Origin: Acidobacteriota bacterium
Lineage (GTDB): Bacteria > Acidobacteriota > Terriglobia > Acidiferrales > UBA7541
Assembly (NCBI GenBank): GCA_003223295.1
Contig: QHYM01000140.1
Span: 1-32,822, forward strand
DNA length: 32,822 nt
Direction: 5' to 3'
In this document: piece after piece, positions 1 to 32,822 of the stretch
Layout: each line of letters begins with the position of its first letter
Position numbering within the stretch: the first letter of the stretch is position 1
Notes under the pieces: model-generated
Databases searched by the model: none
Told to the model about the DNA's origin: nothing
The model's input: the letters and a program-made list of their open reading frames with translations, nothing else
Position numbers and translations under genes: made by a program

Positions 1-292
1 TGTTCGCACCGGTACTCAAAAGCGGGTCGATTAGACAAGCTGTCAACGCCGACGCCACGTTGCATGGCGGAGCGCCGCCCAGCCGCGCCAAGTTGGCCGA
101 GAAACCGGTGCCCCAACTGGACGAGTAGGTCACTTGCGCAGTACCGATCGTGCGGACCGAACCCACAGCAGAGGATTCGTTAGCCGCAATCTTGGACCGC
201 AGCAAGTTTGGAATAGCGATGGCCGCGATGATCAAAATGATCGCCACGACGATCAAAAGCTCGATAAGGGAGAAACCCTTTTCTTTCTTCAT
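1..292 (-). CDS. pilA: Type IV major pilin PilA (partial, 3' end outside window)
   Basis: This is the structural subunit of the type IV pilus, made as a prepilin and cleaved by a prepilin peptidase. The start codon is ATG at 292-290, preceded by a strong AGGAGA ribosome binding site. The protein begins MKKEKG|FSLIELLIVVAI, a short charged leader with the Gly|Phe cleavage site and Glu at mature position 5, followed by the hydrophobic alpha1-N helix and IPNLLRSKIAANE. About 97 residues are visible; the C-terminal globular part lies beyond base 1. It is last in the order pilB-pilT-pilC-pilS-pilR-pilA. A separate promoter of sigma-54 type lies about 50 bases upstream. It could be a major pilin or a minor pilin of the same family; the position beside pilR favours the major pilin. 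Confidence 0.93.
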   Translation of the reverse strand, partial: MKKEKGFSLIELLIVVAIILIIAAIAIPNLLRSKIAANESSAVGSVRTIGTAQVTYSSSWGTGFSANLARLGGAPPCNVASALTACLIDPLLSTGAN

Positions 293-341
293 GAAATCTC
301 CTTCAGGATTTGAGGTGCCAGAATCACTGACGGCAGTTAGG

Positions 342-356
342 GCATGCACATGGCCA
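342..356 (-). promoter_or_regulatory. Putative sigma-54 (-24/-12) promoter of pilA
   Basis: Read on the minus strand, bases 356-341 give TGGCCATGTGCATGCC. This has the invariant GG and GC dinucleotides of a -24/-12 element separated by exactly 10 bases. It keeps TGGC at -24 and TGC at -12, but departs from consensus at two -24 bases and one -12 base. Transcription would start near 331, giving a leader of about 38 bases before the pilA ATG at 292. Known pilA genes controlled by PilR use sigma-54, and pilR is the next gene upstream. No transcript data are available. Confidence 0.5.
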
Positions 357-475
357 ACCTGAGCCTCCCGAGGCGTTGCGGTTCCGAAACTCCATATCTC
401 ACAGATACAAAGCAAGTTATCTTCGTCCACGGAGAGAATATTGAATCCTCAGCTGCGGCAAAGTGGGAAGGGGCC

Positions 476-497
476 TTTTTTGTCGACAGTTTTTGTC
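476..497. promoter_or_regulatory. Putative PilR enhancer: two T-tract/GTC repeats
   Basis: On the plus strand, TTTTTTGTC (476-484) and TTTTTGTC (490-497) occur as a tandem direct repeat. The first overlaps the 8-base palindrome TGTCGACA (481-488). A third TTTGTC lies at 594-599, overlapping the pilR stop codon. The pair sits about 145-165 bases upstream of the inferred pilA transcription start, a normal distance for a sigma-54 activator site. From memory, PilR sites in Pseudomonas contain TGTC cores with T-rich tracts. The match is suggestive only. Confidence 0.3.
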
Positions 498-597
498 TAT
501 TCAAAGGACGATAAGAGTCATGCGCGTTAAACCGCACTTGGCTAGCAATAGAAAGGTATGGATCAGTCGACCGCCCTCATTAAGTCTGGTCGGTTTG

Positions 598-2010
598 TCA
601 AAGGCTATGCTTCTTGGCGTAATGGCGGAAGGAGCGGTAAGTGATTTTGAGAAACTCGGATGCCCGTGTGCGGACGCCCCCCGCCTTCTCCAACGCGGCT
701 TGCAGGTAAAAACGCTCCGTGGAGGCAACCACCTTTTCAAAATCCACGCCCTCTTCCGGTATTTCGATTCCCTGGGCGGCCGGAGCAGCCCCTCCATACC
801 CAAGGATGCGCTCGGGCAGTACTCGCACAGAAATCTCTTTGCCGGTTTCCAACGCCACGGCGCGCTCCATGGTGTTTTCAAGCTCTCTCACGTTCCCAGG
901 CCACTCGTACGCTTCGAGTTTGCCCATCGCTTCGGGCGAAATCCCCTCGATGGGTTTCTCCATGGTCTTCCGGAAGCGTTCAAGGAAGTGGCGCGCCAAT
1001 AGAGGGATATCCTCGCGACGCTCGCGCAAGGCAGGAAGCTGGATCGGAATGACGCTGAGGCGGTAATAGAGGTCCTCGCGGAAACGGCCTTCGGCGATTT
1101 CTTTCTCGAAGTCTTTGTTCGTCGCGGCAATGATGCGCACATCCACGTCCGACTCTTCCGTGCTGCCGATGGGGCGGACCTTGCCCTCCTGGAGAACGCG
1201 GTAAAGTTTTACCTGCATGGTTAAGCTCATGTTGCCGATTTCATCCATGAATAACGTTCCGCCGTGCGCCGCCTGGAACAGCCCTTGTCGGTTCTCATTG
1301 GCCCCCGTGAAAGAACCTTTCATATAACCAAAAAGCTCGGACTCCAAAAGAGTTTCAGGAAAGGCCCCGCAATTTATGGTGATAAACGGAGCCTGGGCGC
1401 GAAGGCTATTTTCATGAATGGCGCGGGCCACCAGCTCTTTTCCGGTTCCACTCTCCCCGGTGATGAGCACGCGGCTTGTTTGAGGAGCGACGGTTTGAAT
1501 CAAATCGAAAATCGCGCGCATCTTGGGGCTCTGTCCTATGATGTTGTCGAGCCCCGTGAGCCGGCGCAACTCGCGGCGCAAGTAACCGGCCTCCTTCTTC
1601 CACCGGAGACTTTCGCTGACCTCCTGGACCGCGCGGCGTAATTGATCGATATGGTTATGGTCCTTGATGACGTAGCGGTCGGCGCCGGAGTTGAGTGCGG
1701 CAATGGCCGTGTCCAACGCCGGGAGCGCGGTCATCAAGACAAAAAATGAGTCGGGTGCGATTTCTTTGGCAAATTTCAGCAGATCGACCCCGTCTTCGCC
1801 GGGCATGCGAATGTCGGAAATAATAATGTCGAAGATCTGCGATTCCAGTTTGCGCTTGGCGGCGTCCACGCTGTTCGCGACTTCCACGCGGTGGCCTTCC
1901 TTGCGAAAAGTTATCTCGAGGAGCTCACAAATCGATTTCTCGTCGTCCACGACGAGGATATGGGGCAGCTCCCGCCCGGTTTCCTTAATTGCTGCTTTCG
2001 TCCCCTGCAT
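598..2010 (-). CDS. pilR: Sigma-54-dependent response regulator PilR
   Basis: Cytoplasmic activator that, when phosphorylated by PilS, is expected to drive sigma-54 transcription of pilA. The 470-residue protein has an N-terminal receiver with acidic pair D22/D23 and phospho-acceptor D66 (SDIRMPGEDG). A AAA+ sigma-54 interaction domain follows, with Walker A GESGTGKE at 185-192, the loop GSFTGA at 232-237 and Walker B around 252-258 (GTLFMDE). The C-terminus is a Fis-type helix-turn-helix (RASEFLKITYRSFRHYAKK). The sigma-54 contact loop is GSFTGA rather than GAFTGA, and the receiver Lys is followed by Asp instead of the usual Pro (VIKDH). The start is ATG at 2010 with GAGG five bases upstream. 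The gap to pilS is 6 bases, so the two are co-translated. The family assignment is firm; the PilR name rests on the pil context. Confidence 0.93.
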   Translation of the reverse strand: MQGTKAAIKETGRELPHILVVDDEKSICELLEITFRKEGHRVEVANSVDAAKRKLESQIFDIIISDIRMPGEDGVDLLKFAKEIAPDSFFVLMTALPALDTAIAALNSGADRYVIKDHNHIDQLRRAVQEVSESLRWKKEAGYLRRELRRLTGLDNIIGQSPKMRAIFDLIQTVAPQTSRVLITGESGTGKELVARAIHENSLRAQAPFITINCGAFPETLLESELFGYMKGSFTGANENRQGLFQAAHGGTLFMDEIGNMSLTMQVKLYRVLQEGKVRPIGSTEESDVDVRIIAATNKDFEKEIAEGRFREDLYYRLSVIPIQLPALRERREDIPLLARHFLERFRKTMEKPIEGISPEAMGKLEAYEWPGNVRELENTMERAVALETGKEISVRVLPERILGYGGAAPAAQGIEIPEEGVDFEKVVASTERFYLQAALEKAGGVRTRASEFLKITYRSFRHYAKKHSL

Positions 2011-2016
2011 AGCGCC

Positions 2017-3630
2017 TCACGCAACTCGCGGCAATTCGACGATGAACTCTGCGCCGCGGTCCTTTTCCGAAATCACGCTGATCTTGCCACTGTGAGCCTG
2101 CACGATCTGATAAACAATGGACAATCCCAAACCGGTACCGCCCTCGAACCCTGATTGAAGCGGCTCAAAAATCTTAGCCTTTTGCTTGGCGTCCAGGCCA
2201 ATTCCTGTGTCACGAAAGGCAATGCGAAGCCAGAACGGATAGGGTTCCAGTTTAACGGTGAGCGTGCCCCCTGCCGGCATGGCCCGAAGAGCGTTGTCGC
2301 AGAGGTTCCAAAATACCTGCTTGATCTTATTCGCGTCGACGCGCGCACGCAATTCCTGACCGTTGAAGGCCCGTACGATCTGGTATTTGGACCCGATCTC
2401 CGGCTTCTTCTCCATCAGCATCAGCGTCTCGTCAAGAAGCGTACGGACGTCCGCTTCTTGAAATTCGTAGGTCTTCTCTCGCGAATAGTTAAGAAAATCC
2501 GTGATGATGTTATTGAGCCGTTCGGATTCCCGGCTGACGATATGAACGAGTTGCTTCTCATCTTCTTCAAGAGGCACCAGGCGGGCCAACTCCTTGACCG
2601 CCCCCGCCATGGCGGTCAAGGGCTGCCGGATTTCGTGAGCGATGGCTGCCGAAAGCCGTCCCAAGGCGGCCATGCGTTCTTTGGTCGCGACTTCCTGCTC
2701 CAGTCGGCGCAAATCCGTCAGGTCCTGGAAATTGAAGACAAACCCGCTGCGTTCTTCCGTTCCCAGGCGCAGAGGCGACACGCTGATCCCCAGATAGCGC
2801 ACCTCGCCCTGGGGAGTGCGGAAATCAATTTCTCTTCTCAGAGACAGCCTCTCGACATTCGGATACTGTCCGGGGAGCCAAAAATCCTCGTCCAGCTCCT
2901 GAAGTTTTTTACCGTGCACGTCCGGAAAGCGATACCCCAGAATATCCTCACCAGTGCGATTAAGCAGCAGAATGACTCCATCGAGGTCCGTGGTAATCAA
3001 GCCGCCGCGCATGGAGTGGATGATATCTTGGGTGAAATCCTGAAGGCTGAGAAGCTCTTCGCGTTTCTCCTCGAGCTCGCGTCCTTTGCTCCGGAGGGAC
3101 TGCACGAGCAAGCTGGCAAGGTAGGCGACCGCAAGGAACCCCAAAAGATTCATGACCAGCCAGGTGCGAAGGCTTTCGAATGTCGGGAGCGTCGTGGAAG
3201 TCCGCGGCAGTTTTCCATTGAAAGCCAGAATGGTCATGGCGCCGAGAAGAGAGAAGCAGACGGCCGCGTTGAGAAAAGCAACACTCCGGGAGAAGACGAT
3301 ACTCCCGACGATGATCACCAGCAGGTAGAGAGAAATGAAATAGCTTTCCTGCGCACCGGTCAAATAGACCAAGAGGGTAACCATTACCACGTCGCTGGCC
3401 ACCTGAAAGCTGCCGTGCCAGCGTGCTTCCGGAAGCCACCGGAGAAGAATGAGGTGCAGGATACCCAGGGTGATCCAGAAGATAATGAGCGGGAGGAAAA
3501 AACGGTTGGTGCCTAATCCAGGAACGTATTGCGGCCAGACAAAGCCTACCGTGAGGATGAGCGTGACCGTGAGGAGACGAACACGCGTCAACCATTCCAG
3601 CCATGCTCTGGTTGCGAAACTTTGGTCCAT
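2017..3630 (-). CDS. pilS: Membrane sensor histidine kinase PilS
   Basis: Inner-membrane kinase partner of PilR. The 537-residue protein starts with about six transmembrane helices (roughly residues 17-180), as in known PilS. A linker helix and a PAS domain follow (roughly 195-310, with [22 protein letters not shown]). The HisKA domain carries the H-box [13 protein letters not shown] near residue 340. The ATPase domain shows an N-box ([13 protein letters not shown]), DTGIGLD and [19 protein letters not shown]. It lies directly upstream of pilR with a 6-base gap and 118 bases downstream of pilC. That 118-base gap is GC-rich with one imperfect hairpin and may uncouple pilSR from pilBTC. All kinase motifs are intact. 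In Pseudomonas PilS monitors pilin in the membrane; the same role is inferred here. Confidence 0.92.
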
Positions 3631-3748
3631 GGTTTGCCCGCGCCCTTATCTCAACCGCAGGGCACTGCCCGCGCCCAGGCAGGAAAATAGAGGGCGGGGT
3701 TACCGACCGCCCCCTGCAGAGGTTTTTTGACGTGCGGGCCCAGCCCGA

Positions 3749-4963
3749 TTAGTGGCTGTTGCTCAGCTTTCCAATGAGCGAGAACAGCGGCAAGTACATG
3801 GAAATGACCACGCCGCCGACCACCAATCCAAGAAAAACAATCATGATAGGTTCGAGAGCGGTTAGCAAGTCCTTGACCGCTGCATCTACTTCTTCCTCAT
3901 AGAAATCGGCAATCTTCTGCAACATGGCGTCCATGGCGCCCGTCTGTTCTCCAACCGCGATCATTTGCGTGACCATGCCCGGAAAAACTTCTGCTTCCTT
4001 TAATGGTTCCGTTAGAGACTTGCCTTCTTCGAGCGACTTTCTGACTTTCATCAAGGCTCTCTCTACGACGGCGTTGCCGGCAGTCCTGGCAGTGATATCC
4101 AGACCCTCAAGGATGGGCACGCCGCTGGAGATCAGAGTTCCCAGGGTTCGCGTGAAGCGTGCGACGGCAATCTTTCTCATCAGGATGCCCATCACGGGCA
4201 ACTTGAGGATGATGCTATCCAGAACGAAACGGCCTTGAGGCGTACCATACCAAACTTTCAATCCGACAAGGGAGCCGCAGAAGGCCAGGAAAATCATGAA
4301 TCCAAAAATGCTGCCGACGAAGTGGCTCATCGCGATGACGATTCGCGTGGGAAGCGGAAGGTCCACACCGAGGCCAGCAAACAGCGTAGCGAAGATGGGA
4401 ACGACCTTCCACAGTAGCAGTATGATGACGCCGCCGGCGACGGTCAACACACCCACCGGGTAGACCAAAGCCGATTTCACGGCGCGCTGGAGCCTGACGT
4501 TCTTTTCGATGTAAGACGAAAGCCGCTGAAGAATGGTGTCGAGAATACCGCCGGTCTCACCCGCTTCAACCATGTTCACGTACAGAGCGTCGAAGACCTT
4601 CGGCGAACTGCGCATAGCCGTGGAAAGGGTGGCGCCACCTTCGACCTGGGCACGCGTCCCGGTCAAGACCTTCTGAAAGATCCTGTTCTCCTGCTGGCTT
4701 GCGAGAATCTCGAGACACTGCACGAGTGGCAGGCCGGCGTCAATCATCACCGAGAACTGGCGCGTGAAGATGGCCAGCTCCTTTGCTGAAACACCGCCGC
4801 CAAACGTGGGAATGTTGAACTCTTTCCCCTTCTCGGTCATCTTCGTGGCGGTGATCTGCTGGCGCTTCAAGATGCTTGCGAGTTCGCTCTTGTTCGCCGC
4901 GGTCATCACGCCGCTAACGCTGGAGCCGCTCCGGCTCGTTCCTTGATACTTGTAATCCGGCAT
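3749..4963 (-). CDS. pilC: Type IV pilus inner-membrane platform protein PilC
   Basis: Inner-membrane platform on which the PilB and PilT motors act during pilus extension and retraction. The 404-residue protein has the duplicated GspF/T2SSF architecture: cytoplasmic helical domain 1 (about 60-185, including FTRQFSVMIDAGLPL and MVEAGETGGILD), membrane segments near 167-195 and 212-238, domain 2 (about 262-370, including IAVGEQTGAMDAML), and a C-terminal membrane segment near 372-395. The length is typical for PilC. The start is ATG at 4963, with AGGAGG eight bases upstream. An out-of-frame TAG at 4977-4975 overlaps that ribosome binding site and may be the ancestral pilT stop. It lies directly after pilT. 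Confidence 0.95.
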   Translation of the reverse strand: MPDYKYQGTSRSGSSVSGVMTAANKSELASILKRQQITATKMTEKGKEFNIPTFGGGVSAKELAIFTRQFSVMIDAGLPLVQCLEILASQQENRIFQKVLTGTRAQVEGGATLSTAMRSSPKVFDALYVNMVEAGETGGILDTILQRLSSYIEKNVRLQRAVKSALVYPVGVLTVAGGVIILLLWKVVPIFATLFAGLGVDLPLPTRIVIAMSHFVGSIFGFMIFLAFCGSLVGLKVWYGTPQGRFVLDSIILKLPVMGILMRKIAVARFTRTLGTLISSGVPILEGLDITARTAGNAVVERALMKVRKSLEEGKSLTEPLKEAEVFPGMVTQMIAVGEQTGAMDAMLQKIADFYEEEVDAAVKDLLTALEPIMIVFLGLVVGGVVISMYLPLFSLIGKLSNSH

Positions 4964-5003
4964 GAGATTGCCTCCTAAAGTTCCTTAATCTTTTCGGCTT
5001 CCG

Positions 5004-6026
5004 TTAGTTCAGCCAAACATTAACGCCTGCTGGCCACGGGAGTCTTCGCCCCGTCCCCTGGTTGAATGTCTGCATGCCGGTCTGCCCGGTGCCCGTCTGC
5101 ATCGCAGAGTAGATCTGGTGAATTTTGTCCTCGCGAACCAGGTTGCGGATGGCCGGCGTGGGTATCAGGATTTCCATAATCATGACGCGGCCACGCCCGT
5201 CGGACCGCGGCAGAAGCGCCTGACAGAGAATTCCTTCCAGCACCATGGAAAGCTGCGCGCGGATTTGCGGCTGCTGGTGCGCCGGGAAAACGTCAATGAT
5301 GCGGTTAATGGTCGAAGCCGCCGAGTTCGTGTGCAGAGTCGCGAAAGTTAAGTGACCCGTCTCGGCAATGCGCAACGCCGATTCGATTGTTTCCAGGTCG
5401 CGCATTTCACCGATCAGCACGACGTCCGGGTCCTCGCGCAACGCCGCGCGGAGCGAATTTGCGAATGAATGCGTATCGGCGTGCACTTCGCGCTGGTTCA
5501 CCAGGCACCGTTTATGGTTGTGGAGGAATTCGATGGGATCCTCGATGGTGATCATGTGCTCTTCGCGTTCGCTGTTGACCTTGTCCAGCATGGCGGCGAG
5601 GGTAGTGGATTTACCGGAGCCCGTTGGCCCGGTGACCAAGACGAGTCCGCGAGGTTTATCGCAAAGGCCTTTCACCACTACAGGTAACCCAAGGGCGTCG
5701 AATCCTTTGATGTCCCATGGAATGGTGCGGAACACAGCGCCGACGGCCCCGCGCTGGTTAAAGCAGTTTCCGCGGAAACGCGCCAGGTTTTTCAGGCCGA
5801 AGGAAAAGTCCAGTTCCAGATTCTCTTCGAAACGGTGCTTTTGCGCGTCGGTCAACACACTGTAGGCCAGCGACTTTGTATCCGCAGCGGTAAGCGGCGG
5901 CATATCCAGCGGCCGGAGTTTTCCGTGGACGCGAATGCGGGGAGCGCTATTCGTGGTGATATGGAGGTCGCTTCCCCCCATTTCGATCATCTTCTTCAAC
6001 AATTCACTCAGCGTAATCCCAGGCAT
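5004..6026 (-). CDS. pilT: Pilus retraction ATPase PilT (atypical C-terminus)
   Basis: Cytoplasmic hexameric ATPase powering pilus retraction and twitching motility. In the 340-residue product, Walker A GPTGSGKS is at 133-140, the Asp box includes EDPIEFLH (162-169), Walker B LIGEMRDLE spans 204-212, and the His box is HLTFATLHTN (225-234). The PilT-specific AIRNLVRE motif is at 292-299, which separates it from PilB. The start is ATG at 6026 with GAGG eight bases upstream. After MQTFNQ (318-323), where PilT proteins normally continue for about 26-30 residues of amphipathic helix, this protein ends in an unrelated 17-residue tail (GTGRRLPWPAGVNVWLN). Other frames encode helix-like sequence (QQALMFG, then LAELTEAEKIKEL) ending at a TAG in the pilC ribosome binding site. 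A frameshift is therefore suspected. Confidence 0.9.
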   Translation of the reverse strand: MPGITLSELLKKMIEMGGSDLHITTNSAPRIRVHGKLRPLDMPPLTAADTKSLAYSVLTDAQKHRFEENLELDFSFGLKNLARFRGNCFNQRGAVGAVFRTIPWDIKGFDALGLPVVVKGLCDKPRGLVLVTGPTGSGKSTTLAAMLDKVNSEREEHMITIEDPIEFLHNHKRCLVNQREVHADTHSFANSLRAALREDPDVVLIGEMRDLETIESALRIAETGHLTFATLHTNSAASTINRIIDVFPAHQQPQIRAQLSMVLEGILCQALLPRSDGRGRVMIMEILIPTPAIRNLVREDKIHQIYSAMQTGTGQTGMQTFNQGTGRRLPWPAGVNVWLN

Positions 6027-6041
6027 CAGTCATCCTCAATT

Positions 6042-7760
6042 CTACAAAACCGTTTCGCGCAGCACTTCTTCCATAGTCGTTTGGCCGGCCGCCACTTTGA
6101 TCAGGCCGCTGCGTCGCAGCGTGATCATTCCCTGTTCGATTGCCTTCTTCTTCAATTCCAGCGCGGAAGCGCCTACCAGAATGAGCTCGCGCAATTCGTC
6201 GTTGATTTCCATTACTTCATACAACCCGGTGCGGCCCTTGTACCCACGCTTGCCGCAGGTGGTACAACCCTTGCCGTGATAGATCTTTGTGGTCTTCGCC
6301 TCTTCCGCCGTGTACCCCGCGTCGATCAGTGCCTGTTGCGGAACCTGCAGTTCTTCCTTGCAGTTCGAACAGATTCGCCGCACCAAACGCTGGGCGCAGA
6401 TCAAGTTTACGGAAGTGGCCACCAGAAAAGGTTCAATGCCCATATTCATCAAACGGCTGATGGTCGAAGGAGCGTCGTTGGTGTGCAACGTGGAAAGCAC
6501 CAAGTGGCCGGTCAGAGCAGCCTTTACCCCGATTTCCGCCGTTTCGAAGTCGCGGATCTCGCCGACGAGAATGATATTGGGGTCCTGGCGGAGGAAGGCG
6601 CGCAGCGCGGCGGCGAAGTTCAAGCCGATCTGCTCCTTCATCTGCACCTGGTTGATGCCACCGAGCTGAAACTCGACGGGATCTTCCGCGGTCATGATGT
6701 TGGTATCGACCGTGTTTAAGGTGGCCACCGAGGAATACAATGTGTTGGTTTTGCCCGATCCCGTAGGCCCCGTCACCAGCACCATGCCGTATGGTTTCAG
6801 GATGTTGCGCTGGAATTTTTCGAGGGACTGCGATTCGAAACCGAGCTTGGTCATGTCCAGGCGCAGGTTTTCCTTGTCCAGCAACCGCATGACGATCTTT
6901 TCGCCGTAGAGCGTGGGGACCGTAGACACGCGGAAGTCCAATTCCTTTTTCTTGCCGTCGGCCTTGTACTTGATCATGATGCGGCCGTCTTGCGGCAAGC
7001 GCTTTTCCGCAATGTCCAGCTTGGCCATGATTTTCACGCGGCTGGTCATGGCATCCTTCAAACGCATTGGGGGAGACATGACCGTCTGCAGTTGTCCGTC
7101 AACTCGGAACCGCACGCGCAGTTCCGTCTCGTACGGCTCAATGTGAATGTCACTGGCGCCACGCTTTACCGAATCCGTCAAAATCAAATTGACAAGCTTA
7201 ATGATCGGCGCTTCTTCCGCCGCCTTCTCGAGCGTAGCCGTGTCCAGCTCAGACTCTTCCGCGGCCAGTTCCAGTTCCTGGTCCTCTTCCACCAGGTCCT
7301 TCATCAAGTTGCTGAGTTCTTCCGTGTTCGAGGACGCGCCTCCATAAAAGCGCGTAATGGCGTCACCGATCGCCGCTTCGGAAGCCACCACCGGCTCCAC
7401 GTTGAAACCGGTCATGAACTTGATGTCGTCCATGGCGAAGACGTTCGTGGGATCGGTCATGGCAATGGTGAGAACGGAACCTACACGCGACAGGGGGATG
7501 ACCTGGTAACGCGCGGCAGTGTCCTGCGGAATCAGCTTGATGACGTTGGGATCGATTTCATAATACTTGAGGTTGATGGAGGGGACGCCGTATTGGCGGG
7601 AGAGCACGCCGGTGATGTCATCGTCGGTGATAAAGCCCAATCTGGTCAGGCAACTCCCGAGCTTGCCCCCATTGGAGCGCTGGAACTCCAGAGCCTTCTG
7701 GAGCTGGTCCTGCGTGATCAGACTCTCTTTAATCAGTATTTCGCCGAGACGGACGGACAT
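6042..7760 (-). CDS. pilB: Type IV pilus extension ATPase PilB (GspE family)
   Basis: Cytoplasmic ATPase that drives pilus polymerisation. From the ATG at 7760 the protein has 572 residues. The N-terminal MshEN/GspE-N domain (about 1-150, RLGEILIKESLITQDQL) is followed by the motor. Walker A GPTGSGKT is at 331-338, Walker B IILVGEIRD at 396-404, and the His box LSTLHTND at 422-429. A tetra-cysteine zinc site (C464/C467 and C499/C502) is typical of PilB/GspE. A GTG nine codons upstream (7787) is also open. I prefer ATG 7760 because GGGAG lies eight bases before it and homologues begin near MSxRLGE. pilT follows after a 15-base gap. All catalytic motifs are intact. Confidence 0.95.
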   Translation of the reverse strand: MSVRLGEILIKESLITQDQLQKALEFQRSNGGKLGSCLTRLGFITDDDITGVLSRQYGVPSINLKYYEIDPNVIKLIPQDTAARYQVIPLSRVGSVLTIAMTDPTNVFAMDDIKFMTGFNVEPVVASEAAIGDAITRFYGGASSNTEELSNLMKDLVEEDQELELAAEESELDTATLEKAAEEAPIIKLVNLILTDSVKRGASDIHIEPYETELRVRFRVDGQLQTVMSPPMRLKDAMTSRVKIMAKLDIAEKRLPQDGRIMIKYKADGKKKELDFRVSTVPTLYGEKIVMRLLDKENLRLDMTKLGFESQSLEKFQRNILKPYGMVLVTGPTGSGKTNTLYSSVATLNTVDTNIMTAEDPVEFQLGGINQVQMKEQIGLNFAAALRAFLRQDPNIILVGEIRDFETAEIGVKAALTGHLVLSTLHTNDAPSTISRLMNMGIEPFLVATSVNLICAQRLVRRICSNCKEELQVPQQALIDAGYTAEEAKTTKIYHGKGCTTCGKRGYKGRTGLYEVMEINDELRELILVGASALELKKKAIEQGMITLRRSGLIKVAAGQTTMEEVLRETVL

Positions 7761-7858
7761 CCGCAGCACTCCCTTGCGGGCTTGCACCCAACGCCAACCT
7801 TAACAAAGGATGGCGATGAGCGGAGTCAGAATTTCGCGCGCCGTTTTGAAATGGCTAA

Positions 7859-7900
7859 TACCTGTCCACCGGGGCAGGTTTTTCCACCGAGGGACAGGTA
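7859..7900. repeat. Nested inverted/direct repeats, candidate operator
   Basis: Perfect 9-base arms TACCTGTCC (7859-7867) and GGACAGGTA (7892-7900) face each other. Between them lies a second CAGGT (7875-7879) that pairs with ACCTG (7860-7864). The segment can also be read as two imperfect direct repeats, TCCACCGGGGCAGGT (7865-7879) and TCCACCGAGGGACAGGT (7883-7899). The block ends seven bases before the -35 element at 7907, a typical position for an activator or repressor site. The binding protein is unknown; NtrX, PilR or another regulator are all possible. Confidence 0.5.
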
Positions 7901-7906
7901 GAAATC

Positions 7907-7934
7907 TTGACTTGCTTCCTCAGGGTGCTATCTT
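7907..7934 (+). promoter_or_regulatory. Sigma-70-like promoter toward ntrYX
   Basis: A -35 element TTGACT (7907-7912) and a -10 element TATCTT (7929-7934) are separated by 16 bases. Transcription would begin near 7941 and run into ntrY at 8080. It lies directly downstream of the repeat block at 7859-7900. Confidence 0.5.
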
Positions 7935-8079
7935 GCCAGAGAGCTGCTCGAGCGTACATCTTGAACGCATTTTTCTTTTCTGCGGCCTCAGATGACCAAA
8001 ACCGTCAGCATGAGATGCACAGAACTCTGCTGTCGATGCGGAATTTTGCCCTCTCCTGCTTGGTGAGGCCGTTTAACCG

Positions 8080-10320
8080 ATGAGCCACCTGGATTCCAAA
8101 CAGCGTTGGGGCCTGGGCATCGGTGGAATTCTCCTGACATTGTTGCTTGCCGCGGTGTTTACGCTTGGTTCGCTTGACGTGCCTTTCAAGCCCAAAAGCT
8201 GGCGCGACGTGATGGTGCTCTATGCTGTTTCCAGCTTCGTCACAGCAGCGCTTTTAGTCTTCCTGCTGATACTTGGACGCACAACGCTGCGGCTCTGGGT
8301 CGAGCGCCGCCGGGAGCAACTTGGCGCTCGCTTCAAAACCAAGATGGTGGTCGGTGCAATGGCGCTGTCTCTGCTGCCGATCGTGTTCATGTTTATTGTC
8401 AGCTACTCCCTCATCAATCGAAGCCTGCTATTGTGGTTTCCCAAGCCCCTTGAAATTGCCTCGGAAGAAACTCAAAAGCTCCTCAATGATCTCGGTCGCG
8501 CGCAATTGCCCCGGCTTCGCGGGCTGGCCTTACAAGTGCAATCGGAAGCACAGCGCTCGGGCGATGACTTTCTACAGCAAGCGTTCGCGCACGGAGCCGA
8601 TGCCGTGTGGATTCTCGATCAAAACGGAAAGCCCATCCGCGGGGGGACGGTCTGCGAGAATCAAGCAGAGGATCGCCGGGGCGCGATCTGCGTAGAGTCC
8701 AATGTATCGGGCGAATACCTCCGTTCACTGCAGAGCGGTGTGGAGGTTTGGCAGGCGGGGGGAAGGAACTATTTCGGCGCGCGCGTGCAAAACCTGGAAA
8801 ATGGAAAACCGGCTGGGTTCGTCGTGGCTGCCTTCCGGACCAGCCCGGATGTGCTGACACGCCTCGCCGCTATTCAATCCCAAACTCGGGACTATTATCA
8901 GGCGAAGCAGGACCTTCGTGCGCTCAAACGCCAGATGCTTCTCATCCTGCTTTTTTTCACCGTGCTCCTTTTATCTTCGGTGATGTGGGTGGCTTTGTTT
9001 CTCGCGAAGCAAGTTACAGTTCCCATTCAGGCGCTTGCGGAAGGAACGCGCGAAGTCTCGTCCGGCAATTTCGAATACCTGGTCCCGGAGCAGGCCCAGG
9101 ACGAACTTGGCGTGCTGGTTCATTCGTTCAACACCATGACCACCCAACTGCGCGACAGCCGCGCGCAGATCGATGAGTTCACTCGCAGCCTCCAGCAGGC
9201 TGTGCAAGAGTTGGAGAGGCGACGTCAATTAATGGAAACGGTGCTCGAAAATATTCCCACCGGAGTGATTTCGCTGGATGGTGCGGGAACCATTCTGCGC
9301 CTAAACACCTCCGTTTCTCGGATGTTTGGGATTAACGGAGAGGGGCTGGAATCCTTGGAAGAATTGCTGGGTTCGGACTCCGCGCGTATCGTCCAGCATT
9401 TGATGCGCCGGTCTCTCCGAATGGGGGTCGTGTCCCGGGAAATGGAAATGATCGTGGGGGGCCGCGTCCTGCATTTGGCTGTGACCGTAAGTTCCCTGGG
9501 ACCGCCCCGGGCGAATACGGGCTATGTGCTCGTTTTCGATGATTTGTCGGAGCTGCTCCGTTCCCAAAAGACCGAGGCATGGCAGGAGGTGGCGCGGCGC
9601 ATCGCGCATGAAATTAAGAATCCCCTAACGCCCATCCAACTTTCGGCGCAGCGGCTTTCGCGTTTCCTGGAGAAACGCGACTTGCCTCAAGCGGGGGCTT
9701 CTGCGGACCCGGAATTGACCAACCTTGTTCAGGAGTGTTCTCGTTTGATTGAACGCGAGGTTACTGCGCTTGCCTCCCTGGTCAACGAATTCTCTCAATT
9801 TGTGCGCTTCCCCGCAGCCAAACTCGCTTCTGCGAGCGCTAATACCATTGTTCGGGAAGCCATCGAAGTCTTCTGCGGAAGGCTCGATGGCATCACCCTG
9901 AAAGCAAACTTGACCGAGAATCTCCCAATGGTGCGAGCGGATGCCGGCCTGGTGCGCAGCGTTGTTGTGAATCTCATCGACAACGCTGCCGAAGCTCTAG
10001 AGAAGTCCTCCTTCCGCGAAATCACTGTTTCCACAAGGTCGCTTGCCGACGCCGAGGCTGTAGAGATTTCCGTCGCCGACACCGGGCATGGCATCTCCCC
10101 CGAAGACAAAGACAAACTCTTTCTGCCACATTTCTCGACCAAGGACCGTGGCACTGGCCTGGGCCTGGCCATCGCCGCGCGCATCATCGCGGAACACGGC
10201 GGTAGCTTCCATGTCGAGGACAACTTCCCCATTGGCTCACGCTTTGTAATCGAATTGCCAATCGCTGAATTAACGCCTGCCTCCGTTGCCGACCACAACG
10301 GTTCCAGCGCCGCCCTATGA
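8080..10320 (+). CDS. ntrY: NtrY-type membrane sensor histidine kinase
   Basis: Membrane kinase of the NtrY family, partner of NtrX. The 746-residue protein has transmembrane segments near 11-32, 45-68, 88-110 and 288-308, with an extracytoplasmic region of about 170 residues between the last two. HAMP covers about 302-356 (VPIQALAEGTREVSSGN). A PAS domain spans about 385-490. The H-box EVARRIAHEIKNPLTPIQLS, with His510, is the characteristic NtrY sequence. The ATPase domain has VNLIDNAAEAL near 630-640, DTGHGIS and GTGLGLAIAARIIAEHGG. The last four bases (ATGA) overlap the ntrX start, so the pair is translationally coupled. NtrY proteins are linked to nitrogen or redox control in proteobacteria; the signal here is unknown. 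Adjacency to the pilus cluster may be functional or incidental. Confidence 0.9.
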   Translation: MSHLDSKQRWGLGIGGILLTLLLAAVFTLGSLDVPFKPKSWRDVMVLYAVSSFVTAALLVFLLILGRTTLRLWVERRREQLGARFKTKMVVGAMALSLLPIVFMFIVSYSLINRSLLLWFPKPLEIASEETQKLLNDLGRAQLPRLRGLALQVQSEAQRSGDDFLQQAFAHGADAVWILDQNGKPIRGGTVCENQAEDRRGAICVESNVSGEYLRSLQSGVEVWQAGGRNYFGARVQNLENGKPAGFVVAAFRTSPDVLTRLAAIQSQTRDYYQAKQDLRALKRQMLLILLFFTVLLLSSVMWVALFLAKQVTVPIQALAEGTREVSSGNFEYLVPEQAQDELGVLVHSFNTMTTQLRDSRAQIDEFTRSLQQAVQELERRRQLMETVLENIPTGVISLDGAGTILRLNTSVSRMFGINGEGLESLEELLGSDSARIVQHLMRRSLRMGVVSREMEMIVGGRVLHLAVTVSSLGPPRANTGYVLVFDDLSELLRSQKTEAWQEVARRIAHEIKNPLTPIQLSAQRLSRFLEKRDLPQAGASADPELTNLVQECSRLIEREVTALASLVNEFSQFVRFPAAKLASASANTIVREAIEVFCGRLDGITLKANLTENLPMVRADAGLVRSVVVNLIDNAAEALEKSSFREITVSTRSLADAEAVEISVADTGHGISPEDKDKLFLPHFSTKDRGTGLGLAIAARIIAEHGGSFHVEDNFPIGSRFVIELPIAELTPASVADHNGSSAAL

Positions 10321-11675
10321 CGCCGAGACCGCACATCCTCATTGTTGATGACGAAGCCGGAATTCGCGAATCTCTCGCTTCAATTCTCAAAGATGAAGGT
10401 TACCAGGTAGATGCCGTCGGATCGGCCGAAGAAGCGCTGGAACGTTCCGCGCTTGGCGGTTTCGAGGTTGTACTTCTCGACGTTTGGCTCCCCGGGATCG
10501 ACGGCCTCGAAGCCCTGAGCCGCATTCAAGCGCTGCCTCACCCGCCTGCGGTCATCATGATCTCCGGCCACGGCACCATCGAGACGGCCGTGCGGGCCAC
10601 GAAGCTCGGCGCCTTCGATTTCATCGAGAAGCCTCTTTCCCTCGAAAAAATCATTGTCCTGGTGCGCAATGCCATTCAGCAGCGCCGCCTGGAAGAAGAA
10701 AACTTGATCTTGCGAAGCGAGCTTGGCCATCGTTACCAGGTGATTGGCGACAGCGTGCCCATGAAAGCGCTGCGTCAACAGATTGCCGTCACTGCGCCTA
10801 CCAACGGGCGCGTATTGATCTACGGAGAGAGCGGCACGGGAAAAGAATTAGTGGCGCGCGCCCTGCATGCATCGAGCCTTCGCGCCAAAGGCCCATTTGT
10901 GGAAGTGAATTGCGCGGCAATTCCCGAAGAGCTGATCGAGTCCGAACTGTTTGGCCACATCAAAGGCAGCTTTACAGGAGCCACCGAAGACAAGATCGGA
11001 AAATTCCAGAAAGCGGATGGCGGCACGCTGTTTCTGGATGAGATTGGCGATATGAGCCTGCGCACGCAATCGAAGGTGCTGCGGGTCCTTGAGGAGCAGC
11101 GTTTCGAACGTGTGGGCTCCAACGTTGCTTCGAACGTCGACGTACGCGTCATTGCTGCTACCAACAAGAACCTCGAGCAGGAAATTGCGCGCGGCGCTTT
11201 CCGTCAGGATTTGTTTTATCGTCTGAACGTCATTCCCTTCTACGTTCCGCCTTTGCGCGATCGCCGCGAAGACGTGCCTACGTTAGCGAACTATTTTTTA
11301 AGGGAGTTCAGCTCCGGCTACGGCAAGAAGACTCGCGAACTCAGCGATTCCGCGATGGAAATTCTCCTGCGCTACCCGTGGCCCGGAAATGTCCGCGAGC
11401 TTCGGAACCTCGTGGAGCGGCTGGTAATCGTTTGCCCCCAAGCCCGCATCGAGCCGCATCATCTCCCACCCGAGCTTTTTCGCGGCGTTGCTGAAAGCCC
11501 GCACCATCCCTACTCAACCCTGCACGAGGCGCGGAGCGCTTACGAGCGCGAGTTCATTCTGCGCAAGCTGCAGGAGCACCGCTGGAACATGACGCAGACC
11601 GCCACGGCTCTTGGCCTCGAGCGCAGTCACCTCTACCGCAAAATGAAATCTCTAGGAATCGCCGCACCGGATTAG
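10317..11675 (+). CDS. ntrX: NtrX-type sigma-54-dependent response regulator
   Basis: DNA-binding activator paired with the upstream kinase. The 452-residue protein has a receiver with D11/D12 and phospho-acceptor D55 (LLDVWLPGIDG), the conserved Lys in FIEKPLS, and a AAA+ domain with Walker A GESGTGKE at 170-177. The sigma-54 contact loop is GSFTGA, as in the window's PilR, and Walker B is GTLFLDEIGD. The arginine-rich segment LRDRREDVP and WPGNVRELRNL follow. The C-terminal Fis-like helix-turn-helix is NMTQTATALGLERSHLYRK (about 425-443). Translation starts inside the ntrY stop (ATGA). All residues needed for phosphorylation and ATP hydrolysis are present. The NtrX name rests on pairing with an NtrY-like kinase; target genes cannot be read from the sequence. 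Confidence 0.9.
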   Translation: MTPRPHILIVDDEAGIRESLASILKDEGYQVDAVGSAEEALERSALGGFEVVLLDVWLPGIDGLEALSRIQALPHPPAVIMISGHGTIETAVRATKLGAFDFIEKPLSLEKIIVLVRNAIQQRRLEEENLILRSELGHRYQVIGDSVPMKALRQQIAVTAPTNGRVLIYGESGTGKELVARALHASSLRAKGPFVEVNCAAIPEELIESELFGHIKGSFTGATEDKIGKFQKADGGTLFLDEIGDMSLRTQSKVLRVLEEQRFERVGSNVASNVDVRVIAATNKNLEQEIARGAFRQDLFYRLNVIPFYVPPLRDRREDVPTLANYFLREFSSGYGKKTRELSDSAMEILLRYPWPGNVRELRNLVERLVIVCPQARIEPHHLPPELFRGVAESPHHPYSTLHEARSAYEREFILRKLQEHRWNMTQTATALGLERSHLYRKMKSLGIAAPD

Positions 11676-11844
11676 GCGCTAGCGCTGGTTACCGAAATCA
11701 TTCTCCTGTTTTTCATTTCCCACCTTTGTAATTGCAATTCGTGTAGAATCCCGCCCAACTTGGGTTGCCTCTCAAAACACGGAAACAGACGAGCACTTTC
11801 GCATCCCGTCCCCACGCTCGATCCAAGCATAAGAAGGAGACCCC

Positions 11845-12465
11845 TTGAAAAAAATCTCTCTGCTTCTCTTGGCCATCTGCGGCGCCATGGGTCCCTCAGC
11901 CGTATCGCAAACCATCACGAATGAAGCAATTGGCTCTTCCGGGCACTCGGTGCAAAGGTCGCAAACTCCTTCTTTCTTCCCTCACAACTGGATCCGCGGA
12001 TATACGGATTTCGCCGTGGCGCCTTCACACAACGAGCCCGATCTGGGACGCTGCATGTTTCCCCAACCGGCCAGCGCCGGTGGAACCACTTCGCAGTGCA
12101 CGGCCTACGCTCGCTACCTTTTTGGCGGGTATATCGAAATTCAACCGCTCGCTCGCACGCCGGCCCGCCACCTCTTTTTATTCTTTGAGCCAAGGTTCAG
12201 CTTCGGGAGGAACATCCCGCAGGTCAGCTACGCAGGATCCATGGAGCCTATCGCCTATGAGCGTTCGATCGGAGCCGGATTGCAGTTGCCGCTAAATCTC
12301 GAACTTCGCTTGACCCAACATCAGGTTGACTATCTGGGGCGTTATGGCAGCTCCCTAGGCCCGGCGGATCTTCGCACCACCGGCCCTTACGGTCTCTATA
12401 CTACGGTTTCTGTGCGCTGGACCTTTGGGGGCTACGGCCACAACGGAGCGCCGGCAGCCTACTAG
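11845..12465 (+). CDS. Secreted protein of unknown function, possible outer-membrane beta-barrel
   Basis: I do not recognise this 206-residue protein. It begins with a clear signal peptide (MKKISLLLLAICGAMGPSAVSQ). The start is a TTG at 11845 with AAGGAG a few bases upstream, since no ATG lies near. The mature part alternates aromatic and polar residues in short stretches (YLFGGYIEIQPL, HLFLFFEPRFSFG, LQLPLNLELRLTQHQVDYLG, GLYTTVSVRWTFGGYG), resembling antiparallel membrane strands. It ends in aromatic-rich sequence (VSVRWTFGGYGHNGAPAAY). A small outer-membrane barrel is therefore possible. Two cysteines (CMFP, QCTAY) sit about 16 residues apart and could form a disulphide. It stands alone, 169 bases after ntrX and convergent with era. 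NtrX control is possible but unsupported. Confidence 0.75.
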   Translation: MKKISLLLLAICGAMGPSAVSQTITNEAIGSSGHSVQRSQTPSFFPHNWIRGYTDFAVAPSHNEPDLGRCMFPQPASAGGTTSQCTAYARYLFGGYIEIQPLARTPARHLFLFFEPRFSFGRNIPQVSYAGSMEPIAYERSIGAGLQLPLNLELRLTQHQVDYLGRYGSSLGPADLRTTGPYGLYTTVSVRWTFGGYGHNGAPAAY

Positions 12466-12536
12466 ACTTCCGAAATGACCGCTGTCGGCGTTTGGAGATT
12501 CGATCTCGGACCGCAAACGGCGGAAACCTTCTCCCT

Positions 12537-13493
12537 CTATTCTTCCTGGTCATTCGCTTTCTCCAGGCCTTCGAGTTGGTGGCGCCAGTCGAGTTCCCGC
12601 ACCTTCTGAGGATTTTCACGCCAATCCGGCGCCACTTTGACGTACAAGCCAAGGTAGATTTTGGCTCCTAGAATGGCTTCCAGCTCTTTCCTTGCCTCTG
12701 TGCCGATTTTCTTGATGGTTTCACCCTTGTGGCCAATCAATATTTTCTTCTGTGAATCTCGCTCGACGTTCATGAGCGCTTCAATACGCAGCAGCTTGGG
12801 CGTCTCTTCAAACTTTTCCACGAACACCGCCAGCGCATACGGCACTTCGTGGTACATCACCTGAATCGCCTTCTCGCGGATAATTTCCGCTGCCAGGAAG
12901 CGCTCCGGCTGATCGGTCACCTGGTCTTCCGGAAAGTATGCTGGGCCCTCGGGCAAATGATTCAGAATTTCTTTGACCAATTCATCGCAGCCGGAACCTG
13001 TCAGGGCGGAAATGGGTAGGATCGCTGCAAAATCAAAAGCCCTTGCGAAGGATTCCATCAACGGAAGCAGCTTCGGCTTCGGCAAACGATCGATTTTGTT
13101 CAGCGCCAGGATGGTCTTGCCACGAAAACGCTGGGCCTTTTCCAGCAACAACTCGTCCGACCGTGGTTCCGCGCGACTTGCATCGACCATAAGTAGCAAA
13201 ACGTCGATTCCTTCCAGCGCCGCGGCCACCTCCTGCATCATCTGGCGGCCCAGGGCAGAATCCGCCTCATGCAAGCCGGGCGTGTCAATAAAGACGATCT
13301 GCCCTTCAGGCTTGGTAACAATTCCCTGAATCCGATTGCGCGTGGTCTGCGGTTTCGATGTGACAATGGCAATCTTCTGTCCGACCAGGTGATTCACGAG
13401 CGTTGATTTCCCAGCGTTCGGGCGTCCAATAATGGCCACGAACCCTGAGCGAAACCCCTGCTTCTTCTCAACGTTTTCTTTTGCTGGCTTCAA
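12537..13493 (-). CDS. era: GTPase Era
   Basis: Essential GTPase that binds the 3' end of 16S rRNA and helps mature the 30S subunit. The 318-residue protein has G1 GRPNAGKS (about 23-30), the switch segment KPQTTRNRI, G3 DTPG, G4 NKID and G5 SAL. A C-terminal KH domain includes the signature ILIGHKGETIKKIGTEARKELE. Length and domains are complete. The first available start is TTG at 13493, overlapping the TGA of the upstream hydrolase gene (TTGA). There is no clear ribosome binding site, so translation probably depends on coupling to the upstream gene. It is the last gene of the phoH-ybeY-corC-hydrolase-era run, a usual neighbourhood apart from the hydrolase. Confidence 0.96.
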   Translation of the reverse strand: MKPAKENVEKKQGFRSGFVAIIGRPNAGKSTLVNHLVGQKIAIVTSKPQTTRNRIQGIVTKPEGQIVFIDTPGLHEADSALGRQMMQEVAAALEGIDVLLLMVDASRAEPRSDELLLEKAQRFRGKTILALNKIDRLPKPKLLPLMESFARAFDFAAILPISALTGSGCDELVKEILNHLPEGPAYFPEDQVTDQPERFLAAEIIREKAIQVMYHEVPYALAVFVEKFEETPKLLRIEALMNVERDSQKKILIGHKGETIKKIGTEARKELEAILGAKIYLGLYVKVAPDWRENPQKVRELDWRHQLEGLEKANDQEE

Positions 13494-15286
13494 GGCTTTG
13501 CGATCGGCAATTCCAGCGCGCTCCCATGCTGCGCATCGTGCACCAGGGTGATATGGGCGGTCTTCGCGTCCTTCCCAGTCTCCGCCGCGACAACTCCGCC
13601 ACTATTGTAATTTTTCTCTGTACCTGTCGAATTGATGCTGCTCACCAGGAGCCGTAACCTGCTTCCCTTGCCGATGCGTCGCGAGAAAAAGGTGAAATTG
13701 TCGAAGACATATTTTTCCGTGGCTCCTGCCGGCACGGGTTTCGCTTCACGAAGGGATTCGCGATACCTCGCCCGCATGGTCGCGCTTGTAAGCGTCACGG
13801 ATCCGCCATCCGGAAGAATTTCAAACAAATCCGCCTCCAAGTCCGTGTCGGGTACATCCAGCTTCAGCCACAGGGTCAGTTTTGCGAACCCCGTCACCTC
13901 TGTGGCTTCCGCAAACTGTTCCGTGTGATACACAACGCCCTCGCCGAACAAATTGAGCGCCGCCCTTTGTGACGTCAGGTAGTTCGGATCATCTTCCGGC
14001 TCCGCCCTGCCAGGCCGTGTATCCAGCGGATCGTAAGTCCAGGAATCCGCCGCAGCCGCAGTGCCCGGCTTTCCCTCACTCAACGTTCCTGAATGAAAGA
14101 CATCCCCCGCCGCGCCACTCGAACCTAAATAAAGTGTCTTCGTCGCATTCGCAATGCTCTCCAGGCTGTCCGCGTACTTCCACTCGTCCGCGCCAACCAG
14201 GTAATACGCCACGCGCTTCTTCAAGAACTCCGGCTTGGCCCCTCCCTTCATCGCCCAGTCGAACCACTCCGTATGCAGCTTGTTGAGATCGAGAACGCTG
14301 GCCGCGGCAAATTTCAATCCACCGACTTCTGCCTTCGGCGTGCGTGTTCCTGCATGGTCCCACGGCCCGACGATCAAATAATGGTTCGCCTTGGCTTCGG
14401 CTGTTCCGTACTGCATATGCCGCTTGTAGTAAGTGAATGCGCCCGGCTGATCTCCGTCGTAGTGCCCTGTAATCGTCAGGATGGGCATACTGATTTTCTT
14501 GTATTGCTCGGGCGAAGGCACCATCGCGTCGTAATACGAATCCGGCGTCGGATGCGCCACCCACTTCTGAAAAACGGCCGAAGGGTTTCCCACGAGTTTG
14601 TCATAGTCCTGATATGCCGCGTGCGACATATACATCTCGCGCGCTTTGGCCGCCCAAAAACTGCTATTCCCAAAGAGACTCCCGTTGCTCGTCACTCCGC
14701 TCGTGAACGTCAGCCACTGTAGGTCGTAAGGGCCAAAAATGTTGTACTGGAAAGGAAAATCCACGCCAGGATGCGCCGCCGCCGCAGGAACGATGGTAGC
14801 CAGGTGCGGCGGGAATTCCTTCAGAACCGTCCATTGGTCGAACCCCGCGTACGAGCCGCCCCACATGGTCACCTTGCCATTGCAATAAAGCTGCTTTGCG
14901 AGCCATTCCACGACGTCGTAGCCGTCGTGGCTTTCATTTTCGAACGGCCAGAACTCCCCGCCCGAATTGCCGCGTCCCCGCACATCCACCAATGCATAGA
15001 CGTAACCGTGCTTCGCAAAGTACACGGCGCGGTCGGTGTACGAATCTCCAATGTAGGGAGTAAACGTGAAGATCACCGGTTGCGGCTCTTTCTGCCCGTG
15101 CGCCGTGAACACCGTGGCGTTCAGTTTCACCCCATCGCGCGTAGGAATCTTTACAGCCCATTGCAGGTCCACGGCGGGGTCCTCTGCCGCCGGCTTGTTT
15201 TGTGCGCCAACAGGTCCGGCATCTATCATAAGAACGATAAAAAGCGCCGCACCCACAGAAAACCCTCTCGATGTCACCAGGAACAT
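13490..15286 (-). CDS. Secreted CocE/NonD family hydrolase (X-Pro dipeptidyl-peptidase S15-like)
   Basis: Predicted exported serine hydrolase of the S15/CocE family, which includes cocaine esterase, glutaryl-7-ACA acylase and X-Pro dipeptidyl peptidases. The substrate is not predictable. The 598-residue protein has a signal peptide ending near GPVGAQN (about residue 29). An alpha/beta hydrolase domain follows, with nucleophile S145 in MWGGSYAGFDQW, acid D277 or D279 in TGHYDGDQPG, and H311 in GPWDHAGTR. The C-terminal half is the jelly-roll typical of the family (VTGFAKLTLWLKLDVPDTDLEADL). The start is ATG at 15286, with GGAGG seven bases upstream. It lies between corC and era, with a 68-base gap upstream and a 4-base overlap with era, an unusual place for an exported hydrolase. 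Confidence 0.92.
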   Translation of the reverse strand: MFLVTSRGFSVGAALFIVLMIDAGPVGAQNKPAAEDPAVDLQWAVKIPTRDGVKLNATVFTAHGQKEPQPVIFTFTPYIGDSYTDRAVYFAKHGYVYALVDVRGRGNSGGEFWPFENESHDGYDVVEWLAKQLYCNGKVTMWGGSYAGFDQWTVLKEFPPHLATIVPAAAAHPGVDFPFQYNIFGPYDLQWLTFTSGVTSNGSLFGNSSFWAAKAREMYMSHAAYQDYDKLVGNPSAVFQKWVAHPTPDSYYDAMVPSPEQYKKISMPILTITGHYDGDQPGAFTYYKRHMQYGTAEAKANHYLIVGPWDHAGTRTPKAEVGGLKFAAASVLDLNKLHTEWFDWAMKGGAKPEFLKKRVAYYLVGADEWKYADSLESIANATKTLYLGSSGAAGDVFHSGTLSEGKPGTAAAADSWTYDPLDTRPGRAEPEDDPNYLTSQRAALNLFGEGVVYHTEQFAEATEVTGFAKLTLWLKLDVPDTDLEADLFEILPDGGSVTLTSATMRARYRESLREAKPVPAGATEKYVFDNFTFFSRRIGKGSRLRLLVSSINSTGTEKNYNSGGVVAAETGKDAKTAHITLVHDAQHGSALELPIAKP

Positions 15287-15354
15287 CTCTTGTCCTCCGC
15301 CTGAGATTAAAATTGCTCACCCCGTGGCCCTGGGCCTGCCCCATTCCACCGCGT

Positions 15355-16698
15355 CTACTTTTTCGTGGGAACCGCCTTCATTTGCTTGCGGATTCGAACG
15401 CGCAACACTTTCCTCTGATTTGCCTCCGTGACTTCAAAGCGGTGTCCTTCGATGTCAATTCTGTCTCCGGAAGCCGGCACTTTGCCGGTCACATGGCTAA
15501 GCAGACCCGCCAGCGTCGTCACCGTCTCGTCCGCTTGCTCCCCAAAATGCACGCCCAACAATTCCTCAACCGCATCAATCGCCATGCTCCCGCGCATCAC
15601 CAATCCGCCATCCGGCTCGCGTACCACGTCGGGCGCCAGCGGCTTTCCGTTGTTGCCACTCTGCCCGACAATTTCTTCAACCAGGTCTTCCACAGTGGCG
15701 ATTCCCGCCACCGTACCATGTTCATCAATAATCACGGCCAACGGATGCCCCTTCTGCCGCATTTCTCGCAACAGGTCCGATCCAATCTTGGTTTCCGGCA
15801 TGAACAAAACCGCTTTCACCAGCTCCCGTACTTTTCGTTTCAGCAAATCCTGATCCGCAACCTGTAAAAGGTCCTGCGCGTAGACCACGCCAAAAATGTC
15901 ATCAAGCGATTTTTCATAGACCGGAATCTTGCTGAATTTTGTTTCCACCACTTTTGCATGCAACTCTTCGAGCGTGGCTTCGGCGGAAATCGCCACGATG
16001 TCCGGCCGCGGAGTCATCACTTCGCGCACGCGCTTGTCGCTGAATTCCACCACTTGCTCGATCAAGTCCGCCTGCTCCGGCTCGATGATGCCTTCTTCCT
16101 CCGCCGCTTCTACAAGCGCCTCAATGCCCTCCTCCGTGCGTTGCTCCTCCGTTTTTTCCGCTTCCTGCTCCGAAATACGCGCCAGCGACTCCGCGCCTTC
16201 CAGGAACACGCGGACCGGCCAGACCAGCCACATGGCGCCGCGAATCAGCGGCAAGAGCGGAATCAGCCAGCGGCCCGTGGTGCGGTATAGCAGCATGTCG
16301 GGAATGAAATGCATCGCAAAGACCACTTCGAGAATGACAAACACGCAAAACTCAATCAGCGATTCCCACGTGCCCGGAACAAAGTACACCACGCCGCGCG
16401 TAGTTTCGAGTACCAGAAACGCCAGCCAAAAATGGCCAAGAATGCGAAAAGTGCGGCCGCCGCTGCGACGGTTGATTCGTAGCTTCGGTTCGATCTCCGC
16501 TTCGAAGATGTCTAAGTGTTCGTGGACGCGCCCCGTAGTCATGCGCCCCAATTCGCGATAGATCAGCGTCAGGTAAGAAAGAATGGGCAGGGTGAGCCCT
16601 ACCAGCACCACACTGAGCACATAGACCCAGTAGGAGAAACTGGGCGGCAAGAAACCTTCCAACCCAACACTGAGCGCAAAGAGCCAACTTACGTTCAT
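15355..16698 (-). CDS. HlyC/CorC-family membrane protein with CBS pair
   Basis: Membrane protein of the CNNM/CorC-like family, linked to divalent cation (Mg2+/Co2+) transport or efflux. The 447-residue protein has four hydrophobic segments in the first ~190 residues (near 4-20, 24-47, 88-105 and 112-135, with a further segment near 145-165). An acidic linker (SEQEAEKTEEQRTEEG) precedes two CBS domains at about 220-345, with REVMTPRPDIVAI and the MPETKIGSDLL region. The C-terminal CorC_HlyC domain covers about 360-435. The N-terminal membrane part does not look like a textbook DUF21 domain; the CBS and C-terminal parts are clear. The start ATG at 16698 overlaps the ybeY stop by four bases. Its place after phoH-ybeY and before era is conserved in many bacteria. 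Confidence 0.9.
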   Translation of the reverse strand: MNVSWLFALSVGLEGFLPPSFSYWVYVLSVVLVGLTLPILSYLTLIYRELGRMTTGRVHEHLDIFEAEIEPKLRINRRSGGRTFRILGHFWLAFLVLETTRGVVYFVPGTWESLIEFCVFVILEVVFAMHFIPDMLLYRTTGRWLIPLLPLIRGAMWLVWPVRVFLEGAESLARISEQEAEKTEEQRTEEGIEALVEAAEEEGIIEPEQADLIEQVVEFSDKRVREVMTPRPDIVAISAEATLEELHAKVVETKFSKIPVYEKSLDDIFGVVYAQDLLQVADQDLLKRKVRELVKAVLFMPETKIGSDLLREMRQKGHPLAVIIDEHGTVAGIATVEDLVEEIVGQSGNNGKPLAPDVVREPDGGLVMRGSMAIDAVEELLGVHFGEQADETVTTLAGLLSHVTGKVPASGDRIDIEGHRFEVTEANQRKVLRVRIRKQMKAVPTKK

Positions 16699-17153
16699 GG
16701 CGTCAATCCGAAACGCTTGCGTAGCTTCCTCTCGATTTTATCCATCTCGCCACGGTCGGTTTCATGGTCGTAGCCCAGTAGGTGCAGAACCCCGTGCACA
16801 ATCAGCACGCGGAGTTCGCTCGCAACTGTACGGTCATGGCTTGTCGCGTAACGTCGCGCCGTCGCCGGCGAAATGGCGATGTCCCCCAAGTATTGGTGTT
16901 CGCCGGAATTTGCTGCATGCAATCCGCGCCGCACTCGCACAGGTCTGGGCCGCGCAACAGTTGGAAACGAAAGCACGTCGGTCGGCCCTTTTTTATTGCG
17001 GAAACTCTCGTTCAACCGGGCCATCGCCTTGTCGCTCACCAAGCAGACTGTCACCTCCGACTCGTTCACGCCGAGTTCCCTCTTCACTTTGCGCAAAAAC
17101 GATTCCAGGGGGCGCATCGCCACGCGCACCTCACGCTGCTGATTCAAAATCAT
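16695..17153 (-). CDS. ybeY: Endoribonuclease / rRNA maturation factor YbeY
   Basis: Zinc-dependent endoribonuclease acting in 16S rRNA 3'-end maturation and 70S quality control. The 152-residue protein carries the metal site HGVLHLLGYDH, with H120, H124 and H130, and the conserved NxxFRNKKGPTDVLSFP segment (about 48-64). Between the DVLSF strand and YLGDIAIS is a basic insertion of about 20 residues (ARPRPVRVRRGLHAANSG), where many homologues have a shorter acidic stretch. It overlaps phoH upstream and corC downstream by four bases each (ATGA junctions), so the three are translated as a coupled set. Confidence 0.95.
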   Translation of the reverse strand: MILNQQREVRVAMRPLESFLRKVKRELGVNESEVTVCLVSDKAMARLNESFRNKKGPTDVLSFPTVARPRPVRVRRGLHAANSGEHQYLGDIAISPATARRYATSHDRTVASELRVLIVHGVLHLLGYDHETDRGEMDKIERKLRKRFGLTP

Positions 17154-18283
17154 CCTTGCTGAATTTCTTGCTCAGGCTCTTTCCTGGATTCTCTCGTGGG
17201 AGCCGCCGCTTTTCCGTTTGCGCTGCTCGCGCCACGCTGCGGGTGCGCTGTTTCATAATCTTCATATGCGCGAATGATTTGCTGCACCAGGTTGTGCCGC
17301 ACCACGTCTTTTTCGCCGAACTGCACCACGCCAATTCCCTCAATCTTCCCGCAAACGTCCAGCGCCTCGATCAATCCGCTCTTTTTCCCTTGCGGCAGAT
17401 CGATCTGCGTCACGTCTCCAGTGATCACGGCTTTCGAATTGAAGCCCAGCCGCGTCAGGAACATTTTCATCTGCTCGCTGGTGGTGTTCTGCGCTTCGTC
17501 CAGAATCACGAAGGAATCGTTCAGCGTGCGCCCGCGCATAAACGCCAAAGGAGCGACCTCGATAATGCCCTTTTCCAAGAAGCGTTCCAGCTTGTCCGCG
17601 TCCAGCATGTCGTACAGCGCGTCGTACAGCGGCCGCATGTACGGATCGATTTTCTGCTGCAACGTTCCCGGCAAGAATCCCAGCCGCTCGCCGGCTTCCA
17701 CCGCTGGCCGCGCCAGGATGATACGGTTCACCTGTTTGGTCAGCAGCGCGCTCACCGCCATGGCCACAGCGAGATACGTTTTTCCCGTACCGCCGGGACC
17801 GGTGGCGAAAACCATATCGTGCTTCTCAATCGCCTCCATGTAATGGCGCTGGTTCGCGCCCTTGGGCGTGACTTGTTTTTTACCAAACGACCGCGTGCGG
17901 CCATGCTCGAACATGCCGCGCGGCGATTCGTGAGGCTCCTCGGTGGCCACACGCACCAGCGACTTCACTTCCGCTGACGAAAGCTTGCGCCCGTGCCGCG
18001 TCAAGTGGTTATATTCTTCGACAATGGTCACCGCGCGGTCTACAACGTCTTGCTCGCCTTCAATCGTCAGCCGCGTATCGTGCAGATGCGTGCGCACGTG
18101 CAGCGACTCCTCGAGCAAGCGCACGTTTTCATCGAGCGTGCCAAAGAACGGTTCAATTTGTCCGGAAATGTGAACGGTACGTCGCATCCAATTGGAAGGT
18201 TCTCGGGCTACCGGAACCGGCTTGCTGATGGGATTCCTCCTCGCTGCGCGTAGGGGCTTGCGGCCGACCTGGGAGAAACTCAT
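17150..18283 (-). CDS. PhoH family ATPase (PhoH-like)
   Basis: Cytoplasmic P-loop ATPase of the PhoH/YbeZ family, related to superfamily-1 helicase motors and working with YbeY in RNA metabolism. The 377-residue protein has an N-terminal KH-like domain (about 33-110, with TLDENVRLLEESLHVRTHL). The ATPase domain carries Walker A GPGGTGKT at 162-169, FVILDEAQNTTSEQMKMFLTR (Walker B) and the GDVTQIDLP motif. A low-complexity basic and glutamate-rich tail follows. The first gene of the phoH-ybeY-corC run, it starts at ATG 18283. AGGG lies four bases upstream; a stronger GGAGG sits 16 bases farther up in the loop of a hairpin. Confidence 0.94.
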   Translation of the reverse strand: MSFSQVGRKPLRAARRNPISKPVPVAREPSNWMRRTVHISGQIEPFFGTLDENVRLLEESLHVRTHLHDTRLTIEGEQDVVDRAVTIVEEYNHLTRHGRKLSSAEVKSLVRVATEEPHESPRGMFEHGRTRSFGKKQVTPKGANQRHYMEAIEKHDMVFATGPGGTGKTYLAVAMAVSALLTKQVNRIILARPAVEAGERLGFLPGTLQQKIDPYMRPLYDALYDMLDADKLERFLEKGIIEVAPLAFMRGRTLNDSFVILDEAQNTTSEQMKMFLTRLGFNSKAVITGDVTQIDLPQGKKSGLIEALDVCGKIEGIGVVQFGEKDVVRHNLVQQIIRAYEDYETAHPQRGASSANGKAAAPTRESRKEPEQEIQQG

Positions 18284-18293
18284 TACACCCTAA

Positions 18294-18310
18294 CGCAGCC
18301 CTCCGCTGCG
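18294..18310 (-). promoter_or_regulatory. Hairpin with GGAGG loop in the phoH leader
   Basis: On the minus strand CGCAGC-GGAGG-GCTGCG forms a perfect 6-bp stem whose 5-base loop is an ideal Shine-Dalgarno core. It lies 11 bases upstream of the phoH ATG. The loop is 16 bases from the start, too far for normal use, and a weaker AGGG is nearer. It could hold ribosomes or be a regulatory hairpin. It has no T-run, so it is not a simple terminator. Confidence 0.35.
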
Positions 18311-18362
18311 GTCAAGTTACGAGTTTGTGAAGGTTGGATTCCTAACTTGGCCAAAGCCACGT

Positions 18363-19178
18363 TCATTTTGCTTTCAGCGTTGCTTCAATCGCCTTCTCCC
18401 CCAGGGGCGCCATGACTGCGTATCCCGCCGCGTTCGGATGCAGCCCATCCTCGCTCAATTCCTTCCTGAGGAGCCCGTGGTCGTCCACGGTGGCAGAGAA
18501 ATAATCGAGATACGTGTGGCCTTTCTCCTCGGCATACTTTTTAATCCAGGCATTCAACTCCAGGATTTTCTCGGGCGGGCGCCTGGTGCGCATATCGAGC
18601 GGATTCCCGTTCGCGTCGCGCCCATAGTTGCTCACGGGCAATACCGAAGCCAGCACCACGCGAATCCCATTGGCCCGTGCAAGCTCAGCCATCGATGCCA
18701 AATTCCCCTCCGTCTCTTCCACGGTGATTGGCCCAGTGTTCCCGGCAAGGTCGTTGGTTCCCGCCAAAATCACCACCACTTTCGGTTGCAACGCAATTAC
18801 GTCCGCGCGGAAACGAACCAACATCTGTGGAGTCGTTTGCCCGCTGATACCCCGGTCGATATACGGCTTCCCCGGGAAAAATCCGCCGAAGCGCGGCAAC
18901 GCCCACATGTCCGTGATGGAATCTCCCATGAAGACGACGCGCTGCTCGTCTTTCGCCGCGGCAGTCAAGCTCGCGTTGGCCTCGCGGTAGCGGGCCAGAT
19001 TCGGCCAATCCAGCAATGTTCGGCTCTGCGCTTCCACCTTTGCCATTACCTTCGGCAATTCGGCGCAATTCTCGGCCGGCTTCGGTGGCGTCTCCGATTG
19101 TCCCTGCGCGAACAGGCGACCTACGCCCATTGCCAGTGTCAAAGCCACACAAGCAGCCATCTGATTCTTGAGTCTCAC
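18363..19178 (-). CDS. Secreted SGNH/GDSL-type esterase or lipase
   Basis: Exported SGNH hydrolase, probably an esterase on lipid or acylated carbohydrate substrates; the substrate is unknown. I chose GTG at 19178 because GGAGGAGG lies just upstream and a signal peptide follows directly (MAACVALTLAMGVGRLFAQG). An open frame extends further up to 19250 but lacks such a site. In the 271-residue product, block I is VVFMGDSITD with nucleophile S87, the second signature is RGISGQTTPQML, block III is LAGTNDLAG with N142, and block V is DGLHPNAAGY with D244 and H247. The catalytic set is complete. It stands as a single gene, 79 bases upstream of phoH. Confidence 0.9.
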   Translation of the reverse strand: MRLKNQMAACVALTLAMGVGRLFAQGQSETPPKPAENCAELPKVMAKVEAQSRTLLDWPNLARYREANASLTAAAKDEQRVVFMGDSITDMWALPRFGGFFPGKPYIDRGISGQTTPQMLVRFRADVIALQPKVVVILAGTNDLAGNTGPITVEETEGNLASMAELARANGIRVVLASVLPVSNYGRDANGNPLDMRTRRPPEKILELNAWIKKYAEEKGHTYLDYFSATVDDHGLLRKELSEDGLHPNAAGYAVMAPLGEKAIEATLKAK

Positions 19179-19316
19179 GATCCCTCCTCCAATTCGAAAT
19201 CTCCACGCTAGCGACGCGCGCTCATTATCCCACCGCCCCATCGGCGTCAACAGGCCCTTTTGGACTAGCAGAACTGCTTTGAATTTGGTTTTTGACGGAG
19301 ACTCTAGAATCCAGCA

Positions 19317-20906
19317 CTAATCGGCGGGCACCGCGCGGGTCTTCGCCCACTCGCGAATCGACTGCACATCTTCGGCACGCGTCACGCTGAGTGGCTGTGT
19401 ACTCTGAATCTCCGCGAGCAGAATCTCGGTGTTCAGTTGCTGCTTCGCATTGAATGCCGTGTACAACCCTGCCACAATCAGCTGCTCAATTTCGGCGCCA
19501 GAGAATCCCTCGCTTGCACCTGCCAATTTCGCCAAGTCGAATCCCGCCGCGTCCCGGCCACGCTTCTTCAAATGGAGCGCGAACAACGCCGCGCGCACTT
19601 CCCCGTTCGGCAAATCCACAAAGAAAATTTCGTCGAAGCGGCCTTTGCGCAGCATCTCCGGCGGCAGCACGGTGATGTTGTTCGACGTCGCTGCGAGGAA
19701 CACACCGCTCTCGCGGTCCTGCATCCACGTCAACAGCGTGGCCAGCAGCCGCTGCGACAACCCCGCGTCGGCATCGCCGCTCGAGCCCGCCGACGCGAAC
19801 GCCTTCTCAATCTCATCAATCCACAGCACCAGCGGCGCCAGCTTCTGCGCCAATTCCAACGCTTTATGCAGCCGCCGCTCGCTCTCCCCAACGTACTTGT
19901 CGTACAGCGCGCCCGCATCCAGCCGCGCCAATTCGAATCCCCATTCACCCGCTACCGCGCGAGCCGCCAGGCTCTTCCCGCAGCCCTGCACGCCGGTAAT
20001 CAGAACACCCTTCGGCGGCACGAGCCCGAAACGCCGACCTTCCACAGTGAGCGCGCTCTTCCGTTTCCCAATCCAATCGCGAAGGCGCCGCAAGCCCGCC
20101 ACATCCGCGAACGACGCGTCTCTCCGCACTGTCTCAATCAATCCTTCCGTCTTCAGCGCCTCGCGTTTTGTTTCCAGCACAGCATCGAGCAATCCCGCGT
20201 CCGCTTTCCCTCGCGCGAGCACACTCTTCCGCAGCGCGCGTAGCGCTTCTTCTTCCGGCAAACCCACCAGGTTCTGCGCCACCTGTCTCATCGCAGTGAC
20301 GTCCAGCGTGATCGGAATGCGCTGCTCACGATTCAGATCGGCCAGCACCTGCTTCACTCCCGGCAGCAAATCCTCCGCTTCCGGCAATCCCAACTGGAAC
20401 GGCATGGCGTCGCCGTCCAGATCCGCCGGCAGCTCCATTTTTGCGGCCGTCAACACAATCGAGCGCCGCACCGTTCGAAACTTCTCCGCCAAATCCCGCA
20501 GCCGCCGGCAAATTTTGTCGTTATCGCAATAGCGCGCAAAATCCTTCAATAAGAAGATCCCGTCGCCCTGAATCAGAGCAATGTTCGCAACCGCCTGCTC
20601 GGGACTCTCGGTGTTATAGAGTGGTGCGCCGCGGGCTTTTGCCAGCCCCGTCGTGACGCTCCATTCGTACCACGGCACGCCAAGCTCCGTCGCCACGTCC
20701 ATTAGCAGCGCTTCCAGCCGCTCTTCCTCCGGCGTCTCCACGGTGATAATCGGATGCCTAGAATTGATGAGCAGCCGCAACTCATCGTGCTTGTTCGGCG
20801 GCTTTGGACGCGCTCCTCCGAGGCCGCTCCCGCCCGCCGGCACGGCAGGCCGGAGAGTCTGCTGCGGAATCGGTGCGCCTGGTGGACTTTTGGCCTCGTT
20901 TGACAA
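19317..20906 (-). CDS. Ycf46-like AAA+ ATPase
   Basis: AAA+ ATPase resembling the Ycf46 family of cyanobacteria and plastids. The family begins with a DELRLLINSRHPIITVETPEE-like segment (here about 41-61). In the 529-residue protein the first ~260 residues form an inactive-looking P-loop-like region with FLLKDFARY. The active AAA+ module has Walker A GVQGCGKS at 305-312, Walker B LVLWIDEIEK at 359-368, sensor ATSNN, and arginine finger region LRKGRFDEIFFVDLP. The start is TTG at 20906, with GAGG about nine bases upstream; no ATG lies near. The proline-rich first 35 residues are poorly conserved-looking. It is divergent from rpsT, and the -35 box of rpsT lies inside its first codons. Family confidence is good; the cellular role is unclear (in cyanobacteria it is tied to photosynthesis and CO2 use, which need not apply here). 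Confidence 0.85.
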   Translation of the reverse strand: MSNEAKSPPGAPIPQQTLRPAVPAGGSGLGGARPKPPNKHDELRLLINSRHPIITVETPEEERLEALLMDVATELGVPWYEWSVTTGLAKARGAPLYNTESPEQAVANIALIQGDGIFLLKDFARYCDNDKICRRLRDLAEKFRTVRRSIVLTAAKMELPADLDGDAMPFQLGLPEAEDLLPGVKQVLADLNREQRIPITLDVTAMRQVAQNLVGLPEEEALRALRKSVLARGKADAGLLDAVLETKREALKTEGLIETVRRDASFADVAGLRRLRDWIGKRKSALTVEGRRFGLVPPKGVLITGVQGCGKSLAARAVAGEWGFELARLDAGALYDKYVGESERRLHKALELAQKLAPLVLWIDEIEKAFASAGSSGDADAGLSQRLLATLLTWMQDRESGVFLAATSNNITVLPPEMLRKGRFDEIFFVDLPNGEVRAALFALHLKKRGRDAAGFDLAKLAGASEGFSGAEIEQLIVAGLYTAFNAKQQLNTEILLAEIQSTQPLSVTRAEDVQSIREWAKTRAVPAD

Positions 20907-20928
20907 AGCTGAGAGCCTCGTTTAACGT
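20900..20928 (+). promoter_or_regulatory. Sigma-70-like promoter of rpsT
   Basis: A perfect -35 box TTGACA (20900-20905) is followed after 17 bases by TAACGT (20923-20928), a weak -10. Transcription would start near 20935, giving a leader of about 28 bases. The -35 box overlaps the first codons of the divergent Ycf46-like gene. Confidence 0.5.
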
Positions 20929-20962
20929 TAGAAGTTTGAAAGACACGCCTAAGGAGCGATAG

Positions 20963-21268
20963 ATGGCCCAGGGACAGGCTACCAAAGTCAAGAAGAAGAA
21001 AAAGTCCGTTTTGAAGCGCGCGGCGCAAGCTCGTCAACGGGCCGAAGTCAATCGCGCCAATCGTACCCGCGTCCGCACCATGATGCGCCGCCTGCGCACG
21101 GCCCTGACCGCAGGTGACCCCACCGCCGCTGGCAACCTGTTGAATCCCACCATGTCCGCCATCGACCAAGCTATTACCAAGGGCGTGCTGCACGAAAACA
21201 CCGGCAACCGTTACAAGTCGCGCCTAACCCTGGCATACAACTCCATCAAGGCGAAGGCCGCAAAGTAG
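20963..21268 (+). CDS. rpsT: 30S ribosomal protein S20
   Basis: Primary 16S rRNA-binding protein of the small subunit. The 101-residue product is lysine- and arginine-rich with the S20 pattern: a basic N-terminus (KVKKKKKSVLKRAAQARQR), then NRANRTRVRTMMRRLRTAL, and the C-terminal MSAIDQAITKGVLHENTGNRYKSRL. The usual length is 85-90 residues; the few extra residues are at both ends. The start ATG at 20963 has AAGGAG seven bases upstream. It is monocistronic, flanked by a promoter at 20900-20928 and a strong terminator at 21302-21328. Confidence 0.98.
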   Translation: MAQGQATKVKKKKKSVLKRAAQARQRAEVNRANRTRVRTMMRRLRTALTAGDPTAAGNLLNPTMSAIDQAITKGVLHENTGNRYKSRLTLAYNSIKAKAAK

Positions 21269-21301
21269 AATCCGTTCTTCTGAACAGAGGTTTTCAATTC
21301 A

Positions 21302-21328
21302 GGCGGCCGGTGGCCGCCTTTTTCTTTT
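21302..21328 (+). terminator. Rho-independent terminator after rpsT
   Basis: GGCGGCC (21302-21308) and GGCCGCC (21312-21318) form a perfect 7-bp GC stem with a 3-base loop. TTTTTCTTTT follows directly (21319-21328). It lies 33 bases past the rpsT stop. Confidence 0.93.
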
Positions 21329-21354
21329 GTCCATCGAGCAGCTGATCGAGTCCT

Positions 21355-21975
21355 ATGAACTACTACGCATTAATCTATGACACGGTAAATGACTATGTTA
21401 AGCGCCGCGCGGAATTCAGGGAACAGCATTTGCGCGTCGCTCGCGAGGCTCGCGACCGCGGAGAATTGATTTTCGGCGGCCCTTTCGACGACCCTGTTGA
21501 CCGCGCGCTGATTATTTTTTGCGTCGATGACAAGAGCAAAGTCGAAGAATTCGCGCGCAAAGACCCGTACGTCGTGAGCGGCCTGGTCAAAAAATGGGAA
21601 GTGCGGCTTTGGAAAGTGGTCGTGGGCCACGAACGGCACGTTCCTGCTCCTGCGCCATCCGGAGCAATCGCGCGCCACTGGTCCGCTCGCGCCACGGAAT
21701 CGCAATTGCCCAAATATCTCGAGCACTTTTCAAAAAACGTCTTGCCAGGACTTCGCCGCGTCCCCGGCTATCTCGGAGCCACTGTTTCCGTCCGCCACAT
21801 TGGCAGCGACGCCGAGATTTTTGTCGAGACTACCTGGCGCTCCCTTGAAGCCATCCGCGACTTTGCCGGTGCCGATCTTGAAGGCGCTGTCGTCGCCCCC
21901 GAAGCCGCCGCCCTGCTCAAGGACTTCGAGCGCCGTGTCCGCCATTCCGAAATCGCGCTCTCTGATCGCGCGTAA
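21355..21975 (+). CDS. YciI-like domain fused to ABM-like (antibiotic biosynthesis monooxygenase) domain
   Basis: A 206-residue protein of two small alpha/beta-barrel domains of the dimeric ferredoxin-like superfamily. Residues 1-90 match the YciI family (ALIYD..., RAEFREQHLRVAREARDRGELIFGGPF, YVVSGLVKKWEVRLWKVVVG). Residues about 105-200 resemble ABM/EthD-type domains (PKYLEHFSKNVLPGLRRVPGYLGATVSVRHIG, ETTWRSLEAIRDFAG). Fusion could give an internally paired barrel. The reaction is unknown; ABM-like domains take part in oxygenation of small aromatics or heme. There is no strong ribosome binding site before the ATG at 21355. It stands alone after the rpsT terminator and is convergent with holA. 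Confidence 0.82.
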   Translation: MNYYALIYDTVNDYVKRRAEFREQHLRVAREARDRGELIFGGPFDDPVDRALIIFCVDDKSKVEEFARKDPYVVSGLVKKWEVRLWKVVVGHERHVPAPAPSGAIARHWSARATESQLPKYLEHFSKNVLPGLRRVPGYLGATVSVRHIGSDAEIFVETTWRSLEAIRDFAGADLEGAVVAPEAAALLKDFERRVRHSEIALSDRA

Positions 21976-22023
21976 AATTGCGGATGAGAAAAACTTCGGC
22001 CATTCGGAGCGTGATTGCCTTAC

Positions 22024-22059
22024 AGGAAGCCTGCTAGCCTCGCGCCGCCAAGGCTTCCT
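22024..22059. repeat. Inverted repeat between convergent genes
   Basis: Perfect 9-base arms AGGAAGCCT (22024-22032) and AGGCTTCCT (22051-22059) enclose an 18-base loop and span the holA stop codon. No T-run follows on either strand, so it is not a classical terminator. It may still help end or stabilise transcripts between the convergent genes. Confidence 0.45.
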
Positions 22060-23089
22060 TGCCTGTCAATTCCGTCACCAGAAACTCCATCACCGTGCGG
22101 GCGTCTTCCCTGCCGCCCTTCAGGTGGTCATCGGCGCGCTGTAGCGCTCCCAATCCCGCGAGCAAACGCGGCTTTGGAATCTTTCGCGCGCTTTGCAACG
22201 CCAATTCCGCCTGCTCCGGCCGCATTCCCAGCGCTCGCGCCGCTTGCCAGCCGTTGACGACGCCTTTGACTTCGCTGGCTTCGATCAACTTGCGATACAT
22301 CCACGTAATCGCCCCCAGCATTTGTAATGGCTCTTCGCCGTCGCGCAGCAGGCGGTTCAGAAACTCCAGCGCCTTCTTCCCCTGCCGCGACGCCAGCAGA
22401 TCCGCCAGTTCCCAAACCGTGGTCGTCTTTTCTGAAACCACCAGCGCGCTGACGTCTTCCCGGCGAATCTGCTTTCTTCCCGCCGCAAACGTTGCCAGCT
22501 TGTCGATTTCCGTTTTCAGCCGCATCAAATCCGCAGCCACAAACTCCGCCAGGTCCTCGGCGGCTCCTCGTTCGAATTCGAGGCCTTGCTCTTTTGCCAT
22601 CGCACGCGCCAGCGCTACTGCTGCCGCTTGCCGTTCATTCAGGTTTTCGCCCAGCCCACACTCCACCACCAAGGCCTTCTCCGCCAGCAACTTCCCCCAT
22701 TTCATGCGCTGATCCAATTGCGAGGCTTCGATCACCAGCACGCTAAAAGGAGCCGGATCTTCCAGATATGCCGTAAGCTGGTCGACGGCTTCTTCCCGGT
22801 TTTTCTCACCGAATTTCTCAATCGCTTCGGCATCCTCGAGGAAAACCACTTGCAGGGGCGCAAGCATGGCCATGGTTTGCGCTTGTTCGATCGCCGCCTG
22901 CGTCCCTCCGCGGTCCGCCGAATATCGCGATACCGCCCATGGTCGCGCCCCTTCCGGAACGCATCTCTCGATCAAAAGTGTGCGGCACCTGTCCCGCAGA
23001 TACGGCTCTTCTCCGAGCAGCAGAATCGCCGGGATGGGTTTCCCCTTCTCCAGTCGCGACAGCAGTTCATTTGCCGAAATTCGCGCCAT
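22034..23089 (-). CDS. holA: DNA polymerase III subunit delta
   Basis: Clamp-loader subunit that opens the beta sliding clamp during replication. The 351-residue protein shows HolA layout: N-terminal AAA-like domain (about 1-140) with LLLGEEPYLRDRCRTLL and LQVVFLEDAEAIEKF, a middle helical domain, and a C-terminal collar domain (about 205-340) with VWELADLLASRQGKKALEFLNRLLRDGEEPLQMLGAITWMYRKL. HolA lacks a functional P-loop, as here. The start is ATG at 23089 with AAGG close upstream. It is the last gene of the psd-pssA-asd-like-lptE-holA run, 153 bases after lptE. The lptE-holA order is common in bacteria. Confidence 0.93.
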   Translation of the reverse strand: MARISANELLSRLEKGKPIPAILLLGEEPYLRDRCRTLLIERCVPEGARPWAVSRYSADRGGTQAAIEQAQTMAMLAPLQVVFLEDAEAIEKFGEKNREEAVDQLTAYLEDPAPFSVLVIEASQLDQRMKWGKLLAEKALVVECGLGENLNERQAAAVALARAMAKEQGLEFERGAAEDLAEFVAADLMRLKTEIDKLATFAAGRKQIRREDVSALVVSEKTTTVWELADLLASRQGKKALEFLNRLLRDGEEPLQMLGAITWMYRKLIEASEVKGVVNGWQAARALGMRPEQAELALQSARKIPKPRLLAGLGALQRADDHLKGGREDARTVMEFLVTELTGKEALAARG

Positions 23090-23242
23090 TCTGCCTTTCC
23101 TCTCCCTCTACGTTGAAGGGAATCAGCGACTTTGAACTCGCCCTTCAAGTATTACTGTAGACTTTGCACCACAAAGTAGCTTGCGGCTCCTGTCCTCGCT
23201 TCCTTCTTCCTAAACGACTCACTCCAAACCTTCCAGCATGCT

Positions 23243-23761
23243 CTAATAGTTTTCCGTCACCGCTGCCACCAGCCGCGCCGCGAAATCCTGCGCTAGGCGC
23301 TCCAGCGCGGCGTCCTGCTCCTCGAAAAAACTTTTCACGTCCGTGGAAATCTCATACTGGTTGCGAAACAAAAAATTATCCGTGTGATAGAGAACGTTTC
23401 CGGTGTCGCGCTCCTCGAACGTGACTTCGCACTTCACCGTCACCAGCATCGTCGTGGCGCGTCCCGTGGCCGTGTCAAACAGCAGAGGAACCGCTTCTAG
23501 GCTGAGCACTTTCCCGCGCAGCACTGCATCACCATTAGACGGCTCGGACACCACGCGATACCGCGTCTTCGCCAAAAACTCATGCACGGTTGCCGCTGTC
23601 AACCGCTGCTCGATGCGATAGCTGGTGGTCTTATTCTCCAACGCCGGCACGGCAATCACACGAATGCTTTGCGGCAGTGCGTTGCTCCGCCCTGCCACGT
23701 GATAGCCGCATCCGCAGAGCAGCGCGCTCGTCGCTACCAATGCGATTCGCCAATTTCTCAC
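23243..23761 (-). CDS. lptE: LPS-assembly lipoprotein LptE
   Basis: Outer-membrane lipoprotein that plugs LptD and helps insert lipopolysaccharide, so this organism is expected to be a diderm with LPS. I chose GTG at 23761, which overlaps the TGA of the upstream gene (GTGA) with GGAG about six bases before. The 172-residue product starts with a lipoprotein signal ending L-C-G-C18 and continues GYHVAGRSNALPQSIRVIAV. The LptE core includes YRIEQRLTAATVHEFLAKTRYRVV and ISTDVKSFFEEQDAALERLAQDFA. It is translationally coupled to the Asd-like gene and precedes holA. Confidence 0.9.
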   Translation of the reverse strand: MRNWRIALVATSALLCGCGYHVAGRSNALPQSIRVIAVPALENKTTSYRIEQRLTAATVHEFLAKTRYRVVSEPSNGDAVLRGKVLSLEAVPLLFDTATGRATTMLVTVKCEVTFEERDTGNVLYHTDNFLFRNQYEISTDVKSFFEEQDAALERLAQDFAARLVAAVTENY

Positions 23762-24765
23762 GCTAGCCGCTCCGCCAATTTCACCGCATGCCAAGCCGGC
23801 AATCGAATATTATCCGCCGCTCCCCAAAACCACCACGTTCCCGGATGAGCCGGATCCGCTTTCGGTTGCGCGAGTTGAATCGCCTTCTCACCTGCCGCGC
23901 TCACGTTGTTTGGCCCCGCTTCCCCGTGCGCGGTCAGCATGAACCCCGCATCGGCGCAGGCCTTGGCCATTTTTTCGCCATCTGTACTCGGATCCAGTTC
24001 CGCGCACGCGGAAAACGTAGTCCCGTAAAAAACGGGCGCGTGGATCACTTGGAGCGAAGGCACGACCGCCGAGCTGCCCAAACATGCCCGCAACTCCGCT
24101 CGCACTCGATCTCGAACTGCGTCCAATTTGTGAGCGCTCGCTGCACCGTAATGGTCCAGCATGCTGAACGCAACCTGCGCGTGGAACACGGGCTGCCCTA
24201 AGCTTTGAAACGAAAGCAATTGGCCCGTCTGGCTTTCTAGTTCTTCGATTCCCGCACGCCCAGCCTCGGATACCGGCTGAAACCATTGGAGAGCCATTCT
24301 CTTCACGCCGCATCGAGACAGCGCCAGCGCCAAGGCCGCCGCTGCGGTCCCTGCCGCCGAAGGAATTGCGCAAGCCGTGGCGCTCGCGGGAAATTTCGAC
24401 CCTCGTAGTTCATCCAGCTTGGGGAACCAAGCCGTTGCTTCGCCTTCGCAGGCAAGCGCGCCCGAAAGGTCCACGATTTTTCCGTGCGCTTGTTTCGCCG
24501 CGCTCAGGTTGATCTTTGTAAATGCCGGCGAACCAGCGAAGAACATGAATCGCGCGTTCTCGAAGCTGCCTTCTTCCACTGGCTGAATGACGGCGGGTTC
24601 GCCGCCCGCTTCGGTTAGCGTTCCGGCGGCCCCTTCCTCATCCAGCAGCCGAAAATCCCAGCCGGCAAATTTGCTTTCTTCCAGCAACAACTTCAGCTCC
24701 GCACCGAGCAGCGAAGATGCACCCGTAATCACGATTCGGTTGGATTCCCGCTCCATGGAAGGCAT
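23758..24765 (-). CDS. Asd/USG-1-like protein, catalytically dead aspartate-semialdehyde dehydrogenase paralogue
   Basis: The 335-residue protein has the aspartate-semialdehyde dehydrogenase fold. It has an N-terminal Rossmann segment (RIVITGASSLLGAELKLLLEE), a dimerisation domain with FQPVSEAGRAGIEELESQT aligned to the AVSGAG-EL-QT block, and a C-terminus with WFWGAADNIRLPAWHAVKLAERL. The catalytic Cys motif, normally NPNCST, reads IPSAAGT, so Cys is replaced by A137. The catalytic His motif, normally FNGH, reads FYGT (T249). Both residues needed for thioester chemistry are absent, so dehydrogenase activity is not expected. It resembles USG-1-type homologues. It follows pssA by three bases and overlaps lptE, so a role with phospholipid or LPS assembly is possible but unproven. 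The true asd gene should be elsewhere in the genome. Confidence 0.85.
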   Translation of the reverse strand: MPSMERESNRIVITGASSLLGAELKLLLEESKFAGWDFRLLDEEGAAGTLTEAGGEPAVIQPVEEGSFENARFMFFAGSPAFTKINLSAAKQAHGKIVDLSGALACEGEATAWFPKLDELRGSKFPASATACAIPSAAGTAAAALALALSRCGVKRMALQWFQPVSEAGRAGIEELESQTGQLLSFQSLGQPVFHAQVAFSMLDHYGAASAHKLDAVRDRVRAELRACLGSSAVVPSLQVIHAPVFYGTTFSACAELDPSTDGEKMAKACADAGFMLTAHGEAGPNNVSAAGEKAIQLAQPKADPAHPGTWWFWGAADNIRLPAWHAVKLAERLA

Positions 24766-24768
24766 GAA

Positions 24769-25599
24769 TCACGCGGTCCGCGAAACCAGCCGGTGCCGCA
24801 GGAAGCGCACCACGTGGAGCGTAAGCCCCACCACTGCATAGGTAGAGGCCATAATCACGAGAGCGTACTCCGAGTAGCGCCAAATCACTCCCACAAGCAA
24901 ACAAAGCAAAACGATGGCAAGCGACGGCTGCTTTCGCGTCAAGGGAATGTCTTTGAAGCTGTTGTAGCGAATGGTGCTGGTCATCAAGGCCCCGAGTCCT
25001 GCCGCAAGCAAGAACCACGCAACGGACCAACGCCAATCGTGCAAGGGCTGTTTGAATCCATGAACAATTGCCGCAATCATGCCCGCCGCCGCTGGCGTTG
25101 GCATGCCTATAAAGTATTTCGAACTGCCCGGGGCCATGCCTTGCACGTTGAACCGCGCCAGTCTCCAGGCACAGCAAATCAAAAACGCCAGGCAGCAGAC
25201 CCAGCCAAACTCGTCCATCTGTTGAAATGCAACACTGCCATCCCCTGGCAAGGCACGCAGTCCCCAAGCGTATGCCAGGATCGCCGGCGCGATTCCGAAA
25301 CTCACAACGTCCGCGATCGAATCAAACTGCACGCCGAAATCGGTGTTTGCCTTCAGCAGCCGCGCCAGCCGGCCATCCAGAGAATCAAACAAGATTGCGA
25401 AGCCAATGGCCTTTGCGGCATGGTCAAAATTATCTCTTCCGCCCAACAGCGACGCCACAACCGCAAAGTAGCCGCAGAGCAAGTTAGCAACGGTGAAGAG
25501 GCTGGGGATGAGAAAGATGCCCCTGCGGCGCAATTTCTGACTGCGATAGCGCCGTTCCTCGAAAGGGATCTCGTGCTGATCTGTATCAGGCGTCGTCAC
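24769..25599 (-). CDS. pssA: CDP-diacylglycerol-serine O-phosphatidyltransferase
   Basis: Integral membrane enzyme that makes phosphatidylserine from CDP-diacylglycerol and L-serine, the substrate for Psd. I chose GTG at 25599, which overlaps the psd TGA (GTGA); the open frame runs up to 25761 but that part lies inside psd. The 276-residue product has the CDP-alcohol phosphatidyltransferase motif D-x2-DG-x2-AR-x8/9-G-x3-D-x3-D (DSLDGRLAR then GVQFDSIAD). Several transmembrane helices follow, and the start of the enzyme proper is RRGIFLIPSLFTVANLLCGYFAV. It is coupled with psd upstream and the Asd-like gene downstream. Together psd and pssA make phosphatidylethanolamine. Confidence 0.93.
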   Translation of the reverse strand: MTTPDTDQHEIPFEERRYRSQKLRRRGIFLIPSLFTVANLLCGYFAVVASLLGGRDNFDHAAKAIGFAILFDSLDGRLARLLKANTDFGVQFDSIADVVSFGIAPAILAYAWGLRALPGDGSVAFQQMDEFGWVCCLAFLICCAWRLARFNVQGMAPGSSKYFIGMPTPAAAGMIAAIVHGFKQPLHDWRWSVAWFLLAAGLGALMTSTIRYNSFKDIPLTRKQPSLAIVLLCLLVGVIWRYSEYALVIMASTYAVVGLTLHVVRFLRHRLVSRTA

Positions 25600-26288
25600 G
25601 ATCTCTTCCCTGACCCCATCAGGTGAGCTTCCGTTTCTGCAGAGCTCTTCCCGGCCGATTCCCCAGAGGCACGTTTCGCGGGCCACCACGCGATCAGGCT
25701 GGAGCCGCCCTTCACATTCTCCCCTACTTTCACCAGAATCTCCGCCCCTTTCGGCAGCCAAACATCCACACGGGAACCGAATCGCACCAGCCCAATGCGC
25801 TCTCCACGCGCCACTTGTTCACCAGCTTTCTTCCAAGAGACTACCCGCCGCGCGATGAGTCCGGCAATCTGCTTGAACACCATTTCCCCCGATTCGGTCG
25901 AAAGCGTAAACACGTTCTGCTCATTTTCGAACGAAGCCCGTTCGCGCATGGCTGCCAAGAATTTCCCCGGCCGGTAGTTCATCTTTGCAATGGTTCCGGA
26001 TGCCGGCGCGCGGTTCACATGTACGTTCCAGATTGCCAGGAAGATGCTCACGCGCTGGCCAGGACGTGCTGCGTTCTCTTCCTCGGTGACCACCACGACG
26101 CGCCCATCTGCCGGCGACACAATGGCGCCAGGCCCCGCGGGAATCACGCGATCCGGATCGCGAAAGAAAGAGAACACAAATAAGGCGAGTACCACGAACA
26201 CTGCGGCGGCGACATACCAGTGAAGGAGAATAACCGAGCCGCCCAGCACCAGCGGCGGCAACCCAAAGAAATAGCCTTCTTTGACCAT
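25596..26288 (-). CDS. psd: Phosphatidylserine decarboxylase (short, archaeal-type)
   Basis: Membrane-associated pyruvoyl enzyme converting phosphatidylserine to phosphatidylethanolamine. I chose ATG at 26288, preceded by AGAGG; an upstream TTG (26327) is weaker. The 230-residue product has two N-terminal hydrophobic segments (PPLVLGGSVILLHWYVAAAVFVVLALFVFSFF), then SPADGRVVVV and the VHVNRAPASGTI block. The self-cleavage site is the Gly-Ser in LVRFGSRVDVWLP, where Ser becomes the pyruvoyl group. The short form lacks the long N-terminal region of E. coli Psd and resembles the archaeal-type (PSD-A) group. It is followed by pssA with a 4-base overlap. Confidence 0.93.
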   Translation of the reverse strand: MVKEGYFFGLPPLVLGGSVILLHWYVAAAVFVVLALFVFSFFRDPDRVIPAGPGAIVSPADGRVVVVTEEENAARPGQRVSIFLAIWNVHVNRAPASGTIAKMNYRPGKFLAAMRERASFENEQNVFTLSTESGEMVFKQIAGLIARRVVSWKKAGEQVARGERIGLVRFGSRVDVWLPKGAEILVKVGENVKGGSSLIAWWPAKRASGESAGKSSAETEAHLMGSGKRS

Positions 26289-26351
26289 GTTCCGCCTCTT
26301 GGCTCGCGGCTTGGCCGCCGCGAGCAAGCATGGTCATTCTACGACAGTTTT

Positions 26352-26609
26352 CTATGCCGCAAAGCTGGTATTGCTTGGATCTCGCTGCTCACGCAGGATG
26401 CGCGCAGCAATCCGCTCCATCTCATCCTTGCAGTGGAGCTTCATTTTTTTCAGTTTGATTTCTTCCAGGAGGTCTTCTGCGTTGAGGTAGGGGGATTTGG
26501 AGATTCGTTGAAGTTCTAGTTCGTACTGATGGTGCTGCTCTGCCAGACGCCGATACTCAGCGTCTGTCTGGAGAAGCACGTCCCGAGGTGCCCGCTGCGC
26601 ACTAGCCAT
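26352..26609 (-). CDS. Small YdcH/DUF465-like coiled-coil protein
   Basis: An 85-residue protein with the layout of the DUF465/YdcH family, whose function is unknown. The core is YRRLAEQHHQYELELQRI, then YLNAEDLLEEIKLKKMKLHCKDEMERI, two helices joined by a short loop with the LKK-K-KL-KD pattern. The start is ATG at 26609, with AGGAGG a few bases upstream; an open frame extends further but without a site. A promoter (26660-26687) precedes it. It lies 63 bases before psd and may head the psd-pssA-asd-like-lptE-holA operon. Confidence 0.85.
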   Translation of the reverse strand: MASAQRAPRDVLLQTDAEYRRLAEQHHQYELELQRISKSPYLNAEDLLEEIKLKKMKLHCKDEMERIAARILREQRDPSNTSFAA

Positions 26610-26659
26610 GCGTTCCTCCTGACGACTTCGTGAATGGAATGGGAACACTACATGAGCGA

Positions 26660-26687
26660 ACGATACCACTTCGGTTTGCGGCGTCAA
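26660..26687 (-). promoter_or_regulatory. Sigma-70-like promoter of the DUF465-psd operon
   Basis: On the minus strand TTGACG (26687-26682) and TATCGT (26665-26660) are separated by 16 bases. Transcription would start near 26653, giving a leader of about 44 bases before the ATG at 26609. Confidence 0.5.
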
Positions 26688-26847
26688 GAGGCAACGCGTA
26701 GTATTTTCGTCCTAGTCCGTAAAGGCTGTTGGTTTCCCGGTTGACCTTTTCAATGCAGGGCGAATGTTTCGGGGGGCCAACGCAATACTGCGGGCGAAGT
26801 GTCGCGAAAATCCCAAAACGGCGCTGTGGTCCCTATGCATAGCAATT

Positions 26848-29202
26848 TCAATGAGATGCGGAATTCGGCGGCAAGTGCTCCTCGAAGTATCCCAAAATAT
26901 TCGTATAGACGTCCAAGTTTGTGCCCTTACCTTCGGAGATGGAGTGGGTTCGGCCGGGGTACACGCGCATGTCAAACTGCTTGCCCAGCGAGATCAGTTT
27001 GTTCACCAGCAATTCGAATCCCTGGAAATGCACGTTGTCGTCTCCTGAGCCATGCATCACCAACAAGTCTCCGCGCAAGCCAGAAGCGAAATTGATGGCC
27101 GAACTTTGTTCATACGCTTTCGGGCTGTCCTGCGGCAACCCCAAATACCGCTCTTGATAGATCGTGTCATAGAGCCGCTGGTCGGGCACCGACGCGACGG
27201 ACACGCCCACGCTGTAAATCTCGGGATCGCGGAACATCAGATTGAGCGTCTCGGTTCCGCCTCCGCTCCATCCCCACACTCCAACGCGTTTCGCGTCAAT
27301 ATACGAATGAGTTTTCTCGAGCGATTGCAGCGCCACCGCTTGCTGCTGCGATGAAAGCGGACCCACATTTCCGTATACGATTTTGCGCCACTCGCGGCCT
27401 CGCGGCGCGGGCGTGCCCGCATTATCAAAGCTCGCCACTAGATACCCCGCGCTGGTTAATGCGCGGTCGAACATGGATGGCCAGCGATCGGCGGTGGTCT
27501 GTCCAGCCGGCTCCGAATACACATACACGATGAGCGGATACTTTTTCGCCGGATCGAAATTCGGCGGCTTGATCAGCCACGCGTCCACCGTCAGGCCGTT
27601 GCCTGCATCCACCTTCACGAATTCTGCGGGCCCCCCCGATAGCGGCTTCACGCGCTCGGCGATTGCGGCGTTATCTACCGTTTTTCGCATCACACGGTGA
27701 TCGGGCAAGTGCACCACATCAAAAGCAGGCGGCACGTCGAACGAAGAGTAGCTATGAAAAGCCCACTCCCCATTCGGCGAAATCGTATACGAGTGTGTGC
27801 CGGGCACATTGGGCGTCAGGCGTTCCGGCGCAATCGTGCCATCCAGCCGGGCGCGGTAGAGATAGCGCTGCGTTGCATTTTCAGGAGACGCAATGAAGTA
27901 AACCCACTTCTCGTCGGGGCTAACCCGGTCGAGACTCACCACGTCGAACTCGCCGCGCGTGACCAACTGGGTTTTACCGGTGTCTCGCGCCACGCGATAC
28001 AAATGCCGCCAGCCGTCACGCTCACTCAGCACCAGGAATTCACGGCCCTGATTGATCCAGAGAACGTCGCGATTCACATCCACCCACGCGCGGTCCTCAT
28101 CGACAAGCACCGTGCGCGAGGCGCCGGTCGCAGCGTCAGCCAGCAAAAACTCATTCCGGTTTTGCAACCGGTTCATGTGTTGAATCAGTACGTGCCCTGA
28201 ATCGGCCCATCCCATCTCCGGGATATAAGTGTTATGCGGATCTCCCCCGGTCTGCATCCAAACGACTTGCCCGCCCGCGGCGCTCGCAACACCAACGCGC
28301 ACCGCAGAGTTCTGCGTTCCCGCCAGCGGATACTGATATTCCAGCGTCTGGGGATAGGGTCCAAGATTCGGATAGGGAATCTCGGTGACGATCTCACCCC
28401 TTGGCGCGCCGAGGTCGTAAATCAATGTGTACTTTTGCAAGCCCGTAGTATTGAACTGCCAGAAGGCGATGGCGTGGCTGTCGGGACTCCATGCAAAACC
28501 GTCACGGATATCGAACTCCTCTTCATTCACCCAGTCTGACGTGCCATTGATGACCGTGTCAGAACCGTCCTCGGTCAGCCGTGCAATTTTCTTGCTTGCC
28601 AGATCTTCCACATAAATGTCGTTCCCGCGAACATAACCAACCTTGCCGCTGTCCGGTGAGAACTTGGCAAACATCAGGCTCGAAGCGGGAGCGTCGCCTC
28701 CGAGCTTGCGCAATGCACCGCTGGTCAGGTCGAGTACCCAATAATCCCCACGCGTGTTCCGGCGCCACACCGTTTTTGAGTTTGTGAACACCAGAACCCG
28801 GTGTCCGTCGGGTGACATACGGTACTCTTCGACGGCCAAAGGCGTTTTCTCGCCAGATGGAATCAGGCGATCCGCAGCAACCAGAATCTCCCTTGCGCCT
28901 GTCGCGGTCTGGTACTTCACGATGTCGTTGCCGGCCCCTGAGGCGGACGGCTCCAAATCGAGATACGCGTCTCCGTTTCCGAGCCATGTGCCGCCGCGGA
29001 AAGACTTCACACGAAATTCGGGATTGCCCATGGTGTGCGCGATCAGTTTCGCGGCGGACTCCCTCAATTGAGCATGCGCACTGGAAGGCATCGCAATCGC
29101 CATCACAGCGCTGAAGGCAATCAGGGCTGCGGCGGCGCGGAGTTCGCGCCTCCATGTCGCCGCAAAACCTCCCTCACGCGATAGCAATTCTGTGTGAACC
29201 AT
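26848..29202 (-). CDS. Secreted S9B prolyl oligopeptidase family (DPP4-like) peptidase
   Basis: Predicted exported serine peptidase removing X-Pro or X-Ala dipeptides, or an acylaminoacyl-type relative. The 784-residue protein has an extended N-terminus followed by a signal peptide (AAAALIAFSAVMAIAMPSSAHAQ). The beta-propeller N-domain (about 50-500) includes the DWVNEEEF motif that binds the substrate N-terminus in DPP4, and the alpha/beta hydrolase domain follows. The nucleophile is S646 in GWSGGGTETL, the acid D721 in HGSGDDNVHFQG, and the base H753 in RTHSISEG. The canonical Tyr of GWSYGG is Gly here. The start is ATG at 29202 with GGAGG upstream. It stands as a single gene, with 145 bases to rimI. 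Confidence 0.93.
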   Translation of the reverse strand: MVHTELLSREGGFAATWRRELRAAAALIAFSAVMAIAMPSSAHAQLRESAAKLIAHTMGNPEFRVKSFRGGTWLGNGDAYLDLEPSASGAGNDIVKYQTATGAREILVAADRLIPSGEKTPLAVEEYRMSPDGHRVLVFTNSKTVWRRNTRGDYWVLDLTSGALRKLGGDAPASSLMFAKFSPDSGKVGYVRGNDIYVEDLASKKIARLTEDGSDTVINGTSDWVNEEEFDIRDGFAWSPDSHAIAFWQFNTTGLQKYTLIYDLGAPRGEIVTEIPYPNLGPYPQTLEYQYPLAGTQNSAVRVGVASAAGGQVVWMQTGGDPHNTYIPEMGWADSGHVLIQHMNRLQNRNEFLLADAATGASRTVLVDEDRAWVDVNRDVLWINQGREFLVLSERDGWRHLYRVARDTGKTQLVTRGEFDVVSLDRVSPDEKWVYFIASPENATQRYLYRARLDGTIAPERLTPNVPGTHSYTISPNGEWAFHSYSSFDVPPAFDVVHLPDHRVMRKTVDNAAIAERVKPLSGGPAEFVKVDAGNGLTVDAWLIKPPNFDPAKKYPLIVYVYSEPAGQTTADRWPSMFDRALTSAGYLVASFDNAGTPAPRGREWRKIVYGNVGPLSSQQQAVALQSLEKTHSYIDAKRVGVWGWSGGGTETLNLMFRDPEIYSVGVSVASVPDQRLYDTIYQERYLGLPQDSPKAYEQSSAINFASGLRGDLLVMHGSGDDNVHFQGFELLVNKLISLGKQFDMRVYPGRTHSISEGKGTNLDVYTNILGYFEEHLPPNSASH

Positions 29203-29348
29203 TCCTGTCCTCCATCAATCAGTGGCGGACAGAAACAGTATCAAATTCCTGCCCTTCCTGCGTCTCTGAACAAGACAAACAAGGTAAGCAATGAGGGGAG
29301 ATCCTTGCCAAGAATTTGGGCTACTGAGAAATCCAGGCGGCCTTCGCG

Positions 29349-29825
29349 TCACCGCGCGAGTTTGCGCTCCATGACGATAGCGGCCTCGCTGGGGTCGCGG
29401 TAATACCCCTCGCGCCGGCCCGTTTTCGAGAATCCGTGCTTCCCATAGAAAGCGATCCCCCCGGCATTCGATTCGCGAACCTCTAGAAACATACGGCGCA
29501 CGCCGCGCATTCGAAATTCTTCGACCGCCATCTTCAGCAGAGCCCCGCCTTCGCCCCTCCGCCGGTTAGCGGGCACCACGGCCAGGTTCAAAACCTCGGC
29601 CTCGTCGCCTGTTTGCCGCCCAATCAGGAAGCCGGTCATTTTTCCAGCGATTTCACTGGCAATGCCGAGGATCCCTTTCCACTCGAGAACTTCCTTCACG
29701 CTCGCTTCCGGCCAGAACACTGCTTCGGGGGACTGGCGCAGAATCTCCCCAACGGCTCCGGCGTCTTCTGCACGCAGCATTCGAAGGGTGGACCGCGGCC
29801 GCTCCGGGCGTAATTCAGTGGCCAT
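29349..29825 (-). CDS. rimI: GNAT N-acetyltransferase, RimI-like
   Basis: Acetyltransferase resembling RimI, which acetylates the N-terminal alanine of ribosomal protein S18 in enterobacteria. I chose ATG at 29825, which overlaps the tsaB end by 11 bases; upstream codons lie inside tsaB. The 158-residue product has the GNAT core: VLNLAVVPANRRRGEGGALL, with the R-x-x-G-x-G/A acetyl-CoA loop (RRRGEGGA), and FLEVRESNAGGIAFYGKHGF, then the ending YYRDPSEAAIVMERKL. tsaB-rimI adjacency is common and supports the name. The actual substrate is not proven. Confidence 0.86.
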   Translation of the reverse strand: MATELRPERPRSTLRMLRAEDAGAVGEILRQSPEAVFWPEASVKEVLEWKGILGIASEIAGKMTGFLIGRQTGDEAEVLNLAVVPANRRRGEGGALLKMAVEEFRMRGVRRMFLEVRESNAGGIAFYGKHGFSKTGRREGYYRDPSEAAIVMERKLAR

Positions 29826-30531
29826 GTGCCGCCCCGCCTTTCCAGAAAATCTCCGCGTCCGAGCGCCGCACATAATTCGCGTCGAGTCCCAGCGCGTCCG
29901 TGGCCTTTCCTTCCTTCAAGCGTTTCAGGCCGATGCGTCCAATCATCCCTGCCAGAGTCGCAGAAACCTGCTCGACGCTTTCCCCACGCTTCTCTCTCGC
30001 TTGCCAGACTCCTTCCCCCGTCACCAGCGTGGGGTCCGGGGAAACCCAAGCGATTTTTTCGCCTGCGACCAGTTCCGTCGCGACTTCGACAAATCTTCCC
30101 GGCGCAATCACCATCTCTTCGCCGACCCTTGCGAGCCCACTGTCATCCCTTCGATAAACAGCGCCGAACACTTGTCCTCGCTGCGCGTCCACAAACGCGG
30201 CTACATGCTTCCCTGCGCCGGTCGCCTGGGCCGCAAACCCTTCCAACCTGGAAACCGCCGCGACCGGTTTCCCATAAACTTCCGCCCAGGCCTTAACGGT
30301 CGTCAATCCGACCCGCACCCCGGTGAACGATCCTGGCCCCACAGCGACTGCATATCCACCTACGTCCCCCATTTGCAGCTCAGCCTTTTTCAGCACTTCA
30401 TTCACGGCAGGAAGGAGCCAGCAAGAGTAGTCCTCGGCCGTCTCGTGAACCAGCAAAGCTAAAACGGTCTCATCCCGTAGGACCGCAACGCCCCCCCGGG
30501 AATCGCACGTATCTATAGACAGTACAATCAC
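29815..30531 (-). CDS. tsaB: tRNA threonylcarbamoyladenosine biosynthesis protein TsaB
   Basis: Cytoplasmic partner of TsaD in the t6A37 modification complex of ANN-decoding tRNAs. I chose GTG at 30531, which gives IVLSIDTCDSRGGVAV, matching the usual N-terminus; a TTG at 30552 is also open. The 238-residue protein has the ASKHA fold with DTCDSRGGVAV, VGPGSFTGVRVGLTTVKAWAE, and FVDAQRGQVFGAVY. Essential for fitness in most bacteria. A TACAAT box ends six bases before the GTG, the spacing expected for leaderless translation, although no -35 box is seen. rimI overlaps its 3' end. Confidence 0.9.
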   Translation of the reverse strand: MIVLSIDTCDSRGGVAVLRDETVLALLVHETAEDYSCWLLPAVNEVLKKAELQMGDVGGYAVAVGPGSFTGVRVGLTTVKAWAEVYGKPVAAVSRLEGFAAQATGAGKHVAAFVDAQRGQVFGAVYRRDDSGLARVGEEMVIAPGRFVEVATELVAGEKIAWVSPDPTLVTGEGVWQAREKRGESVEQVSATLAGMIGRIGLKRLKEGKATDALGLDANYVRRSDAEIFWKGGAAHGH

Positions 30532-30751
30532 ATGCGCATTGTACTCTACCAAGGATTCGAACGAGGACTTCGCGCTCCCGCCCCAAGAGAAACGGGTGTT
30601 TCACCAGCGTTTGGTCGAATTTCAAGGTTGAATCAGCACTTTTTGCACCTGAACAGTGCGGCAGGCGACCTAGCGCTCGGACCATCCAGTGCAATTTCCC
30701 TGCCAAATTTGCATCGATTTTCCCTAACCTCTTCATTCCACTGGATATATC

Positions 30752-30780
30752 TTGACTCTTGCAACACAAGCTCCTATACT
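30752..30780 (+). promoter_or_regulatory. Strong sigma-70-like promoter of carD
   Basis: TTGACT (30752-30757) and TATACT (30775-30780) are spaced by exactly 17 bases. Each box differs from consensus by one base. Transcription would start near 30787, giving a leader of about 26 bases. Confidence 0.8.
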
Positions 30781-30812
30781 GATTTTGCTGCTCTGGGGGG
30801 CATCCAAAAATT

Positions 30813-31334
30813 ATGGACTATAAGATCGGCGACAAGGTCGTTTACCCGAATCACGGTGTAGGCGTTGTTGAACAGATCAACTACGGTGTCTTGAACGGTA
30901 GAACCGAGCGTTACTACATGATCCGTATTGTTTCGAGCGGATTGCGTGTGATGGTGCCGCAGTCCAACGCAGGTACGGTTGGCCTTCGTTCCGTCATTCG
31001 CTCGAATGAATCCATGAAAGTTCTGGGCTTCCTCGAAAAGGGCAAACTCAACTCGCATCCGGACTGGAAGCACCGCTTCAAGGAGAACTCCGAGCGCATG
31101 CGCACGGGGTCGCTCATTGAAGTCGCCGCCGTCCTCAAGAGCCTCGTTTCCCTCAGCCGCAGCAAGCCCCTCTCCTTCCGCGAAAAGAAAATGCTCGAGC
31201 GCGCAAAGTACCTGCTCGTCAGCGAAATGGCTACCGCCAAGAACACCACCGCCGAAAGCGCCGAGGGGATGGTCATCAAGTCCCTCGCCAAGGCCAAGCT
31301 GCAGTTTCCCGTGATCACCGAAAAGTTCGAATAG
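30813..31334 (+). CDS. carD: CarD family transcriptional regulator
   Basis: RNA polymerase-binding protein that stabilises open complexes, often at rRNA and housekeeping promoters. The 173-residue protein has the N-terminal Tudor-like RNA polymerase interaction domain (MDYKIGDKVVYPNHGVGVVEQI) followed by a helical DNA-binding domain (residues about 70-160, with LIEVAAVLKSLVSLSRSKPLSFREKKMLERAKYLL). It matches CarD in length and in the short linker. The start is ATG at 30813; the nearest purine-rich site (GGGGGG, 30795-30800) is 12 bases away, so initiation may be suboptimal. It has its own promoter and terminator. It is divergent from tsaB. Confidence 0.95.
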   Translation: MDYKIGDKVVYPNHGVGVVEQINYGVLNGRTERYYMIRIVSSGLRVMVPQSNAGTVGLRSVIRSNESMKVLGFLEKGKLNSHPDWKHRFKENSERMRTGSLIEVAAVLKSLVSLSRSKPLSFREKKMLERAKYLLVSEMATAKNTTAESAEGMVIKSLAKAKLQFPVITEKFE

Positions 31335-31361
31335 CGCGGCTTTTGCAGACTTGCTTTTATC

Positions 31362-31396
31362 AGCGCCCCGACCCGGTCGGGGCGCTTTCGTTTTTC
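31362..31396 (+). terminator. Rho-independent terminator after carD
   Basis: AGCGCCCCGACC (31362-31373) and GGTCGGGGCGCT (31375-31386) are perfectly complementary around a single base, giving a stem of about 10 bp once a loop is allowed. TTCGTTTTT follows. It lies 27 bases past the carD stop. Confidence 0.93.
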
Positions 31397-31452
31397 GATG
31401 CTGGGGGAACTTTGGGGGAAAAGGGCGCGTACCATAAACGGGGAGAAGAGCC

Positions 31453-32073
31453 ATGAATCCAGTATCTCTATGTTCTGAACGAGGCCTTAATTCCGCTAGA
31501 GGCTGGCATTCGCCGCTGAGAGTGATGACTTTCATTGTGGGCTGCGGGATGCTCTGCTTTGCTTCCTGGTTGGCGGCTCAAGAGAAACAGGACAAGGAAG
31601 CAGCGGGCGGCAAAGGCTCACAGGGTGCGGGCATCTACTTCAACGCGGAAGCCAGCGCGAAGGACGTTGGCCTGCCGATCTATCCTGGAGCGCGCCCGCA
31701 CAAAGAGAAGGACGACGACTCCACCTCGGCAAAGTTTGGGCTGTGGGGAGGCTCGTTCGGGCTCAAACTGGCCGTGCTTAAGCTGGAGTCCAACGATCCC
31801 CCGCAAAAAGTCGCCGCCTTCTACAAGAAGGCTCTCGCCAGGTACGGAACGGTGTTGGACTGCGGCGCCGCGGCTTCGCAAAGTGGAAATAAGGACGAGA
31901 ATGAGTCCTCAAAGAAGCTCACCTGCGAGCACGACAAGCTCAAGCCCGGCGAGATGGAGTTTAAGGCGGGAACGAAAGAAAAACAGCGCATCGTGGGAAT
32001 CGAACCGAACGCCAACGGCAGCTTGTTCCAGCTTGTTTATCTGGAATCGCCCGATTCGGACAAAAAGAAATAA
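31453..32073 (+). CDS. Secreted protein of unknown function
   Basis: I do not recognise this 206-residue protein by family name. The start is ATG at 31453 with GGGGAG about eight bases upstream. An internal hydrophobic stretch (MTFIVGCGMLCFASWLAAQ, about residues 25-43) acts as a signal peptide or membrane anchor. A lysine/glutamate/glycine-rich linker follows, then a soluble part with ASAKDVGLPIYPGARPHKE, LGLKLAVLKLESNDPPQKVAAFYKKAL-like sequence and a charged C-terminus. The pattern (a pI-like YPGA motif, then a helical FYKKAL segment) suggests a small periplasmic domain. Two cysteines (LDCGAAASQSG and LTCEHDK) are about 20 residues apart. It follows carD's terminator and is convergent with pxpA. 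Confidence 0.72.
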   Translation: MNPVSLCSERGLNSARGWHSPLRVMTFIVGCGMLCFASWLAAQEKQDKEAAGGKGSQGAGIYFNAEASAKDVGLPIYPGARPHKEKDDDSTSAKFGLWGGSFGLKLAVLKLESNDPPQKVAAFYKKALARYGTVLDCGAAASQSGNKDENESSKKLTCEHDKLKPGEMEFKAGTKEKQRIVGIEPNANGSLFQLVYLESPDSDKKK

Positions 32074-32139
32074 AGCTTTGCCAGACACTTGGAAGTCTTT
32101 CGTCACTATGGAACGGCTTCGCGCCGTATACTCTCCCTT

Positions 32140-32822
32140 TCAATTCGCTGCTGGGAGAAGTACTCCCAATGTCAGTCCGGCATCGCGAAGAGCGCGGGCG
32201 ACTGCAGCCGCGATTTGCACCGAGCCGGGGGTGTCGCCGTGGATGCAGATGGTTTGGGCGCTCAGCTTCACCTCGGCACCGTCGTGGGCAGTGACGGTGC
32301 CGCGCTGGGCGATGCTGAGAGCTTGCTTGGCCGCTTCGGCCGGATCGCGGATCAGCGCATTCTCGAATTTGCGCGACCGCAGGGTCCCGTCGGGCTCGTA
32401 GCGGCGGTCCGCAAAGGCTTCGGCGGCGGCGGCAAAGCGTGCTTCGCGAAAAACGTCCAGCATCAAAGATCCTGCCAAACCCATAAGGACCAAGTTCTTG
32501 CTATATTGCGCGACACCTTTGACGATCGCCTCTGCCAGCTCGCGGTTCTTCACGGCCTGGTTGTAAAGCGCGCCGTGCGGCTTCACATGCACCAGCTTTG
32601 CGCCGCACTTCGCCGCGACTTCGGCTAGAGCACGCACTTGCTCGCACACGGAATCCGCGACGGCGTCTGCGGACATTTTCAATTCGAGGCGTCCGAAATT
32701 CTCTCGGTCGGGATACCCGGGATGCGCGCCGACCGCCGCGCCCGCGCGCAGCGCCTGCTCGATGGTAGTTCGCATCGTGCGTTCGTCGCCGGCATGGCCG
32801 CCGCAGGCGACGTTCGCCGAGG
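32140..32822 (-). CDS. pxpA: 5-oxoprolinase subunit A / LamB-YcsF family protein PxpA (partial, 5' end outside window)
   Basis: Subunit of the prokaryotic 5-oxoprolinase that hydrolyses 5-oxoproline to glutamate with ATP, working with PxpB and PxpC. About 226 codons are visible; the start lies beyond base 32822. The in-frame sequence upstream of a Met at 32775 reads SANVACGGHAGDERT, the conserved N-terminal block, so that Met is internal. The rest includes GAHPGYPDRENFGR, VRALAEVAAKCGAKLVHVKPHGALYNQ, and ICIHGDTPGS, all typical of LamB/YcsF. pxpB and pxpC are not in the window. The frame closes at 32140. Confidence 0.92.
   Translation of the reverse strand, partial: SANVACGGHAGDERTMRTTIEQALRAGAAVGAHPGYPDRENFGRLELKMSADAVADSVCEQVRALAEVAAKCGAKLVHVKPHGALYNQAVKNRELAEAIVKGVAQYSKNLVLMGLAGSLMLDVFREARFAAAAEAFADRRYEPDGTLRSRKFENALIRDPAEAAKQALSIAQRGTVTAHDGAEVKLSAQTICIHGDTPGSVQIAAAVARALRDAGLTLGVLLPAAN

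Follow-up and report, generated by a model that had tools for sequence, protein, structure and literature searches.

AsdL, a pssA-linked relative of aspartate-semialdehyde dehydrogenase in Acidobacteriota that is predicted to have lost its chemistry

The locus and its genes

The window, that is the whole stretch of 32,822 nucleotides analysed here, comes from an Acidobacteriota bacterium whose nearest named relatives are the 'Acidobacteria bacterium isolate gp2' MAGs, which places its genome near those of group 2 from soil. On its minus strand we found a gene for a protein with the fold of aspartate-semialdehyde dehydrogenase (ASD), referred to below as AsdL, placed between a gene of phospholipid synthesis and one of LPS assembly. 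In coding-strand order the genes of this region are:

26352..26687, minus strand: small DUF465 protein (PF04325 25.4 bits, cut-off 25)
25596..26327, minus strand: psd, phosphatidylserine decarboxylase (NF003678 233.6 bits, cut-off 225)
24769..25599, minus strand: pssA-type CDP-alcohol phosphatidyltransferase, phosphatidylserine synthase (PF01066, TIGR00473)
23758..24765, minus strand: AsdL, ASD-fold protein of 335 aa (ORF call, Pfam, alignment)
23243..23761, minus strand: lptE, LPS-assembly lipoprotein (PF04390 47.9 bits, cut-off 23)
22034..23089, minus strand: holA, DNA polymerase III delta subunit (TIGR01128 214.9 bits, cut-off 80)

The AsdL reading frame runs from an ATG at 24765 to a TGA at 23760-23758. 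It coincides with the frame named in the original prediction, made from the sequence alone, to which we add the strand. That prediction had also described tight packing between pssA and lptE, and both points were confirmed. Three bases separate the pssA stop from the AsdL ATG, and the GTG start of lptE overlaps the AsdL stop as GTGA. The neighbours are indeed LptE, on the PF04390 match listed above, and PssA, which scored 73.6 bits with PF01066 (cut-off 22) and 105.5 bits with TIGR00473, slightly below the cut-off of 107, and which carries the conserved D71..D74 G75..R79..G88..D92..D96. For pssA we infer a GTG start at 25599 that overlaps the stop of psd; the pssA frame stays open further, to a TTG at 25761.

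An ASD fold with altered catalytic positions

The original prediction held that the ASD fold is intact from end to end. Consistent with this, the window protein matched the Pfam domain Semialdhyde_dhC with 38.1 bits (cut-off 26) and Semialdhyde_dh with 24.4 bits, slightly below the cut-off of 26. Among 61 AsdL proteins, the dimerisation domain was matched by 60 and the NAD domain by 55 (E 0.001). An AlphaFold model made with four close sequences was weak (mean pLDDT 65.2, pTM 0.67); its best 32 PDB matches by Foldseek were all ASDs or ASD homologues, 2hjs ranking fourth. Sequence and model together indicate that both domains of the fold, NAD-binding and dimerisation, are present in AsdL. The likeness to bacterial ASD (asd_B, TIGR01296) thus lies in the same two Pfam domains at full length, and the difference in the catalytic, substrate and NADP residues, which AsdL lacks; the window protein scored 62.7 bits with the asd_B model (cut-off 324.2).

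The absence of the catalytic Cys and His, on which the original prediction rested, was confirmed by alignment with seven true ASDs. The Cys motif of the window protein reads IPSAAGT with A137, and the His motif APVFYGTT with T249, at columns that hold Cys in 7/7 and His in 7/7 of the true ASDs. Three further residues were found to be lost, A105 standing at the phosphate Arg, H242 at the substrate Arg and G45 at the NADP Arg; Q163 is retained and R220 stands in for Lys. The functions named here are those we take these residues to have in ASD. In a larger alignment, the catalytic Cys was present in 0/98 AsdL rows (one row being gapped) and the catalytic His in 35/98, compared with 9/9 ASDs for each. 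The substrate-Arg (VRVP) column, Arg in 9/9 ASDs, held Q in 50, H in 17 and R in 10 of the 98 rows. The NADP Arg, also found in 9/9 ASDs, was outside the eight commonest AsdL residues at its column, and the phosphate Arg was retained in 3 of 61 AsdL. The cofactor-loop glycines were affected as well, the first being replaced in 6/61 and the middle one in 61/61. With Cys, His and the substrate, phosphate and NADP Arg residues of the window protein all gone, the reading of AsdL as a pseudo-ASD stands, and its ASD chemistry has, as judged from these alignments, almost certainly been lost.

A sequencing or frame error was rejected as a cause, the frame being open and the altered motifs recurring in relatives, and a loss specific to the gp2 lineage was excluded by the absence of Cys from all 98 rows. 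Three relatives with 76-80% identity carry IPSAAG (two) or VPSAAG (one) together with FYGT (all three) and share the gene order of the window. Since these relatives keep both motifs and gene order, and dN/dS is about 0.12, the altered motifs are beyond chance. Median dN/dS, calculated from six genus-level sequences, was 0.117 for AsdL, 0.112 for pssA, 0.109 for psd, 0.114 for lptE and 0.090 for holA; the values are rough, dS being near or above 0.7 in pairs with the window and one pssA pair being saturated. Gene decay was excluded by this resemblance of AsdL to its neighbours, and the comparison of sequences points to strong purifying selection on AsdL.

Conservation within AsdL was compared between residue sets of our choice and 5000 random sets. 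The ASD catalytic positions were conserved at the random level (958/5000 random sets as high). Within the dimerisation domain, residues 175-203 and 310-330 were highly conserved (0/5000). Conservation was also above random for residues 164-176 (8/5000), strong for segment 242-249 (2/5000) and somewhat above average for the NADP-site set (129/5000). No C, H, K, R or Y exceeded 70% conservation in AsdL, and among S, T, D and E only D99, S166, E175, D318 (ASD-shared), E23 and E56 did so. At the sequence level, this pattern would fit a new enzyme less well than a dimer without catalysis. A new enzyme stays under consideration because of the strongly conserved block 242-249, in which 97/98 rows have F246, the remaining one being gapped, and 91/98 have H or Y at position 247. 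Moreover, D or E ends the second strand in 66/98 rows; in Rossmann folds, an acidic residue at this place suits NAD, not NADP.

Distribution and genomic context

At E 1e-10, AsdL was detected in 82/89 genomes of the window's family (49/50 good ones) and in 128/151 sampled genomes of its class (111/126 good ones). Across the phylum, the window protein matched 113/297 genomes (E 0.001) and an AsdL profile 159/396 (E 1e-15), some of the latter matches being true ASDs. In a search of plasmids for AsdL, every match was ASD or USG-like and shared less than 60% identity. The distribution established here is that within Acidobacteriota, to which a contig scan added three gp2 loci. Two trees, with 42 and 31 AsdL rows, each placed AsdL in a single clade (100/100) whose stem is long, at 0.66 or 1.16 changes per column. 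Members of one family or class mostly clustered, as predicted by vertical descent. The best reading of these trees is that AsdL would have originated before the sampled Acidobacteriota lineages split and have been inherited vertically since.

We examined the surroundings of 97 AsdL and five true ASDs (L076, L082, L099, L108, L133). Loci were picked from match lists to spread families, with their context unseen, and the counts are those of a non-random sample; neighbours were counted by matched segment and the label 'gp2' was counted as family f1. A same-strand pssA lay directly 5' of AsdL in 86/97 loci, representing 35/42 families, and in most loci a DUF465 gene lay 5' of psd-pssA-asdL. Beside the true ASDs, same-strand marker genes were seen at 0/5 loci. 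Conservation of the order pssA / asd-like / lptE, which the original prediction had raised, thus held for the first pair, which is widespread, but not for lptE, which lay directly 3' of AsdL in 34/97 loci from 7 families, all in the window's class. The remaining genes directly 3' were an MsbA-like ABC exporter (10 loci), yicC (3) or others, including loci with no marker (50), and an MsbA-like gene was present 3' at any distance in 22 loci from 16 families. In the 11 AsdL loci without adjacent pssA, the 5' gene was DUF465 in 10 and a glycosyltransferase in 1; directly 3' of AsdL, the same loci carried an MsbA-like gene (7), yicC (3) or none seen (1).

Two loci (L122, L104) show a long cluster, DUF465-psd-pssA-AsdL-MsbA-like-yicC-gmk-coaBC, which is perhaps close to the ancestral order. 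A locus of family f10 (L153), from a genome without AsdL, carries lptE and holA 5' of DUF465-psd-pssA, and lptE-holA and psd-pssA are therefore linked beyond the window's class, in another order.

AsdL also occurs apart from these partners. Eighteen AsdL genomes have no pssA beside AsdL: 8 carry pssA elsewhere, and 10 gave no match (5 from family f50, 3 from f64 and 1 each from f91 and f14). Conversely, many genomes that lack AsdL have pssA. The LPS gene lpxC was not found in 5/5 AsdL genomes of family f43 and in one other (G572), and was found in the other 12 searched. AsdL as a strict partner of PssA is not supported, given the 10 genomes without a pssA match, nor is AsdL as a strict LPS protein, given the f43 genomes.

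Clean losses of AsdL were seen among 17 pssA loci from genomes listed without it. Three of these loci (L147, L150, L151) read pssA-lptE-holA, and a fourth (L152) pssA-MsbA-like-yicC, with AsdL missing and the neighbours in place; the genome of L151 has a 196-bit match to the AsdL model elsewhere. The gene is therefore dispensable in some lineages. These results speak against the simple form of the envelope regulator or adaptor suggested in the original prediction, as AsdL outlasts pssA in 10 genomes and lpxC in f43, and is cleanly missing from some operons. In family f88 (L144, L145, L146) the slot after pssA holds a conserved membrane protein of 327 residues, for which no Pfam match was found in the one copy scanned. 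In family f87 the slot is occupied by a D-isomer 2-hydroxyacid dehydrogenase, identified by Pfam in L143 and L149 and by sequence likeness in L142; that an NAD-binding protein takes this place may be a coincidence.

USG-1, true Asd and the possible roles of AsdL

The nearest known kind to AsdL is USG-1, whose members are ASD look-alikes long annotated as dehydrogenases without an assigned role. This comparison, already drawn in the original prediction, is apt for the lost residues. E. coli Usg and P. aeruginosa 2hjs both have the ASD fold without Cys at the catalytic column, which holds S in the former and A in the latter, and in both the substrate Arg is changed to Gln, the Lys to Arg and the NADP Arg to Glu. 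AsdL and USG-1 have in common the Cys loss, often Gln for the substrate Arg, and F246, although the window protein has His, not the Gln of USG-1, at the substrate-Arg column. Its best PDB sequence match was 2hjs ('USG-1 protein homolog'; E 1.1e-22). It nevertheless fell below the cut-offs of both USG-type models, with 120.2 bits for PRK05671 (cut-off 284), its best NCBIfam model, and 84.4 bits for PRK08040 (cut-off 273), with which E. coli Usg scored 683.5 bits.

On a shared origin the trees gave a mixed picture. AsdL formed its separate, long-stemmed clade, and AsdL and USG as one clade received a support of 42. The AU p values of AsdL/USG groupings spanned 0.297 (one clade, two USG), 0.108 (one clade, four USG), 0.0935 and 0.0307, the last disfavouring a grouping of AsdL with enterobacterial USG alone; L163 and L164, which carry a full ASD site, were outside the USG set of the final AU tests. 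As far as these sequences go, common ancestry of AsdL and USG-1 is neither established nor firmly rejected. A study of the usg operon in Salmonella takes usg as a putative ASD (PMC6358828). The genomic context of usg differs from that of AsdL, usg lying with pdxB-truA, or after leuB-asd and before fimV. Like catalytically dead paralogues (pseudoenzymes) in general, AsdL has retained its fold and lost catalytic residues under purifying selection; its inactivity and any partners are predictions from sequence and context. To our knowledge, which includes a literature search on ASD look-alikes, a role has been proven for no pseudoenzyme of the ASD fold.

The host genome encodes true ASDs as well. 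Two of its proteins are of the asd_gamma type, at 551.1 and 552.3 bits against a cut-off of 402.9, and a third, of the asd_EA type, scored 432.5 bits against one of 301.2; the Cys motif is intact in all three. The original prediction had counted the absence of another asd gene as evidence against itself, an objection that these three genes remove. We then considered 26 AsdL genomes, chosen because asd_EA was missing in the genome or a sibling. With the asd_B model, 22 of them showed no ASD-family gene besides AsdL. For 8 of these 22 the asd_EA model was used as well; the rest were searched with TIGR01296 only, which did recover asd_EA genes in G000, G272 and G012. A canonical Asd was present in 4/26 (G022, G394, G272, G012), that of G394 being assigned by a 112-bit asd_B match similar to that of the host asd_gamma genes. 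In the 22 AsdL-only genomes dapB gave no match in 17, a weak match below cut-off in 4 and a real one in G446. This absence is only suggestive, because dapB was also unmatched in 4 of 12 genomes with canonical Asd (G060, G019, G272, G012); it was below cut-off in 3 more (G194, G022, G006) and in the host genome itself. Together with the pssA and lpxC results, the AsdL-only genomes argue against AsdL being an Asd subunit or a strict partner of PssA or LPS.

Because AsdL is kept under strong selection beside membrane-phospholipid genes despite its lost chemistry, across a large and mostly soil-dwelling group of bacteria, it probably has a second job. From its genomic context we tentatively favour, with confidence short of even, a role in tuning envelope-lipid output, exerted by a non-catalytic dimer as scaffold or sensor. 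An ancient AsdL would have lost ASD chemistry before the sampled Acidobacteriota diverged and been passed on vertically. It would work as a non-catalytic dimer through the retained fold and dimerisation domain, might use the former cofactor cleft to bind a dinucleotide or some small ligand, and would act on envelope-lipid output within an operon of lipid synthesis and lipid export. It would not be an obligate partner of PssA or LPS, since it outlives both in some lineages, and its position near pssA may mirror an old super-operon rather than function. It is doubtful that AsdL is, more specifically, the first non-catalytic ASD-fold regulator, a ligand- or dinucleotide-sensing dimer coupling phosphatidylethanolamine synthesis to lipid export by LptE or an MsbA-like exporter throughout Acidobacteriota.

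A new enzyme is an unlikely but serious alternative to the scaffold or sensor. In this case AsdL would have retained its binding cleft for a different chemistry, of an oxidoreductase or of another kind, in which newly conserved residues such as F246, H/Y247, Q197 and S166/E167 take part. The near-constancy of F246 and H/Y247, the place of segment 242-249 among the best conserved, the somewhat elevated NADP-site set and the acidic second-strand end, which we take to be of NAD type, all agree with such a change, but the lack of any Cys, His, Lys, Arg or Tyr at 70% and the replaced cofactor-loop glycines do not. We consider it slightly less probable that AsdL is a passenger of its operon with a job unrelated to lipids, for example as a metabolic sensor, its place deriving from an old growth super-operon DUF465-psd-pssA-AsdL-msbA-yicC-gmk-coaBC. 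The 3' genes do vary (lptE-holA, msbA-yicC-gmk-coaBC, others), and AsdL is present without pssA or without lpxC. Against this, the 5' pssA link holds across the families given above and, where it is broken, a lipid-exporter-like gene stands directly 3' in 7/11 loci.

Two readings would keep AsdL within aspartate-semialdehyde metabolism. A regulatory pseudo-subunit of true Asd might be expected from the shared fold with its dimerisation domain and from the three true Asds of the host; it becomes very improbable given that these Asds belong to other subfamilies (asd_gamma, asd_EA) and that 22/26 AsdL genomes showed no other ASD-family gene, 17 of them also without a dapB match. That AsdL produces aspartate semialdehyde after all, through a different mechanism, is hardly credible, with Cys, substrate Arg and NADP Arg gone and most AsdL-only lineages also without a dapB match, although one draft genome speaks for it. 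This genome, G446 (99% complete; L201, L191), has a dapE-dapB-dapA operon and AsdL, and showed no other Asd by two models; the absence may reflect an assembly gap or a novel Asd type.

AsdL represents a second, phylum-wide clade that has undergone USG-1-like losses, is strongly selected and keeps a stable position by phospholipid synthesis, a setting in which the function of ASD look-alikes becomes a concretely testable question. Annotations of pssA-linked genes in Acidobacteriota as 'aspartate-semialdehyde dehydrogenase' are probably wrong, and some genomes of the phylum seem asd-positive yet show no ASD able to do the reaction.

In the host genome, the three true asd genes lie on contigs C115, C466 (L002, L003) and C164 (L004). 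One or more of them could be foreign, the estimated contamination of the draft being 4.49%. The two asd_gamma copies resemble each other and sit on contigs with lengths near 15 and 16 kb. An aspartokinase-like ORF adjoins each of the three genes.
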